Positions 1 to 64,000 of a stretch of DNA of 64,000 nucleotides are shown here, piece by piece. Both the position numbers and the translations under genes were made by a program. The notes under the pieces are model-generated. The model saw only the letters and a list, made by a program, of their open reading frames with translations. It did no database searches and was not told where the DNA came from. Position 1 is the first letter of the stretch, and the number at the start of each line of letters is the position of its first letter. Origin of the DNA: Lysobacteraceae bacterium (GTDB taxonomy: Bacteria; Pseudomonadota; Gammaproteobacteria; Xanthomonadales; Xanthomonadaceae); contig JAGWUF010000006.1 of NCBI GenBank assembly GCA_028868545.1, positions 1 through 64,000 of the forward strand, given 5' to 3'.

Positions 1-924
1 CGGAAACAGCAGCGCCTGGTTTGCGGGGGTTAGCTTGCGCAGTTCGCGCAGCAGGCTGGTGGCTTGTCGGGACAACGGAACCCAATGAGGAAGTTTGTTC
101 TTCATGCGTCCGTCAGGGATCTCCCAAACGCCTGCATCAAGATCAATTTCTTCCCACCTGCCGCCGATGATCTCTGTCTTGCGGCAGGTGGTCAGCATCA
201 CCAGCAGCATGGCGACGCGGGTCTGTTCGTTCATCAGGGTCCGATCATCGAGCTTCCTCAGGAACTCACCAATCTGATCCGGAGACAGTGCTGGGTGCTT
301 GGTCTGGTCGCGTTTCTTCAGCACCCGGACCGTCGGCACCGGGTTGGCTGTGATCAGGCCGCTGTCGATCGCGTACTCGAAGATGCTCCAGAGATAGTTG
401 CGCAGGTTGCGCGCGACTTCCGGGGCGCGCTCCTCCACGACCTTGAGTAGTTTCGTGATCTCGACCCGGCTGATATCGCTGATCTGACGTGCCTTGAACT
501 TGGGGAGCAGGTCGTTCCGCAGCTCCCTCTCGCGTTGCTTGAGCGTTGCTGGACGCAGGCCTTTCTCGGTTGCGGCCGACCACTCTGCCGCGATGGCCGC
601 AAAGCTGCCTTTGTCGCGAGCGAGGTTGGCCTGGAAGAGCGCCTGTTTGCGCTGCTTCCGATCCGCCACCGGGTTGATGCCCTGCGACACCAGGCGCCTG
701 GATTCACCGTGGGCTTGGCGGGCTTGGGCAAGCGTGACCTCGGGATAGCTACCCAGCGCATCGAGCCCTTCGACGCCGCCGAGGCGGAATTTGTAGCGCC
801 ACAGCTTTGCCCCCGATGGTTGTACGAGCAGGAACAATCCACCACTGTCCGCGAGCTTGTACGCCTTCTCGGCAGGCTTTGCTGCATTGATCTTGACTGC
901 GGTCAGCATGGGGGAAGCCAGCAT
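1..924 (-). CDS. P4-type tyrosine integrase, C-terminus beyond the left edge
   Basis: Not in the ORF track because no stop lies inside the window. Reading the minus strand from the ATG at 924 (alternative ATG at 909) gives an open frame to base 1. The N-terminus has the DUF4102-like arm-binding domain of P4 integrases (INAAKPAEKAYKLADSGG, LFLLVQPSGAKLWRYKFRL). A SAM-like core-binding region follows, then the start of the catalytic domain with the first catalytic Arg in LTTCRKTEI. The HxxR box and Tyr would lie off the window. About 308 residues are visible of a usual 400. It should catalyse site-specific integration of a genomic island or prophage, which implies an island boundary nearby. No tRNA was found next to it. 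Confidence 0.88.
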   Translation of the reverse strand, partial: MLASPMLTAVKINAAKPAEKAYKLADSGGLFLLVQPSGAKLWRYKFRLGGVEGLDALGSYPEVTLAQARQAHGESRRLVSQGINPVADRKQRKQALFQANLARDKGSFAAIAAEWSAATEKGLRPATLKQRERELRNDLLPKFKARQISDISRVEITKLLKVVEERAPEVARNLRNYLWSIFEYAIDSGLITANPVPTVRVLKKRDQTKHPALSPDQIGEFLRKLDDRTLMNEQTRVAMLLVMLTTCRKTEIIGGRWEEIDLDAGVWEIPDGRMKNKLPHWVPLSRQATSLLRELRKLTPANQALLFP

Positions 925-937
925 TGGGGCCTCTAGA

Positions 938-958
938 ATACCCCCAGCGATACCCCCA
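938..958 (-). repeat. Direct repeats upstream of the integrase
   Basis: On the minus strand TGGGGGTAT occurs twice, 12 bases apart (958-950 and 946-938), just upstream of the integrase start. I recall similar G-rich direct repeats preceding P4-type integrase genes, where they could be arm-type binding sites or part of the attachment region. The role here is inference. Confidence 0.5.
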
Positions 959-1165
959 ATCGAATTGGATGGCGTGAAGTCTCCTGGATGCTTACGGCAT
1001 CACGACTTCGACGAAACAACCTGAAATAAGCTGTTTTCGGTATCCATATAGGACATCCTGAAATCACATGGTTCGTCAGTGCACATTCCAGCTGGCGATT
1101 TTCATGCGGTACCTGACGTGTCGAAACGGCGTGTGCTTTTCCGGAGGCGCTGCAATCGGCGACCC

Positions 1166-1183
1166 CTGTCACATTCTGTAACA
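1166..1183 (+). promoter_or_regulatory. Possible Pho-box-like repeat upstream of a phosphoesterase gene
   Basis: CTGTCAC and CTGTAAC are two 7-mers resembling the PhoB half-site CTGTCAT. They lie 10 bases apart start to start, where the classical spacing is 11. The site is about 70 bases upstream of the PHP-domain gene, a putative phosphoesterase, so phosphate-starvation control would make sense. The same bases form an imperfect palindrome (CTGTCACA / TGTAACAG), so another dimeric regulator is possible. Confidence 0.3.
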
Positions 1184-1251
1184 GACGTCCAACATAATTG
1201 CTCCCCGGACACTTTCCGCACGGATGCGGCTCATCCCGGGGAAACCAAATC

Positions 1252-4017
1252 ATGCATTTTCGCCTTTGGCGCCGGCAGGTTCTTGCCTGCGCGCTCACTT
1301 TTGCCTGCACCACCGTCATTGCCGCCGATCTGGGGCATCCCGATCACTACGAATTCGACGCCGTGTTGTCGGTGCCGTTCCGGGCGGTCGGCGCGAACTT
1401 TCCGATCAAGCTCGACTTCGATTACCCCGGCGCGGGCGGTGCGACCCAGGCGGCCTGGATCCTGGACGTGCTGGCGCCCGACGGGAAGCTGATCGGCAGC
1501 GATACCGGCATTGCGCCGCTGGACAACGGTCGCGGCACGGTCACTGGCCGCTGGAACAGCCGCAGCCTGGATGGCAAGGTGCTGGCTCCCGGTTACTACA
1601 CGGTGCGCCTGCGCGCGGTTCCGACGATCGCCCTGCGCGAGGGCGACCGCATGAGCGTGGAGCAGCGCGTGCAGCAGGCGCTCGCCATGTTCGCCGATGA
1701 AGTGGTGGAGCAGCGCTACGACGTGATGCTGGGCCAGGTGCCGAAAGCGCGGATGCCGGCGATGCAGTTGCTGAAAACCGGCCACAGCAGCGGTGCCGCG
1801 ATCGGTGCGGGTGCAGTGCCGCAGGGGGCGGCGACACTGAAGGCCGCGGCCACCGCCAGCCTGCCTTACACCATCTACTACGGCAACCTGCACAGCCAGA
1901 CCAACCACAGCGACGGCGGCACGGCCGTTGCCAGCTGCGCCGGTTCGGAAGTGCCGCAAGGCGGCAGCATGGGCCCGAGCGATGCCTACGCGATGATGAA
2001 GGTCCAGGCCGGCGGCGATTTCCTGCTCACCTCCGAACACAACCACATGTATGACGGCTCGACCGGCACCAACCTCTCCGCGAGCCCGGTGACCGCCAAC
2101 AACCTGTTCGCGTCCGGCCTGTCCGCCGCCGCCAGCTACCGCAGCGCGAATCCGGACTTCATGGCGCTGTACGGCACCGAGTGGGGCGTGATCAGCAACG
2201 GCGGCCACCTCAACATCATCAATCCCGATGCCCTGGCGAGCTGGGAATACAACAGCAGCAACCAGCTGATCGGCAGCGTCGCCACCGTCAAGTCCGATTA
2301 CGCCAACCTGTACGCGACCATGCGGACGCGCGGCTGGATCGGCCAGTTCAACCATCCTTCGACCACGCAGTTCGCGATCGGCGGCATCGGCATGGCGTAC
2401 GACGCCAACGGCGCCGACGTGATGGTGCTGGCGGAAGTCCTCAACAGCTCCGCGTTCTCCACCAACGTCACCCAGACCGAAGCCGGCCGCAGCAGTTACG
2501 TTGCGGCCTGGAACAAGCTGCTGGAGGCGGGGTACCGGGTGGCACCGACCACCAACCAGGACAACCATTGCGCCAACTGGGGCCTGAGCTTCACCAACCG
2601 CACCGGCGTGCTGTTGCCCAGCGACGCCGCGTTGACCACCGCCAACTTCTACGACGCCCTGCGTGCGCGCCGCGTGTTCGCCAGCGAGGACCGCACCAGC
2701 CAGCTGGTACTGACCGGCAACGGCAACGTGATGGGCATGAGCTTCGCCAACAGCGGCAGCCTCACCCTGGCGGCGAACTTCGCCAGCGCCAGCGGGCAGA
2801 CCGCGCAGCGCGTGCAGTTCTTCGAAGGCGTGCCGGGTCGCAACGGCACCGTCACCCAGCTCACCGAAGGCAGCGGCAGCTATACCTTCACCCCCGCGAC
2901 CGGCAAGCACTTCTACTACGCCCAGGTCACCCAGGCGAACGGCTTGCGGCTCTGGTCGGCCCCGATCTGGGTCGACCAGGGGGGCACTCCGCCGGTCGAC
3001 ACCACCCCGCCGACGGTCAGCGCCAGCGTGACCGGCAGCAGCGGCACCATCAACCTGTCAACCATCACGTCCGACAACGTCGGTGTCACCCGGGTCGAGT
3101 TCTACATCGATGGCGCGCTGGTCGGTGCCGTGACCAACCCGCCATTCGCGATGACCTACGATTCGACCACGCTGGCCAATGGCAGCCACAGCCTGACCGC
3201 CAAGGCTTTTGATGCGGCTGGCAACAACACGACCTCCACTGCGGTCGCGTTCAACATCAGCAATGTCACCGCCGACACCACGGCGCCAACCGTGAGTTCC
3301 AGCGTGAGCGGCACCTCGGGCACCATCACGCTGTCCGCCACCGCATCCGACAATGTCGGCGTCACCAAGGTGGAGTTCCTCGTCGATGGCGTGCTCAAGG
3401 GCAGCGACACCACGGCGCCGTACGCAATGACCCTGGACTCGACCACCCTGGCCAACGGCAGCCACACCCTGACCGCCAAGGCCTATGATGCCGCCAACAA
3501 CGTCGGCACCTCCACCGCGGTCGCGTTCTCGGTCGACAACAGCGCGCCGGCGGTGGAACGTCTCCTCAACGGCAGCTTCGAGTCGGGCAAGACCAGCTGG
3601 GCGGCGTCGAGCGGCGTGATCACCAACAGCAGCACGTACGCGGCCAGGACCGGCACCTGGAAGGCCTGGCTGAACGGCTATGGCAAGGCCAATACCGAAT
3701 ACGTGTACCAGTCGGTGGCGATCCCGGCGACCGCCACCAGCGCCACGCTCACGTTCTGGTTGCGCGTGGCGAGCAACGAAACCACCACCACCGCGGCCTA
3801 CGACACCCTCAAGATCCAGGTGCGCAACGGCAGCAATGCCGTGCTGGCCACGCTGGCCACGTACTCGAACCTCAACAAGGGCAGCAGCTACGTGCAACGC
3901 ACGTTCGACGTCAGTGCCTACAAGGGGCAGACGATCCGCGTGTATTTCGAAGGCGTCGAGGGTGCGCAGGTCGCGACGTCGTTCATCGTGGACGACGTGT
4001 CGCTGATGACGAAGTAA
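1252..4017 (+). CDS. Secreted PHP-domain protein with Ig-like repeats and C-terminal jelly-roll domain
   Basis: About 921 residues from the ATG at 1252. This start is preferred over the track start (1198) because it opens directly on a signal peptide (MHFRLWRRQVLACALTF, cleavage near ACTTVIA-AD). Residues about 25-125 look like a beta-sandwich domain. About 205-500 is a PHP/DUF3604-like metal-dependent phosphoesterase region with NLHSQTNHSDGG, LTSEHNH, QFNHP and NQDNHCANWG as likely metal ligands. Two near-identical Ig-like repeats follow (about 583-675 and 676-763, each with SDNVGVT, VEF and LANGSH), then a C-terminal LLNGSFESG... domain like carbohydrate-binding jelly rolls. It is probably an extracellular or surface hydrolase of unknown substrate. 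A strong terminator follows. Confidence 0.8.
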   Translation: MHFRLWRRQVLACALTFACTTVIAADLGHPDHYEFDAVLSVPFRAVGANFPIKLDFDYPGAGGATQAAWILDVLAPDGKLIGSDTGIAPLDNGRGTVTGRWNSRSLDGKVLAPGYYTVRLRAVPTIALREGDRMSVEQRVQQALAMFADEVVEQRYDVMLGQVPKARMPAMQLLKTGHSSGAAIGAGAVPQGAATLKAAATASLPYTIYYGNLHSQTNHSDGGTAVASCAGSEVPQGGSMGPSDAYAMMKVQAGGDFLLTSEHNHMYDGSTGTNLSASPVTANNLFASGLSAAASYRSANPDFMALYGTEWGVISNGGHLNIINPDALASWEYNSSNQLIGSVATVKSDYANLYATMRTRGWIGQFNHPSTTQFAIGGIGMAYDANGADVMVLAEVLNSSAFSTNVTQTEAGRSSYVAAWNKLLEAGYRVAPTTNQDNHCANWGLSFTNRTGVLLPSDAALTTANFYDALRARRVFASEDRTSQLVLTGNGNVMGMSFANSGSLTLAANFASASGQTAQRVQFFEGVPGRNGTVTQLTEGSGSYTFTPATGKHFYYAQVTQANGLRLWSAPIWVDQGGTPPVDTTPPTVSASVTGSSGTINLSTITSDNVGVTRVEFYIDGALVGAVTNPPFAMTYDSTTLANGSHSLTAKAFDAAGNNTTSTAVAFNISNVTADTTAPTVSSSVSGTSGTITLSATASDNVGVTKVEFLVDGVLKGSDTTAPYAMTLDSTTLANGSHTLTAKAYDAANNVGTSTAVAFSVDNSAPAVERLLNGSFESGKTSWAASSGVITNSSTYAARTGTWKAWLNGYGKANTEYVYQSVAIPATATSATLTFWLRVASNETTTTAAYDTLKIQVRNGSNAVLATLATYSNLNKGSSYVQRTFDVSAYKGQTIRVYFEGVEGAQVATSFIVDDVSLMTK

Positions 4018-4043
4018 GCGAAGTAAAGGGCATCTCGCCTGAA

Positions 4044-4073
4044 AGCCGCGCCGCTCCGGCGCGGCTTTTTTTT
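4044..4073 (+). terminator. Rho-independent terminator after the PHP-domain gene
   Basis: A perfect 9-bp stem (AGCCGCGCC / GGCGCGGCT), 5-base loop and eight T. It begins about 27 bases after the stop codon. Confidence 0.9.
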
Positions 4074-4141
4074 GGCTCTTCACCCAAGTCCGGACAACAC
4101 CGCCAGACTGCAGGCTGCCGGCCTGGCGGCGCTGTGAGACC

Positions 4142-5059
4142 TCAATACCCCGCCGCGTCGAGTGCGACTTCGGCGGCGCCGCGACCGATGTCGATCAGCT
4201 CGCCGGCACGCCAGAATTCGTAGAACTCGCAGGCATCGCGCGGAATGTGGATCAGCAGTTCCGGCGGTTCCAGTGCCAGCTGCACGCGACCGATGCGTTC
4301 CTGCATGGTATCCAGCGAACGGGTCATCACCTCCATCAGGCCGAAGTGATGCGTTGGCATGCCGGTTTCGTCATCGTCGCCGAAGTGCTCCTCCCACCAG
4401 CGCGCCAGGATGCCGGGGGCGCTTTGTCCTTCGCTGGCATCGGCGTCGCGGACGGGGGTTTCGGCACGCTCCTGCGGCCGGCTGTGGATGTCCACCGCAA
4501 TCACCCGATGCGGGCCGGCCAGCCGGGTGGCGGTGATCGGCAGCGGGGCCAGCAAGCCGCCATCCACCAGTTCCATGCCGCCGATACTCAACGGGGTGAA
4601 GATGCCGGGGATGGCGAACGAGGCGCGCAGGGCGTCCCACAGATCGCCGTGGCGCAACCAGACTTCGCGCTGGGATTTCAGGTCCACCGCCACCGCGGTG
4701 AAGTCGATCGGAAGCTCTTCGATGCGCGGCTCGCCGATGACCTCGCGCAGGGTGCGCACCAGCCGGTTGCCGGTGAACATGGCCGGCCGGCCCATGCCCG
4801 GATCCAGCAGGCGCAGCATCTGGCTGCGCGTGGTGGCGCACATCCAGTCGCGCAGTTCGCTCAATTTGCCGGCGGCGAAGCAGCCGCCGACCAGCGCCCC
4901 GCACGAGGTGCCGGCCACGGCCGTGACATACAGGCCACGGGCCTGCAGCACTTCGATCACCCCGATCTGCGCCAGCCCGCGCGCGCCGCCGCCGCCCAGC
5001 GCCAGCACGATCGAGGCGTCGCGGCTGTCGTCATTGACCGGGCGCGCAGCAACCGGCAT
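4142..5059 (-). CDS. Patatin-like phospholipase (RssA/YchK type)
   Basis: 305 residues, a usual length for bacterial patatins. It has the oxyanion motif GGGGARG (about 22-28), the nucleophile elbow GTSCG (Ser52) and the Asp of the catalytic dyad in DGG (Asp166). These predict a cytosolic or membrane-associated lipid acyl hydrolase. No signal peptide is visible. The start overlaps the stop of the upstream WYL regulator gene by one base (TGATG), so the two genes are translationally coupled and probably one transcript. The lipid substrate cannot be read from sequence. Confidence 0.9.
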   Translation of the reverse strand: MPVAARPVNDDSRDASIVLALGGGGARGLAQIGVIEVLQARGLYVTAVAGTSCGALVGGCFAAGKLSELRDWMCATTRSQMLRLLDPGMGRPAMFTGNRLVRTLREVIGEPRIEELPIDFTAVAVDLKSQREVWLRHGDLWDALRASFAIPGIFTPLSIGGMELVDGGLLAPLPITATRLAGPHRVIAVDIHSRPQERAETPVRDADASEGQSAPGILARWWEEHFGDDDETGMPTHHFGLMEVMTRSLDTMQERIGRVQLALEPPELLIHIPRDACEFYEFWRAGELIDIGRGAAEVALDAAGY

Positions 5060-6030
5060 CAGTCGTCCTCGTAATTGGCAATGGCCAGTTGCAGATGGCT
5101 GCGCAATTGTTCGCGCAACGATCGGGGTTCGATGATCTCGGCGTCGGCGCCGTAATGCAGCACGTCCATCAGCAATTCGCGCGGCACCGAATACGGCACC
5201 TTCAATTCATAGCTGCCATCGGCCAGATGCCGGCCCTGCTGCTGCGAATGCCAGTGCTCGTCGGCCACCCAGCGCGCCGCCTGCGGGCTGAAACGAATGG
5301 TGGCCCAGCCCTTGGGGATGCCGGAAAAAATGCCGTAGCTGGCGGCCAGATGGGCGTCCAGCGCCGCATCATCGACGTCGTGGAGGTCGCCTTCGGCAAA
5401 CCGCACGGCCGACATGCGGTCGATGGAAAAGCTGCGCAGCGCCTCGCGATCATGGTCCCAGGCATCCAGATACCAGTTGTCGCGGTAGTGCGTGAGCCGC
5501 TGCGGGCTGACCGTGCGCCGGGTTTTCTGGTTGGTGGAGCGGGCCCGGTAATCGAAGGCCAACCCCCGCCGCTCCAGCACGCTGGAAGCCACGATGCGGA
5601 AGCCGTGCTCGTCCATCCTGCGGCCGCGATGCGGGATCACCCGCACCCGCTGCAGCGGCAGCGGCTTGTTGCCGGCATGGGTGCTCAACAGCTTGTCCAC
5701 CCGTTGCTGCAAGGGCGCCAATGCCTGCGACAACATGCCGCCGCTGCTGCGCGCCAGCAATTGCTGCGCTGCCAGCAGGGCATGCAGTTCTTCCGAATTC
5801 AGCCACAGGCCGGGCAACTCGAAACGCTCGGTCTCGGCTTTGTCGTAGCCGTAGCCGGCCTCACCATCGCCCACCACCGGCGCCATCAGCGCGTCACGCA
5901 GGAAGGCGATGTCGCGGTACACGGTGGCGCGGGAGCAGCCCAGGTCGTCCTGCAGCTGGGCCACGGTGACCGGACGACGGGCCGCCTGCAGATGGCGGTG
6001 GATGGCGATGATGCGTTCATAGCGTTCCAT
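5059..6030 (-). CDS. WYL-domain transcriptional regulator (YafY family)
   Basis: 323 residues. The N-terminal winged HTH (HTH_11 / DeoR-like) covers about 1-60, with VTVAQLQDDLGCSRATVYRDI as the recognition region. A WYL ligand-sensing domain follows with TVSPQRLTHYRDNWYLDAWD and a C-terminal WCX-like extension. WYL proteins bind nucleotides or nucleic acids and regulate stress or defence genes; the target here is unknown. It is the first gene of a two-gene unit with the patatin gene. No CBASS, Thoeris or other defence partner was found beside it. Confidence 0.88.
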   Translation of the reverse strand: MERYERIIAIHRHLQAARRPVTVAQLQDDLGCSRATVYRDIAFLRDALMAPVVGDGEAGYGYDKAETERFELPGLWLNSEELHALLAAQQLLARSSGGMLSQALAPLQQRVDKLLSTHAGNKPLPLQRVRVIPHRGRRMDEHGFRIVASSVLERRGLAFDYRARSTNQKTRRTVSPQRLTHYRDNWYLDAWDHDREALRSFSIDRMSAVRFAEGDLHDVDDAALDAHLAASYGIFSGIPKGWATIRFSPQAARWVADEHWHSQQQGRHLADGSYELKVPYSVPRELLMDVLHYGADAEIIEPRSLREQLRSHLQLAIANYEDD

Positions 6031-6118
6031 CGCCCGATTATGCGTCAGCGCCCGCCTGCGTGGACGCGGGCAGGCGCGCAGTCATCCGCCGGCCACGCGC
6101 GCCGGGTATGATGCGGCC

Positions 6119-6766
6119 ATGCTCGCCGCTGCCACCCCTCTGATGCTGTGGCTGGCGCTGTCCGCGCCGCCCGCCGTCACCACCCCGGCACCGCTGCCCC
6201 TGTTGCAGCCGGCGGTGGCGCAGCGCCTGGTCGATCCACCCCGTTGCCTTGCCGCGCACTGCCTGCATGGCGAATGGCAGCAGGCGGCGCTGGTCAGCAT
6301 TCCCGCCGGCCAGCGTCGCATCGACGCCGAGGATCTGCCCGGCAGCGGCAGCCGCCTGCGCCTGGCCAGCAGCCGCAGCGACTGGCTCAAGGCCCAGGGC
6401 AACAAGGCCCGGCTGGGGATGCAGTACGGCACCCAGGCGATGCAGACTCGGGACACCAGTCTGAAGATGTCGGTGGACACCGGCTATCGCATGAAGGGCT
6501 ATGCCGATGACGGCATTGCCGGAACCGGGCCGATCCTGCGCGGGCAGGTGGAGTGGCAGCAGGCATTGGGCAAGCGCACCCGCCTGTCGCAGACCACCCG
6601 GGTGGAAACCGGCCAGCAAGGGGCCTATCTGCGCAACAGCCTGCAGTTGAAGACCCAGCTGCAGCCGAAACTGACCTTGAGCACGGGGGTCGAGCTGTCG
6701 CGTGACAGCCATCTGGCCGGGCGCAACAAGACCGACGCCAGCATGAACCTGCGTTACGCGTTCTGA
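6119..6766 (+). CDS. Putative outer-membrane beta-barrel protein (DUF481/YdiY-like)
   Basis: 215 residues beginning with a signal-like segment (MLAAATPLMLWLALSAPPAV). The second half shows alternating strands such as GQVEWQQALGKRTRLSQTTRVE and LSTGVELSRDSHL, and the protein ends in Phe (NLRYAF), the typical BAM C-terminal signature. Length and pattern resemble small salt-induced OMPs, but the family assignment is tentative. It lies between divergent and convergent neighbours and is probably monocistronic. Confidence 0.6.
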   Translation: MLAAATPLMLWLALSAPPAVTTPAPLPLLQPAVAQRLVDPPRCLAAHCLHGEWQQAALVSIPAGQRRIDAEDLPGSGSRLRLASSRSDWLKAQGNKARLGMQYGTQAMQTRDTSLKMSVDTGYRMKGYADDGIAGTGPILRGQVEWQQALGKRTRLSQTTRVETGQQGAYLRNSLQLKTQLQPKLTLSTGVELSRDSHLAGRNKTDASMNLRYAF

Positions 6767-6786
6767 TATTTCCCTGTTTCCCGCGC

Positions 6787-7701
6787 TCAACCCGCGTCGA
6801 TCAGGGCCCGCGCACCCTGCGCCAGCAAGGCTTCCGCCACCACATTGCCCAGCGCTTCCGGGGCATCGGCTGCCGCGTGTGCCTGCGCGCGGATGCACTG
6901 CCCGTCGCGTGCAGACCCCACCAGCCCTTGCAACTGCAACTGCTCGCCCGTCAGCGTGGCCAGCGCCGCCACCGGCACATGGCAGCTGCCATGCAGGGCC
7001 AGGTTCATCGCCCGCTCGGCGCGCACGCAGGTCCGGGTGACGGCATCGTCCAGCGCCGCGCACAAGACCCGGGTGGCCGCATCGTCGTCCCGGCATTCAA
7101 TGGCAATGGCCCCTTGCGCCGGTGCCGGCAACCACTGCGGGGCGTCCAGCCGGGCGCGAATGCGGCCCGCGAAGCCCAGCCGTTGCAGGCCGGCACAAGC
7201 CAGCACGATGGCGTCGTAGTCGCCGGCATCGAGTTTGGCCAGGCGCGTGTTGACGTTGCCGCGCAGGTCGCGCAATTGCAGATCCGGGCGCAGCGCCCGC
7301 AGCTGGGCTTGCCGGCGCAACGAGGATGTGCCCACGCAGGCACCCGGCGGCAGTGCCGCGAGCGCGGCGAACCGCGGGCTGACGAAGGCATCGGCATGGT
7401 CGGCGCGGGCCAGCACGGCGGCCAGCGCGAAGCCCGGCTCCAACTGCATCGGCACGTCTTTCAGCGAATGCACCGCGCAGTCGGCGTCGCCGCGCTGCAT
7501 GGCCAGTTCGAGTTCTTTCAGGAACAACCCCTTGCCGCCAATCGCCGCCAGCGAGCGATCCAGGATTTCATCGCCCCGGGTGGACAGCGGCACCAGTTCG
7601 ACCTGCAGGCCGGGGTGGGCAGTGCGCAATCGGTTGGCAACATGTTCGGTCTGCCACAGGGCAAGCGGGCTTTTGCGGGTGGCGATGCGCAGCACGGTCA
7701 T
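6787..7701 (-). CDS. hemC: Porphobilinogen deaminase (hydroxymethylbilane synthase)
   Basis: 304 residues, full length. It polymerises four porphobilinogens to hydroxymethylbilane in tetrapyrrole synthesis. It has the N-terminal [12 protein letters not shown], the catalytic loop HSLKDVP (Asp82), [19 protein letters not shown], and the dipyrromethane-cofactor Cys in HGSCHVPVA (Cys240). The cofactor loop differs slightly from the common GGCQVPIG. It lies downstream of an AlgR-like regulator gene, as in pseudomonads (algR-hemC). The spacer carries a 13-bp tandem repeat. Confidence 0.97.
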
Positions 7702-7717
7702 GCGCCCATTATCGCCA

Positions 7718-7756
7718 TTTGTGACGGGCCATTGTGACGGGCCATTGTGGCGGGCC
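7718..7756. repeat. Three tandem copies of a 13-bp unit upstream of hemC
   Basis: The unit ATTGTGACGGGCC occurs three times in tandem (first copy TTTG..., third copy with one A-to-G change), with a decayed fourth start (CTTGTG). The array lies between the stop of the AlgR-like gene and the hemC start, about 17 bases upstream of the hemC ATG. Confidence 0.85.
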
Positions 7757-7783
7757 CTTGTGCGCCACCACGGGCGCGACGCC

Positions 7784-8524
7784 TCACAGATGCCGCAGGG
7801 TCTCGCGCAACTGGGTCAGGCTGCGCCGGCTGACCTCCAGCGGCGGCCCGCCATGCCGCAGCACCGCGTGCACATGGCCTTCGGGTGAGCGCCGCAGCTC
7901 GGTGATTTCCTCGCGCGCCACCAGGCAATTGCGATGGATGCGGACGAAGCGTTCGGCGAATTCGGCTTCCAGCGATTTCAGCGACTCCTCGATCAGATCC
8001 TCGCCGCGCGCATGGTGCACCACCACGTATTTCTCGTCGGCCTGCAGATAGCGAATCTCGTCCACCGGGATCATCCGCAAATGCCCGCCCAGCCGCGCGC
8101 ACAGCTGACTGCGCGCCCTGGCCTCGTCGCTGCGTGCGGAGCCGCGCCCGGCCAGGAAGGTGCGCACCTTCTCCAGCGCCAGCGCCAGCCGCTCGCTGCG
8201 CACCGGCTTGACCAGATAGTCCAGTGCCTGGGCCTCGAAGGCCGACAGTGCATGCGCATCGTAGGCGGTGCAGAACACCACCGCCGGGCGCGGCTGCAGC
8301 GCAGCCAGCGCACGCGCCGCCTCCAGCCCGTCCATGCCGGGCATGGCGATGTCCAGCAGCACCAGATCCGGCTGCAGCTGCGCACAGGCAGCCAATGCCG
8401 CCCGGCCATCACCGGCTTCGCCCACCACCGTGACCTGCGGCAGTGCGGCCAGCAGGTTGATCAAACGCGCACGCGCCAGCGGTTCGTCATCGACGACCAG
8501 TACACGCATCGCAACTGCGTTCAT
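7784..8524 (-). CDS. algR: LytTR-family response regulator, AlgR-like
   Basis: 246 residues. The receiver domain has VVDDEP, the phospho-acceptor Asp58 in [10 protein letters not shown], and [11 protein letters not shown]-terminal LytTR DNA-binding domain (about 140-240) has [15 protein letters not shown] and [10 protein letters not shown]. The start at 8524 has GGAGAG six bases upstream. It is followed by hemC. The usual partner, an AlgZ/FimS-type sensor kinase, is not upstream; an esterase gene is there instead. AlgR proteins control exopolysaccharide, type IV pili and virulence, but targets here are unknown. Confidence 0.85.
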
Positions 8525-8593
8525 GGCGGACTCTCCGTGGCCCGCGGGGCAGGCTCGACCCGATGTTAGCCGCGCAGGGCGGCCAGCGTCACC

Positions 8594-9274
8594 TCAGCCG
8601 GCGGCGAAACGCGCCTGCATCCAGTCTCCCAAATGCGCGATTTCCTCGGCGCACACCGCGTGCTGCATCGGATAGCGCCGCCATTGCACGGCAAACCCCA
8701 GCGCGGCCATCGCCTTCGCGCTGGCTTCACCGGCGGTCGGCGGCACCACCGGGTCGAATACGCCGTGGGCCATGAACAGGGGTTGCTGCGCGGCCGGCGA
8801 CGCCAGTGCCGCCTGCGCCTGTTCCGGCGTCATCGGCAGATAGGTGGACAGCGCGATCAGGCCGGCCAGCGGTTGCTGGCGTACCAGACCTGCCGCCAGC
8901 GTCACCGCCCCGCCTTGCGAAAACCCGGCCAGCAGGATGCGGTGCGGCGGAATGCCGCGCTCGCCTTCGCGGGCGATCAGGGCTTCGACCTGCGCCACCG
9001 ATTCGGCCACACCGGCGCGGTCGGCGCGCAGGGCCAGATCGCCGAAATCGAAACCGGTGATGTCGTACCACGCCCGCATCCGTGCCCCGCCATTGATCGT
9101 CACTGCGCGCACCGGCGCATGTGGAAACACGAAGCGCAAGGCGGGCCAGTCCTTGCCCACCAGCTCCGCGACGATCGGCGCGAAATCGTGCCCGTCCGCC
9201 CCCAGGCCGTGCAGCCAGATCACGCTCCATTGCGGCGCCGGGCCGGTTTCTTGTTCGACGGTGTCCAGCAGCAT
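8594..9274 (-). CDS. Serine carboxylesterase (YpfH / phospholipase-carboxylesterase family)
   Basis: 226 residues, typical for this alpha/beta-hydrolase family. It has the oxyanion region VIWLHGLGADGHDF and nucleophile elbow AGFSQGG (Ser119). Asp174 (GVFDPVVPP) and His205 (YPMQHAV) complete the triad. There is no signal peptide, so it is probably cytosolic and hydrolyses short-chain or aryl esters. It runs in the same direction as algR, about 70 bases upstream of it, so co-transcription is possible. Confidence 0.9.
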   Translation of the reverse strand: MLLDTVEQETGPAPQWSVIWLHGLGADGHDFAPIVAELVGKDWPALRFVFPHAPVRAVTINGGARMRAWYDITGFDFGDLALRADRAGVAESVAQVEALIAREGERGIPPHRILLAGFSQGGAVTLAAGLVRQQPLAGLIALSTYLPMTPEQAQAALASPAAQQPLFMAHGVFDPVVPPTAGEASAKAMAALGFAVQWRRYPMQHAVCAEEIAHLGDWMQARFAAG

Positions 9275-9418
9275 GAGGGGCGTTCCGTGGCGGGAGGCCG
9301 GCCATTATCCGGTGCAGACTGCCCGCCGGGGAATCGATGCCGACCCCGGAGCCCCCGAAGGTGCCGGATTTTGTCGTTGCAGCTTGCGGCAGGCTGTGCC
9401 GCCATGCATCGTGGCCCC

Positions 9419-10108
9419 ATGTCCGACTCCGCCAGCCCCGGCCTGCGCATCCTGCTGATCGAAGACCAGCACGACATCGCCGCCAACATCTGGGACTACC
9501 TCGAACGCCGCGGTCACGAAATGGACCATTGCGCCGACGGGGTCAGCGGGCTGGCGCGCGCCCTGCGCGGCGATGTGGACGTGATCGTGCTGGATCTGGG
9601 CCTGCCGCGGCTGGACGGGCTGGTGCTGTGTCGCCGCCTGCGCGAGGCCGGGCATGGGGTGCCGGTGTTGATGCTGACTGCGCGCGACACCCTGGAGGAC
9701 AAGTTGCGCGGCTATGCCGAAGGCGCCGACGACTACCTGGTCAAACCCTTTGCGATGCGCGAGCTGGAGGCACGCATCCATGCGCTGCGTCGGCACGGCC
9801 AGCCGGCCACCACGCTGGCGTTCGGGCCATTGCGCTACGACCCGCACGACATGATGGCCCAGCGCGAGGGCAGGCAGATTCCGCTGACGCGGTTGCAGGG
9901 GGCCATTCTGGCGTGCCTGCTGCAGGAAGCCCCGCGGGTGGTGTCGCATGCACGCATTCTCGCCAGTGCCTGGGGCCGCCAGGGCGGCGACGTGGCGGCC
10001 CTGCAGACCCAGGTGTACGAACTGCGCGCACTGATCGACAAACCATTCGCCCAGCCCCTGATCCAGTCCGTGCGCGGGGTGGGTTACCGCTTGCTGGGGG
10101 CCTCGTGA
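9419..10108 (+). CDS. OmpR/PhoP-family response regulator
   Basis: 229 residues from the ATG at 9419 (an in-frame ATG at 9404 is possible; the long track ORF from 8633 is read-through). The receiver domain has LLIEDQHD, phospho-acceptor Asp59 (VIVLDLGLP), Thr in LMLTARD and Lys109 (YLVKPF). The C-terminal winged helix (about 130-228) ends QSVRGVGYRLLGAS. Its TGA overlaps the GTG of the downstream kinase gene (GTGA), so the pair is co-translated. Confidence 0.92.
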   Translation: MSDSASPGLRILLIEDQHDIAANIWDYLERRGHEMDHCADGVSGLARALRGDVDVIVLDLGLPRLDGLVLCRRLREAGHGVPVLMLTARDTLEDKLRGYAEGADDYLVKPFAMRELEARIHALRRHGQPATTLAFGPLRYDPHDMMAQREGRQIPLTRLQGAILACLLQEAPRVVSHARILASAWGRQGGDVAALQTQVYELRALIDKPFAQPLIQSVRGVGYRLLGAS

Positions 10109-11313
10109 GGCCGCCGTTGCCGCTGCGTCTTCGCTTCACGCTGCTGGCGCTGCTGCTGGGCCTGCTGCTGAGCGGGCTGTCCACCCTTGCCCTGCTGCGG
10201 ATGGCCGAAGATTACGAATACATCGTGTCGGCGGAACTCCTGCGCGGTCAGGCCGAAGACTACGGCCTGCGCCTGGCCCGCGGCGAAACGCTGCCGCTTC
10301 CCGCCACCCATCGCCTGCGCGGCTTTCGCATCAACGACCCGGCCCTGCCGGCCGCGTATGCACACCTGTCGCCGGGCCTGCATGAAGATCCCGCCGATGG
10401 CGACATCCATGTCGGGGTGTTCGACACGCGTGCCGGCCGGCTGGTGTTCGCGATCGACATGGGCGATTTCGAACTGATGGAACGCCATCTGCATGGCTTG
10501 GTGCTGGCAATGATGCTGTTGGGCACCGCGCTGGCCGGCTGGCTGGGCTGGCTGCTGGCCGGCATCGCACTGCAACCCTTGCAGCGCCTGGCGCGGGGCG
10601 TGGAAGCCCTGCCGGTGCAGCCGCAGCCCACCCGCTTGGCGGCCGACATCAGTCACGATGCGCTGGGTCAGCTGGCATCCGCCATCGATGCCTATCAAGC
10701 CCGGCTGGTGGATGCCGACGCACGTGAACAGGCATTCCTGGCCGATGCCAGCCACGAGCTGCGCACGCCGCTGGCGGTGATCCAGGGGGTGACCGAAGTG
10801 CTGCTGGATGACCCGGCGCTGCCGCCGGCCCAACGCAACCGGCTGGCACGACTGGAGCGCGGGGCAGGCGAGATGGGACAGTTGCTGGAAGCCATGCTGG
10901 CCAGCGCACGCCGCAAGCCGCTGACGGTGGAAGTGCTGGAGATGCGCCCCTTGCTGGAAGAGGCGATTACCCGTGCCCTGGCCGGCAAGCCGGCCATCCA
11001 TGTGCAGATCGCGGGCGATGCCGGCATTGACACCGCCCGGCGCGAAGCGGTGCTGCTGCTTTCAGGCTTGTTGCGCCTGCTGCTGCAGGCGCAGGCTTGC
11101 GAAGCGGTGCACCTGCAACTGGACGCCACCCGCCTGGAGATCCGCCTGCTCCCGCAAACCGATGCCAGCGCCGATTCCGGCCACGCGGGCCGGGTCGATA
11201 CCGGCACCGGCTCGGCCCTGCTGGATCGGCTGGCCACACGTCTGCACTGGCAGGTGCAGATCCATTCCCCGTTCCATGCCACGCTGCGCATTGCAGCCGG
11301 CCACGCGCCCTGA
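10105..11313 (+). CDS. Sensor histidine kinase with degenerate ATP-binding domain
   Basis: 402 residues from a GTG overlapping the regulator stop; the track ORF starts upstream in another gene. There are two membrane segments (about 7-29 and 130-155) flanking a periplasmic sensor of roughly 100 residues, then a HAMP-like region and an intact H-box ADASHELRTPLAVI (His217). The following HATPase region lacks a recognisable N-box Asn and the DxGxG G1 motif; only GTGSALLDRLATRL resembles the G2 box. Autophosphorylation is doubtful. It may act mainly as a phosphatase or accept phosphate from another kinase. Confidence 0.82.
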   Translation: MRPPLPLRLRFTLLALLLGLLLSGLSTLALLRMAEDYEYIVSAELLRGQAEDYGLRLARGETLPLPATHRLRGFRINDPALPAAYAHLSPGLHEDPADGDIHVGVFDTRAGRLVFAIDMGDFELMERHLHGLVLAMMLLGTALAGWLGWLLAGIALQPLQRLARGVEALPVQPQPTRLAADISHDALGQLASAIDAYQARLVDADAREQAFLADASHELRTPLAVIQGVTEVLLDDPALPPAQRNRLARLERGAGEMGQLLEAMLASARRKPLTVEVLEMRPLLEEAITRALAGKPAIHVQIAGDAGIDTARREAVLLLSGLLRLLLQAQACEAVHLQLDATRLEIRLLPQTDASADSGHAGRVDTGTGSALLDRLATRLHWQVQIHSPFHATLRIAAGHAP

Positions 11314-11383
11314 CCGCAGCCGTGCGCACGCGTTGCGAACGCTTTTCGCGCAACAATGGCGCACCCGTCACCGAGGTTGGCCG

Positions 11384-12640
11384 ATGAAATTTCCTGCCGC
11401 TGCCGCTGCCGTTGCCGTTTTCGCCGCACTGGCCTTGTCGGCCTGCCAGCGCGCAGCGCCGCCTGCCAAGCCGGCCACGGGCGACTACCGCGTGCAGACC
11501 TGGGTGCTGCCGGCGGAGGCCGGTTCGATGGCCCCGACCCTGGTCACGGCCGGCGACAACCGCCTGCTGCTGGGCTGGATCAACCGCACCCAGGGTCGGC
11601 GCAATGCCTTGCAGTTTGCGTCCTACACCGAGGCGGCCGGCTGGCAGAGCCAGCCGCGCACGATTGCGGTGGGCAATTCCCTGCTGGCCAATGCCGCCGA
11701 CACCCCGCATCTGCTGGCCACACCCGATGGTGCGCTGTGGGCGCAGTGGCTGCAGGCACAGGCCGATGGCGCCTCCGGCTATGACGCCATCGTGGCGCGC
11801 TCCCGGGACGGCGGCATGAGCTGGAATCAGCTGACCCGCGTCAACGACGATGGCCAACCGGTCGAGCACGGGTTTGCCGCGCTGTGGCCGCGCGGCAACG
11901 ACGGGCTGGGCATCGCCTGGCTGGACGGGCGGGCAAATGCCACCGCCGCGCCCCCCGCGCAGCACGGCGACACCGCCACCCAATTGCGCACCAATCATTT
12001 CACCCTGGATCTGGCCCGCGGAACCGACGCGGTGGTGGCGGTGCGCAGCTGCGATTGCTGCCAAACCGCCGCCGCGATCACCACACGGGGGCCTTTGCTG
12101 GCCTGGCGTGGCCGCAGTGATGCCGAGATTCGCGATATCGCGGTCGCCCGTTTCGAGAACGGCAGCTGGCGTGCGCCCACGCCGGTGCATGCCGACGGCT
12201 GGAAGATCAGTGCCTGCCCGGTGGCCGGGCCGGCACTGGCGGCAGCCGGCACGACCGCGGTGGTGCTGTGGTACAGCGCCGCCAACGACAAGCCTTTGTT
12301 GCAGCTGGCCCGCAGCACCGATGCCGGGGATCACTTCGCCGCTCCGGTCACGCTGGCCAGCGGAACGGCCGTGCTGGGCCGGGGCGCGGTGGGCATCGAT
12401 GCGCACCAGGTGTGGGCGGCGTGGCTGCACGAGGACGCCCACGGGCAGACCTTGCAGCTGGCGCGCTACACACCGGATCTGTCGAAACGGCTGCAGACGC
12501 TGGAAGTGGCGAAGCTGGGCACGCGCGGTCTGGCCAGCGGTTACCCGCAACTGGCGGTGGATGCCGGCGGTGCGTGGCTGGTATGGACCGATGTGGCCAA
12601 TGGCGTGGCGCACCTGAAAGGCGCACGCATCACCCGCTGA
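11384..12640 (+). CDS. Lipoprotein with sialidase/BNR-like fold, function unknown
   Basis: 418 residues from the ATG at 11384, which opens a lipoprotein signal peptide with lipobox LSAC-Q. The body has repeated segments of sialidase-like beta-propellers (RSRDGGMSWNQ, RSTDAGDHFAAPV) and a Cys-rich motif SCDCCQT plus KISACPVAGPA. I recall these motifs from proteins automatically named exo-alpha-sialidase, with no demonstrated enzyme activity. No sialidase catalytic set can be confirmed. It is probably anchored to the inner or outer membrane facing the periplasm. Confidence 0.7.
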   Translation: MKFPAAAAAVAVFAALALSACQRAAPPAKPATGDYRVQTWVLPAEAGSMAPTLVTAGDNRLLLGWINRTQGRRNALQFASYTEAAGWQSQPRTIAVGNSLLANAADTPHLLATPDGALWAQWLQAQADGASGYDAIVARSRDGGMSWNQLTRVNDDGQPVEHGFAALWPRGNDGLGIAWLDGRANATAAPPAQHGDTATQLRTNHFTLDLARGTDAVVAVRSCDCCQTAAAITTRGPLLAWRGRSDAEIRDIAVARFENGSWRAPTPVHADGWKISACPVAGPALAAAGTTAVVLWYSAANDKPLLQLARSTDAGDHFAAPVTLASGTAVLGRGAVGIDAHQVWAAWLHEDAHGQTLQLARYTPDLSKRLQTLEVAKLGTRGLASGYPQLAVDAGGAWLVWTDVANGVAHLKGARITR

Positions 12641-12694
12641 GCTGGCCGGCTGCCACCCTGTTTTCCGCTATGCCGGGTAAGCCCATCGTCATGC

Positions 12695-14380
12695 GTGGTT
12701 CCCGTGCCCAAACTGCAAGCTGCCCTGCTTTCCGCCCTGCTTGCAACGCTGCTGTCGGCTTGCAGCCGCAATGGCCACTCGCCTGAACCCGCCAACGCAG
12801 CTCCGAAACCCGCCGCTGCCACCTCGCACCTGCCCAGCGACGCCGCCCTGAAGCAGTTTCAGAGCGAGGGCCGTGAACCCACCTTGCGCCGGCTGTCGGT
12901 GACCGATTACTGGCTGCATTACAAATTGATGCAGGCCACCGGCCTTGAAACCGCCTTGGGCGGCGAAGCACAAACGATTGCCGCATTGCAGGCGGTGGCC
13001 AATGCCTATGAGCGCAAGCTGCACGACCTGGAAGCGGCCCCCCCGAAGTTGCTGCCTGCCGCGTTCACCGGCGAGGGCATGACCAGCGGCTTGCTGGGCA
13101 TGGGCATGGGCGGGTTTGCCGGCCTGCTGGCCGGTGGCACCCTCAGCGGTGCGGCCAGCAGCATGTCCGATGCGCAACTGGCCGAGATGGTCAAGGCCGG
13201 CCCGATGAAATTCGACGGCAAGTCCGGCAGCGCCGAATTCCAGTTCGATGCCAACGGCGGGCTGACCCAGACCCTTGCCTTCGAGGTCAACGAAGCCGGC
13301 GTGAACGGCAAGGTCAGCGTGAAAACCCGGATGGACGCCTGTCCGGATCCGCAAGGCCGGGTCAGCGTCGACGTCGACGTCGACTCGCGCATGCGGGCGA
13401 CCGGCAAACCCGGCACCAGCGGGTATGTGCAAACCAGCTTCAAATACGAACGCTATCTGGACGATGACGCGCAGCTGATCAACGACGGCACTGGCGGTGC
13501 CTCCAACTTGCACATCCGCATGGGCGGCCACGAATCCGCCGGCAGTCAACATCTGGATATCACGCTGGGCCATCAGCGCGATGGCACTTTGATTTTCGAA
13601 AACCACATGGAAAGCGGTTTCAGCATATTCCGGCCCGACGAGGTGGCGCGCACCCAGAAGTTGCTGCGAAGCGCCGAATTCATGCAAACTCTGATCGCGG
13701 AGTTCATGTTGCGCGGGACCGGCTCCAGCAATGGCTCGCCGTGGGAAAGCGGGCGCTGCATCAACCTGAAGGTGACCAGTGACCCCGGCCAGCGCAACCG
13801 GATCAAGCCCAATACCGCATTCGATCTGGAGGCGATGCCGCGCGCGAAAGCCGATGGCGCAGTGGTGGGCGGCAGCGTGCGTGCCACCTTGACCGGGTCG
13901 GCACGGTTGCTGCCGGGCAGCGGCAAGGTACCGGCCGATGCGGCCTATCAATACGCCGGCCCCGAGCAGAAAAACCAGACCGCCAGCATTGCCTTCGAGG
14001 CGCGCAGCAAGCGCGGGGTGGGCAAGGCGACGCTGGACTTCGACACCCGGGAACGCGCCTGGCGGATCAAGGGCGGCCAGAACGATTTCTTCGCCAACGT
14101 GGTGGTGTGCTCGGTAACGCGGCCGTTCGACATCAAAAGCACGGCGGGGCTGGTGATGCACATGTCCGGCGGCGAAAGCGGTGGCAGCTGGACCCAGTCC
14201 GGCAAGGCGGCCGGGGTCGGCTGGTCGGGTGGCGGCCAGTACACGCTCAAGCTGGACGAAGACGGCAGCGGATGGCTGGAAGCGAAAGGCGTCTCCGACA
14301 TCAGCACCCCGATGGGGCATTTCAAGGGCGCCGTGGCACCCGCGTTTTCGTTGACCCCGGTGGATGCGCCTTGCGAATGA
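12695..14380 (+). CDS. Putative lipoprotein of unknown function
   Basis: 561 residues from a GTG start (a second in-frame GTG follows 9 bases later). The N-terminus is a lipoprotein signal with LLSAC-S at about residues 19-23. A Gly/Met-rich patch (MTSGLLGMGMGGFAGLLAGG) lies near 130-150 and could be membrane-active. The rest is polar with predicted beta structure. I do not recognise the family. It follows the other lipoprotein gene by 54 bases on the same strand, so they may be co-transcribed. Confidence 0.65.
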   Translation: MVPVPKLQAALLSALLATLLSACSRNGHSPEPANAAPKPAAATSHLPSDAALKQFQSEGREPTLRRLSVTDYWLHYKLMQATGLETALGGEAQTIAALQAVANAYERKLHDLEAAPPKLLPAAFTGEGMTSGLLGMGMGGFAGLLAGGTLSGAASSMSDAQLAEMVKAGPMKFDGKSGSAEFQFDANGGLTQTLAFEVNEAGVNGKVSVKTRMDACPDPQGRVSVDVDVDSRMRATGKPGTSGYVQTSFKYERYLDDDAQLINDGTGGASNLHIRMGGHESAGSQHLDITLGHQRDGTLIFENHMESGFSIFRPDEVARTQKLLRSAEFMQTLIAEFMLRGTGSSNGSPWESGRCINLKVTSDPGQRNRIKPNTAFDLEAMPRAKADGAVVGGSVRATLTGSARLLPGSGKVPADAAYQYAGPEQKNQTASIAFEARSKRGVGKATLDFDTRERAWRIKGGQNDFFANVVVCSVTRPFDIKSTAGLVMHMSGGESGGSWTQSGKAAGVGWSGGGQYTLKLDEDGSGWLEAKGVSDISTPMGHFKGAVAPAFSLTPVDAPCE

Positions 14381-14402
14381 CGGGCGCTGCCGCCCGCCGC
14401 GC

Positions 14403-14990
14403 TCAGCCTTGCAACTCCGCCAGCAGGAAGGCGCGCGCCTTGCGCCAGTCGCGGCGCACGGTGCGCTCGCTCAGGCCCAGCAATTCGCCGATTTCGGCTT
14501 CCTCGTAGCCGCCGAAATAGCGCATTTCGACGATCTGTGCGGCACGCGCATCGAGCTTGTGCAGGCCGGTCAGCAATTCATCCAGCGCCAGCACTTCCAC
14601 GACGGCGGAGGCCTGATCGCCCAGCGCCGCCGACAGGGTCAACGCCTCCTGTCCGCCGCCGCGCTTGTCGGCCTTGCGGGCGCGGGCATCGTCCACCAGG
14701 ACCTGGCGCATCGCCCGCGCCGACAAGGCCAGCAGGTGGTTGCGGTCGACCGCCTTGAGATCGGCACCGCCGGCCAGTTTCAGGTACGCCTCGTGCACCA
14801 GCGCGGTGGTCTGGAAGCCATCGCGCATGCGCCGCAATTGCGCGCGCGCGGCGCGCTTGAGTTCGTCATACACCGCCAGGTAGGCGCTGCCCAGTGCCTG
14901 CGCATCGCCGTCGCGGGCGCGTGCCAGCAGTTGCGTGACCGGAGCCTCTGCGGATGATGGCGTCATTCTGCTGTCCCGAGCGTGCGACAT
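14403..14990 (-). CDS. ECF-type RNA polymerase sigma factor
   Basis: 195 residues. It resembles the Sig-70_X6 (TIGR02999) ECF subgroup: region 2 with FQTTALVHEAYLKLAGG and LSARAMRQVLVDDARARKADKRGG, region 4 with QIVEMRYFGGYEEAEIGELLGLSERTVRRDWRKA. Start 14990 has AAGG eight bases upstream. In this subgroup a Ser/Thr kinase gene often sits beside the sigma gene, but none is present here and no anti-sigma factor is seen. It is convergent with the lipoprotein gene and 64 bases downstream of tamB on the same strand. Confidence 0.88.
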   Translation of the reverse strand: MSHARDSRMTPSSAEAPVTQLLARARDGDAQALGSAYLAVYDELKRAARAQLRRMRDGFQTTALVHEAYLKLAGGADLKAVDRNHLLALSARAMRQVLVDDARARKADKRGGGQEALTLSAALGDQASAVVEVLALDELLTGLHKLDARAAQIVEMRYFGGYEEAEIGELLGLSERTVRRDWRKARAFLLAELQG

Positions 14991-15054
14991 GGGCGAAGCC
15001 TTGCGGCTTCCGCCGGGCGGAGTGTCGCATGCGCGCCGGTGCGGGTGCGAGCCG

Positions 15055-18000
15055 TCATTGTTCCTTGCGCCAGTTCAACGAAGCGCGGTTTTCCACGGTG
15101 GAGGATTCGACCTGGACCGCGAAACCCTTGCGCAGCAGGTATTTCAGCGTCATCACCTGGCCGGTGCCCAGCAGCGACACGCCATAGCCCACGTACAACC
15201 TGGGCGAGAGGTATTTGCCCACGCTCAGCACATCGCCACCCAGCGCGCGCGATTCGTTCACGCCGGCATCATCCAGCCCCAGCCGCGCGCCCAGTTCCGC
15301 CGCCAGCAGCCCGCTGCCGGCATTCAAGGCCGCCTTGGCCGTGCCCAGCTGGCGTGCTTCATTGCCGGACAGGGTGGACAACGGCCGCCCCAGCGTGAGG
15401 TAAGCCAGCGCCTCGGATTCGCTTTTGGCAGGCACCGAATAGACCGTGGCCTTCGGTGCCTGCGCCCGGCCCTCCACCCGGATGCCGGCAGTGACATCGC
15501 CCACGTTGCGCTCGGCGCGGATGTCCAGCAGCGGGTCGTCGATCGGCGTATTCGCCCAGCGCAGGCCGCCGCGCGTGATCTGCAGGTTCTGGCCATAGGC
15601 GCGGTAACGGCCTTCGACCTGCAGCGCACCATTGCCCAGCGCTTCCCGGCCCGGCTGCACGCGCACCCGCACGCTCCCGTCCAATCGGCCTCGCAGGCCA
15701 TAGCCATCCACCTGCACGGCCTTGCCCATCTGCACGTTCAGATCCATGTCGAGCGCCGTGCGGGTATTGCCCTGACCGGGGTCTGCCGGGTCCAGCACCA
15801 CCACATCCGACGACGGTGACACCCCCATGTCGAGGCGCTCCAGATGGATGTCGGCTTGCGAGATCGTGACCTGGCCGCGCAACTGCACGGGTTGCCCGGC
15901 GCGATAGCGCAAGCTCAGATCGGGATCGACCACCGCATGCAGTTGCCGGGTGTCCGCCAGCAGCACCTTGCTGCCGCGCAGGGCCAGCACCAGCGGCGTG
16001 TCGTCGCTGCGCCAATCCAGCTGGCCATCCACCTGCAGGACACCGTCACCGGCCCCCACCTGCCCGCTGAGGCGGGCACTGCCGTCATCGCCGGCCTGCA
16101 GCCGCAGGTCGCCATCGTGCAGGCCGGTGCCCAGCGCCGGCAATTCGGCGGCAAAGGCCTGCAGCCGGCCATTGCCGCCCAGCAGGGGCTGCCCGCGCGT
16201 GCCGGCCAGATGCATGTCCAGATCGAGCTGCCCACGCGGGGCGACGATGTCGGGTGACAGCAATTCCATCCAGGTCAGGGCGCGGGTGCCAAGCGTCAGG
16301 CGGCCTTGCAAGGGGGCGTGCGCCTCCCAGCCGGTCGCGATCCGCGCTTCGAGCTGGCCGGCCTGATCCAGGCCTGTCGTCAACTCCGCCTCGATGCGGT
16401 GCGCATCGAACCGGGTCGCCAAGGCCAGGTTGCGATACCCCAGCAGATCCCGGCGGGCACGCGCACGGTTGCGCAGCCCGCCTTCGGCCGAAGTGAGGTG
16501 GGCCGTGCCTTGCCAAGCGGCACCTGCCGGCATCAGGCTTGCCCGCACGCCGACCTCGCCATGCACCACCCACGGCTTGCCATCGCTGCCGACCGGCAAG
16601 TAGGGCGTCAGCAACGTCAGTGGCAATTGGCTGCCCTGCACCTGCAGCCCACGGCGGGGCCAATCGACATCCGTGCACAGAGTGCCGCCACCGCCTGCCT
16701 GCAGGCAGGCCTGTGCCTGCACGACGTTCCCCCCCTGCCACGCCCAGTGCGCCGGCTGTTGCAGTGCCCAGCGGGCACCGGTGCCCGGCTGCAACTGCAA
16801 CCGGGTCAGGCTGCCCTGCCAGCGCGCAGCTTGTCGCTGGGCCGTGCCTGCCAGCGCCAGCTGGCCCTGCGGGCTGCCGGCCTCGGCCGCCAGCTGCAAG
16901 TGCTCCACCGCGCCGCGCAGCTGCGCGCGCACGGTGGTCAGTGGCACGCCCAGCTGCAGGCCACTGGCTTCCAGTGCCAGGTTGCCACTGCCGCTGCGCC
17001 ACGGCAGCTGGCCACGGGCGTGCAGCCGCTCGGCGCGATAGCTGCCGAATGCCAGGCCATCACCGTTCAGATCGACCACCAGATCCGGCGCATCGCGTGG
17101 GCCTTGCAGGTGCACGCGCCCGCGCAGCGCGCCTTGCCCGCCCGGCAGCAGATCCGGCAGCCGCAGCGGCGAAAACTGCGCGTCCAGCACCAGCCGCGCA
17201 CCCAGCTCGCCGCGCGCGGTCAGCGTGCTTTGCCCCAGCGTGAGGGCGGCATCGCCACGGTATTGCACGCCATCCACCTGCAATTGCGCATGCCCGGCCA
17301 GTGCTCGGCCGCGCAGGCTGCCGCCGAGTTCCTCCAGTTGCACCTGCAGCAACAAACCGGCCGCACCCGACCGTTGCTGTCCGTCGACCTGCAACCGGCC
17401 CTGCACCTTGCCCGGCCAATCAGGCGCGAAATACCCCGGATCGAAACCCGCCAACTGCGCCTGGGCCTGCCACTGCAGCCGCGGCGACCACGTCAGCGCG
17501 CCACTGGCCTGCAACTGGCCCTGCGGCATGCTGGCGTGCAGGGCCCGCAGCTGCAGGCCGTCGCGATCGCCCACACCATCCAGCACCAGGGTTGCGCTGT
17601 CCTGGCCGCGTTGCAGCCTGGCGGTGCCGGTGGCCGTCCAGCGCGCCAAGCCGCCTGCCAGCTTGAAATCGCCATTGCCGAGGATGTCGATCCGGCCATC
17701 GCCGCTGCGCCAATGCAGATCGCGCGCAGCCAGCTGCAAGGCCAGCGTGGCGTGTTTTGGATCGGCCAGTTCGGCCTTGCCCTCGGCGCGGATGCGCCCA
17801 CCCAGCACCTCCACCAGCAAGGGCTGCACCGTCACGGTCTGTTGCGCCAGCCGCAGCCGCGAAGGCTGCACCACCAGCACCTGTTCGCCGCGCTGAAGCC
17901 GACCCTGCAACGTGGCTTCACCGCCCTTGCCGGTCAGCATCAACTGCAGCGCCAGCGGCGTGGAGGTCTGTCCGCGCGCGGCCAGCAGTGCCGGATCCAG

Positions 18001-18849
18001 CGCCGTGCTGTCGGCTCGCAGCCGCCACTGCGGCGTGGTTCCGCCCTGCAGCCGCAGATGGGCGTGCAGGGGTGCTGGGGCGTGGCCTTCCAGCGTGGCC
18101 TGCAGATCCGACAGATCGCCGCGGACGCGCACTGCCAGCCGTGGCGCGCCGTGGCCGGCGGGTGCGGGCAACACGGCACTGGCCTGCAGCGCGCTGCGGT
18201 AGTTGTCACGCGGGCGGTAATCACCCTGCAGGGTGAACCGGCCACGATCGCTGTCCAGCGTCAGCGCCTGCACATGCAACGCCCCCGGTGCCAGCACCAC
18301 GCCTCCGCGCAAGCGTTGCAACGTGATCAGACGTTCCTCCTGACGCTGGATCACGACATGATCCAGCCGCACGGCATCGGCCTGCACGGTCAACGGCAGA
18401 TCCAGCACTGGCAGCACGTCCGGCCATTGCGGCAGCTTGAAGCGGCTGTCGTCGGGCGGAAGTTGCAGCCGGGCGTCGGTCACCGTCAGGGTTTGCAGTT
18501 GCAGGGTGCGCGTCAGCAAGGGCAGCCAGCGCAGCTGCAGGCCGAGACGGGCGGCTTCGAAACGCAGCATCCCCATGGCACACGGCGCATGTGGTTGCGG
18601 CACGCAATCGGCATCGCGCTGCAGCGGCCAGGACAGCTGCACCGCGTGCAGGGTCAACGGGTCGGACAAGGTGCCTTCGACCTGCTGCCAGTGCAGTTCG
18701 CTGCCTGCCGGCAATTGCGCCTGCAGCTGCCCCAGCAGCCAGTCGCGGCCGTGCGTGCTGTGCAGCAGCCAGTACAACGCCAGCCCCGACAACACCGCCA
18801 GCACCAGCACCGCGATGGCGGTCCGTCGCAACCACGCACGCCATTTCAC
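15055..18849 (-). CDS. tamB: Translocation and assembly module inner-membrane component TamB
   Basis: 1264 residues, a normal size for TamB. The N-terminus has one membrane anchor (AIAVLVLAVLSGLALYWLL) followed by the DRDWLLGQLQ-like start typical of AsmA/TamB proteins. The long middle is repetitive beta structure that forms a hydrophobic groove. The conserved C-terminal DUF490/TamB domain (about 950-1264) has LTLGRPLSTLSGNE and VGKYLSPRLYVGYGVSL. TamB spans the periplasm and works with TamA in outer-membrane protein insertion or phospholipid transport. It lies 10 bases downstream of tamA. Confidence 0.95.
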   Translation of the reverse strand: MKWRAWLRRTAIAVLVLAVLSGLALYWLLHSTHGRDWLLGQLQAQLPAGSELHWQQVEGTLSDPLTLHAVQLSWPLQRDADCVPQPHAPCAMGMLRFEAARLGLQLRWLPLLTRTLQLQTLTVTDARLQLPPDDSRFKLPQWPDVLPVLDLPLTVQADAVRLDHVVIQRQEERLITLQRLRGGVVLAPGALHVQALTLDSDRGRFTLQGDYRPRDNYRSALQASAVLPAPAGHGAPRLAVRVRGDLSDLQATLEGHAPAPLHAHLRLQGGTTPQWRLRADSTALDPALLAARGQTSTPLALQLMLTGKGGEATLQGRLQRGEQVLVVQPSRLRLAQQTVTVQPLLVEVLGGRIRAEGKAELADPKHATLALQLAARDLHWRSGDGRIDILGNGDFKLAGGLARWTATGTARLQRGQDSATLVLDGVGDRDGLQLRALHASMPQGQLQASGALTWSPRLQWQAQAQLAGFDPGYFAPDWPGKVQGRLQVDGQQRSGAAGLLLQVQLEELGGSLRGRALAGHAQLQVDGVQYRGDAALTLGQSTLTARGELGARLVLDAQFSPLRLPDLLPGGQGALRGRVHLQGPRDAPDLVVDLNGDGLAFGSYRAERLHARGQLPWRSGSGNLALEASGLQLGVPLTTVRAQLRGAVEHLQLAAEAGSPQGQLALAGTAQRQAARWQGSLTRLQLQPGTGARWALQQPAHWAWQGGNVVQAQACLQAGGGGTLCTDVDWPRRGLQVQGSQLPLTLLTPYLPVGSDGKPWVVHGEVGVRASLMPAGAAWQGTAHLTSAEGGLRNRARARRDLLGYRNLALATRFDAHRIEAELTTGLDQAGQLEARIATGWEAHAPLQGRLTLGTRALTWMELLSPDIVAPRGQLDLDMHLAGTRGQPLLGGNGRLQAFAAELPALGTGLHDGDLRLQAGDDGSARLSGQVGAGDGVLQVDGQLDWRSDDTPLVLALRGSKVLLADTRQLHAVVDPDLSLRYRAGQPVQLRGQVTISQADIHLERLDMGVSPSSDVVVLDPADPGQGNTRTALDMDLNVQMGKAVQVDGYGLRGRLDGSVRVRVQPGREALGNGALQVEGRYRAYGQNLQITRGGLRWANTPIDDPLLDIRAERNVGDVTAGIRVEGRAQAPKATVYSVPAKSESEALAYLTLGRPLSTLSGNEARQLGTAKAALNAGSGLLAAELGARLGLDDAGVNESRALGGDVLSVGKYLSPRLYVGYGVSLLGTGQVMTLKYLLRKGFAVQVESSTVENRASLNWRKEQ

Positions 18850-18859
18850 GCCGGCCCCC

Positions 18860-20698
18860 TCACAAGTCCGCCCCGATGTTCAGATGCAGGGTGAAGGGCG
18901 ATTCCGGCGTGTTCAGCCCGCGCGCAACGTCTATGCGCACGGGGCCCACCGGCGAGCGCCAACGCAAACCGATGCCCACGCCGGTGTGCAGGTCGATGGC
19001 GCGGCCATTGAAGGCGCTGCCGGTATCCACGAACACGGCGGCCCCCCAGGGGCCGTTGAAGTAGCGTTCGAGCTCGGCACTGGCCGTCACCACGCTGGTG
19101 GCACCCACGGCAAACGGCTGGCCCAGGCTGTTGCGGATCCGCGGGCCGATTTCACGCCAGCCATAGCCACGCACGCTGCGGTCACCACCGGCGAAAAAAC
19201 GCAGGCTGGGTGGCAGATCCAGCAAGTCACCGGTGAAGGTGCGACCGGCTTCACCGCGCAGCAGCAGGCGGGTATCGGCATCGAACCCGTGGAACCACTG
19301 CGCGCTGGCATGCAGCTGGGTGAAGCTGGTGGCATTGCCCCTGCCGCCGCGTACGGTCAGGCTGGCACCCGCGCCGCGCCGGGGCGCCATGCGGTCATCC
19401 ACATCGATGTAGTCGGCGCGCAGTTCGGGAAACAGGAAACTGGCGTACTGGTACACCCCCGCCGGCTTGTTCACGGTGAAGTACGACCAGCGCTCGCGCA
19501 GCACGTGCGCGGATGCCACCAGGTTGAGATGGCGATTGAATTGACCGCTGCGACTGGCCACGAATTCCAGCCGCCGGTTGTCCAGCGAATCGGTCTGTTC
19601 GTCGGCGGCCTGCAGGCTGGCGGTGTACCAGCCATCGCGCCAGGCGAAAGCCGGCACCCGATATTGCACGGTGGCGGTCTTGCGCTGGTTGCCCCAGTCG
19701 ATCTGCGCCAGCGCCTTGTGGCCGCGCTGATTCAGGTAGCGGCGCTCCAGACCGGCACGGAAGCCGGCGCCGCTGCGGGTGCCGTAACTGAGCCCGAAAT
19801 CGAAAATGCTGCGCGGCGCCGGCGTCAGGTTGACCTGCACCGGCACCTGCTTGTCCTGCGCGTTTTCAGGCTGCGCCGTCACATCCACCAGCCCGAAATA
19901 ATCCAGCGCCGCCAGCGAGCGCCGCAGCCGTTCCAGTGCGTCCGCATCGTAGGCATCGCCGGGCGTCCAGCCCACCAGTCCGTGCAGGATCGACGCCCGG
20001 ATCACCGGCTCGGGGGTCTGCACGAACACCGCCTCACCCAGGCGGTAGCGTTGCCCGCCCTGCCAGCGCACGTCGATGTCGGCAGCATGATCGGCGCGGG
20101 TGACCCGTACCTCGCGGGTGATGAAGTCGGCATCGAAATACCCCTGCGCCGCCAGCACGCGGTTCACCCGCGTCTTGCTGGCCTCGTAATCGGAATGCAC
20201 CAGCACGGCACCCGGCTGCGGCCGGAACGCGGCAACCGCAGCGCGGACGGCAGCATCCTCGCCGGCCGTTCCCGCCACGGCGACCTGCAGACTGCGCACG
20301 TGCACCGGCGCGCCGGGCTCGATGCGGATCTGGATGCTGAGGCTGGCGGCATCGCCCGTCTCGTCTCCGACGTCGACCTGCGCCGCGGCCTCCGTGTCCG
20401 CAGCGTCCCGATCGGCGGGCACCGCCACCCGGTCACTGCGTGTGATCGTGATCACCGGCGCGTAATAGCCGAACGGTTCCAGTGCCTCGCGCGTCTGCTG
20501 CTGCGCCTGCTGCAACAGGAGATCCAGGCGCCGCCGGGTCAGCGGCTTGCCCACGGCATCCTGCACCGCCAGCGCGCTGCGCACGTTGTCGATCAGGCGC
20601 GCATCGTCGGTGCCGCTGATCTCGACACGCGTCACCGTGACCGCCGTTGCCGGCAGCGCCAACAGCAAGAACACGCAGCAAGTCAGCAGGCGACGCAT
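18860..20698 (-). CDS. tamA: Translocation and assembly module outer-membrane component TamA (Omp85 family)
   Basis: 612 residues from the ATG at 20698, chosen because the signal peptide starts MRRLLTCCVFLLLALPATA and GGAGA lies 12 bases upstream. An in-frame ATG at 20710 and the track start at 20767 are less likely. Three POTRA-like repeats cover about 25-270. The C-terminal 16-strand barrel carries the Omp85 loop-6 motif in VRGYGWREIGP and FVDTGSAF. It partners TamB, encoded immediately downstream. The candidate sRNA is transcribed towards it from the right. Confidence 0.94.
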   Translation of the reverse strand: MRRLLTCCVFLLLALPATAVTVTRVEISGTDDARLIDNVRSALAVQDAVGKPLTRRRLDLLLQQAQQQTREALEPFGYYAPVITITRSDRVAVPADRDAADTEAAAQVDVGDETGDAASLSIQIRIEPGAPVHVRSLQVAVAGTAGEDAAVRAAVAAFRPQPGAVLVHSDYEASKTRVNRVLAAQGYFDADFITREVRVTRADHAADIDVRWQGGQRYRLGEAVFVQTPEPVIRASILHGLVGWTPGDAYDADALERLRRSLAALDYFGLVDVTAQPENAQDKQVPVQVNLTPAPRSIFDFGLSYGTRSGAGFRAGLERRYLNQRGHKALAQIDWGNQRKTATVQYRVPAFAWRDGWYTASLQAADEQTDSLDNRRLEFVASRSGQFNRHLNLVASAHVLRERWSYFTVNKPAGVYQYASFLFPELRADYIDVDDRMAPRRGAGASLTVRGGRGNATSFTQLHASAQWFHGFDADTRLLLRGEAGRTFTGDLLDLPPSLRFFAGGDRSVRGYGWREIGPRIRNSLGQPFAVGATSVVTASAELERYFNGPWGAAVFVDTGSAFNGRAIDLHTGVGIGLRWRSPVGPVRIDVARGLNTPESPFTLHLNIGADL

Positions 20699-20766
20699 CG
20701 ACAAGGCCATTCTCCGAGAATAGCGGCACCTCGCTGCTTGGCAACTGCAACCTGCGCAACGAACCA

Positions 20767-20888
20767 ATAAAAAGCCCCGCAGCCAGGGGGGGGCTGCGGG
20801 GCCGGGGAAGGGCGGTTGGGGAGGACCGTCACCTTCCGGGTGATCACTACCAGGGGAGGGGTTGTGATCTGCAACAGGCGTTGCACCT
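20767..20888 (-). ncRNA. Candidate sX13-like small RNA with three C-rich loops
   Basis: Read on the minus strand, about 120 nt fold into consecutive hairpins. GCAAC-gcct-GTTGC comes first, then GATCAC...GTGATC with loop AACCCCTCCCCTGGTA, then GGAAGG..GGT / ACC..CCTTCC with loop CCTCCCCA. Last is a terminator stem CCCCGCAGCC / GGCTGCGGGG with a C-rich loop and TTTTTATT. Three exposed C-rich loops and a position between polA and the next gene match my memory of sX13, a 115-nt virulence sRNA of Xanthomonas. C-rich loops pair with G-rich ribosome-binding sites. There is no conserved ORF. The 5' end is inferred from a TATACA box at 20900-20895. Confidence 0.72.
20769..20802 (-). terminator. Terminator of the sRNA
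   Basis: An 11-bp perfect stem (GCCCCGCAGCC 20774-20784 with 20792-20802), 7-base loop, and five T followed by ATT on the minus strand. Confidence 0.85.
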
Positions 20889-20894
20889 GTTGCG

Positions 20895-20900
20895 TGTATA
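20895..20900 (-). promoter_or_regulatory. Possible -10 box of the sRNA
   Basis: TATACA on the minus strand lies about 7 bases before the proposed 5' end. No good -35 hexamer is visible at 16-18 bases, so an activator may be needed. Confidence 0.4.
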
Positions 20901-20940
20901 TGACCATTTCCTACCTTGCTGGTTCGTGAAGATTTCAGTT

Positions 20941-20988
20941 AAAAAACTGTTCGGTTCAGGAATGATTCATTGCATTCCCGTGAAACCG
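20941..20988 (-). terminator. Probable polA terminator
   Basis: On the minus strand, CGGTTTCACGGGAATG and CATTCCTGAACCG form a bulged stem around CAATGAAT. A run of six T follows five bases later. It begins about 50 bases after the polA stop and would separate polA from the sRNA. Confidence 0.45.
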
Positions 20989-21037
20989 TCCGGAACCCGC
21001 GCCACAGCACATTTTCAGCCATGAAACGAAAGCCCTT

Positions 21038-23779
21038 TCAGTGCGCTTCTTCCCAGTTTTTCCCGCTGCCGGCATCCACCACCAGCGGCACCCGCAACTG
21101 CGCCACGCCGGTCATCAAACCCGGCACCTGCGCCAGCAACTCGGGCACGAAGGCTTCATCCGCTTCGAACACCAGTTCGTCGTGCACCTGCATCAGCAGC
21201 AGCGCACGCGCGCGGTGCGTGGCCAGCCAGCCGTCCACCGCCACCATCGCCTTCTTGATGATGTCGGCGGCGCTGCCCTGCATCGGCGCGTTGATCGCGG
21301 CGCGCTCGGCACCCGCACGTTGCGCGGCGTTGCGCGCGTGGATGTATTCCAGCCGCAGGCGGCGGCCGAACACGGTTTCCACGAAGCCCTGCGCACGTGC
21401 TTGTTCGCGGGTGCGCTCCATGTAGTCACGCACGCCGGGATAACGGGAAAAATACAGCGCGATGTAGTCCTGCGCCTCGCCGCGGGTGACGCCCAATTGC
21501 CGGGCCAGCCCGAATGCGCCCATGCCGTAGATCAGGCCGAAATTGATGGCCTTGGCGGCGCGGCGCTCGTTCGCGCTGACCTCCTCCAGCGACGTCTTGC
21601 CGAACACCTCGGCGGCGGTCGCGCGGTGGATGTCGGCGCCGTGCGCGAACGCCGCCAGCAGCGCGGCATCCTGCGACAGGTGCGCCATGATCCGCAATTC
21701 AATCTGCGAATAGTCGAACGCCACGATCCGGCGCCCCTCCGGCGCGATGAACGCGGTGCGGATGCGCCGGCCTTCCTCGCTGCGCACGGGAATGTTCTGC
21801 AGGTTGGGATCGGTTGACGACAACCGCCCCGTTGCCGCGCCGGCCTGGTGGTAGCTGGTGTGCACGCGGCCGGTGGCGGGGTTGACCATCTCCGGCAGCT
21901 TGTCGGTGTAGGTGCTGCGCAACTTGGCGAAGCCGCGATAGTCCAGGATCAGGCGCGGCAGTTCGTGCTGGTCGCTGATCGCCTCCAGCGCTTCTTCGTT
22001 GGTCGACGGCGCGCCGCCCGGGGTCTTCACCAATGCCGGCAATTTCAGCTCGTCGAACAACAGTGCGCCGAGCTGCTTGGGCGAATCCAGGTTGAAGCTG
22101 CGTCCGGCCAGCGCGTAGGCACGCTGCTGCGCGTCCAGCATGCGGCGGGAAAGATCGGCCGACTGCCGGCGCAATTCGGCGGCGTCGACCAGCACGCCGT
22201 TCTCCTCGATCCGCGCCAGCACCGGCACCAGCGGCATTTCGATGTCGCGATAGACCTGCGCCAGGGTGGGTTCGGCGGCGAGTTTTTCCCGCAGCACATG
22301 GTGCAGGCGCAGGGTGATGTCGGCATCTTCGGCCGCGTAGCGGGTGGCAGTTTCGACTTCGACCTGCGAAAACGGAATCTGCTTCGCGCCCTTGCCCGCC
22401 ACGTCTTCGAACTTGAGCGTGGCGTAGCCCAAGTGCCGCTGCGCCAGCGAATCCATGTCGTGGCGGGCGATGCCGGCATCCAGCACGAAGCTTTCCAGCA
22501 GGGTGTCCTCGGCATAGCCTTGCACATCGATGCCGTGCCGATGCAGCACATGCAGGTCGTATTTGCCGTTCTGGCCCAGCTTGGGCGTGCGCGGATCTTC
22601 CAGCAGCGGACGCAACGCCTCGCGCACCGGCGGCCACGGCAGTTGCGCCGGCGCATCGGGGGCCAGGTGGCCCAGCGGAATGTAGCAGGCCTTGCCCGCT
22701 TCCACGCTCAGGCTGATGCCGACCAGGTTCGCGCGCAACGCATCCAGCGCGTCGGTTTCGGTGTCGAACGCGATCAACGACGCGGCGTGCAGGCGCTGCA
22801 CCCACGCATCCAACTGCGCCGATGTCAGTACTGTCTCGTAATCGCCCGGCGCGGCCAGCACGGCATCCACGACCGCAGGCGCGGGCGCGGGGTCGGCCAC
22901 GTCGCGCGCAGGCGTGCGTGCGGCCGCGACACTGCCACCGTCGAGCTCCTTCAGCGCCTGGTTGAACCCGTAGCGGGCATACAGCGTGCGCAGTGCATCC
23001 GTGTCACGCTCGCGCAAGGCAAGGTCCGCGGGTGCTTCCGGCAGCGCCACGTCGGTCTTGATCGTCACCAGCGTGCGGTTCAGCGGCAATCGCGGCAACG
23101 CGGCGCGCAGGTTGTCGCCGATCTTGCCCTTGATCGCATCAGCATTGGCGATCACGCCGTCGAGGCTGCCGTATTCCGCCAACCATTTGGCGGCGGTCTT
23201 CGGCCCGCATTTCTCCACCCCCGGCACGTTGTCGACGGTGTCGCCCATCAGCGCGAGAAAATCGACGATCTGGTCGGCGCGCACGCCGAACTTCTCGATC
23301 ACCGCCGCGTCCGAATCCAGCCGGCTGCCGGTCATGGTGTTGACCAAGGCGACGCCCGGCGCCACCAGCTGCGTGAAATCCTTGTCGCCGGTGGAAATGG
23401 TGACCGCCATGCCCTGCGCCGCACCCTGCACCGCCAGCGTGCCGATCACGTCGTCGGCCTCCACCCCGGTTTCGCGCAGGATCGGGATGCCCAGCGCCGC
23501 CACGATCTCCAGCATCGGCGCGATTTGCGCGCGCAAGTCATCGGGCATCGGCGGGCGCTGCGCCTTGTACGCGGGGTACAGCGCATCGCGGAAGGTCGGC
23601 CCCGGCGCATCCACCACGAAGGCGATGTGCTCGGGCTTCTCCTTCAGGTGGCCGCGCAGCATGTTGACCACGCCGAACAGCGCGCCGGTGGGCTCGCCGG
23701 CCGCGTTGCTCAGCGGCGGCAGCGCGTGGAAGGCGCGGTAGAGGTAGGAAGAACCGTCGATCAGGACCAGGCGTGTCAT
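21038..23779 (-). CDS. polA: DNA polymerase I
   Basis: 913 residues with all three activities. The 5'-3' exonuclease covers about 1-290 (LIDGSSYLYRAFHALP, GVEADDVIGTLA). The 3'-5' proofreading domain covers about 310-490 with intact FDTETDALD, NGKYDLHVL and YAAEDADITLRL. The polymerase domain runs from about 530 to the end with motif A FDYSQIELR, O-helix RRAAKAINFGLIYGMG and motif C QVHDELVFE. It acts in repair and Okazaki fragment maturation. Proofreading appears functional, unlike in some bacterial PolA proteins. Confidence 0.98.
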   Translation of the reverse strand: MTRLVLIDGSSYLYRAFHALPPLSNAAGEPTGALFGVVNMLRGHLKEKPEHIAFVVDAPGPTFRDALYPAYKAQRPPMPDDLRAQIAPMLEIVAALGIPILRETGVEADDVIGTLAVQGAAQGMAVTISTGDKDFTQLVAPGVALVNTMTGSRLDSDAAVIEKFGVRADQIVDFLALMGDTVDNVPGVEKCGPKTAAKWLAEYGSLDGVIANADAIKGKIGDNLRAALPRLPLNRTLVTIKTDVALPEAPADLALRERDTDALRTLYARYGFNQALKELDGGSVAAARTPARDVADPAPAPAVVDAVLAAPGDYETVLTSAQLDAWVQRLHAASLIAFDTETDALDALRANLVGISLSVEAGKACYIPLGHLAPDAPAQLPWPPVREALRPLLEDPRTPKLGQNGKYDLHVLHRHGIDVQGYAEDTLLESFVLDAGIARHDMDSLAQRHLGYATLKFEDVAGKGAKQIPFSQVEVETATRYAAEDADITLRLHHVLREKLAAEPTLAQVYRDIEMPLVPVLARIEENGVLVDAAELRRQSADLSRRMLDAQQRAYALAGRSFNLDSPKQLGALLFDELKLPALVKTPGGAPSTNEEALEAISDQHELPRLILDYRGFAKLRSTYTDKLPEMVNPATGRVHTSYHQAGAATGRLSSTDPNLQNIPVRSEEGRRIRTAFIAPEGRRIVAFDYSQIELRIMAHLSQDAALLAAFAHGADIHRATAAEVFGKTSLEEVSANERRAAKAINFGLIYGMGAFGLARQLGVTRGEAQDYIALYFSRYPGVRDYMERTREQARAQGFVETVFGRRLRLEYIHARNAAQRAGAERAAINAPMQGSAADIIKKAMVAVDGWLATHRARALLLMQVHDELVFEADEAFVPELLAQVPGLMTGVAQLRVPLVVDAGSGKNWEEAH

Positions 23780-23839
23780 GCCCGCGATTCTACGCGGGCA
23801 GCGCTGGCAGAATGTCCGGACCGCCCACGGAGCGCCCGC

Positions 23840-25669
<1,830 letters not shown>

Positions 25670-25736
25670 GGTCTGTCTTTGAAGGGGAGGGCGTTGATTC
25701 GCGCATACTTGCCCCATTCCACCCGAGGCCCTCGCC

Positions 25737-26018
25737 ATGCGCAGCATCATCCCGTTCGCCCTCACCTTGGCGCTGGCCGCCTGCGCCACCGCCACCCCGG
25801 AAGACATGCTGGCCAAGGACGCGGTGCCGGCCACCCACACCGAAGCCAATGGCGATGTCATCACCGAATACCGCAACGGCAACCGCCTGACCATGGTGAA
25901 GGTGGTGCCGGCGCGCGGCGCCACCTATTACATCTACGACCGCAACGGCGATGGCGTGATCGACGAGCGCGATGCCAACGGCGGGCCGATGACCTATTAC
26001 AAGTTGTTCAGCTGGTAA
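25737..26018 (+). CDS. Small lipoprotein, DUF2782-like
   Basis: 93 residues with signal peptide and lipobox LAAC-A. The mature part NGDVITEYRNGNRLTMVKVVPARG..YYIYDRNGDGVID matches what I recall of DUF2782 proteins, which are often encoded next to polA. Function is unknown. The D-x-N-x-D-x-x-x-D pattern could bind calcium, which is inference. Confidence 0.75.
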   Translation: MRSIIPFALTLALAACATATPEDMLAKDAVPATHTEANGDVITEYRNGNRLTMVKVVPARGATYYIYDRNGDGVIDERDANGGPMTYYKLFSW

Positions 26019-26029
26019 ACCCGGCGGCG

Positions 26030-27418
26030 ATGCCGTTCCAGTTCCAGCTCTGGCATGGCCTGACCCTGCTGCATGTGGCGGCGGTGGCGTCGGGCCTGCT
26101 GTTGTACGTCAGCCTGACCCACGCCGGCCGCCAGCGCCGCCCGCCAGCGGCGGCATTCGCGTGGGTACTGGCGCTGGTCGCGTTCCCGTATCTGGCATTG
26201 CCGGTCTATCTGTTGCTGGGCACGCGCAAGCTGGCACATGCGCAAGCGCCGGCCAGCCCGGCGCCTGGCATGGCCGAACCGGCCAACACCTGGTCGGCGC
26301 GCTTGACCGGCGGGCTGGACCTGCCGCCGGCGCGGCATTGCCACACCATCACCCTTCGCACCGATGGCGCGGATGCGCTGCGCGACCTGCTTGCGCTGCT
26401 GGACGGCGCCAGCTCGCACATCGACATCGAGATGTTCATCTTCCGGCTGGATGCCGTGGGCACGCCGGTGGTGGCGGCATTGGCACGCGCCCATGCGCGC
26501 GGCGTGCAGGTGCGCGTGCTGCTGGACGGGCTGGGGGCATTCATCGGCCACCGCGCCACCCGCCGCGCCTTGCAGCAGGCAGGGGCCACGGTGCGCTGGT
26601 TCGCACCGCTGCGATTGCGACTGCGCCCGCAGTTCGGTCGCGGCAACCTGCGCAACCATCGCAAACTGATCCTGGTGGATGGCGTGCGGATGTGGAGCGG
26701 TGGCCGCAATCTGGCGCAGGCCTATTTCCTCGACGCGCCGCAGGCACCGCACTGGCGCGATCTGAGTTTCACGATCGACGGCGGCATCACCACCGATGCC
26801 CAGGCCGGGTTCGCCCGCGACTGGGCGCTGGCCGGTGGCGAAGCCGCGCCCATGCCCGACGCAGCCACCGCTGCCCGCCACGGCCCACTGGCGCAATTGC
26901 TGCCCAGCGGCCCCGACCGCCGCGACGACACCGCGCACGACGTGTTCCTGGGCGCGCTGTACCGCGCCAATGCACGCGTGCTGCTGGCCACACCCTACTT
27001 CGTGCCCGATGACACCCTGCAACACGCCCTGCTGCAAGCCGCACGCCGCGGCGTGCAGGTGTCGCTGCTGCTGCCCGCACGCAGCAACCACCGGCTGGCC
27101 GACATCGCCCGTCAGCGCAGCCTGCGCGAACTGGCCGCCGCCGGGGCACGCATCCACCTGCTGCCATGCATGCTGCACGCCAAGCTGCTGATGGTCGACG
27201 CCGGTCTTGCCAGTACCGGCTCGGTCAATTTCGATGGCCGCAGCCTGTTCCTGAACTACGAGCTCAACGTGCTGTTCCACGACCCTGCGCAGATCGCGGC
27301 ACTGGCCGCGTGGTTTGCAGCACAGCGCGCGGAGTCGTCGCCGTACGCGCCGCGTGCACCGGGCTGGTGGCGCGATGTGGGTGAAGGCCTGGTGCGTGCG
27401 GTGGGGTTCCAGCTGTAG
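26030..27418 (+). CDS. Cardiolipin synthase-like phospholipase D protein
   Basis: 462 residues from the ATG at 26030, 11 bases after the preceding stop. Two N-terminal membrane helices (about 8-25, 38-62) precede two PLD domains. The HKD motifs are NHRKLILVDG and LHAKLLMVD, both complete, followed by GSVNFDGRSLFLNYE as in cardiolipin synthases. It probably transfers phosphatidyl groups to make cardiolipin at the inner membrane. ClsA, B or C type cannot be assigned with certainty. Confidence 0.88.
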   Translation: MPFQFQLWHGLTLLHVAAVASGLLLYVSLTHAGRQRRPPAAAFAWVLALVAFPYLALPVYLLLGTRKLAHAQAPASPAPGMAEPANTWSARLTGGLDLPPARHCHTITLRTDGADALRDLLALLDGASSHIDIEMFIFRLDAVGTPVVAALARAHARGVQVRVLLDGLGAFIGHRATRRALQQAGATVRWFAPLRLRLRPQFGRGNLRNHRKLILVDGVRMWSGGRNLAQAYFLDAPQAPHWRDLSFTIDGGITTDAQAGFARDWALAGGEAAPMPDAATAARHGPLAQLLPSGPDRRDDTAHDVFLGALYRANARVLLATPYFVPDDTLQHALLQAARRGVQVSLLLPARSNHRLADIARQRSLRELAAAGARIHLLPCMLHAKLLMVDAGLASTGSVNFDGRSLFLNYELNVLFHDPAQIAALAAWFAAQRAESSPYAPRAPGWWRDVGEGLVRAVGFQL

Positions 27419-27421
27419 GGC

Positions 27422-27862
27422 TTACTTGACCTTGGCGTAGGTTCCCTTCAGCGCCACTCCGGCCACGAACGCACCGGCATAGCATTCGTAGTTGCTGCTG
27501 CTGCGGAATTCGTTTTTCTTGTAGTTGCTGACGATATCCACCACCGCATTGGCACCACGCTGCTTCGCGCCTTCCTGCATCGCTTTCAACACCGCCAGCG
27601 CCACCCACCGGCAGGCCTCTTCATCCGACTTGTTGGCGGCATTGGTCTTGCGGTTGCTGGTGGCATTGCCCAGCCGGCTGATCACGGACACCGGCTGGCC
27701 GGCCAGGTAGAAGCGCACGCTGCCATCGATGCCGGCTTCCCTGGCCTGCGGCGATTTCACCAGTTCCTGCAACGGCAGTTCCAGGCGTGAATTGCGCGCA
27801 TCCGCGACAGGCGCGGCAGCAACCAGCGCAAGCAGCAGGGCGGCAGTGGCGAATCGGTTCAT
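27422..27862 (-). CDS. Secreted conserved hypothetical protein (mis-named excinuclease ATPase subunit in relatives)
   Basis: 146 residues from the ATG at 27862, preferred over 27907 because GGAG lies nine bases upstream and it opens a signal peptide (MNRFATAALLLALVAAAPVADA). The mature protein has GSVRFYLAGQ, RQGANAVVDI-like QRGANAVVDIVSNYKKNEF and a Cys pair (ACRW, YECYAG). I recall near relatives in Xanthomonas carrying the name excinuclease, but there is no ATPase or excinuclease motif. It lies 32 bases after the KS gene and may be the last gene of the APE transcript. Function is unknown. Confidence 0.8.
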   Translation of the reverse strand: MNRFATAALLLALVAAAPVADARNSRLELPLQELVKSPQAREAGIDGSVRFYLAGQPVSVISRLGNATSNRKTNAANKSDEEACRWVALAVLKAMQEGAKQRGANAVVDIVSNYKKNEFRSSSNYECYAGAFVAGVALKGTYAKVK

Positions 27863-27894
27863 GCGGGGGTGCTCCTTCAACGGGGTATGGAAAA

Positions 27895-29136
27895 TCAGTC
27901 CTGCCAACGGCGAAAGATCAATGACGTATTGATGCCGCCAAAAGCGAAATTGTTGCTCATCACGTAGTCGACCTGCAGCGCGCGGCCCTGGCCGGTGATG
28001 AAGTCAAGCTCGGCGCAGCGTGGATCCAGTTGCTCGAGATTGAGGGTGGGTGCAAACCAGTCGTTGCGCTGCATTTCCACGCTCATCCACGCCTCCAGCG
28101 CACCGCAGGCACCGAGGGTGTGGCCCATGTAACTCTTCAGCGAGGAGAACGGCATGCGCGCACCAAACACCGCCGCCGTGGCTTTCGATTCGGCGATGTC
28201 GCCGTGGTCGGTGGCGGTGCCGTGGGCGTTGACATAGCCAATCGCCTCGGGCGGCAGGCCCGCATCTTCCAGCGCCAGCCGCATCGCCTGCGCCATGGTG
28301 TCGGCGCTGGGCTGGGTGACGTGGGCGCCATCGCTGTTGGTGCCGAAGCCGACGATCTCGGCCAGGATGCGCGCGCCGCGTGCTTGTGCGTGCTCCAGCT
28401 CCTCCACGAGCAGGGTGCAGGCGCCTTCGCCAAGCACCAGGCCATCGCGATTGGCATCGAACGGGCGCGGAGTCAGCTCCGGTTCGTCGTTGCGCACGCT
28501 GGTGGCAAACAGCGTGTCGAACACCGCCGACGCGGTGGCGTCCAGTTGCTCGGAGCCGCCGGCCAGCATGGCGACCTGCTTGCCGGCGCGCACCACTTCA
28601 TACGCGCTGCCGATGCCCATGCTGCCGGAGGTGCAGGCACTGGAGGTGGTGATGACGCGCCCGGTCAGCCCGAAGAACACTCCGATGTTCACCGGTGCGG
28701 TGTGGCTCATCATCTTGATGTAGGTGGTGGCATTGATGCCGGCGGTAGTGTGCTCGTTGAGCATCCGTCCGAAGTCACCCATCGCTGCATGGGTACCGGC
28801 CGAGGAACCATTGCTGACACCCACCCGGCCGCTGGTCAGCAGCGGGTCACCCAGCAAGCCGGCGTCGATCAATGCCAACTCGCTGGCGCGCACCGCCATC
28901 AACGCCACCCGGCCCATGCTGCGGGTGGTCTTGCGGTTGTAGTGGGCGGGCAATTCGAAATCCACCGCCGGTGCCGCCAGCTTGGTGTTGAGACCGTCGT
29001 AGATGTCCCAGGCATCGATCCGCTGCACCGCGTTGCGGCAGCTGCGCAGGTGCGCCTGCACGCCAGTCCAGTCGTTGCCCAGCGGACTGATTGCACCGGC
29101 ACCGGTAATCACCACGCGTTTGCCTTGCATGCTCAT
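27895..29136 (-). CDS. Beta-ketoacyl-ACP synthase (FabF-like) of the APE cluster
   Basis: 413 residues. The decarboxylating triad is complete: Cys168 in TSSACTSG, His305 in NAHGTATDHGD and His339 in YMGHTLGACG. It should condense malonyl-ACP with the growing aryl polyenoyl-ACP. By analogy to characterised APE systems, one KS pairs with the chain-length-factor-like protein encoded at the other end of the cluster. Its ATG overlaps the stop of the ketoreductase gene (ATGA). Confidence 0.94.
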   Translation of the reverse strand: MSMQGKRVVITGAGAISPLGNDWTGVQAHLRSCRNAVQRIDAWDIYDGLNTKLAAPAVDFELPAHYNRKTTRSMGRVALMAVRASELALIDAGLLGDPLLTSGRVGVSNGSSAGTHAAMGDFGRMLNEHTTAGINATTYIKMMSHTAPVNIGVFFGLTGRVITTSSACTSGSMGIGSAYEVVRAGKQVAMLAGGSEQLDATASAVFDTLFATSVRNDEPELTPRPFDANRDGLVLGEGACTLLVEELEHAQARGARILAEIVGFGTNSDGAHVTQPSADTMAQAMRLALEDAGLPPEAIGYVNAHGTATDHGDIAESKATAAVFGARMPFSSLKSYMGHTLGACGALEAWMSVEMQRNDWFAPTLNLEQLDPRCAELDFITGQGRALQVDYVMSNNFAFGGINTSLIFRRWQD

Positions 29137-29867
29137 GCGGCCATCCCGCCATTGACGGAAATCACCTGCCGGGTGATGTAGCCGGCATCGGTCGACAGCA
29201 GGAAGGCCACCGCCGCCGCCACCTCGTCGGCGCGACCCAAGCGGTTGGCGGGAATCAGCGGCAGCGCGCGTTCGATGATGTCTTCACTCAACATGTCGGT
29301 ATCGATCAGACCCGGGGCCACGCAGTTCACGGTGATGGCGCGACTGGCCAGTTCCACCGCCAGTGCGCGGGTGGCACCGATGATGCCGGCCTTGGCGGCG
29401 CTGTAATTGGTCTGGCCGCGGTTGCCCACCAGCCCGGACACGGACGACAGGGTGACGATGCGGCCGGGCTTGCGCCGCCGCACCATCGGCATCACCAGCG
29501 GGTTGAGCACGTTGTAGAAGCCGTCGAGATTGGTGTGGACGACGCTGTCCCACTCCTCGCCGCTCATCGCCGGGAACGCGGTGTCGATGGCAATCCCGGC
29601 ATTGCAGACCACGCCGTAGTACGCACCGTGCGCCGCCACGTCGGCCAGCAGGGCCTGCGCGGTGGCAGCGCGGTCGGCGATGTCGAAACGCAATACTCGC
29701 GCGGCTCGCCCCGCATCGCGTACCTGCGCTGCCACGGCCTCGGCATCGTCCCGCCGGGTGCGGCAGTGCACGACCACGTCATGCCCCTGCTGTGCGGCAC
29801 GCAAGGCAATCGCCTTGCCGATGCCACGACTGGCCCCGGTCACCAGCACCGTGGTGGATTCCGCCAT
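29133..29867 (-). CDS. 3-oxoacyl-ACP reductase (FabG-like, ApeQ-type)
   Basis: 244 residues from ATG 29867, which opens directly on VLVTGASRGIG. ATG 29885 (MKGSE...) overlaps the upstream stop as ATGA and is an equally possible coupled start. The track ORF of 494 aa is fused out of frame with upstream DNA. It is a short-chain dehydrogenase with NADPH-binding TGASRGIG, NAGIA, catalytic Ser in LSSVSGLVG, and YSAAK. It reduces the beta-keto group in each extension cycle. Confidence 0.94.
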   Translation of the reverse strand: MAESTTVLVTGASRGIGKAIALRAAQQGHDVVVHCRTRRDDAEAVAAQVRDAGRAARVLRFDIADRAATAQALLADVAAHGAYYGVVCNAGIAIDTAFPAMSGEEWDSVVHTNLDGFYNVLNPLVMPMVRRRKPGRIVTLSSVSGLVGNRGQTNYSAAKAGIIGATRALAVELASRAITVNCVAPGLIDTDMLSEDIIERALPLIPANRLGRADEVAAAVAFLLSTDAGYITRQVISVNGGMAA

Positions 29868-29881
29868 CGTCTCGCTTCCCT

Positions 29882-30343
29882 TCATGGCTGTTGACTCAAA
29901 TACGCCTGCGCATCCGACGGCTCGAACACCGAAACATTGGCCTGCGCCAGTTCCCGGCTCTCGCACACGATGCGGCAGGCAAACACGCCCAGCCCATTGT
30001 CGCCCATGATCTCGCGTCGCGCCTCCACCTGCAGCAGCCAGCCACTGGCGAATACCGGCACCGTGCAGACATAGCGCCGCGAACCCAGCAGAAAGCCCAG
30101 CGGCGGCGGCAGCCCGCGCCGCCGCGCCTGGCAGCCGGCCCAGCACGCCACCGCCTGCGCCATGTATTCGATGCCGACATGGGCCGGCACCCCGCCCTCG
30201 GCATGAAACGGCCCGTCCACCGGCACCTGCACGGCCACCGCGATGCGCTCGGCATCCCAGTGCAGCACGCGATCGACCAGCCGCATGCTGCCGCGATGCG
30301 GCAGGACCTGTTCGATGTCGAGGATGGCTGCACCCAGTTCCAT
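29882..30343 (-). CDS. Hotdog-fold 3-hydroxyacyl-ACP dehydratase (ApeP-like)
   Basis: 153 residues from ATG 30343 (a GTG sits directly before it), with GGAG a few bases upstream. It has the FabZ-like opening IEQVLPHRGSMRLVDRVL and GVPAHVGIEYMAQAVACWAG, which aligns with the active-site helix of APE dehydratases. ApeP-type proteins work with an ApeI partner; here the ApeI-like domain is fused to the AMP-ligase. It removes water to set each double bond. Confidence 0.85.
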   Translation of the reverse strand: MELGAAILDIEQVLPHRGSMRLVDRVLHWDAERIAVAVQVPVDGPFHAEGGVPAHVGIEYMAQAVACWAGCQARRRGLPPPLGFLLGSRRYVCTVPVFASGWLLQVEARREIMGDNGLGVFACRIVCESRELAQANVSVFEPSDAQAYLSQQP

Positions 30344-30355
30344 CACTGCATCTCC

Positions 30356-31546
30356 TCAGCCCTGCCCCAGCACCAGCGCGGCATTGCTGCCACCGAACGC
30401 GAACGACTGGCTCATGACATAGCGCAGCGGAGCCGTGGCCCGGCGACCCGGGGCAACCAGATCCAGCGCCGGCAGCGCCGGATCGGCCACGCCGTCCCAC
30501 CAATGCGGTGGCAACCGCTGCTGCGGGTTGCGTGCCAGGGTCAGCCAGCACAGGCCGGCTTCGATTGCCCCCGCCGCGCCCAGTGCATGCCCGGTCAGTG
30601 GCTTGGTCGAGCTGCACGGTACCCGGTCACCCACCGTGGCCCGCATTGCCAGGCTTTCCATGGCGTCATTCAAGGGCGTGGCGGTGCCATGCAGATTGAC
30701 GTAATCCAGTGCGTCGGCAGCAATGCCGGCGCGGGCGATGGCGGCCGCCATCGCCGCGATCGCGCCCCGCCCCTGTGGATCGGGCGCCGACATGTGGTGG
30801 GCATCGGCGCTTTCGCCGCAGCCGGCCAGCCGCACCGGCCCGGGCGTGCGCGTCAGCAGGAACAAGGCCGCACCTTCACCGATGTTGATGCCGTTGCGAT
30901 TGCGCGAAAACGGGTTGCAGCGTGCCACCGAGACCGCCTCCAGTGCGCTGAACCCGTTGATGGTGAACGCGCACAACGCATCCGCACCACCCGCGATCAC
31001 CGCATCGGCGATCCCCGCACGCAGCAGCCGCGCCGCCGACGCCAGTGCCTTGGCGCTGGAGGAACAGGCGGTGGACAGCGTCCACGCCGGCCCGCGCGCA
31101 CCGGATTCGGCGGCCACGAAGCGCGAAGGCGCGCCGATCTCCTGCTGCGCATAGTGGAAGCCCGGCGGCCACGCATTGCCGGCCAACCGTGCCGGCATCG
31201 CCAGTTCCGCCTCGCCGATCCCGGAGGTGCTGGTGCCCACCACCACCGCCACCCGCGTCGGGCCATGGTTGGCGATGGCGGCATCCACCTGCGGCTGGAT
31301 CTGCGCCAGTGCCATGTGCAGCAGGGCGTTGTTGCGGCTGCGCAGTGGCAGTGGCAGGTCGTGCAATGCGGGCAAGGCGGCGTTCACCGCACCCAGCGCC
31401 AGCGCCCTGCCCGGCGTGAAGCGGTCGGTGCTGGCCACCCCGTGCGGCGCATCGTCGGCAAACAGGGCAGCCGCCACCTGCTGCTGGCCCACGCCCAGCG
31501 CGCACACGATGCCCAGCTGGTTCAGGTACACCGGCGTGGCGCTCAT
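30356..31546 (-). CDS. Second beta-ketoacyl-ACP synthase of the APE cluster
   Basis: 396 residues. The active-site triad is present: Cys161 in STACSSSAK, His286 in NLHGTATPLND and His320 in TGHALGAAG. This one should therefore be catalytic and not just a chain-length factor. The N-terminal sequence is diverged from FabF, as for ApeR-type enzymes. Its ATG overlaps the DUF3261 gene's stop (ATGA). Confidence 0.92.
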   Translation of the reverse strand: MSATPVYLNQLGIVCALGVGQQQVAAALFADDAPHGVASTDRFTPGRALALGAVNAALPALHDLPLPLRSRNNALLHMALAQIQPQVDAAIANHGPTRVAVVVGTSTSGIGEAELAMPARLAGNAWPPGFHYAQQEIGAPSRFVAAESGARGPAWTLSTACSSSAKALASAARLLRAGIADAVIAGGADALCAFTINGFSALEAVSVARCNPFSRNRNGINIGEGAALFLLTRTPGPVRLAGCGESADAHHMSAPDPQGRGAIAAMAAAIARAGIAADALDYVNLHGTATPLNDAMESLAMRATVGDRVPCSSTKPLTGHALGAAGAIEAGLCWLTLARNPQQRLPPHWWDGVADPALPALDLVAPGRRATAPLRYVMSQSFAFGGSNAALVLGQG

Positions 31547-32103
31547 GGCTGCGCCTCGGCATCGCCATCCAGTGGCATCGACGTCACCTGCAATTGGTAG
31601 CCCTCGGCGCGGTTGTCCAGTTGCAGGTGGCCGGCATCGATGCGCGTCAACACCAGCCAGGCCTGGCCATCATGGGACAGGCGGCGCTGCTGGCCGTCGT
31701 CCTCCAGCGTCCAACCCGCAGGCAACACGGCGCGGATGGACGCCGCCGGCCACAACGCGAATTGCAGGTCATCCAGCACCCGTTCGGCGCGCACCGCCGG
31801 CGGCAGCCATGGCGCACGCTGCTGCTGCAGGGTGTTGCCGTCCCAGCGCAGGCGCACGCCGGTCTGGCCCAGCGCTTGCACCAGCAAGCGCACCTCGCCG
31901 GCATCGGCCTCCAGCAGGGCGTCCAGCGTGCGTGCCTGGCGGCCAAAGTGGAACTCCAGGCGCTGCTGCAGGGCCAACGGCTGCGGCAATGCCGAAGGCG
32001 GCAGGTGCAGGGGCGGCAGTGCCACCGCCGGTGCCGGTGGTCGGGATGCGCAGGCCGTCAACACCAGCAGGCCGAACAGAAGGAGTGTGCGCAACAGATC
32101 CAT
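31543..32103 (-). CDS. DUF3261 lipoprotein of the APE cluster
   Basis: 186 residues from ATG 32103 (GTG directly before). Signal peptide and lipobox LTAC-A. DUF3261 lipoproteins are common in APE clusters and have a LolB-like size, so a role in lipid or polyene handling at the outer membrane is plausible but unproven. It overlaps the methyltransferase stop by one base (TGATG). Confidence 0.8.
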   Translation of the reverse strand: MDLLRTLLLFGLLVLTACASRPPAPAVALPPLHLPPSALPQPLALQQRLEFHFGRQARTLDALLEADAGEVRLLVQALGQTGVRLRWDGNTLQQQRAPWLPPAVRAERVLDDLQFALWPAASIRAVLPAGWTLEDDGQQRRLSHDGQAWLVLTRIDAGHLQLDNRAEGYQLQVTSMPLDGDAEAQP

Positions 32104-33176
32104 CACGCCGGCTTCCGTACCTGGGTCAAGGTGTGGCTGATGCCGATCTCATCATGCTCCGCCACGATTTCCAGCCCGGCCTCGCGAATGCAATCGTGCA
32201 GCACCTGCGAGTGATACATCTGGCTGTTGCCGTTGGCCATGCAGGTGAAATACAGCGAGGTTTGCTGCAGGCAGAATGCGGCATTCTCGAAACGTTGCCG
32301 GTCCCAGTAGGTTTCCATGATGTACAGCCGGGTCTGCGCGTTCATCATCGCTGCCGCCTTGCGCAGGATCATCACGATCTGCGCTTCCGAGAAGCAATCC
32401 AGGAACTGGCTCATCCAGATCACGTCATGGCCGGCCGGCAAGGTGGTGTCCGGCTGCAGGATGTCGATGGGGTATTCGGCCATGCGCGCAGCCAGGCCGC
32501 GCTCGGCAATCTTCACCCGCGCTTGCGCCAGCTGCCCCGGCAGATCGCACAAGGTCACCTGCACCTGCGGGTCGTGTTCGGCACAGGCGATCGCCCATTT
32601 GCCGGTATTCGCGCCCACATCCAGCACCTTGGCCACCTGCTGCGAGAAAATCTGCGGCAGCACGCTCTGGAAGGAATTGTCGGAATAGAAATGATCGAAG
32701 CCGAACCAGCTTTTGCGCACCGGTTCCGGCAGCCCGGCCAGCGCCTCGTACAGGGTGGCCGCTTCGGTATCCAGCACTTTCAAGCCCGCGGGGCGACCTT
32801 CGCGCAGGCTGTCTTGCAGATGCATCAGGCCGAGGTAATTCACGTCCTGGGTGAAATCCATGTTGACCCGGGTCATCGCATCGTTTTGCAGATACCAGCC
32901 CAGCTTGGTGAGCCGGAATTGCCCCGCATCCAGGGTCAATGCACCGATGCCGAGGCCGGCCTCGGCCAGCACCCGGGTGGCATAGCGCGACAGCCCGACC
33001 CGGGCCTGCAATGCCTCCAGAGACATCCCTTCCGGGCCTGCCGCGTCCAGCGCCGCCAGCAGGCCCAGGTCGCGCAGCGCGCGCGCGGCCTGGAACACGA
33101 ATGGCGCAAACGCGATGCGCTGGGCCTCTTGCTTGGCATCCAGCGCAGTGCGTGTGTCATGAGTGAAATGGGTCAC
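32103..33176 (-). CDS. SAM-dependent O-methyltransferase
   Basis: 357 residues from a GTG at 33176 that overlaps the MMPL stop (GTGA); the 626-aa track ORF is read-through. An N-terminal dimerisation winged helix (about 15-90) precedes a Methyltransf_2-like domain with motif I VLDVGANTGKWAIACAE (about 180-195), VTLCDLPGQL and HDVIWMSQFLDCFSE. It probably methylates the phenolic head group of the polyene, as seen in methoxylated xanthomonadins. Confidence 0.88.
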   Translation of the reverse strand: MTHFTHDTRTALDAKQEAQRIAFAPFVFQAARALRDLGLLAALDAAGPEGMSLEALQARVGLSRYATRVLAEAGLGIGALTLDAGQFRLTKLGWYLQNDAMTRVNMDFTQDVNYLGLMHLQDSLREGRPAGLKVLDTEAATLYEALAGLPEPVRKSWFGFDHFYSDNSFQSVLPQIFSQQVAKVLDVGANTGKWAIACAEHDPQVQVTLCDLPGQLAQARVKIAERGLAARMAEYPIDILQPDTTLPAGHDVIWMSQFLDCFSEAQIVMILRKAAAMMNAQTRLYIMETYWDRQRFENAAFCLQQTSLYFTCMANGNSQMYHSQVLHDCIREAGLEIVAEHDEIGISHTLTQVRKPA

Positions 33177-35554
33177 GCGGTCACATCCTGTGCAGGGTCG
33201 GAAGGGGAAAGCAGGGTGGGTGGTGGGGCTGGCGGCATGCGCGGCGGACGAAACATCGGCGACAACAACCAGACCAGCCCGATGCCGAACAGCAAAGTCA
33301 CACCGAACGCGCGCAATGCCGGGGTGGCCGACAGCCCCAGCAGGCCGAACGACAACCAGGTGCTGGCCGCGCCCACGCAGATCGCCAGCCAGGCCGAGGC
33401 ATCGCCACGATGCTCCAGCAGGAAGATGCCGTAGTCCACGCCCATGCCCACCAGCAACAGCAGGGCCAGCACATTGAACAGTTGCAGCGGCATCCCCAGC
33501 CAGCCCAGCATGGCCACGCTCAGCACGCCGGCCAGCACGGTGGGCAGCAGTGCGCGCCAGGCATCGCCGCGATAGCGCCACCACAGTGCTGCCGCCACCA
33601 GCAGCACGCCGGCCAGCAGCAGCCATGTCATCAGATGCCGGTAGTGGCGCAACAAACTGGAGTACTCCGCCGTGCGGTTGACCCAGCGCACGCCCGGCAG
33701 GCCGTTCGCGGTGCTGTCCAGCAGGCTCAGCACGTCGTGCTTGCCGGCCATGTCCACCAGCACCACGCTGCCCACGCCATCGCCCAGCCGTCCCAGCCAC
33801 AACTGGCGGAAGGGTGCCGATGCCGGCGCATCCAGCCAATCCTGCAACCTCAGCGTGCCGGCGTGGAATGCGGGGCGTTGCAGCGGCTCGCCGGTGGCCG
33901 CCGCCACGCGTGCCAGCACCTGTGTTTCCACCCGTGCACTGAGGGCGGCATCGGCCTGCTGTTGCTGCGGCGCGGGTAGCCAATCGCTGATTGCACGATA
34001 ACCACGGATGCGGTCTTGCGCGGCCAGTGCCGACAAGCGCGTGGTCAGGGCCTGCTCGCGTTGCAGCAAGGTGGGTACATCCGGCGCACGCACCAGATAG
34101 AACTGGGCCGGGCTGGGCAGGCCCAGCAATTGACTGATGGCGATCTGCTGCTGGATCAGGGTCTTCGGCGATGACTGCAAGGTGCGCAGATCGTCATCCA
34201 CCCGCAGCTGCCACAAGCCGCCGATGACGATGACCGCCGCCAATACCGTCATTGCATACCAGCGCGTGTTGGCCGCCGCCTGCGGCCAACGCCGCAGGGC
34301 ACCGCCGATGGCCGCAGACAGGCGGGTGGGCGGCGGCGGCGTTTGCTGCAACCACGGGAACCAGCAGACCACGGTGATGAACGAAGCCGCCAGCCCGGTG
34401 ACCGAAAACACCGCCATCTGCCGCAGCCCCGGGAACGGTGCCAGGCCCAGCGCCAGATACGCCAGCGCGCTGGTCAGCCAGGCCAGCACCATGCCCGGCA
34501 GCAGGCTGCGCAACAGCCGCAGGCGCGGCAATTGCGGGTGCCCCTGCCAGGAGGCGAACCAATGGATGCCGTAGTCTTCGGCCACGCCAATCAAACTGGC
34601 ACCAAAGACCATGGTCAGCAGATGCACCTTGCCGAACAGCAAGGCGGTGGCCGACAGTGCCGCCGCCACGCCGATCAGCAGGGACAGCGCCACCAGCAGG
34701 ATCGGCCGCAGCGAACGGAACGCCAGCCACACCAGCAGCAACACCGCCGCCAGCGAACCCCAGCCAATCACATTCACTTCATTGCTGGCCTGCACCGCCG
34801 CCGCCTCGGCATGCAGCGGCACCCCCGCACGCAACTCCTGCACCCCCGGCACTGCCTTGCGCGCCGCCGCAGCGGCGGTGTCCAGTGCCGCATCGATCAC
34901 CCGCTGGCCGTCCAGCCGAAACGCGGAGCCGCGCGTCTGCAATTGCAGGACCGCCCAGACTTGCTGGTCGGCATGCAGCAGGCCGTCGGCATCGAAACGC
35001 AGACCGGCGGCACCTGCACGCTCCTGCCACCAACCGGTCCACAAATTCAGCGGATCCGCCCGCCAATCGGCCATCCGGGGTGCCGCCATCGGCCCGTACA
35101 GTGCGGCCAGCGCATCCTCGGCCAAGGCATCGGGAGCTTGGTGTTGCAGCCGCAGGCGTTGCGCAGTGGTCAGTAGATGGTCGCGCCAGGGAAGATAGAA
35201 CCTGCGTGCAGCCGCAAACCAGTCCTGCATCCTTGCATCTTCGGCAAACGGCAAGACCTGCTGTCGCGCCTGCACTTGCAGGCTGTGCCGATACGCCTGC
35301 ATGGCCACTCGCGCCTGTGCGGCATCGGCGGCCCCCAGCAGCACCACCATCTGCCGTGCGCCGGCGTCGGCGATGCGACGAGTGGCCTGTTCCAGCTGCG
35401 GATCGCGGCTGTCCTGTGGCAGCAGTGCCAGGATGTCGCTTTCCAGCGGATTGCCGCTCCAGAAGCGCAACTGGTGCACGCCCACCGCCAGCACCACGGC
35501 CAACCACAGCCATGCCAGCCAACGCCAGTATTTCGACGGCACAGGCTCAGTCAA
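33173..35554 (-). CDS. MMPL-family (RND-like) lipid exporter
   Basis: 793 residues, with a TTG start at 35554 supported by GAGG about 10 bases upstream (a GTG at 35542 is the alternative). One N-terminal helix, a periplasmic domain, then about five helices (for example SLAAVLLLVWLAFRSLRPILLVALSLL). A second periplasmic domain is followed by a second helix bundle ending MFRPPRMPPAPPP. This is the 12-helix duplicated architecture of MMPL exporters. In APE clusters it is thought to move the lipid-linked polyene out of the inner membrane. It overlaps the LolA-like gene by 8 bases. Confidence 0.92.
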   Translation of the reverse strand: MTEPVPSKYWRWLAWLWLAVVLAVGVHQLRFWSGNPLESDILALLPQDSRDPQLEQATRRIADAGARQMVVLLGAADAAQARVAMQAYRHSLQVQARQQVLPFAEDARMQDWFAAARRFYLPWRDHLLTTAQRLRLQHQAPDALAEDALAALYGPMAAPRMADWRADPLNLWTGWWQERAGAAGLRFDADGLLHADQQVWAVLQLQTRGSAFRLDGQRVIDAALDTAAAAARKAVPGVQELRAGVPLHAEAAAVQASNEVNVIGWGSLAAVLLLVWLAFRSLRPILLVALSLLIGVAAALSATALLFGKVHLLTMVFGASLIGVAEDYGIHWFASWQGHPQLPRLRLLRSLLPGMVLAWLTSALAYLALGLAPFPGLRQMAVFSVTGLAASFITVVCWFPWLQQTPPPPTRLSAAIGGALRRWPQAAANTRWYAMTVLAAVIVIGGLWQLRVDDDLRTLQSSPKTLIQQQIAISQLLGLPSPAQFYLVRAPDVPTLLQREQALTTRLSALAAQDRIRGYRAISDWLPAPQQQQADAALSARVETQVLARVAAATGEPLQRPAFHAGTLRLQDWLDAPASAPFRQLWLGRLGDGVGSVVLVDMAGKHDVLSLLDSTANGLPGVRWVNRTAEYSSLLRHYRHLMTWLLLAGVLLVAAALWWRYRGDAWRALLPTVLAGVLSVAMLGWLGMPLQLFNVLALLLLVGMGVDYGIFLLEHRGDASAWLAICVGAASTWLSFGLLGLSATPALRAFGVTLLFGIGLVWLLSPMFRPPRMPPAPPPTLLSPSDPAQDVTA

Positions 35555-36233
35555 AACGGCGTGCCTCGTCGGCAGTCAACAACGCCGGGGTTTCGCGCAA
35601 ATTGGTGAATTGCAGGCGGGTGCGGTCGCCATTGGGCTCTTCGATCAACACGCTGCGCACGAACCGGTCCCCTTCCAGGGTGATCCGCACGAAGGCCTGC
35701 GTCAACGCGCCCGGCCTGGGCGTCAGCTGCAACTGCCAGGCATTGCCCGGCAACAGGCTGGGCTGGGCATTGAAGCGTGCGGTCAGCGCCTGCACGTCGC
35801 CGCTCATCAATGCGAACAGCATGCTGTTGACCGAACGCAATGCCGGCTGGGTGCGTGCATCCACCTCCACCCGGCTGCGGCCATCGGCCTGACGGGTGAG
35901 GATGCGGTCGCGAGTCAGTACCAGTTCCGAAGGGAAGGGCTTGCGCGTACTCCACAGCACACCTTTGTCACGCGCCACCAGCAAACTGCCCTGCGATTTC
36001 AGCGGATGCTGGAACCCCTGCAGCTGTTTTTCCTGGCTGAACTCGCCACGCAGCACCGCCACCTGTGCCACCCGCTGCTGCAGCCGTGCCAAGGTATCGG
36101 TCGCATTCGCGGCAGTGGCTGGCGCGGCGACTTGCGCTTGCGCCGGCGATGCCAACGCCGGCGCCACCAGCAACAGTGCGCACAAACCACCATCGACCAG
36201 GCCGCGCCAGCGCCTGCTCCTTGTCTGCTTCAT
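35547..36233 (-). CDS. LolA-like outer-membrane lipoprotein carrier protein
   Basis: 228 residues from ATG 36233, overlapping the thioesterase stop (ATGA). Signal peptide through about residue 32 (LCALLLVAPALASPAQA). The fold region has VLRGEFSQEKQLQGFQHPLKSQGSLLVARDKGVLW, typical of LolA-family proteins, which have an unclosed beta-barrel with a hydrophobic pocket. It is probably a periplasmic chaperone for the polyene lipid, not for general lipoproteins. Confidence 0.88.
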   Translation of the reverse strand: MKQTRSRRWRGLVDGGLCALLLVAPALASPAQAQVAAPATAANATDTLARLQQRVAQVAVLRGEFSQEKQLQGFQHPLKSQGSLLVARDKGVLWSTRKPFPSELVLTRDRILTRQADGRSRVEVDARTQPALRSVNSMLFALMSGDVQALTARFNAQPSLLPGNAWQLQLTPRPGALTQAFVRITLEGDRFVRSVLIEEPNGDRTRLQFTNLRETPALLTADEARRFD

Positions 36234-36661
36234 GTCGGCATCACTCCCAAGCGTTGCCACAGGATCTGCGGACTGACGTATTGCATCTGCCCGCTGGCCA
36301 CGTCCACCGCCACCTGGATGGTGTGGGCGCGGGTCAGCACCTCGCCAGTGCCGGCATCGCGGATTTCGTATTCCAGTTTCAGGCGGTTTTCCCATTCGAC
36401 GATCTGCGCCTGCACTTGCACCGGCTGCGCAAAATGCAGCGACCGCAGGTATTTCACCCGCGTATCCACGATCGGGAACAGGTAACCCGAGGCCTGCATC
36501 TGCGGGTAGTCGTAGTCGAACCGGCGCAGCAGGGCGCAGCGTGCGATTTCGAAGTACTTGAAGTAGTGGCCGTGCCAGACCACCCGCATCGGGTCGCAGT
36601 CGTGGAAGGCCGGTTCCAGCGCCACCACGATCTGCAGGCGCGGATCGACGTCAGTCGGCAT
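36230..36661 (-). CDS. 4HBT-family thioesterase (ApeK-like)
   Basis: 143 residues from ATG 36661. Hotdog fold with the acyl-CoA thioesterase active-site segment HDCDPMRVVWHGHYFKYFE, which includes the catalytic Asp of 4-hydroxybenzoyl-CoA thioesterases. It may release stalled or finished chains from ACP. It overlaps the ammonia-lyase gene by 11 bases and the LolA-like gene by 4. Confidence 0.9.
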   Translation of the reverse strand: MPTDVDPRLQIVVALEPAFHDCDPMRVVWHGHYFKYFEIARCALLRRFDYDYPQMQASGYLFPIVDTRVKYLRSLHFAQPVQVQAQIVEWENRLKLEYEIRDAGTGEVLTRAHTIQVAVDVASGQMQYVSPQILWQRLGVMPT

Positions 36662-38204
36662 ACAGGCTCCAGTGCCGGGTGCGGATCGCGTCCAGCAGGT
36701 GCAGCAGGTCGGCATCCAGCGCACGGTCTTCCTCGACCAGCGCGATGCGTGCTTCCAGATCGTCCAGCATGGCCTGCGGCGCACCCTGCAGCAACGGCTG
36801 CGCGGCCTGCTGCTGGCGCAGCGCCATGCCCTGGCGCGCGGCGATCAGCATGGCGGCGGCCACCTGTTCGGTCAGCTCGATCACCCGCAGGCAGTCGCGC
36901 GCGGCGATCGTGCCCATGCTGACCTTGTCCTGGTTGTGGCATTCGGTGGAACGCGAGAAGACCGAGGCCGGCATGGTCTGCTTCAGGGCTTCGGCGGTCC
37001 ACGCCGAGACGCTGATCTGCAGCGCCTTCAAGCCATGATTGATCGCCGCGCGCGAACCGCTGGCGGCCGACAGGTTGGCCGGCAGGCCGTGGTTGAAGCG
37101 GGTGTCCACCAGCAAGGCCAGCTGCCGATCCAGCAGGTCGGCAAGGTTGGCCACCGCGTTTTTCATCGCATCCATGGCGAAGGCGATGTGGCCGCCATAG
37201 AAATGTCCGCCGTGCAGGATCTGGCCGCGTTCGGCATCCACCAGCGGGTTGTCGTTGGCGCTGTTCAGCTCGGTCTCGATCAACTGGCGCAGGAACGGCA
37301 GCGCATCCTGCAGCACCCCGATCACATGCGGTGCGCAGCGCAGCGAATAGCGATCCTGCAGCCGTTGTTCGTTGCGTGCCGGCTGCTCGTGGTGCAGATC
37401 CGCACGCAGGCGCGCAGCCACCTGGGTCTGCCCCGGATGCGGCTTGGCGGCGAACAAGGTGGCATCGAAATGGTGGGCATTGCCGGCACTGGCCACCACG
37501 TTGTAGGCGGTCAGACGGGTGGCCAGCCGGCACAGATAGTCGGCACGATCCCAGGCCAGGCAGGCCAGCGCGGTCATCACGGCGGTGCCGTTCATGATCG
37601 CCAGGCCTTCTTTCGGGCGCAGCCGCAGCGGGCTGATGCCGGCCGCGGCCAGCGCCTGCGCGGCGGGCTGGCGCAGGCCCTGATACAGCACCTCGCGCTC
37701 GCCGCACAGCACCGCCGCGACATACGACAGCGGGGTCAGATCGCCACTGGCCCCGACCGAGCCTTCGGCCGGGATCAACGGCAGGATGTCGTGCTGCAAC
37801 AGGGCGGTCAGTCCTTCCAGCAGCGCCAAGCTGACCCCCGACATCCCCACGCACAACGAGGCCAGCCGCGCCGCCAGCACCGCACGGGTTTCTTCTGGAT
37901 CAAGAAAACGTCCCAATCCGCAACCGTGGTAGGTGTACAGATGGTGCGGTAGCTCGCCCAATAACTCCGGCGGGATGACCACGGTGCAGGAATCGCCATA
38001 ACCGGTGGTGACGCCATACACCACGCCGTCTTCGGCCAGCAGGCGGTCGAGGAAGTCGGCCCCGGCGCTGATGCCGGCGCGAAAGCCGGCGGCCTCCGAC
38101 AACGCGGCCCGCCGCTGGCCGCGGGCCAGCGCAACCACGTCCTCGATGCGCAGCGGCGCGCCTCCGAAAATCTGTACGGGCCTATCAACGGGTCTTGCGA
38201 TCAT
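36651..38204 (-). CDS. Aromatic amino acid ammonia-lyase (HAL/PAL/TAL family)
   Basis: 517 residues from ATG 38204; the track start at 38438 adds upstream out-of-gene sequence. The MIO-forming triad is Ala152-Ser153-Gly154 in GSVGASGDLTPLS and the catalytic Tyr63 is in YGVTTGYG. The substrate-selectivity region reads LYTYHGCG (Tyr92-His93). Typical HAL has Ser-His and bacterial TAL has His-Leu there, so the substrate cannot be named from this motif. In an APE cluster it plausibly makes (4-hydroxy)cinnamate as starter. All key residues look intact. Confidence 0.9.
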   Translation of the reverse strand: MIARPVDRPVQIFGGAPLRIEDVVALARGQRRAALSEAAGFRAGISAGADFLDRLLAEDGVVYGVTTGYGDSCTVVIPPELLGELPHHLYTYHGCGLGRFLDPEETRAVLAARLASLCVGMSGVSLALLEGLTALLQHDILPLIPAEGSVGASGDLTPLSYVAAVLCGEREVLYQGLRQPAAQALAAAGISPLRLRPKEGLAIMNGTAVMTALACLAWDRADYLCRLATRLTAYNVVASAGNAHHFDATLFAAKPHPGQTQVAARLRADLHHEQPARNEQRLQDRYSLRCAPHVIGVLQDALPFLRQLIETELNSANDNPLVDAERGQILHGGHFYGGHIAFAMDAMKNAVANLADLLDRQLALLVDTRFNHGLPANLSAASGSRAAINHGLKALQISVSAWTAEALKQTMPASVFSRSTECHNQDKVSMGTIAARDCLRVIELTEQVAAAMLIAARQGMALRQQQAAQPLLQGAPQAMLDDLEARIALVEEDRALDADLLHLLDAIRTRHWSLYAD

Positions 38205-39132
38205 CGTGTCCCTGCTCCCAGAACGGGAAAAAATTGAACCAGTCCAGCGGCGCGGCAAGCACCTGCCGCTCCAGCCAGGCGGCATAGTCGCGCACATGCG
38301 CGTGCAACGCCGCCTGGCGCCGGGCCCGCGGCAAGTGCACACGCTCGCACATGCGCTCGAAGCGCAGCTGATAACCGTTGCCGGCATGGGTGCAGGCCAT
38401 CGCGAACAGCGGGCATCCCAATGCCGCTGCCAGCACATACGGCCCCACCGGAAAGGCGGCCGGCCGGCCCAGGAACGGCGTGGTCACGCAGCGTCCGCCA
38501 TGCACCGGCACGCGGTCGCCGGCAATCGCCACGAACTCGCCGGCGGCCACGCGCTGGCCCAGCAGGCAGGCGGTGGCCACGTCCAGTTCCGTGACCTGCA
38601 GCAGGCGCACCTGGGCCTGCGGATTGAGTCGGGCCAGCAGGCGGTTGAAGTCTTCGGCGTGCGCGGTATGCACCAGCGCGGTCAGCCGAAACCCCGGCAC
38701 CTGGTCGGCCAGTGCCTGGCACAGTTCCAGGCAACCGATATGCGCGGTGACAATGACCCCGCCTTCGCCGCGCGCCATCTGTTCCAGCATCGCCTCGCGC
38801 TGCACTTGCACGCGTGCCGCCGGGTAGCGGCCATGGCTGGCCAGCAGCTTGTCCAGCAAGGTTTCGGCAAACAGGGCGAAATGGCGCAGGCTCAGCCAGC
38901 GGCCCGGCGCGCGTGCAAACACGCGATGACTGGCATGCAGGCGCTGCAAGTATTCGCGTGACGCACGGCGTGCGGTGCCATTGCCCAACCAGTGCAGCAG
39001 AACCACCGGAGCCAGACACAGCCGGAACGGCCAACGCCCCAGCCAGCGTTCGATGGCGCACAAGAAACGAATGCCACCGACGCAGGTGGTCTCGCCCAGT
39101 GCCGCCCAGTGGGTTGCAGCCGGCGCAGTCAT
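38185..39132 (-). CDS. LpxL/HtrB-family acyltransferase
   Basis: 315 residues from ATG 39132, overlapping the glycosyltransferase stop (ATGA). It has an N-terminal hydrophobic anchor (LCLAPVVLLHWLG) and the LPLAT active region VIVTAHIGCLELCQALADQVPG, where LpxL proteins have HxxxxE (here H-I-G-C-L-E). In APE clusters such enzymes are expected to acylate the lipid or sugar carrier, or attach the polyene. It overlaps the ammonia-lyase gene by 20 bases. Confidence 0.87.
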   Translation of the reverse strand: MTAPAATHWAALGETTCVGGIRFLCAIERWLGRWPFRLCLAPVVLLHWLGNGTARRASREYLQRLHASHRVFARAPGRWLSLRHFALFAETLLDKLLASHGRYPAARVQVQREAMLEQMARGEGGVIVTAHIGCLELCQALADQVPGFRLTALVHTAHAEDFNRLLARLNPQAQVRLLQVTELDVATACLLGQRVAAGEFVAIAGDRVPVHGGRCVTTPFLGRPAAFPVGPYVLAAALGCPLFAMACTHAGNGYQLRFERMCERVHLPRARRQAALHAHVRDYAAWLERQVLAAPLDWFNFFPFWEQGHDDRKTR

Positions 39133-39872
39133 CGCCACTTGCGCCGCAGCAGGCGCGGCAAGCGCCGCAGCATGCCGAAAAACAAGCGCGCATGCATCCG
39201 GCTGATGCGCACATTGTCGCGCCAGACATCGAAATGTGAGATGCCATCACTGGGGTAGCGCACCGGCGTCGGCAGGCTCTGCACCGGCACCCCGCGCCAA
39301 TGCAGGCGCACCAGGATTTCCGGATCGAAATCCATGCGCAGGCCGATGGTTTCGCGGTCGATCAGCGCCAGCACCGGCGCCAGCGGATATACCCGGAACC
39401 CGCACATCGCATCGCGAATGTCGAATGAGAGCGTGTTGATCCACACCCAGACATGGGTGAGATAACGCCCGTACAACCGCCCCTTGGGTACGCTGGCGTC
39501 GTACACCGGCACGCCGTTGATGATGGCGGTCGGTGCCGCCGCGGCAGCGGCCAGAAACTTCGGAATGTCGTCGGTGGCGTGCTGACCGTCGGCATCGATT
39601 TGCAGCACATGGCTGGCTCCGCGCCGTGCCGCCTCGCGAAAACCGGCCAGCATCGCGCCGCCCTTGCCCTGATTCACCGGCAATCGCAGCAGCTGCACGC
39701 CCTCGCGCTGCGCCTGTGCCTGCAGCACCGCCGCGCAGGAGGCCCGGCTGCCGTCATCCACCAGCAGGCACGGCAACCCGTGCGCCAGCACGCCATCGAC
39801 CATCGCGGTGATGGCCGCTTCGTGGTTGTAGACCGGGATCACCACCCACGGACGAAACGTGCTGGCGGTCAT
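39129..39872 (-). CDS. Family 2 glycosyltransferase
   Basis: 247 residues from ATG 39872. GT-A fold: VVIPVYNHE, LLVDDGS, and the DXD-type metal motif QIDADGQH. It resembles dolichol-phosphate-mannose-synthase-like GT2 enzymes in length and in the GFRVYPL acceptor-side motif. It may glycosylate the lipid that carries the polyene. Overlaps of 4 bases on both sides show tight coupling. The 735-aa track ORF is an out-of-frame fusion. Confidence 0.9.
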   Translation of the reverse strand: MTASTFRPWVVIPVYNHEAAITAMVDGVLAHGLPCLLVDDGSRASCAAVLQAQAQREGVQLLRLPVNQGKGGAMLAGFREAARRGASHVLQIDADGQHATDDIPKFLAAAAAAPTAIINGVPVYDASVPKGRLYGRYLTHVWVWINTLSFDIRDAMCGFRVYPLAPVLALIDRETIGLRMDFDPEILVRLHWRGVPVQSLPTPVRYPSDGISHFDVWRDNVRISRMHARLFFGMLRRLPRLLRRKWR

Positions 39873-41569
39873 GGGGCGGCCTCGGCAAACACCACGCGGC
39901 CACTGGCATGCGGCCCCAGTGCTGAGTGGTAGGCAAAGCGCAAGGTGGCGGTTTCGGCCAGCCACTCCAGCTGCAGGCACAGCCGCAGACCGGGCCGCGC
40001 CACCTGCTGGAACTTCAATGCTTCCAGCCGCAGAAAACCTGGCGGCAGCGCAAATGCTTCGCGCGCATGACGCACCGCCCAATCCAGTTGCGCCACCCCA
40101 GGCAGGATGGGCAGCTGCGGGAAGTGGCCGTCGAACACCAGCAACTGCGGATCCAGCTCGAATTCCAGCTGTGCCAGCGCCGGTTCGCGCCGCACCCAGA
40201 TCGGTTGCGGCCGTGCCGGGCGGAACAACGCCCGCAACGCCGCGTCGGTGGCCTTGCCCTGTGCATCGGCGGGCATGGCATCGACAAAGCGCCAGCGGCG
40301 GGGCCGGGTCACTGCCCCCTGGCTGCTGGCCAGGGCGGCGTTCAAGTGCTGGATGAAAGTGCGCCGACCCGTGGCCTGCAGGGCGTGCACGCCTTCGGGC
40401 GTCAAGCACAGCACCGCCGCCAGTTGCGCGCGGGCGCCGTCCAGCAACAGCACGCGTGCCTCGACCACCGCCGGCAGCGCCTGCAACTGCTGCTCCAGCG
40501 CGGTCAGCGAAACCCGCTGTTCTTCCACCTTGACGATGCGGTCGGCACGTCCCAGCAGCACGAACCCGCCCGCCGCATCGGCTTGCACACGGTCGCTGGT
40601 GCGCCACCAGTCGCGCGTCGGCAGATGCGGCGAGGCCACTTCCAGCTGTGCATCCACCACCCGCCAGGCCACTCCCGGCAATGGCTGCCAGGCCGATGGC
40701 GGTGTCTGCGCAGATTGCCGCCATGCGATGCCGCCGGTTTCGCTGCTGCCGAATATCTCGATGGGCGCCAGCCCAAGGCAGGCACGGGCCGCCTGTGCGG
40801 CTTCCGGCGGCAAGGCGCCACCGGAGCTGAACACCGCGCGCAAGCCACGCTGCGCCTGCGCCCAGTCGATGCCGGCGGGAATCCGCTTCAACAGCGCGGG
40901 GCTGCTGACCAGAATGGCCGGGCCCTGCACGCTGGCGGCAAGGTCTTCGTGGAAATGCACCCGTGGCGCGATTGCGCGCCCGGCGGCCAACGGCCACAGC
41001 ACCCGGAACAGCAACCCGTAGATATGCTGATGCGACACCGTGCCATGCACCGCGGCATCGCCCAGTTGCGCACCGAAACAGGCTTCCAGCGCCTCCACTT
41101 CGCGCGCCAGTTGCGCCAGCGTCTTGTCGATCGCCACCGGCGCGCCGGTGGAACCGGACGTCAGCACCTGTACCCGCGTGGTCAGCGCGTCCAGTGCCGG
41201 CCAGTGGGCGGTGGCCGGTGCAGCGTCGTTGCCCGGAGCCGGCGTGATCGGTCCGCACTCCACTGGAAAATCGCCGGCCACGCCATCCACCGTCGCATCC
41301 AGCCAGTGCAGGGTCTGCGGCAAGGTGTCGGCGCACAGCAGCACCTGCTTGCCGGCATGCCAGGCGCCGAACAAGGCCGCCGCGAACGCCGCCGTGTCAT
41401 CGAAATACAGCGCCACCTTGTGTCCGCGCCGCGCCTGAAAAGCATCCCGCCAGCAGGCGATGTGCGCGCGAAACTCGGCATGACGCAGCTCCGCAGCACC
41501 GCATCGCGCCACCGTGCGTGCGTGCAACGGCACACTGGCGATCTGCTGCAGAGGCACCCACTCAGCCAT
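39869..41569 (-). CDS. Fused AMP-ligase and hotdog dehydratase (ApeH-ApeI-type fusion)
   Basis: 566 residues from ATG 41569 (GTG at 41575 is possible). Residues about 1-445 are an acyl/aryl AMP-ligase: LTSGSTGAP phosphate loop, FGSSETGG, LLGRADRIVKVEEQRVS hinge region and a C-terminal Lys in DAQGKATD. Residues about 455-566 are a FabZ/ApeI-like hotdog domain with FDGHFPQLPILPGV. The protein should load the aryl starter onto ACP and dehydrate hydroxyacyl intermediates. In enterobacterial APE clusters these are separate genes. Confidence 0.9.
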   Translation of the reverse strand: MAEWVPLQQIASVPLHARTVARCGAAELRHAEFRAHIACWRDAFQARRGHKVALYFDDTAAFAAALFGAWHAGKQVLLCADTLPQTLHWLDATVDGVAGDFPVECGPITPAPGNDAAPATAHWPALDALTTRVQVLTSGSTGAPVAIDKTLAQLAREVEALEACFGAQLGDAAVHGTVSHQHIYGLLFRVLWPLAAGRAIAPRVHFHEDLAASVQGPAILVSSPALLKRIPAGIDWAQAQRGLRAVFSSGGALPPEAAQAARACLGLAPIEIFGSSETGGIAWRQSAQTPPSAWQPLPGVAWRVVDAQLEVASPHLPTRDWWRTSDRVQADAAGGFVLLGRADRIVKVEEQRVSLTALEQQLQALPAVVEARVLLLDGARAQLAAVLCLTPEGVHALQATGRRTFIQHLNAALASSQGAVTRPRRWRFVDAMPADAQGKATDAALRALFRPARPQPIWVRREPALAQLEFELDPQLLVFDGHFPQLPILPGVAQLDWAVRHAREAFALPPGFLRLEALKFQQVARPGLRLCLQLEWLAETATLRFAYHSALGPHASGRVVFAEAAP

Positions 41570-42110
41570 GCACACGCGCCTTCACCCGCTGCCGCACCAG
41601 CCATTCCACTGCAAACAGGGTGCCGATCAGGCCGTAGGCAATCAGCCCGTTGTACAGCGCCCACACCCGCTCGCTGGCCCACAACGCGGTGCCCAGCGCG
41701 ATGCTGCCATTGAACAGGAAAAAGCCGCACCAGACCTGGGTGACGCGGCGGGTGTAGGCCACCGCATGCGGTGGCAGGTCGGGCGTGCGCAGGCGGGCCA
41801 GCCGCTCGATCACCGGCGGCCCGAAGCACAGACTCGAGCCGAAGACCAGCAGCAACACGCCGTTGATCAGCACCGGGTACAGCTTCAGCGGCAGGGCGGT
41901 ATTGCCCAGACTGGCCCAGCCGGCCAGCAGGCCGGTGCCGGCAGCCACCCACAGCCACAGGGGTTCGCGCGCACTGATCGCCCGCAACAAGGCCAACGCG
42001 CACAGCAGCAATGCCAGCCAGCGCGGCTCGAACCGCCCCAGCAACCGATACACCACCAGCGGATAGGCGCACGAGAGCAGGGCAAACAGCAGCAGCCGCA
42101 CATGCTTCAC
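41562..42110 (-). CDS. Polytopic membrane protein (COG4648 type) of the APE cluster
   Basis: 182 residues with about five to six hydrophobic helices (LLLFALLSCAYPLVVYRLL, WLALLLCALALLRAI, LYPVLINGVLLLVFG, FFLFNGSIALGTALW). The pattern ALPLKLYPVLINGVLLLVFGSSL is what I recall for the small membrane proteins of APE loci. It is probably located in the inner membrane with the synthase complex; its biochemical role is unknown. It overlaps the AMP-ligase gene by 8 bases. Confidence 0.82.
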   Translation of the reverse strand: MKHVRLLLFALLSCAYPLVVYRLLGRFEPRWLALLLCALALLRAISAREPLWLWVAAGTGLLAGWASLGNTALPLKLYPVLINGVLLLVFGSSLCFGPPVIERLARLRTPDLPPHAVAYTRRVTQVWCGFFLFNGSIALGTALWASERVWALYNGLIAYGLIGTLFAVEWLVRQRVKARVHG

Positions 42111-42130
42111 GGCGGGATCGTCACCTGCGC

Positions 42131-42382
42131 TCAGGCCGCGTCGCGGATCAGGCCATGCAGCACGTCGACGACGTCCTGCACCGTGCGCACCGCCTTGAAG
42201 GCCTCGGGCTGCAATTTGCCGCCCAGCAACGGCTTGAGCTGCACGATCAGATCCACGGCATCAATGCTGTCGATGTCCAGATCGCCGTACAGTTGCGCCT
42301 CGGGGGTGATCCGCTCGGGCGCGATTTCGAAGGTGTCCTGCAGGATGCCGCTGATGCGGGCAAACAATTCGTCCTTGGTCAT
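42131..42382 (-). CDS. Acyl carrier protein 1 of the APE cluster
   Basis: 83 residues with the phosphopantetheine site DIDSIDAVDL (Ser39). A strong GGAGG sits four bases upstream of the ATG. It carries the growing chain. APE systems use two ACPs, and the second gene lies 12 bases upstream. No 4'-phosphopantetheinyl transferase was found in the window. Confidence 0.93.
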   Translation of the reverse strand: MTKDELFARISGILQDTFEIAPERITPEAQLYGDLDIDSIDAVDLIVQLKPLLGGKLQPEAFKAVRTVQDVVDVLHGLIRDAA

Positions 42383-42394
42383 GTGGCCTCCGGC

Positions 42395-42652
42395 TTATGC
42401 CCGCTGCATGCTGACGAGATTGGCCAGCGCCTGCACGCTGGCAAAGTGCTGGCGGGTTTCCTGTGCATCGGCTGAAAGCGTGATGCCGTAACGCTTCTGC
42501 AACGCCAGGCCCAACTCCAGTGCGTCGATCGAATCCAGCCCCAGCCCTTCGCCGAACAAGGGCGCATGCGTGGCGATGTCGTCCGGGGCCAGGTCTTCGA
42601 GTGAAAGCGAAGAAATGATCAGCTGCTTGATCTCAAGCTCGAGTGATTGCAC
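42395..42652 (-). CDS. Acyl carrier protein 2 of the APE cluster
   Basis: 85 residues from a GTG at 42652; no in-frame ATG gives a full helix I, and the 148-aa track ORF includes upstream sequence. Phosphopantetheine site GLDSIDALEL (Ser41). It overlaps the 3' end of the acyltransferase gene by 34 bases, the largest overlap in the cluster, which suggests coupled translation. It may be the starter-loading ACP; inference only. Confidence 0.9.
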   Translation of the reverse strand: MQSLELEIKQLIISSLSLEDLAPDDIATHAPLFGEGLGLDSIDALELGLALQKRYGITLSADAQETRQHFASVQALANLVSMQRA

Positions 42653-43446
42653 GCAGGCTCTCCCGCCGCGAAGAAATGGGCCAGATAGTGGGTCAATTGC
42701 CGTGCCGCAACGGCTTCGCTGGGGGCCCCGTCCCACCAGGAGGCGATCGCTATGTCGGGCTGGACATCCACCACGACATGGAAGCGGCGTGCCGGCACAC
42801 GATACCATTTCTCGCCTTTTCCCAGCGTCATCGGGCTGCAACTCAGGCGCACCGGGGTGATGTCCAGCTGCCCGCGCACCGCGATGTTGGCGGCCCCGCG
42901 CTGCAGGGTGAGCGGCCCGTCCCGGCGACTGCGGGTGCCCTCGGGAAAGATCACCAGATTGCTGCCCGCGCGCACGGCGGCGATGCAGTCATCGATCAAG
43001 CCGGCACCATCGTCATTGCAGACATACCCGGCCGCCCGCACCGGGCCACGGGTGAACGGGTTGCGCGCCAGGCTCGATTTCACCACGCAATCGGCATTGG
43101 GCAGCAGTGAAATCAGGAACACCACATCGATCAGGGTCGGATGGTTGGCCAGGATCAGCAAACCATCGCGTTGCAGGCGCTCACGGCCACGAATCTCATA
43201 GGTCAACACCCCCAGCACGCGCATCAACGCGATGTGGAAGGCGAAGCTGCGCTGCACCACCCTTCGTGCCAGCCGTCGTCGGTGCCGGTCCAGATTGCCT
43301 ACGCGCACGTGCAGCAGCGGAAAAGTCAGCGCCAGCAGCAAGACGCCACCCAGTCCGAAAGCGGCAAAACTCAAGCCCGTTGCAACGATGCGCCACAGCC
43401 GGTTGATCCGGCTGGAGGCAAGCGGCTGTGCCGCGACCTCAGCCAT
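42619..43446 (-). CDS. PlsC-like 1-acyl-glycerophosphate acyltransferase
   Basis: 275 residues from ATG 43446, overlapping the upstream stop by 8 bases. N-terminal membrane anchor (VATGLSFAAFGLGGVLLLALTFPLL). LPLAT motifs: LILANHPTLIDVVFL (HxxxxD as H-P-T-L-I-D) and VIFPEGTRSRRDG. It probably acylates the membrane lipid that anchors the polyene. The 351-aa track version extends into out-of-frame DNA. Confidence 0.9.
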   Translation of the reverse strand: MAEVAAQPLASSRINRLWRIVATGLSFAAFGLGGVLLLALTFPLLHVRVGNLDRHRRRLARRVVQRSFAFHIALMRVLGVLTYEIRGRERLQRDGLLILANHPTLIDVVFLISLLPNADCVVKSSLARNPFTRGPVRAAGYVCNDDGAGLIDDCIAAVRAGSNLVIFPEGTRSRRDGPLTLQRGAANIAVRGQLDITPVRLSCSPMTLGKGEKWYRVPARRFHVVVDVQPDIAIASWWDGAPSEAVAARQLTHYLAHFFAAGEPACNHSSLRSSS

Positions 43447-44176
43447 GGCGTTGCCAGTGCCAATGCAAACCCTCGGCCTGCCGTCCCGCGCTGGGCGCAC
43501 CCGCCAGCAGGAAGTGCAGAGGCCACAAACCGGCGGGCAGCGCCCGCGCGGCGTCGGCGGGAGATGCGTCCGCAGCCGTCGCCCACGCCAGCGACAATGC
43601 GACGCCCGCGCCCGTTGCACGCAGCCGCCAGCACCAGGCGTAGGCAGCCTCGGCTTCGTCGGCAAATGCGGCATAGGCGTCCGGCAAGGGCGCGTCGTAC
43701 ACCACCACCAACACTTCGTCTTCCCCCTCGGCCAGCAACCCGCAGGCTTCGATCAAGGCCGCCTCGGCGCTGGCCTTGCCACCTGCCAGGGCCAGATAAT
43801 TGCCGTGCTCGCCACGCACGATCGAATACAGCGCGGCAATCGCGTTGTGCACCGACAAACCAAACTGGGTGGGCGACATCGGCTCGCCGCGGGCCTGCTG
43901 CTGCAACAGTTCCAGCGAGCGCTGCACATCGCCGTGGCGGGAGGCAAACACCAGCGGCACACCGTCGGCCTCGGCGCGGCTGCACCAGTACGCCACCTGC
44001 ACCGCCATTCGTCCCAGCCGTTCGATGCGCCGCCGCTGCATTGCCGGCACCTCCGGCAACGCGGGCGTTGCATCGCCCTGCGGCAACCACGGTGCGCATG
44101 CCCAGTCCTGCCAGGCCTCGGCGGTCTGCAGGTCCGGGGCCCACGCCGCCCACTGGCTGACTGTGAATTCGATCAT
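43439..44176 (-). CDS. Chain-length-factor-like beta-ketoacyl synthase (ApeC-like), first gene of the cluster
   Basis: 245 residues from ATG 44176 (an ATG at 44182 is two codons earlier). It resembles the truncated ketosynthase family (Ketoacyl-synt_2) found in APE loci: IEFTVSQWAAWAP start, SPTQFGLSVHNAIAALYSI where the catalytic Cys helix would be, and LLAEGEDEVLVVVYDAPLP. No catalytic Cys is present in that segment. It should form an inactive partner of one active KS and set chain length. The ATG lies 48 bases beyond the uvrD stop. Confidence 0.88.
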   Translation of the reverse strand: MIEFTVSQWAAWAPDLQTAEAWQDWACAPWLPQGDATPALPEVPAMQRRRIERLGRMAVQVAYWCSRAEADGVPLVFASRHGDVQRSLELLQQQARGEPMSPTQFGLSVHNAIAALYSIVRGEHGNYLALAGGKASAEAALIEACGLLAEGEDEVLVVVYDAPLPDAYAAFADEAEAAYAWCWRLRATGAGVALSLAWATAADASPADAARALPAGLWPLHFLLAGAPSAGRQAEGLHWHWQRHG

Positions 44177-44223
44177 CCCCATCCCCGTCCTTGTTGCCTT
44201 GTCACCGCAGCTTGCCGCATCGC

Positions 44224-46401
44224 TCACGCCGGCGACAGGTTGGCATACGCCAGCACCAGCCACTTGCTGCCGGCTTCGTCGAAGTTCACCTGCACGCGGG
44301 CGTGCGCACCGCTGCCTTCGACGTCGGTGACGAAGCCGCTGCCGAAGGTCGGATGGCGGACGTTGGCACCGAGGCGCAGCGGCGGGGTCTCCAGTGCGGC
44401 GTGGCCGGCGTCACGGCGTGCCGGTGTGGTGAACGCCATTGCAGACTTTGGCTTGGGCCGGATCTCGCGCAGCAGTGCCGGCGGGATTTCGCGCAGGAAC
44501 GGCGAGGGCCGGCAATACACGTCGCTGCCGTAGATGCGGCGGGTTTCGGCGTGGCTCAACACCAGTTGCTGGCGGGCGCGGGTGATGCCGACGTAGGCCA
44601 GCCGGCGCTCTTCCGCCAGCCGACCGGGCTCTTCTTTCGAACGCGCATTGGGAAACAGGCCGTCCTCCCAGCCCACCAGGAACACCAACGGAAACTCCAA
44701 TCCCTTGGCGCTGTGCAAGGTCATCAACTGCACGCCGTCTTCATCGGCCTGCGCCTGGCCTTCGCCGGCCTCCAGTGCGGCATAGCCGAGGAAGGCCACC
44801 AGCTCCGGCATCGCGGCGGCATCTTCCTCGTCGCTGCGCACGAAGCGGCTGGCCACGCTGACCAGTTCGTCGAGGTTGTCGGTGCGTGAATCGAGCTGGC
44901 CCTGCGACTCCTTTTCGTAATGCAGGCGCAGGCCGGAGCGCAGCAGGGCGTGGTCGATCTTGTCCGCCAGCGGCAGTTCGCCGGATTCGCCGTCCAGCCC
45001 GTCGATCAACGCGAGAAAGCCGGCCACCGCATTGCGCGCGCGCGCCGCCAGCACCGCGTGCCGGCACAGCCGCACGGCCGCTCGCCACAGCGATTCGCCG
45101 TGCTCGCGCGCGCTGCGACGCACCTCCTCCAGCGTGCGCTCGCCGATGCCGCGTGCCGGTGTATTGACCGCACGTTCGAATGCGGCATCGTCATCGCGGT
45201 TGGCCAGCAGGCGCAGATAGGCCAGCGCGTCCTTGATCTCGGCGCGCTCGAAGAAACGCATGCCGCCATACACGCGGTACGGCATTTGCCGCTTCAGCAA
45301 TTCTTCTTCGAACGCGCGCGATTGCGCATTGCTGCGGTAGAGGATGGCCGCGTCGCTGCGGCTGCCGCCGTCGCGCACCCATTGCGCGATGCGGTCGACC
45401 ACGTAGGTGGCCTCGTCGATCTCGTTGAAGGCCGCATACAGGTCGATCGCATCGCCCTCGCCGGCCTCGGTCCACAACTTCTTGCCCAACCGGTCGTCAT
45501 TGTGGGCGATGACCGCATTGGCCGCGCTCAGGATGTTGCCGCTGGAGCGGTAGTTCTGCTCCAGCCGAATGGTTTGCGCGCCGGCGAAGTCGCGCAGGAA
45601 ACGTTGCACGTTCTCCACCTTCGCGCCGCGCCAGCCGTAGATGGCCTGGTCGTCGTCGCCGACCACGAACACCTGTCCTTCGCTGCCGGCCAGCAGGCGG
45701 ACGAACCCGTATTGGATCGCGTTGGTATCCTGGAACTCGTCGACCAGGATTTGCCCGAAGCGGTGGCGGTAGTGCGCCAGCAACGCCGGCGTGTCGCGCA
45801 GCAGTTCGTGCGCGCGCAGCAGCAACTCGGCAAAGTCCACCAGCCCGGCGCGCTCGCAGCGCGCTTGATACTCCGTGTAGGCACGCAGCAGCACATCGCC
45901 CCAGGGGTCATGCGGCGCAGGCTGGATATGCTGCGGGCGGCGGCCTTCGTCCTTCTGTGCATTGATCCACCACGCGATCTGACGCGGCGGGAACTGGCCG
46001 TCGTCCAGTTCCAGTTGCCTGGCCACCTGCTTGACCAGCCGCAACTGGTCGTCGGCATCCAGCACCTGGAAGCCTTCCGGCAGCTTCGCTTCCTGCCAGT
46101 GCAGGCGCAGCAGGCGGTGGGCCAGGCCGTGGAAGGTGCCGATCCACGCCCCGCGCGGCGCGGCGCCCAACTGCGCGGCAATGCGCGCGCGCATCTCGCC
46201 GGCGGCCTTGTTGGTGAAGGTGACCGCCAGGATGCCGTGCAGCGGCACCCCGAACACCTCGTGCAACCAGGCGATGCGATGGGTCAACACGCGGGTCTTG
46301 CCGGAACCGGCACCGGCCAGCACCAGATAGTGGCCAGGCGGCGCGGACACGGCTTCGCGCTGGGCCGGGTTCAGCCCGTCGAGCAAATGGGAAACATCCA
46401 T
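44224..46401 (-). CDS. uvrD: DNA helicase II (UvrD)
   Basis: 725 residues, superfamily 1 helicase with all motifs: LNPAQREAV (Q), AGAGSGKTRVL (I), GTFHGLAHRLL (Ia), VDEFQDTN (II), GDDDQAIYGWRGA (III), RLEQNYRSS (IV), LMTLHSAKGLEF (V), VGITRARQQL (VI). It unwinds DNA in mismatch and nucleotide excision repair. The C-terminal Tudor-like piece RLGANVRHPTFGSGFVTDVEG is present. UvrD is preferred over Rep because of overall length and this tail. Confidence 0.94.
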   Translation of the reverse strand: MDVSHLLDGLNPAQREAVSAPPGHYLVLAGAGSGKTRVLTHRIAWLHEVFGVPLHGILAVTFTNKAAGEMRARIAAQLGAAPRGAWIGTFHGLAHRLLRLHWQEAKLPEGFQVLDADDQLRLVKQVARQLELDDGQFPPRQIAWWINAQKDEGRRPQHIQPAPHDPWGDVLLRAYTEYQARCERAGLVDFAELLLRAHELLRDTPALLAHYRHRFGQILVDEFQDTNAIQYGFVRLLAGSEGQVFVVGDDDQAIYGWRGAKVENVQRFLRDFAGAQTIRLEQNYRSSGNILSAANAVIAHNDDRLGKKLWTEAGEGDAIDLYAAFNEIDEATYVVDRIAQWVRDGGSRSDAAILYRSNAQSRAFEEELLKRQMPYRVYGGMRFFERAEIKDALAYLRLLANRDDDAAFERAVNTPARGIGERTLEEVRRSAREHGESLWRAAVRLCRHAVLAARARNAVAGFLALIDGLDGESGELPLADKIDHALLRSGLRLHYEKESQGQLDSRTDNLDELVSVASRFVRSDEEDAAAMPELVAFLGYAALEAGEGQAQADEDGVQLMTLHSAKGLEFPLVFLVGWEDGLFPNARSKEEPGRLAEERRLAYVGITRARQQLVLSHAETRRIYGSDVYCRPSPFLREIPPALLREIRPKPKSAMAFTTPARRDAGHAALETPPLRLGANVRHPTFGSGFVTDVEGSGAHARVQVNFDEAGSKWLVLAYANLSPA

Positions 46402-46425
46402 GCCGGCATTTTACCGGCGCGCGCC

Positions 46426-47049
46426 TCAGTGCGCCGCGTGTTCGCGCTTGCTGGCGCTGCCGGTCATCAGCTTGTCGGTCCAGGCGATGCCGATGGCGGA
46501 CAGGATGAACACGCAGTGGATGATGGTCTGCCACAGCACCCCGGTGGCAGTGACCTTGGTGCAGGTCTTGCCGACGCCGGCCGCCAGTGTCGCAACGGCG
46601 GCGGCATCCACACCGCCGCACAACGGCAGGCCGCCCAGGGTGCCGGCTTCGATGAAGGTCTTGAGCAGGTGGATCGAGGAGATGCCGATGATCGCCATTG
46701 CCAGTTTCACCTTCAGGACGCTGGCATTGACGTGGCTCAACCATTCCGGCTGGTCGGGATGGTTTTCCAGCTGCATCCGCGAAACGAAGGTCTCGTAACC
46801 GCCCACGATCACCATCATCAGCAGGTTGGAAATCATCACCACGTCGATCAGGCCCAGCACCAGCAGCATGATGTCCTGCTCGCTCAGGCTGATGGCGCCG
46901 TGGATCAGATGCCACAGCTCCTTCAGGAACAACACCACATAGACGCCTTGCGCCGCGATCAGGCCCAGGTACAGCGGCAACTGCAGCCAGCGCGAGGAGA
47001 AGATCAGGGCGGGCAGGGGCGAGAGTCTGAGGTTCGGATCGGTGGCCAT
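46426..47049 (-). CDS. yqhA: YqhA/TIGR00645 family inner-membrane protein
   Basis: 207 residues from ATG 47049 (track start at 47106 is an extension). About three to four membrane helices (LPLYLGLIAAQGVYVVLFL, LLVLGLIDVVMISNLLMMVIVGG, TIIHCVFILSAIGIAW). The segment VGGYETFVSRM and VLKVKLAMAIIGISSIHLLKTFI are characteristic of this conserved family. Role unknown. It lies 24 bases upstream of uvrD on the same strand and may be co-transcribed. Confidence 0.87.
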   Translation of the reverse strand: MATDPNLRLSPLPALIFSSRWLQLPLYLGLIAAQGVYVVLFLKELWHLIHGAISLSEQDIMLLVLGLIDVVMISNLLMMVIVGGYETFVSRMQLENHPDQPEWLSHVNASVLKVKLAMAIIGISSIHLLKTFIEAGTLGGLPLCGGVDAAAVATLAAGVGKTCTKVTATGVLWQTIIHCVFILSAIGIAWTDKLMTGSASKREHAAH

Positions 47050-47246
47050 GCGGATCCAGGATGCATTGGGGGGTGCATTGCAACGTCCAGCGGGGGCTGC
47101 CGTCAACCCGTCGTGTCATCGCAGTGCAATCGTTTGCAGCCACGCATGGCTTGTGCCGCATCCTGCGCTGCTGCTGTACTGCAACCGGGGACACGCGCAC
47201 GAGCCGGGTTTTGCCGGCGTGAACACACACCAGCAACGGGGCATGC

Positions 47247-48692
47247 ATGAGCCAGCAACCAACCCGATGGGCGCAATTCGGCGTCCTGATCACGGTGTTC
47301 TTCTTCTGGGGCTTCGTGGCCGCCAGCAACGACATTCTGATTCCCGTGTTCAAGAAGGCCTTTGGTCTGAGCCAGGCGCAAAGCCAGCTGGTGGCGGTGG
47401 CGTTCTACGTGGCGTACACCGCGGGCTCGCTGCTCTATTTCGGCATCTCCAAGGCCATCGGCCAGGACGTGCTGAACCGCATCGGCTACAAGAACGGCAT
47501 CTGCATCGGTCTGCTGATCTCGGCGCTGGGCACCTTGCTGTTTTATCCGGCCGCCAACAGCAGCTCGTTTCCGCTGATGCTGTCAGGCCTGTTCATCGTC
47601 GGGCTGGGGTTTGCCTTGCAGCAGATCGCCGCCAACCCGCTGGCGATCGTGATGGGCAGCCCGGCCACCGGCGCGCAGCGGTTGACACTGGCCGGCGGGG
47701 TCAACAACTTCGGCACCACCATCGGCCCGCTGCTGGTGAGTTTCGCCATCTTCGGCAGCGTGTCGGCCGGCGGTGGCGATGCCAGCATCGAGAGCGTGAA
47801 GATTCCCTATCTGGTGCTGGGCCTGGCCTTCGCGCTGGTGGCGGTGTTCATCAAATTTTCCTCGGTGCCCAACCACATCGACCTGGACGCATTGGCGCAG
47901 GACGAAGCGCAGGACAGCGGCAAGCTGGTGCACAAACCCTCCGCCTTCGGCTATCCGCAACTGGTCTTGGGGATGCTGGCGATCTTCGTGTACGTGGGGG
48001 TGGAAGTCTCCAGCATCAGCAACCTGCCGGCCTATCTGCACGAGGGACTGGGCATCGAAACCCAGCACCTGGCACCGTATGTGTCGCTGTACTGGGCCAG
48101 TCTGATGATCGGCCGCTGGACCGGCGCGGCCGGTGCGTTCGATGTCGGTGCGGGGATGAAGAAGCTGCTGATGCTGGTGCTGCCGTTCCTCGCGTTCGGC
48201 GTGTATCTGGCGGTGAACGCGATTGCGCAGCACGACGTGTCGCAGTTCTACGGCTATGCCTTCGTCATCGTGTTGATGATCGCCGCCACCTGGCTCAGCC
48301 GCGGCAACCCGGCGCGGATGCTGCTGTACTTCGCACTGTGCGGCATCGGTGCGTTGCTGGTGGGCATGTCCACCACCGGCAAGACCAGCATCGTCGCCTT
48401 CATCAGCGTGGGCCTGTTCTGCAGCACGATGTGGCCGTGCATCTTCGCGCTGGCGATCACCGGGCTGGGCCGCCACACCAACCAGGGCAGCAGCCTGTTG
48501 ATCATGATGATCATGGGCGGCGGGCTGGTGAGCTGGGCGCAGGGCGCACTGGCCGATGCGGTGGGCGTGCATATGAGCTTCTGGGTGGGCGTGGCCTGCT
48601 TTGCTTATCTCGCGTTCTATGCGTTGCGTGCCATCACTCTGCTGCGCAAGCAGGGCATCGACCTGGATCAACTGGCAGCGGGTGGGCACTGA
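47247..48692 (+). CDS. FHS-family MFS sugar:proton symporter (FucP-like)
   Basis: 481 residues with 12 predicted helices. The opening FFFWGFVAASNDILIPVFKKAFGLS and the GLGFALQQIAANPLAIVMG...RLTLAGGVNNFGTTIGPLL stretch are typical of the fucose/glucose/galactose subfamily. Proton-coupled sugar uptake across the inner membrane is expected. The exact sugar cannot be read from sequence. Divergent from yqhA with a 197-base gap. Confidence 0.9.
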   Translation: MSQQPTRWAQFGVLITVFFFWGFVAASNDILIPVFKKAFGLSQAQSQLVAVAFYVAYTAGSLLYFGISKAIGQDVLNRIGYKNGICIGLLISALGTLLFYPAANSSSFPLMLSGLFIVGLGFALQQIAANPLAIVMGSPATGAQRLTLAGGVNNFGTTIGPLLVSFAIFGSVSAGGGDASIESVKIPYLVLGLAFALVAVFIKFSSVPNHIDLDALAQDEAQDSGKLVHKPSAFGYPQLVLGMLAIFVYVGVEVSSISNLPAYLHEGLGIETQHLAPYVSLYWASLMIGRWTGAAGAFDVGAGMKKLLMLVLPFLAFGVYLAVNAIAQHDVSQFYGYAFVIVLMIAATWLSRGNPARMLLYFALCGIGALLVGMSTTGKTSIVAFISVGLFCSTMWPCIFALAITGLGRHTNQGSSLLIMMIMGGGLVSWAQGALADAVGVHMSFWVGVACFAYLAFYALRAITLLRKQGIDLDQLAAGGH

Positions 48693-48700
48693 GGGCAACA

Positions 48701-48725
48701 CGGCGTTGCCGGCATCGCAACGCCG
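48701..48725 (+). other. Hairpin after the sugar transporter gene
   Basis: CGGCGTTGC and GCAACGCCG form a perfect 9-bp stem with a 7-base loop, starting 8 bases after the stop. No T-run follows, so it is at best a weak terminator or an mRNA-stabilising structure. Confidence 0.35.
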
Positions 48726-48777
48726 GCTTCACCCGCGTGGCGCGAGAATGAGAGTCCCGCACACGGAGCGTCCCGTC

Positions 48778-49497
48778 ATGATCGACCTGTACTACTGGCC
48801 CACCCCGAACGGGCACAAGATCACCCTGTTCCTCGAGGAAGCCGGGTTGGGCTACGCCATCAAGCCGGTGGACATCGGCAAGGGCGCGCAGTTCGAGCCG
48901 GCGTACCTGGCGATCTCCCCCAACAACAAGATGCCGGCGCTCGTCGACCACGCGCCCGCCGATGGCGGCGCGCCGATCAGCGTGTTCGAATCCGGCGCGA
49001 TCCTGCGCTACCTGTCCGACAAGACCGGGCGTTTCACCGGCGTGGCCGCTGGCGCCGATGCGCAGGCCGCGCTGCGCCAGCGCATCGTGGTCGACGAATG
49101 GCTGTTCTGGCAGATGGCGGGATTGGGGCCGATGATGGGCCAGTACGGCCATTTCCACGTGTATGCGCCGGAAGTGGTGCCCTACGCGCGCGAGCGCTAC
49201 CGCAAGGAAGCCGAACGCCTGCTGGGCGTGCTCGACCGCCGGCTGCAAGGCCGTGCCTTCATCGCCGGCGACGACTACAGCATCGCCGACATGGCCTGCT
49301 ACCCGTGGCTGAACGCCTACACGTCCGCACCGCTCGACCTGTCGCCGTTCGCCAACCTGCGCCGCTGGCAGGCGGATATCGCCGCACGCCCGGCCACCCA
49401 GCGCGCGTATGCGCTGGCACAGCAGGTGAATCCGAATGCCGGCAAGCCGATGACCGACGCGGAAAAGAAGATCCTGTTCGGACAGGGCGCGCGCTGA
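48778..49497 (+). CDS. Glutathione S-transferase family protein (YfcG-like)
   Basis: 239 residues from ATG 48778. Thioredoxin-like N-domain MIDLYYWPTPNGHKITLFLEE, with NNKMPALVD as cis-Pro and glutathione-binding segment and FESGAILRYLSDKTG. The all-helical C-domain has ADMACYPWLNAY. YfcG-type proteins are disulfide-bond reductases using two glutathiones. A perfect inverted repeat follows the stop. Confidence 0.9.
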   Translation: MIDLYYWPTPNGHKITLFLEEAGLGYAIKPVDIGKGAQFEPAYLAISPNNKMPALVDHAPADGGAPISVFESGAILRYLSDKTGRFTGVAAGADAQAALRQRIVVDEWLFWQMAGLGPMMGQYGHFHVYAPEVVPYARERYRKEAERLLGVLDRRLQGRAFIAGDDYSIADMACYPWLNAYTSAPLDLSPFANLRRWQADIAARPATQRAYALAQQVNPNAGKPMTDAEKKILFGQGAR

Positions 49498-49499
49498 AA

Positions 49500-49554
49500 G
49501 CGAAAAGGGGACGGAGGGAATTAAGTACCTTAATTCCCTCCGTCCCCTTTTCGC
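49500..49554. repeat. Perfect 26-bp inverted repeat between convergent genes (REP/MITE-like)
   Basis: Left arm GCGAAAAGGGGACGGAGGGA... and its exact complement flank a 3-base loop (TAC). The 26-bp arms each end in a T4 run (CCCCTTTTCGC), so the element can act as a bidirectional terminator for gst (+) and the peptidase gene (-). I recall GGGGACGGAG-type palindromes as dispersed repeats in proteobacterial genomes, often linked to REP-associated tyrosine transposases. No transposase is in this window. Confidence 0.75.
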
Positions 49555-49567
49555 ACCTTTTCGCCAC

Positions 49568-51892
49568 TTACATCTGCGGCTTGATCGCGAACTCCTGCGG
49601 CGGCTCGGCACCCAGCAGATTCTTCACGAAGTAGTCCCAACGCCGACGCATCACGTAGTTGCTGTCCGCACCGTAGCCGTGGCGCGCGTGCGGCAGCAGC
49701 AGCAGGTCGAAGTCCTTGTTGGCCTTGATCAACGCATCCACCACCAGCAAGGTGGTTTGCGGCGGCACGTTGTCGTCCATCATGCCGTGCAGCAGGAACA
49801 ACTTACCTTTCAGGTTCCTGGCAATGGCGGCATTGTCCTGCCCGCTGTAATTGGTCTTGCCGTCGGGCTTGGTCTCCATCAGGCCGTGGTAACGCTCGCC
49901 CCAGTCGTCTTCATACGACAGGTTGTCGTGGTTGCCGGATTCGGCAATGCCCACCTTGTACACGTCGGGATAAGTGAACATCGCGGTGGCGGTGGCATTG
50001 CCGCCGCCCGAATGCCCCCACATGCCGGCGCGGCTGGTGTCGATCCACGAATATCGCTCACCCAGCTGCTTCAGTGCCGCCACCTGGTCGGGCAGGGTGT
50101 TGTCGATCATGTTGCCGTAATAGGCGTCCTGGAACGCCTTGCTGCGCAGCGGCGTGCCCATGCCATCCACCGCAATCACGATGAAACCCAATTCCGCCAG
50201 GGCCTGATGGTCGCCATGCGCGGGCGCGAAGCTGCGGGTACGAATGGAGCCGACCTGCGGGCCGGGATAGATGTAGGTGATGATCGGGTACTTCTTGCCG
50301 GCATCGAAATTCGACGGCTTGAACAACTGGCCGTAGATGTCGGTCTTGCCGTCGCGGCCCTTCACCGTGAACGACTCCGGCGCCACCCAGCCGCTCGCCT
50401 TCAGGCGCGTGAGGTCGGCCTGCGCCAGCGCTTTCACCTGCTTGCCATCACCATCGCGCACCACCGCTACCGGCGCGGTGTCGATTCTCGAATACACGTC
50501 GACGAAGTACTTGCCATCCTTCGACGAGGTGATGACGTGGTTGGCGTCTTCCGGCGTCAACAACTGCACCGCGCCGCCATCCAGCCCGACCTTGTAGTAA
50601 TGCACGAAGTAGGGGTCGCCCGGCTCGCGGCCCACGCCGCTGAACCACAGTGTGCGCGTGGCCGGATCCAGATGTCCGATCTTGGTGGCATTCCAGTCAC
50701 CGGCAGTGAGCTGGCGCTTTTCCTTGCCGGTGGCCAGATCGTGCAGATACAAGTGGCCCCAATTGGTCTTCTGGCTGAACCACAAGAATTCGTTGCTCTC
50801 CGGCAGGTAACGCCAGGCCACCGCGCTCAGCGTGGGCGCGCTTTGATATTGGGTGGCCACGGTTTCGGTGTAGACGTCGCGCACCTTGCCGGTGACGGCG
50901 TCGGCCACCCGCAAGGTGGCGGATTTGTGGCCGCGATCGGTGCTGACGAAGGCCAGGGTCTTGCCGTCCTTCGCCCATTGCACGTCTTCCCAGCCCTCGG
51001 CGCAGACCACGTCGTCGGCGCAGGTGGAGCGGTGCTGATCCGGTGGCATCTGCAGACGCACCACCTGTGGCTTGCCGCTGGAAACATCAATGATCACCCG
51101 CTCGATCATGGTCACGTCCTTGTCGCCCACGAACGGGTACTTCCATTGTTCGACCTTGGGCGCACCGACATTGGTACCGACCAGGGTCATGGTGCTGGTC
51201 TTGCGCTGGTCCTGCTGGAAGGTGGCGATTTTCTGGCCATCCGGCGACCACACCAGCACCGGCTCGTCCGAGTGCTGCCAGCCGGCATTGCTGGTGGCAT
51301 AGCCGAAATCGGGCTGGGCATCGAAGGTGAGCTGGCTTTCCTTGCCGCTGGCCAGATCGCGCAGCCACAGATTGCCGGCCCGGATGAAGGCGGCACGCTT
51401 GCCGTCGGGCGTGGCCACCGCCGGCTCGTCGCCGGATTTGGCCTGCGCCAGGACCGTGCAGCCCGCCGCATCGCAGCGGTAGGCTTCACCACCGACGACA
51501 TTGGTCACCTTCAAGGCGCCATCGACATTGCGCGCGATGCCCAGCGGCGGCAGCTTGTCGGCCAGCACCGGGCGACCCTTGCCGCCATTGGCCAGGTTGA
51601 TCGCATCGGCCAGTGCCTGCGTCTTGAACGCCGGTTCGGTCTTGCCCGTCCCGGGTGCAAACCGCAGGATCTGGAGCTTGCCGCCGCTGCTTTCGCGATA
51701 GACCAGGCTGCCGTCGTCCAGCCAGCCGGGGGCGCTGACCAGGTGGTCCACCAACGGGGCCGTGCGGTCGCCCAGCATGCGGGTGGCACGCTCGTAATCG
51801 GCACGCGTCACCTGCGCGGCCTGCGCCTGCGTCGTTCCGGCCATGACCCCGCTCACCAGCAGTGCACCCAGCAGCACATGTTTCGCATCCAT
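49568..51892 (-). CDS. Secreted S9 prolyl oligopeptidase, dipeptidyl-peptidase IV-like
   Basis: 774 residues from ATG 51892, which opens a signal peptide (MDAKHVLLGALLVSGVMAG..QAQA); the track start at 52144 is an extension. The N-terminal DPPIV_N beta-propeller (about 90-510) has WSPDGQKIA and LAFVSTDRGH. The C-terminal alpha/beta hydrolase has nucleophile GMWGHSGGGNAT (about 625), Asp in LHGMMDDNVPP (about 705) and His in HARHGYG (about 736). It should cleave X-Pro dipeptides in the periplasm or outside. Such enzymes are abundant in Lysobacterales. Confidence 0.92.
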   Translation of the reverse strand: MDAKHVLLGALLVSGVMAGTTQAQAAQVTRADYERATRMLGDRTAPLVDHLVSAPGWLDDGSLVYRESSGGKLQILRFAPGTGKTEPAFKTQALADAINLANGGKGRPVLADKLPPLGIARNVDGALKVTNVVGGEAYRCDAAGCTVLAQAKSGDEPAVATPDGKRAAFIRAGNLWLRDLASGKESQLTFDAQPDFGYATSNAGWQHSDEPVLVWSPDGQKIATFQQDQRKTSTMTLVGTNVGAPKVEQWKYPFVGDKDVTMIERVIIDVSSGKPQVVRLQMPPDQHRSTCADDVVCAEGWEDVQWAKDGKTLAFVSTDRGHKSATLRVADAVTGKVRDVYTETVATQYQSAPTLSAVAWRYLPESNEFLWFSQKTNWGHLYLHDLATGKEKRQLTAGDWNATKIGHLDPATRTLWFSGVGREPGDPYFVHYYKVGLDGGAVQLLTPEDANHVITSSKDGKYFVDVYSRIDTAPVAVVRDGDGKQVKALAQADLTRLKASGWVAPESFTVKGRDGKTDIYGQLFKPSNFDAGKKYPIITYIYPGPQVGSIRTRSFAPAHGDHQALAELGFIVIAVDGMGTPLRSKAFQDAYYGNMIDNTLPDQVAALKQLGERYSWIDTSRAGMWGHSGGGNATATAMFTYPDVYKVGIAESGNHDNLSYEDDWGERYHGLMETKPDGKTNYSGQDNAAIARNLKGKLFLLHGMMDDNVPPQTTLLVVDALIKANKDFDLLLLPHARHGYGADSNYVMRRRWDYFVKNLLGAEPPQEFAIKPQM

Positions 51893-51995
51893 CCTGATCC
51901 TCGCCGATTTCGCCCGCAGGCACCCGCCGATGCTAGCGCGCCTGTTGCCCGCCTGCCCCTGCCGATCGTCGGGGTCGGTCGTGTGGCGCGCTATC

Positions 51996-53003
51996 ATGCG
52001 TGCCGTGATGGCTTCGCTTCCCCTGTCCCTCCCGCTTCCCGCCAGCCGCTTGCGCATCGCGTATCGCGACGCGGCGCCGGAGCATGCGCTGGCAGCAGCG
52101 GGCACCCTTGCGGTGTTCGGCTTCGGCAGCGCGCTTGCCACCACACACCCGGATCCACGCTATCTGCACGTTGCGTTGCCGGCATCGGGCCGGGCCCCGC
52201 TGGAATGCTGGCAGGTGGATGCCGATGTCCGACATGGCCGCACCGACGGCATCGCCCATAGCCAGGGTGGCGGGCTGGCGTTCGGCGCGCTGGAAGTCGC
52301 CGACACCGGCGATATCGAACACGCCGCCGCCACGGCATATGCCCGCCTGCGCGACTGGCTGGTACACAGCGACCATCCCCACCCGCTGCGGATCTGGAAT
52401 TATCTGGATGCCATTACCGAGGGCGCAGGCGATGCCGAACGCTATCGCCGTTTCTGCGTGGGGCGGGCCCGGGGCATCGGTCGCGCACTGGCCCCCGGTG
52501 AATTGCCGGCGGCGACGGCCATCGGCCACCCCCAGCCAACCGGCCGCTTCCAGCTGTATTGGCTGGCCGCGCAACAGGCCGGCACACCACTGGAAAACCC
52601 GCGTCAGCTCCAGGCATGGCGCTATCCGCGCCAGTACGGCCCGCAGCCACCCGGGTTTGCCCGCGCCCTGCTGCCGGCCTCGCCGCAAATGCCGCTGCTG
52701 CTGTCCGGCACCGCCGCCGTGGTGGGCCATGCCTCCCAGCATGAAGCACATCTGGATGCCCAGCTCGACGAAGTGCTGGCCAATCTGGACAGCTTGATCG
52801 CCACTGCCCGCACGCATCGCCCGGATCTGGCCCGCACACCGGACGCAAGCACCCGGTTGAAAGTGTATGTCCGCGATGCCGATGCCCTGCCGCAGGTGGA
52901 CACCCTGCTGGGTCAACGTCTGCCGGGCATCCCCCGTATCGTGCTGCAAGGCCATGTCTGCCGGCGTGAATTGCTGGTCGAAATCGACGGCTGTCACGGC
53001 TGA
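51996..53003 (+). CDS. xanB2: XanB2-type chorismatase (3-/4-hydroxybenzoate synthase)
   Basis: 335 residues from ATG 51996 (ATG 52008 possible; the track start 51843 is an extension). It belongs to the FkbO/Hyg5/XanB2 chorismatase family as I recall it: PLRIWNYLDAITEG, ERYRRFCVGRARG, LENPRQLQAWRYPRQYGP, LLLSGTAAVVGHASQH and a C-terminal VLQGHVCRRELLVEIDG. XanB2 hydrolyses chorismate to 3- and 4-hydroxybenzoate plus pyruvate, feeding xanthomonadin and ubiquinone synthesis. It is divergent from the peptidase gene and about 8 kb from the APE cluster. Confidence 0.88.
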   Translation: MRAVMASLPLSLPLPASRLRIAYRDAAPEHALAAAGTLAVFGFGSALATTHPDPRYLHVALPASGRAPLECWQVDADVRHGRTDGIAHSQGGGLAFGALEVADTGDIEHAAATAYARLRDWLVHSDHPHPLRIWNYLDAITEGAGDAERYRRFCVGRARGIGRALAPGELPAATAIGHPQPTGRFQLYWLAAQQAGTPLENPRQLQAWRYPRQYGPQPPGFARALLPASPQMPLLLSGTAAVVGHASQHEAHLDAQLDEVLANLDSLIATARTHRPDLARTPDASTRLKVYVRDADALPQVDTLLGQRLPGIPRIVLQGHVCRRELLVEIDGCHG

Positions 53004-53209
53004 TTCTTGTTCCGCATTTGCTGCGAAGCACCAACGTCCGGGCGTGACCGGTTTCCGCCTTTTTCGGCTTGAGCTTTGCCCTGCCTGCAGGCAAACTCGC
53101 GCCGTCAGGGGGAATATCTGACTAACGCAACAACGGTCGAACACCGGACACGGCGGCCGATGTCTTCTTTTTTGCTCTTGCAAGATGCACTTCTAAGGAC
53201 ACCATCCAG
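53004..53209 (+). other. Leader region upstream of the secreted-protein/protease pair
   Basis: About 200 bases without a gene. The only hairpin-like piece seen is CCTGCCTGCAGG. An AAGGA ribosome-binding site lies 10 bases before the next ATG. No riboswitch class could be matched. Confidence 0.4.
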
Positions 53210-53650
53210 ATGAACACCAAGCTTCTGCTCCTCGCGGCAGGGCTCGCATTCGCCGGCACCGCGCTGGCAGGCGACCCCGCACCGCAATCCACGCCCTCCG
53301 GTTCGTCCCTCAAGGTGGGCTTCGACAAGGCCACCGGCAAGCTGCGCCCGCTGACGGCAGAAGAAAGCGCGGCGCTGGATGCCAAGGCCGCCCAGCAGGC
53401 CGGCGACAACACCAGCTTGCGCGCCACGCACGGCATCCTTGCCGCCAAGACTCCGCTTGCGGGCCGCCGCCCGGCAAATGCAAGGGAAGCGCTGGCCACC
53501 GAACAGGTCATCAATGGCTTCACGGTGATCCAGGCCCCCGAGGACAGCATGAGCGAAATGACCCTGCAGAAGAATGCCGACGGCAGTTTCACCATCCTTG
53601 AAAACGGCGAAGCCATCAGCAAGAAGACCCCGGAGGCCGGCAATGAATAA
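53210..53650 (+). CDS. Small secreted protein preceding a PA-domain protease
   Basis: 146 residues. Clear signal peptide MNTKLLLLAAGLAFAGTALA. The mature protein is charged and low in hydrophobics, with LKVGFDKATGKLRPLTAEESAALDAKA and DSMSEMTLQKNADGSFTILENGE. I do not recognise a family. The gene overlaps the protease gene by 8 bases, which suggests coupled translation and a joint function, perhaps as a propeptide-like inhibitor, chaperone or substrate; inference only. Confidence 0.75.
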   Translation: MNTKLLLLAAGLAFAGTALAGDPAPQSTPSGSSLKVGFDKATGKLRPLTAEESAALDAKAAQQAGDNTSLRATHGILAAKTPLAGRRPANAREALATEQVINGFTVIQAPEDSMSEMTLQKNADGSFTILENGEAISKKTPEAGNE

Positions 53651-55295
53651 GACTCTCCTGGCGCTTGCCACCGCAACGCTGCTGACCGCCGGCTCGGCCA
53701 GTGCCGCCGACCTGGTGCTGCTGAACCGCGACGCCCCGGGTGTTGGCCTGAACAGCACCGTCCCCGCCACCCCGGTGGGTGGCAACCCCGGCACCACCCG
53801 CGGCGCGCAAGCCACCTTCGTGTACGAGTTCGCCATGAAGATGTGGGGTTCGGTGCTGGAGAGCAAGGTACCGATCAAGGTGGCCGCCTCGTTCGCGCCG
53901 CTGACCTGCACCTCCACCTCTGGCGTGCTGGGCTCGGCGGGTACCTATTGGCTGATCCGCCTCAGCGACGGAACGCGCACCCGCTACTACGGCTCCGCGC
54001 TGGCGGATTCCCTGATCGGGTATGACCTGGTTCCGGATCCGGTCAATCCCGAAGATATTTCCTCCCGCTTCAATGGCATCCTGGGCGATCCCGGCTGCCT
54101 GGATGGTTCGGGCTGGTACTTCGGCATCGACGGCAAAACCCCGGTCGGCAAGATCAATTTCCTGAACGTGGTGATGCATGAAATCGCCCACGGTTTGGGC
54201 GCACAGGGCTTCATCAACAAGACCAGCGGTGCATTGCTGGGCGGCTATTCCGATGCGTACACCAAGTACGCTTACGACAACGAGCTGAACAAGAGCTTCG
54301 AGGATGCCGGCATGACCGACGCGATGCGCGCTACGGCCATGAAGACGCCGGGTCGCACCGTGTGGACGGGATCGAAGGTCAATGCGGCGGCCAACGTCAT
54401 CCTGGACGGCAATTTCCATGAAAGCGTGCTGCGCGCCACTGCACCGGCGGCCGTGGTGGGCAATTACGGCTTCTACGGTGCCGCGTTCGGCCCGGCCGCG
54501 TCCTCGGCGAACTTCAACGGCCAGTGGGTGGTCGCACTGGATGCCGCCGATGGCGCCGGCCCGCTGACCACCGACGGCTGCTCACCCCTCACCAATGCCG
54601 CCGCCGTGGCCGGCAAGATCGCCATCATCGACCGTGGCACCTGCGGTTTCGCGGTGAAGGTGAAGAACGCGCAGAGCGCCGGCGCCATTGCCGTGGTCAT
54701 CGCCAATTCCAGCACCGGCACCTGGGGCTCGATGGGTGGTGCCGATCCCACCATCACCATCCCCTCGATCATCGTGCAGTACGCCGACGGCGTGAAGTTC
54801 AAGACCAATGCCCCGATCACCGGCGGCATGACCGACCTGCCCGCCACCAAGGCCGGCATGGACAGCGCCGGCCGCACCCGTCTGTACTCGCCGTGGGTGG
54901 TGGCCACCGGTTCCACCTTCTCGCACTTCGACACCACCTTGCACCCCAACGCACTGATGGAGCCGTTCGACTCTCCTGACGTGCAGGCGCAGTACAACGT
55001 CGATCTGACCCCGGCGCTGTTTGCCGACATCGGCTGGGTGCTGCACCAAGGCGGTTCTTCCTTTGCCAATTGCGATACCGGCACGGCCGCCAGCGATGCT
55101 TACGGCATCGTGATCGGCTCCAACATGTCGGCCACCAACGAAGCGTGCAAGAGCGTCAACACCTTGCGCAACCAGTACGTGGCCTGCATGTACAAGTACC
55201 GTGACGGGTTGCTGGCCGATGGCTTGATCGACCAGCAGCAGGCGTTGAAGTTGAACACCTGCATCAAGCGTCAGTCCGACCAGTACCGGCGCTGA
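53643..55295 (+). CDS. Secreted zinc metalloprotease with inserted PA domain
   Basis: 550 residues from ATG 53643. Signal peptide MNKTLLALATATLLTAGSASA. The zinc-binding motif HEIAHGLGAQG lies near 178-188. A protease-associated (PA) domain is inserted at about 293-395 (GKIAIIDRGTCGFAVKVKNAQSAGAIAVVIAN). It is followed by SHFDTTLHPNALMEP (about 426-441), which resembles a metzincin-type third ligand and Met-turn. The C-terminus has a Cys-containing tail (NEACKSVNTLRNQYVACMY). It is probably an extracellular protease; the exact peptidase family is unassigned. A strong terminator follows. Confidence 0.85.
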   Translation: MNKTLLALATATLLTAGSASAADLVLLNRDAPGVGLNSTVPATPVGGNPGTTRGAQATFVYEFAMKMWGSVLESKVPIKVAASFAPLTCTSTSGVLGSAGTYWLIRLSDGTRTRYYGSALADSLIGYDLVPDPVNPEDISSRFNGILGDPGCLDGSGWYFGIDGKTPVGKINFLNVVMHEIAHGLGAQGFINKTSGALLGGYSDAYTKYAYDNELNKSFEDAGMTDAMRATAMKTPGRTVWTGSKVNAAANVILDGNFHESVLRATAPAAVVGNYGFYGAAFGPAASSANFNGQWVVALDAADGAGPLTTDGCSPLTNAAAVAGKIAIIDRGTCGFAVKVKNAQSAGAIAVVIANSSTGTWGSMGGADPTITIPSIIVQYADGVKFKTNAPITGGMTDLPATKAGMDSAGRTRLYSPWVVATGSTFSHFDTTLHPNALMEPFDSPDVQAQYNVDLTPALFADIGWVLHQGGSSFANCDTGTAASDAYGIVIGSNMSATNEACKSVNTLRNQYVACMYKYRDGLLADGLIDQQQALKLNTCIKRQSDQYRR

Positions 55296-55319
55296 GCGCG
55301 CGTTCCTGCAACACATCTG

Positions 55320-55347
55320 CCGGCGCCTTCGGGCGCCGGTTTTTTTT
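55320..55347 (+). terminator. Rho-independent terminator after the protease gene
   Basis: CCGGCGCC / GGCGCCGG stem with a 4-base loop followed by eight T, starting about 25 bases after the stop. Confidence 0.92.
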
Positions 55348-55428
55348 CGGCTGCGCGCCGCCGCACATTGCCACCATGAGGCATTTCCCGCCTATCCTTG
55401 TCTTTCCACCGCCACGGGATTTACGCAC

Positions 55429-55677
55429 ATGGGCATCATCAGTCTGCTTTGGGGTGTCATCGCGCTGCTGTGGCTGTTGCTGGCCTTCATCCCGCTGCTG
55501 GGCTGGGGCAACTGGTTCATGATCCCGTTCGCGGTGGTGGGCGCCATCCTGGCCGCCGTTGGCATCGCCTTCACCGCCCCCGGCAACCGCGGCCGCGCCA
55601 AGGCAGGCCTGGTGCTGAACCTGCTGGCCATCGCGCTGGGTGCATTCCGGCTGGTGATGGGCGGCGGCGTGGTTTGA
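55429..55677 (+). CDS. Small two-helix membrane protein
   Basis: 82 residues. Hydrophobic segments LLWGVIALLWLLLAFIPLLG, WFMIPFAVVGAILAAVGIAF and LVLNLLAIALGAFRLVMGGGVV flank a basic loop (APGNRGRAKA). This pattern resembles small DUF4190-like inner-membrane proteins. Function is unknown. It lies 29 bases upstream of hemB on the same strand. Confidence 0.65.
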   Translation: MGIISLLWGVIALLWLLLAFIPLLGWGNWFMIPFAVVGAILAAVGIAFTAPGNRGRAKAGLVLNLLAIALGAFRLVMGGGVV

Positions 55678-55697
55678 TCCTGCCGCGCGCGGCGTAA

Positions 55698-56705
<1,008 letters not shown>

Positions 56706-56724
56706 CCCGGCAAGGGAGGAACAC

Positions 56725-57558
56725 ATGCAACGCTATGCCGTCTTCGGATCACCCATCAATCACTCGCAGTCGCCGCGCATCCATGCCGCGTTCGCGAAGC
56801 AGTGCGGCATCGCGATGGACTACGTCGCCATCGAGGCCGGCCACGCCGACTTCGCCGCGAAACTCGCCGCCAGCGGCGTGGCCGGCGCCAACGTCACCCT
56901 GCCGCTGAAAGAAGACGCCTTCGCCCTGTGCGCCGGCAACGTCAGTGCGCGTGCGCAGCGGGCTGGCGCGGTGAACACCCTGCTGCGCGCGGGCAATGGC
57001 TGGCGCGGCGACAACACCGACGGGCTGGGGTTGGTGCGCGACCTCACCGAGCGTCACGGCCTGGATCTGCGCCAGCGCCGGGTGCTGCTGCTGGGTGCCG
57101 GCGGCGGCGCGCGCGGCGTGGCCCCGGCCCTGCTGGATGCCGGCATCCACTCGCTGTACGTGGCCAACCGCACGCTGGCGCGCGCCGAGGCGCTGGCGGA
57201 TGCGCTGGGCGAACCCGGCCGCGTGCATCCGCGCAGCCTTGACGATCTTGCCCGGCTGGGCGAATTCGACCTGCTCATCAATGCCACTTCCGCCAGCCGT
57301 GGCGGCAGCCTGCCAGCGTTGCCGATGGCGCTGGCCGGCCCGCGCAGCGCGGCGGTGGACCTGAGCTACGGCGAAGCGGCCGTGCCCTTCCTCGCCTGGG
57401 CCCGCGCCGCCGGCTGCCAGCAGGCGCTGGACGGGCTGGGCATGCTGGTGGAACAGGCGGCGGAGAGCTTCCTGCTCTGGCACGGCGTGCGCCCGGAAAC
57501 CGACGCGGTGTACGCCGCGCTGTGCGCCCGCAACGATGCGCTGGTGACCGCGGACTAG
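56725..57558 (+). CDS. aroE: Shikimate dehydrogenase
   Basis: 277 residues. It reduces 3-dehydroshikimate to shikimate with NADPH on the path to chorismate. Substrate site [17 protein letters not shown], catalytic Lys in [20 protein letters not shown], nucleotide-binding [11 protein letters not shown] and NRTLARAE (NADP-type), and [15 protein letters not shown]. It lies 19 bases downstream of hemB, so they are probably co-transcribed. Its product line feeds XanB2 through chorismate. Confidence 0.97.
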
Positions 57559-57559
57559 G

Positions 57560-58105
57560 CTAGACCGGGACGTTGCCCGTCAGGTATTCGTCCTTCAGCC
57601 GCACGTAGTGGCCGGCGCTGTAATACAGCGCCTCGATCTGGGCATCGGTGAGCATCCGCGCCTTTTTCGCCGGGTTGCCCAGCCACAGTTCGCCCTCGCC
57701 CACCACCTTGCCCGGCGGCACCAGTGCGCCGGCGCCGATGAAGGCGTGCTTCTTCACCACTGCGCCGTCCAGCACCACCGCGCCCATCCCGATCAGCACC
57801 GCATCTTCGATCGTGCAGGCGTGGATGATCGCTTTGTGGCCGATCGTCACGTCGCTGCCGATCACGGTGGCGAAGCCGCCCAGCTTGGCGTGCGGGCCGT
57901 CGTGGCTGACGTGGATGACGCTGCCGTCCTGGATATTGGTGCGGTCGCCGATGCGGATGAAGTTGACGTCGCCACGCACCACGGTGAACGGCCAGACCGA
58001 GACGTCTTCGCCCAGCACCACGTCGCCGATCACGCTGGCGGCAGGGTCGATGTAGGCGCGCGCGCCGAGGGTGGGGCTGATGCCGCGATAGGGTCGGATA
58101 GTCAT
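57560..58105 (-). CDS. Gamma-class carbonic anhydrase-like protein (YrdA/CaiE type)
   Basis: 181 residues of left-handed beta-helix hexapeptide repeats (IGDVVLGEDVSVW, IRIGDRTNIQDGSVIHV, IGSDVTIGHKAIIHACTIEDAVLIGMGAVVLDGAVV). Three metal-ligand His are visible in the HVSHDG, IGHKAIIHAC pattern. Whether it has carbonic anhydrase activity is uncertain for this subgroup. Convergent with aroE with one base between the stops. Confidence 0.93.
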   Translation of the reverse strand: MTIRPYRGISPTLGARAYIDPAASVIGDVVLGEDVSVWPFTVVRGDVNFIRIGDRTNIQDGSVIHVSHDGPHAKLGGFATVIGSDVTIGHKAIIHACTIEDAVLIGMGAVVLDGAVVKKHAFIGAGALVPPGKVVGEGELWLGNPAKKARMLTDAQIEALYYSAGHYVRLKDEYLTGNVPV

Positions 58106-58143
58106 GACTGGATTCTAGCGCCGACGCGACTACACTGCCCCGT

Positions 58144-59553
58144 ATGGACACGACCAACACCCCGCTGCACGACCTCCAGCCCACCCTCGAACGACTGCGT
58201 ACCGCCTGGCAGGCGCGCAAGCCCGACTACGCCCAGCGCCACGACGACCTGTCCCGCCTGCGTGCCAATCTCAAGCGCCGGCTCGACGAAATGGCGCGCA
58301 CGATCGCCGCCGATTTCGGCCACCGCTCGCTGGACGAAAGCCGCATCGCCGACGGCATGACCGCGCTCAACGAAATCGACCACCTGCTGAAACACCTGCG
58401 TGGCTGGATGAGGCCGCGCCGGATCGGCGTGGGCTGGCGCTTCCTGCCGGCGCGCGCGCAGGTGCGGCCGATGCCGCTGGGCGTGGTCGGCGTGATCGCA
58501 CCGTGGAACTACCCGGTCAACCTGGCGCTGATCCCGCTGGCCACCGCGATCGCCGCCGGCAACCACGTCTACCTGAAACCCTCCGAGCACACCCCGCGCA
58601 CCGCCGAATTCCTGCGCAGCTTGCTGGCCGAGGTGTTCCCGGCCGACCGCGTGGCCGTCGCCACCGGCGGCGCGGAGCTCGGCGCGGCGTTCGCGGCGCT
58701 GCCGTTCGACCACCTGGTGTTCACCGGTTCCACCGCGGTGGGCCGCAAGGTGATGGCCGCCGCCGCGCCCAACCTGACCCCGCTGACGCTGGAACTGGGC
58801 GGCAAGTCGCCGGCGCTGGTCTGCGACGACTACCCCATCGACAAGGCCGCCGCCCGCATCGCCACCGGCAAGTGGTTCAACTGCGGCCAGACCTGCATCG
58901 CACCGGACTACGTGCTGGTGCCGGCCGGCCAGCGCGATGCTTTCGTCGCGGCGCTGAAGCGCGAAATGCGGGCGCGCTACGGCGATGATTTTTCCAACCG
59001 CGACGACTACACCCGCATCGTCAACGACGGCCAGTACGCGCGTCTTTCCGGCTATCTGGACGATGCAAAATCACGCGATCTCGACATCGTCACCCTCGTT
59101 GGCAGCGCCGATTCCGCGCAGCGCCTGCTGCCACCCATCGTGGTGCTGGATCCGGGCGACGATGCCCGCATCATGCAGGACGAAATCTTCGGCCCGCTGC
59201 TGCCGGTGAAGAGCTACCGCACGCTGGACGAGGCGATCGCCTACATCAATGCGCACGAACGCCCGCTGGCGCTGTATCCGTTCAGCCATGACCGCGGCGC
59301 GATCGAGAAGATCCTGCACGCAACCCTGGCCGGCGGCGTTTCGGTCAACGACACCCTGTTCCACTTCGCCGTCCCCACCCTGCCGTTCGGCGGTGTCGGC
59401 ACCAGCGGCATGGGTGCCTACCACAGCCGCGCCGGCTTCGATGCGATGAGCAAGCTGCTGCCGGTGCTGTGGCAGGCCCGCCGCACCGGCGGCGACCTGC
59501 TCAAGCCGCCGTATTCGAAGGCGAAGTGGCTGATCGATCTGATCGTGCGCTGA
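58144..59553 (+). CDS. Coniferyl-aldehyde-type aldehyde dehydrogenase
   Basis: 469 residues, NAD(P)-dependent aldehyde dehydrogenase. Catalytic Glu in LELGGKSP and Cys in FNCGQTCIAPDYVL; NAD site FTGSTAVGRKVM. The APDYVLV after the Cys and the C-terminal SKAKWLIDLIVR are what I recall of the CalB (coniferyl aldehyde dehydrogenase) subgroup. The natural substrate may be a long-chain or aromatic aldehyde. Divergent from the gamma-CA gene with a 38-base gap. Confidence 0.9.
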   Translation: MDTTNTPLHDLQPTLERLRTAWQARKPDYAQRHDDLSRLRANLKRRLDEMARTIAADFGHRSLDESRIADGMTALNEIDHLLKHLRGWMRPRRIGVGWRFLPARAQVRPMPLGVVGVIAPWNYPVNLALIPLATAIAAGNHVYLKPSEHTPRTAEFLRSLLAEVFPADRVAVATGGAELGAAFAALPFDHLVFTGSTAVGRKVMAAAAPNLTPLTLELGGKSPALVCDDYPIDKAAARIATGKWFNCGQTCIAPDYVLVPAGQRDAFVAALKREMRARYGDDFSNRDDYTRIVNDGQYARLSGYLDDAKSRDLDIVTLVGSADSAQRLLPPIVVLDPGDDARIMQDEIFGPLLPVKSYRTLDEAIAYINAHERPLALYPFSHDRGAIEKILHATLAGGVSVNDTLFHFAVPTLPFGGVGTSGMGAYHSRAGFDAMSKLLPVLWQARRTGGDLLKPPYSKAKWLIDLIVR

Positions 59554-59563
59554 GGGTGGTGGC

Positions 59564-60040
59564 TCAATCCATCGACAGCGACAGCCCCTGCGCGCGCTTG
59601 ACCGTGCGCAGCACGAAACTGGAATTGACGTCGTCCACCTCCGCCTGCGCCAGCAGCTTGTCCAGCAGGAAGCGCGAGAAGTGTTCGAGGTTGCGCACCA
59701 CCACCTGCAGCAGATAGTCCATGTCGCCGGTCAGCGCGTGGCAGGCCACCACTTCCGGCCAGGTGTTGACCTGGCGGGCGAAGCTGTCGATGCGCTCGGC
59801 GTCGTGGCTCTTCAGTTGCACCCGCACGAACGCCTGCAGGCCCAGACCCAGCCGCTCGGGATCGACCTCGGCGCGGTAGCCGACGATCACCCCTTCGCGC
59901 TCCAACCGCTGCACCCGGCGCAGGCAGGCCGAGGCCGACAGGTGCACGCGTTCGGCCAGCTCGGCATTGGTCTGGCGGCCCGCCTGCTGCAGTTCGGCGA
60001 GCAGGGTCAGGTCGGTGCGGTCGAGGGTGATTTCGGCCAT
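59564..60040 (-). CDS. Lrp/AsnC-family transcriptional regulator
   Basis: 158 residues from ATG 60040 (track start 60055 gives five extra residues). N-terminal HTH with LDRTDLTLLAELQQAGRQTNAELAERVHLSASACLRRVQRLE and a C-terminal RAM ligand domain with ALTGDMDYLLQVVVRNLEHF. It is divergent from the phenylalanine hydroxylase gene, so regulation of phhA by an aromatic amino acid is likely. In pseudomonads this job is done by the unrelated PhhR. Confidence 0.93.
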   Translation of the reverse strand: MAEITLDRTDLTLLAELQQAGRQTNAELAERVHLSASACLRRVQRLEREGVIVGYRAEVDPERLGLGLQAFVRVQLKSHDAERIDSFARQVNTWPEVVACHALTGDMDYLLQVVVRNLEHFSRFLLDKLLAQAEVDDVNSSFVLRTVKRAQGLSLSMD

Positions 60041-60096
60041 TTGTTCCGCATCCAATCGTATTGACGCCGAAATATTGCGCCATCAGCCGAACACTT

Positions 60097-60125
60097 TGCA
60101 ATTTTGCAGACATCTTGCGCGATGT
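60097..60125. promoter_or_regulatory. Candidate Lrp operator in the lrp-phhA divergent region
   Basis: TGCAATTTTGCA (60097-60108) is a 10-of-12 palindrome. It is followed at once by ACATC-ttgcgc-GATGT (60110-60125). Both lie in the 124-base divergent gap about 40-70 bases before phhA. Paired palindromes at this spacing fit dimeric or octameric Lrp binding. Confidence 0.4.
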
Positions 60126-60164
60126 TGCATCTACCCTTTGCGGATACCCACTTCCCACGCCGCC

Positions 60165-61040
60165 ATGTCCGCCCAGCCGCAGCCGCGCCGCCTTGAAAGC
60201 ATCCAGACCGACCGCGGCTCGGTGCCGGTGTATGCCACCGGCACGGTGGAGCAGCCGTGGGACAGCTACAGCGCCGACGACCACGCAGTCTGGCAGCGGC
60301 TGTACGCGCGCCAGCAGGCGCTGCTGCCCGGCCGCGCCTGCGACGCTTTCCTGCAAGCGCAGGCGCGGATGCGGATGTCGCCGACGCAGATTCCGAAGTT
60401 CTCCGAGCTCAACGACATCCTCGCCGCCGCCACCGGCTGGCAGATCGTGGCGGTGGAAGGGCTGCTGCCCGAACTCGACTTCTTCACCCATCTCGCCAAC
60501 CGCCGCTTCCCGGTGAGCTGGTGGATCCGCCGCCTGGATCAGATCGACTACATCGAAGAGCCCGACCTGTTCCACGACCTGTTCGGCCACGTGCCGCTGC
60601 TGATGGAACCGATGTTCGCCGACTATCTGCAAGCCTACGGCGAGGGCGGGGTGAAGGCGCACGGCTTCGGCCCCGAGGCGCTGATGCAGTTGGCGCGGCT
60701 GTACTGGTACACGGTGGAATTCGGCCTGATCCGGCAACCGGACGGACTGCGCATCTACGGCGCCGGCATCGTCAGCTCGAAGGGCGAATCGATCCACTGC
60801 CTGGAGTCGGCGTCGCCGAACCGGATCGGCTTCGACCTCGAGCGCGTCATGCGCACCCGCTACCGCATCGACAGCTACCAGAAGACCTATTTCGTCATCG
60901 ACAGCTTCGAGCAGCTGATCGACGCCACCCGCCCCGACTTCGCGCCGCTCTATACGCGTCTGGCGGGGCAGGCCGAGCACGCGCCGGAAGCGGTGCTGGC
61001 TTCGGACCGGATCCTGCACGCCGGCACCCAGGCCGACTGA
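60165..61040 (+). CDS. phhA: Phenylalanine 4-hydroxylase
   Basis: 291 residues from ATG 60165, a normal length for the bacterial monomeric enzyme. It converts phenylalanine to tyrosine with oxygen and a pterin cofactor. Iron ligands: HDLFGHVP (two His, about 137-142) and Glu in WYTVEFGL (about 184). GIVSSKGESIHCLES follows as in other family members. No pterin-4a-carbinolamine dehydratase gene is next to it. Confidence 0.96.
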   Translation: MSAQPQPRRLESIQTDRGSVPVYATGTVEQPWDSYSADDHAVWQRLYARQQALLPGRACDAFLQAQARMRMSPTQIPKFSELNDILAAATGWQIVAVEGLLPELDFFTHLANRRFPVSWWIRRLDQIDYIEEPDLFHDLFGHVPLLMEPMFADYLQAYGEGGVKAHGFGPEALMQLARLYWYTVEFGLIRQPDGLRIYGAGIVSSKGESIHCLESASPNRIGFDLERVMRTRYRIDSYQKTYFVIDSFEQLIDATRPDFAPLYTRLAGQAEHAPEAVLASDRILHAGTQAD

Positions 61041-61091
61041 CGGCCCCCGGCCCCGCCGCAAGCTGGGCGGGCGCCTGCGTCCTGGGCGACA

Positions 61092-62159
61092 ATGACGGCC
61101 TCGTCCCTGCACAAGGCCGCGCCCGTGACGCAAGCCCACATTTCCCTCACCCGTTTCCTGATCGAAGAACAGCGCGCCGGCCGCGTCAACGCGGAGCTGC
61201 GCCTGCTGGTGGAAGTGGTGGCGCGCGCCTGCAAGCGCATTTCCATCGCGGTGGCCAAGGGCGCGCTGGGCGGCGTGCTGGGGGAAGCCGGCGAGGGCGA
61301 AGCCAGCATCAACGTGCAGGGCGAGGCACAGAAGAAGCTCGACGTGATCGCCAACGACGTGCTGCTGGAAGCCAATGCCTGGGGCGGCCACCTGGCCGGC
61401 CTTGCCTCCGAGGAGATGGATCACAGCATGCCGATCCCGGACGTGTATCCGCGCGGCAACTACCTGCTGCTGTTCGACCCGCTGGACGGCAGCTCCAACA
61501 TCGACGTCAACGTCTCGGTGGGCACCATCTTCTCGGTGCTGCGCTGCCCGGAAGGCGTGACCACGCCCGCCGATGAAGACTATCTGCAACCGGGCACCGC
61601 GCAGGTCGCGGCCGGCTACTGCGTGTACGGCCCGCAGACCACGCTGGTACTGACCGTCGGCCACGGCACCCATGCCTTCACCCTCGACCGCGAGGTCGGC
61701 AGCTTCATCCTGACCACCCGCGGCATGCGCATCCCGGAGGAGACCAAGGAATTCGCGGTCAACGCCTCCAACCAGCGTTTCTGGGAAGCGCCGATGCAGC
61801 GCTACGTCGGCGACCTGCTGGCCGGCAAGGACGGCCCGCGCGGCAAGGACTTCAACATGCGCTGGATCGCCTCGATGGTGGCCGACGTGCACCGCATCCT
61901 CACCCGCGGCGGCATCTTCAGCTATCCGCTGGACAGCAAGTGCGCGGCCAAGGGCGGCAAGCTGCGACTGATGTACGAAGCCAACCCGATGAGTTTCCTG
62001 GTCGAGCAGGCCGGCGGCGCCGCCAGCACCGGCCGGGCGCGCATGCTGGAAGTGCAGCCCACCGGCCTGCACATGCGGGTGCCGGTGTTCCTGGGCTCGA
62101 AGATGGAAGTGGCGGCAGCGGTGGCGTACCACGACGCCCATGACGCCGCATCCGCCTGA
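61092..62159 (+). CDS. fbp: Class I fructose-1,6-bisphosphatase
   Basis: 355 residues. An in-frame GTG at about 61125 (followed by [11 protein letters not shown]) could be the true start. Metal and substrate motifs: [34 protein letters not shown], and the C-terminal [22 protein letters not shown]. It dephosphorylates fructose 1,6-bisphosphate in gluconeogenesis in the cytosol. Confidence 0.96.
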
Positions 62160-62243
62160 ACATCACCGCAGCGGACATGACGGCATGGTCATTGCGCAAG
62201 GACGCGCCCTGCGTTCGCCATTTCGCACCCTGATGCGGCAAGC

Positions 62244-62260
62244 CTGCCCCGGTGGGGCAG
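62244..62260 (+). other. Short hairpin upstream of the permease start
   Basis: CTGCCCC and GGGGCAG form a 7-bp stem with a 3-base loop, ending 9 bases before the permease ATG where a ribosome-binding site should be. It could lower translation; inference. Confidence 0.35.
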
Positions 62261-62269
62261 AATGCGGCC

Positions 62270-64000
62270 ATGCATCTTGATCACCACATCTGGTCTCAAC
62301 TTGCCTTCGGCCTGATCCTGATCGGCGGGTTGTACCTGTTCATCAGCGAAAAACTGCGCGTCGATGTCACCGCCATGCTGATCCTGGCGGCGCTGGTACT
62401 CGCTGGCATTCTCGACGAGAAGCAGGCCCTGTCGGGTTTCTCCAGCGAACCGGCGATCATCGTGGCATCGGTGTTCGTGATCTCCGGCGCGCTGGGTGCC
62501 ACCGGCATCAGCGAAAAACTGGGCAGCTGGATCGAGCGCATTTCCGGCGATGCCGAGTGGCGCACGATCGCGGTGGTCATGCCGCTGGTGGCGCTGCTTT
62601 CGGCCTTCACCCACCATGTGATGGTGACCGCGATGATGCTGCCGCTGCTGTTGCGGCACGCCCGTACCCGCCAGCTGCCGGCGTCCCGGCTGTTGATGCC
62701 GATGGCCCTGGCGGCGTCCATGGGCACCACCTTGACCCTGATCAGCGCACCGTCGTTCCTGCTGGCCAACGACATGCTGCAACGGTCCGGCAACGAAGCG
62801 CTGGGGATTTTTTCGATCACCCCCATCGGCGTTGCACTGGTGCTGATGAGTACCGCCTACATGCTGCTGACCCGCTGGTTGCTGCCCAAGCGCAGCGGTG
62901 AAAGCCGGGATGACGATTACCTGCGGCTGGATCGCTATCGCACCGAGCTGGTGGTGGTGAAGGAAGGCCGCTGGTGCACCCGGCCGCTCCATGAATTGCA
63001 AAAGGCGTTGGGTGAGCGCTTTCGCCTGCTGGGCTGGTTGCGCGACGGCGTGCCGCGCGCCGACCTGGGCAGCAACAGCCCGCTGCTGGCCGGTGACATC
63101 CTGCTGGTGGAAGCCGCCGCCGACGAGTTGTTGTCCTTGCACGACGACGCCGGCCTGGACTTGAACGCCATTACCCGCTTCGGTGCATTGGCGACCGGCG
63201 ATGGCAAGCCGCAACTGGTGCAGGCGGTGGTGGCGCCGGGTTCGGAATTCATCGGTCGCAGCATCCGCGAGCTGGATTTCGCCCGCCAGTTCCACACCGT
63301 GATCGCCGGCCTGTGGCGGCGGGGTGAACAACCGGCGGATCGCCTCTCCGATGCCCGCCTGCGCGAAGGCGACCTGCTGGTGTTGTGGGGGCAGTCCAGC
63401 CGCTTCGCCGAATTGGCCGCCCACCACGGTTTCCTGCTGCTGGTTCCGTTTGCCGGCGAAGCCAAGCGCCGCCTGCGCGCACCGTTGGCACTCATCATCC
63501 TCGGCACCACCATTCTGGCCGCCGCCACCGAATGGCTGCCGCCGCAGCTGGCTTTCCTGTTCGGTGCCGTGGCCATGGTGGTGACCCGCTGCGTCGACGT
63601 GGAGCAGGCTTACCGCAGCATCGACATGCGGATTTTCGTGATGATCGCCGGCGTGATCCCGCTGGGGATCGCGATGGAAGCAACCGGCACTGCCGCGCTG
63701 CTGGCCCGGGGCCTGGCGCTTCTGATCGCGCATTGGCCACCGCTGGCCATCCTGCTGGTGGTGTTCTCGCTGGCGGCACTGCTGACCCAGATCATGAGCG
63801 ACGCCGCCACCACGGCCTTGCTGGGCCCCGTCGCCATCGCCACCGCACAGGTGCTGGGCCTGCCTGCCACCCCCTTCGTGGTCTGCACCGCACTGGGTGC
63901 GGTGGTGGCCTTCCTGACCCCGATCGGTCACCATGGCAGCCTGCTGATACTCAAGCCCGGGCAGTATCGGTTCGTCGATTTTCTGCGGATCGGCCTGCCG
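62270..64000 (+). CDS. SLC13-type permease with TrkA_C domain, C-terminus beyond the right edge
   Basis: 577 codons open to the end of the window from ATG 62270; no stop, so it is absent from the track. N-terminal helices (LAFGLILIGGLYLFISEKL, VTAMLILAALVLAGILDE) with SAFTHHVMVTAMMLPLLL and ASMGTTLTLISAP match the DASS/SLC13 fold. The central cytosolic part (about 220-390) holds one or two RCK_C regions (GSEFIGRSIRELDF). Then comes the second helix bundle with LLTQIMSDAATTALLGPVAIATA. Probably an anion or sulfate/dicarboxylate transporter. Confidence 0.88.
   Translation, partial: MHLDHHIWSQLAFGLILIGGLYLFISEKLRVDVTAMLILAALVLAGILDEKQALSGFSSEPAIIVASVFVISGALGATGISEKLGSWIERISGDAEWRTIAVVMPLVALLSAFTHHVMVTAMMLPLLLRHARTRQLPASRLLMPMALAASMGTTLTLISAPSFLLANDMLQRSGNEALGIFSITPIGVALVLMSTAYMLLTRWLLPKRSGESRDDDYLRLDRYRTELVVVKEGRWCTRPLHELQKALGERFRLLGWLRDGVPRADLGSNSPLLAGDILLVEAAADELLSLHDDAGLDLNAITRFGALATGDGKPQLVQAVVAPGSEFIGRSIRELDFARQFHTVIAGLWRRGEQPADRLSDARLREGDLLVLWGQSSRFAELAAHHGFLLLVPFAGEAKRRLRAPLALIILGTTILAAATEWLPPQLAFLFGAVAMVVTRCVDVEQAYRSIDMRIFVMIAGVIPLGIAMEATGTAALLARGLALLIAHWPPLAILLVVFSLAALLTQIMSDAATTALLGPVAIATAQVLGLPATPFVVCTALGAVVAFLTPIGHHGSLLILKPGQYRFVDFLRIGLP

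Follow-up and report, generated by a model that had tools for sequence, protein, structure and literature searches.

The window analysed here (64,000 nucleotides of contig JAGWUF010000006.1 from a Lysobacteraceae bacterium) carries the small RNA (sRNA) gene sX13 at positions 20768-20882 of the minus strand, as delimited by the Rfam family RF02232. Immediately upstream is polA (21038-23779, minus strand), which encodes a DNA polymerase I of 913 amino acids with the Pfam domains DNA_pol_A, 5_3_exonuc_N and DNA_pol_A_exo1. The sRNA gene begins 155 bp beyond polA on the same strand (20882 versus the polA stop at 21038), in agreement with the first-pass annotation, which had placed it downstream of polA. 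The next gene downstream is tamA (18860-20713, minus strand, assigned by Pfam to Omp85/POTRA), separated from sX13 by 55 bp and followed by tamB (15055-18849). Among the loci checked, tamA and tamB (15055-20713) lie directly 3′ of sX13 in this genome only, and tamA was not found beside sX13 in the other 64 sX13 loci checked.

The RF02232 match is full-length (model positions 1-115 of 115) and scores 69 bits, above the gathering score of 50 bits (cmscan, E 9e-11); it is the sole above-threshold Rfam match in the 64 kb, and a search of the whole genome (2.65 Mb, 117 contigs) recovered one sX13 copy. The 115-nt RNA, read from 20882 to 20768 on the minus strand, has a predicted folding energy of -53.1 kcal/mol (z = -6.2), and none of 200 shuffled sequences was equally stable. 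Its secondary structure consists of three successive minus-strand hairpins, the first two defined by the fold together with the Rfam alignment: hairpin 1 (20842-20869) with the C-rich loop CCUCCCCU at 20852-20859, hairpin 2 (20806-20837) with the C-rich loop CCUCCCCA at 20817-20824, and hairpin 3 (20773-20803), an intrinsic terminator in which a 12-bp stem closed by the loop CCCCCCU (20785-20791) is followed by the UUUUU tail (20768-20772). An sX13 homologue with three C-rich loops and a perfect terminator had been proposed from the letters of the sequence, and the covariance model and the predicted fold bear out each of these elements; by covariance model, architecture and position, 20768-20882 is an sX13 homologue. 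Schmidtke et al. described sX13 in 2013 as a 115-nt RNA with three C-rich loops that is encoded downstream of polA (PMC3771888). As here, sX13 of Xanthomonas campestris pv. vesicatoria is a single-copy gene at that position with three hairpins, loops of the 4C/4C/5C type and a terminator; in this genome, unlike Xanthomonas, the downstream gene is tamA. The presence of sX13 in this genome is expected and ordinary; the locus, the loops, the G-rich targets and the comparison with Spot 42 were all published in 2013.

With the Rfam model, sX13 is recognised in 24 of 25 genomes of the genus, in 239 of the 249 sampled from the family and in 103 of 250 from the order. In the remaining genus genome (G015), R1, a model built from 31 family sequences, finds a clear copy beside polA (84.6 bits). 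The C-terminus of PolA was found directly upstream of sX13 in 64 of 65 loci. Among 31 aligned sequences the stems covary, with double changes at 14 of 28 pairs; the core of loop 1 and the UCCCC of loop 2 are invariant while the stem of hairpin 2 covaries, and the three stem-loops, their C-rich loops and the terminator are conserved in this set. Other arrangements are also encountered. In one Xanthomonadaceae genome (G047, locus L070) polA is followed by a tandem pair of sX13-like copies (564-686 and 812-927). Four loci (L069, L072, L099 and L105) have an sX13 match away from polA, in two of them about 23-24 kb from it on the same contig, which suggests rearrangement. Matches near polA on the opposite strand (L085, 4254-4368; L186, 1191-1296), or upstream of polA and divergent from it (L090, 4651-4775), are possibly inversions of the sRNA gene.

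Published sX13 has been described as unstructured in its 5′ region, whereas here a conserved fourth stem-loop, GCAACAGGUG-CAA-CGCCUGUUGC, is predicted at 20871-20893 (minus strand, 10 bp). The annotated 5′ end of sX13 falls within the CAA loop between the two arms, which leaves the 5′ arm upstream of it. Across 33 family sequences 98.9% of cells in this hairpin are paired, with double changes at 4 pairs; its covariation score is reached by none of 500 shuffles, and registers slid along the same sequences are 27-51% paired. The hairpin folds in 45 of 45 sequences that include sister families (mean z -3.7), in which the arms have other sequences and the fold is the same, and the 128-nt form of the RNA that contains it has a z of -9.4. 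Because this covarying hairpin straddles the annotated 5′ end, the primary sX13 transcript probably starts about 10 nt further upstream. The published 5′ end (AACGCC...) lies within the proposed 5′ hairpin, which counts against this explanation; that end may be a processed one.

A promoter of the extracytoplasmic function (ECF)/sigma-E type is proposed from the motif spacing in homologues, and is present in a weak form in this genome as a -35-like GAACCA (20920-20925) and a -10-like TCATA (20899-20903), 16 nt apart on the minus strand. This arrangement would place the RNA start at about 20891-20893, the base of the fourth hairpin. The first-pass annotation had taken a TATACA box for the promoter; this hexamer is present at 20895-20900, overlapping TCATA, but its register is probably wrong, since 12 nt separate it from the annotated 5′ end, too many for it to serve as the -10 box of that end, and GAACCA-N16-TCATA with its more upstream start better fits the relatives. 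In a class survey the strict motif GAACTT-N15..17-TC, which we take to be the sigma-E/AlgU promoter form, precedes 20 of 37 sX13 relatives, these strict-motif copies being from outside Xanthomonadaceae (shuffle mean 0.09, maximum 1). A looser form of the motif is found with 24 of the 37 copies (shuffle mean 0.29), and no copy of the 37 has the motif on the reverse strand. The promoter of this genome fits the loose motif and not the strict one, and is closer to the sigma-E form than that of Xanthomonas. An RpoE-family sigma factor is encoded in the genome (TIGR02939, 313 bits). In Xanthomonas loci, assigned as such by very high Rfam scores, a diverged GATCCA occupies the -35 place, which makes sigma-E control less certain for Xanthomonadaceae; for this family the motifs tilt slightly towards a sigma-E-like sX13 promoter.

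Two other readings of the element itself bear on where its RNA begins and whether it is free. The inverted repeat at 20871-20893 might act as a DNA operator at the start site of an RNA that begins at 20882; the published 115-nt sX13 starts at this same point of the alignment (PMC3771888), and a palindrome at a start site is often an operator. An operator would be expected to conserve its letters, but the arms vary in concert across lineages while remaining paired, and in sister families arms of different sequence form the same fold. Moreover, an RNA beginning at 20882 would be separated from TCATA by 16 nt and from TATACA by 12 nt. An RNA hairpin is the likelier form because the letters of the arms change and the pairing is kept, and the operator reading is considered unlikely. 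Far less probable still is that the element is the 3′ untranslated region of polA or the leader of tamA; sX13 shares its strand with both genes and the gap to tamA is short, but the terminator precedes tamA, other sX13 loci have no adjoining tamA, and Xanthomonas shows a free 115-nt RNA (PMC3771888).

Schmidtke et al. stated that sX13 is exclusive to Xanthomonadaceae and asked whether the polA loci of other bacteria encode sX13-like sRNAs (PMC3771888). In genomes outside the order, the Rfam sX13 model gave 11 weak matches; 5 of them follow polA in the same orientation, at distances of up to 205 bp in three cases and up to about 1 kb in the other two. For most of the polA-downstream copies tested outside the family there is no Rfam match, and the R1 model recognises such copies in many other families. 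Among 124 regions downstream of polA, surveyed at nearly one per family, R2, a broader model of 65 sequences, matches 51, and 46 of these matches are on the polA strand; when training members are left out, 20 matches are sense and 5 antisense. In whole genomes, the best R2 match lies in the sense orientation no more than 1.6 kb downstream of polA in 39 of 74 placed genomes outside the family, and in 9 of 44 genomes that were not in training, for which the chance expectation is far less than one. An exact 20-mer from hairpin 2 occurs at 41 places in 84,980 genomes, 23 of these loci having the PolA C-terminus, with Thiogranum, Thiohalobacter, Natronospirales and Chromatiaceae among the organisms named. 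In many families the gene that follows the polA-downstream sRNA is an antisense engB/yihA (TIGR03598), which is absent from beside sX13 in the present genome, where tamA is the downstream gene. These sequence comparisons suggest that dozens of other gammaproteobacterial families have relatives of sX13 a short distance past polA. Two loci of one gammaproteobacterial family have four tandem copies each downstream of polA (L111: 675-777, 891-999, 1094-1206 and 1308-1418; L112: 439-539, 735-828, 1043-1145 and 1258-1369), and most of these copies have a GAAC-type promoter of their own.

The likeness in other families could have arisen by convergence on C-rich loops and a terminator instead of by descent. 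Hairpins rich in C are simple structures, weak matches also come from ar14 and other models, and 31 of the 74 best whole-genome R2 matches are not at polA. Against this, a model built from Xanthomonadaceae places 5 of its 11 outside-order matches in the sense orientation within 1 kb downstream of polA, PolA is present at 23 of the 41 loci that the 20-mer marks in 84,980 genomes, and promoter, 5′ hairpin, loop order and position recur jointly. Convergence is rather improbable, and descent from a common ancestor is preferred.

The sRNA ErsA of Pseudomonas aeruginosa occupies the polA-engB interval (PMC8575079; PA5492/PA5493, PMC8545128), is sigma-22-dependent (PMC7565897) and has three stem-loops. 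It differs from sX13 in the sequence of its first hairpins and in a U-rich linker that pairs with anr, using Hfq. The comparison used the polA loci of two Pseudomonas genomes (L277 and L289); on the Pseudomonas polA locus R1 gave no match and R2 a weak one. The polA-engB interval of Pseudomonas baltica contains GAACTC-N16-TCAGA together with a terminator whose loop is C-rich, and R2 matches it weakly (E 0.008). Two 20-mer matches in L277 and L289 were considered as sRNA candidates and rejected, as neither locus has an R1 match. Common descent of sX13 and ErsA is likely, with thin evidence from the sequence of ErsA itself.

Spot 42 (spf), of Enterobacterales and Vibrionaceae, likewise lies downstream of polA, and the comparison drawn by the first-pass annotation stands for position; it does not extend beyond that, as the Spot_42 covariance model had no match in the 64 kb, where only RF02232 reached threshold. 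To our knowledge Spot 42 has no C-rich loops. Spot 42 needs Hfq and regulates carbon metabolism, and the position of sX13 was compared by Schmidtke et al. with that of Spot 42 and of alpha-r7, an RNA of Alphaproteobacteria that is reported to lie at polA and to have three stem-loops with C-rich motifs (PMC3771888). The sra03 RNA of S. meliloti is flanked by polA (PMC2245857), and the alpha-r14 model (RF02344; ar14) scores below its cut-off on sX13 (30.4 versus 58.8 bits).

Taken jointly, it is reasonably probable that sX13 is the xanthomonad branch of an ancient gammaproteobacterial sRNA family, whose ancestor had the order polA-sRNA-engB, a sigma-E promoter, a 5′ hairpin, two hairpins with CCUCCC and UCCCCA loops and a C-rich terminator loop, that ErsA is a diverged branch of it, and that the primary sX13 transcript has an unreported fourth hairpin.

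In Xanthomonas, repression by sX13 requires G-rich motifs at translation starts, and the targets include hfq, which is repressed mainly through loop 2, and pilH; Hfq is dispensable, and sX13 becomes more abundant in high salt and at 37 C (PMC3771888). A 4G motif at an hfq-like position occurs there in just 5.4% of genes (PMC3771888). Candidate target sites were inspected here in hfq alone. The hfq start of this genome reads CACGGGGAATCC-ATG, with a GGGGA ribosome-binding site at -9. Of the 19 genus genomes with a readable hfq start, 18, this one among them, retain GGGG at -9 to -11 (no start was found in 5 of 24 loci). The match between sX13 and hfq is 5 bp, and hfq orthologues are non-independent observations.

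For this organism we infer the transcription of sX13, its start site and sigma factor, and its pairing with and repression of targets, as follows. From its own promoter just past polA, probably ECF/sigma-E-like, sX13 would be transcribed across 20768-20893 (minus strand) and would stop at its own terminator ahead of tamA. The RNA would consist of the 5′ hairpin and three hairpins presenting C-rich loops, of which UCCCC/CCCC would, by analogy with Xanthomonas, pair with GGGG at a ribosome-binding site or near one and lower translation of the target without a need for Hfq; hfq would be the strongest local candidate. That many mRNAs are regulated in this way is probable, being carried over from the Xanthomonas experiments (PMC3771888). 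As a whole, the explanation as a self-promoted, terminated sX13 with four hairpins that represses by pairing of C-rich loops with GGGG is regarded with high confidence.

To what is known of sX13 this analysis adds a proposed fourth hairpin, a probable sigma-E-like promoter and a broad family of polA-linked sRNAs, and this wider family bears on the 2013 question about sX13-like sRNAs at the polA loci of other bacteria. The proposal makes testable claims, namely a common input through sigma-E (envelope stress), a common output from C-rich loops onto G-rich ribosome-binding sites, and a corrected start for sX13. Up to now sX13 and ErsA have been studied separately, and they could be compared as relatives.
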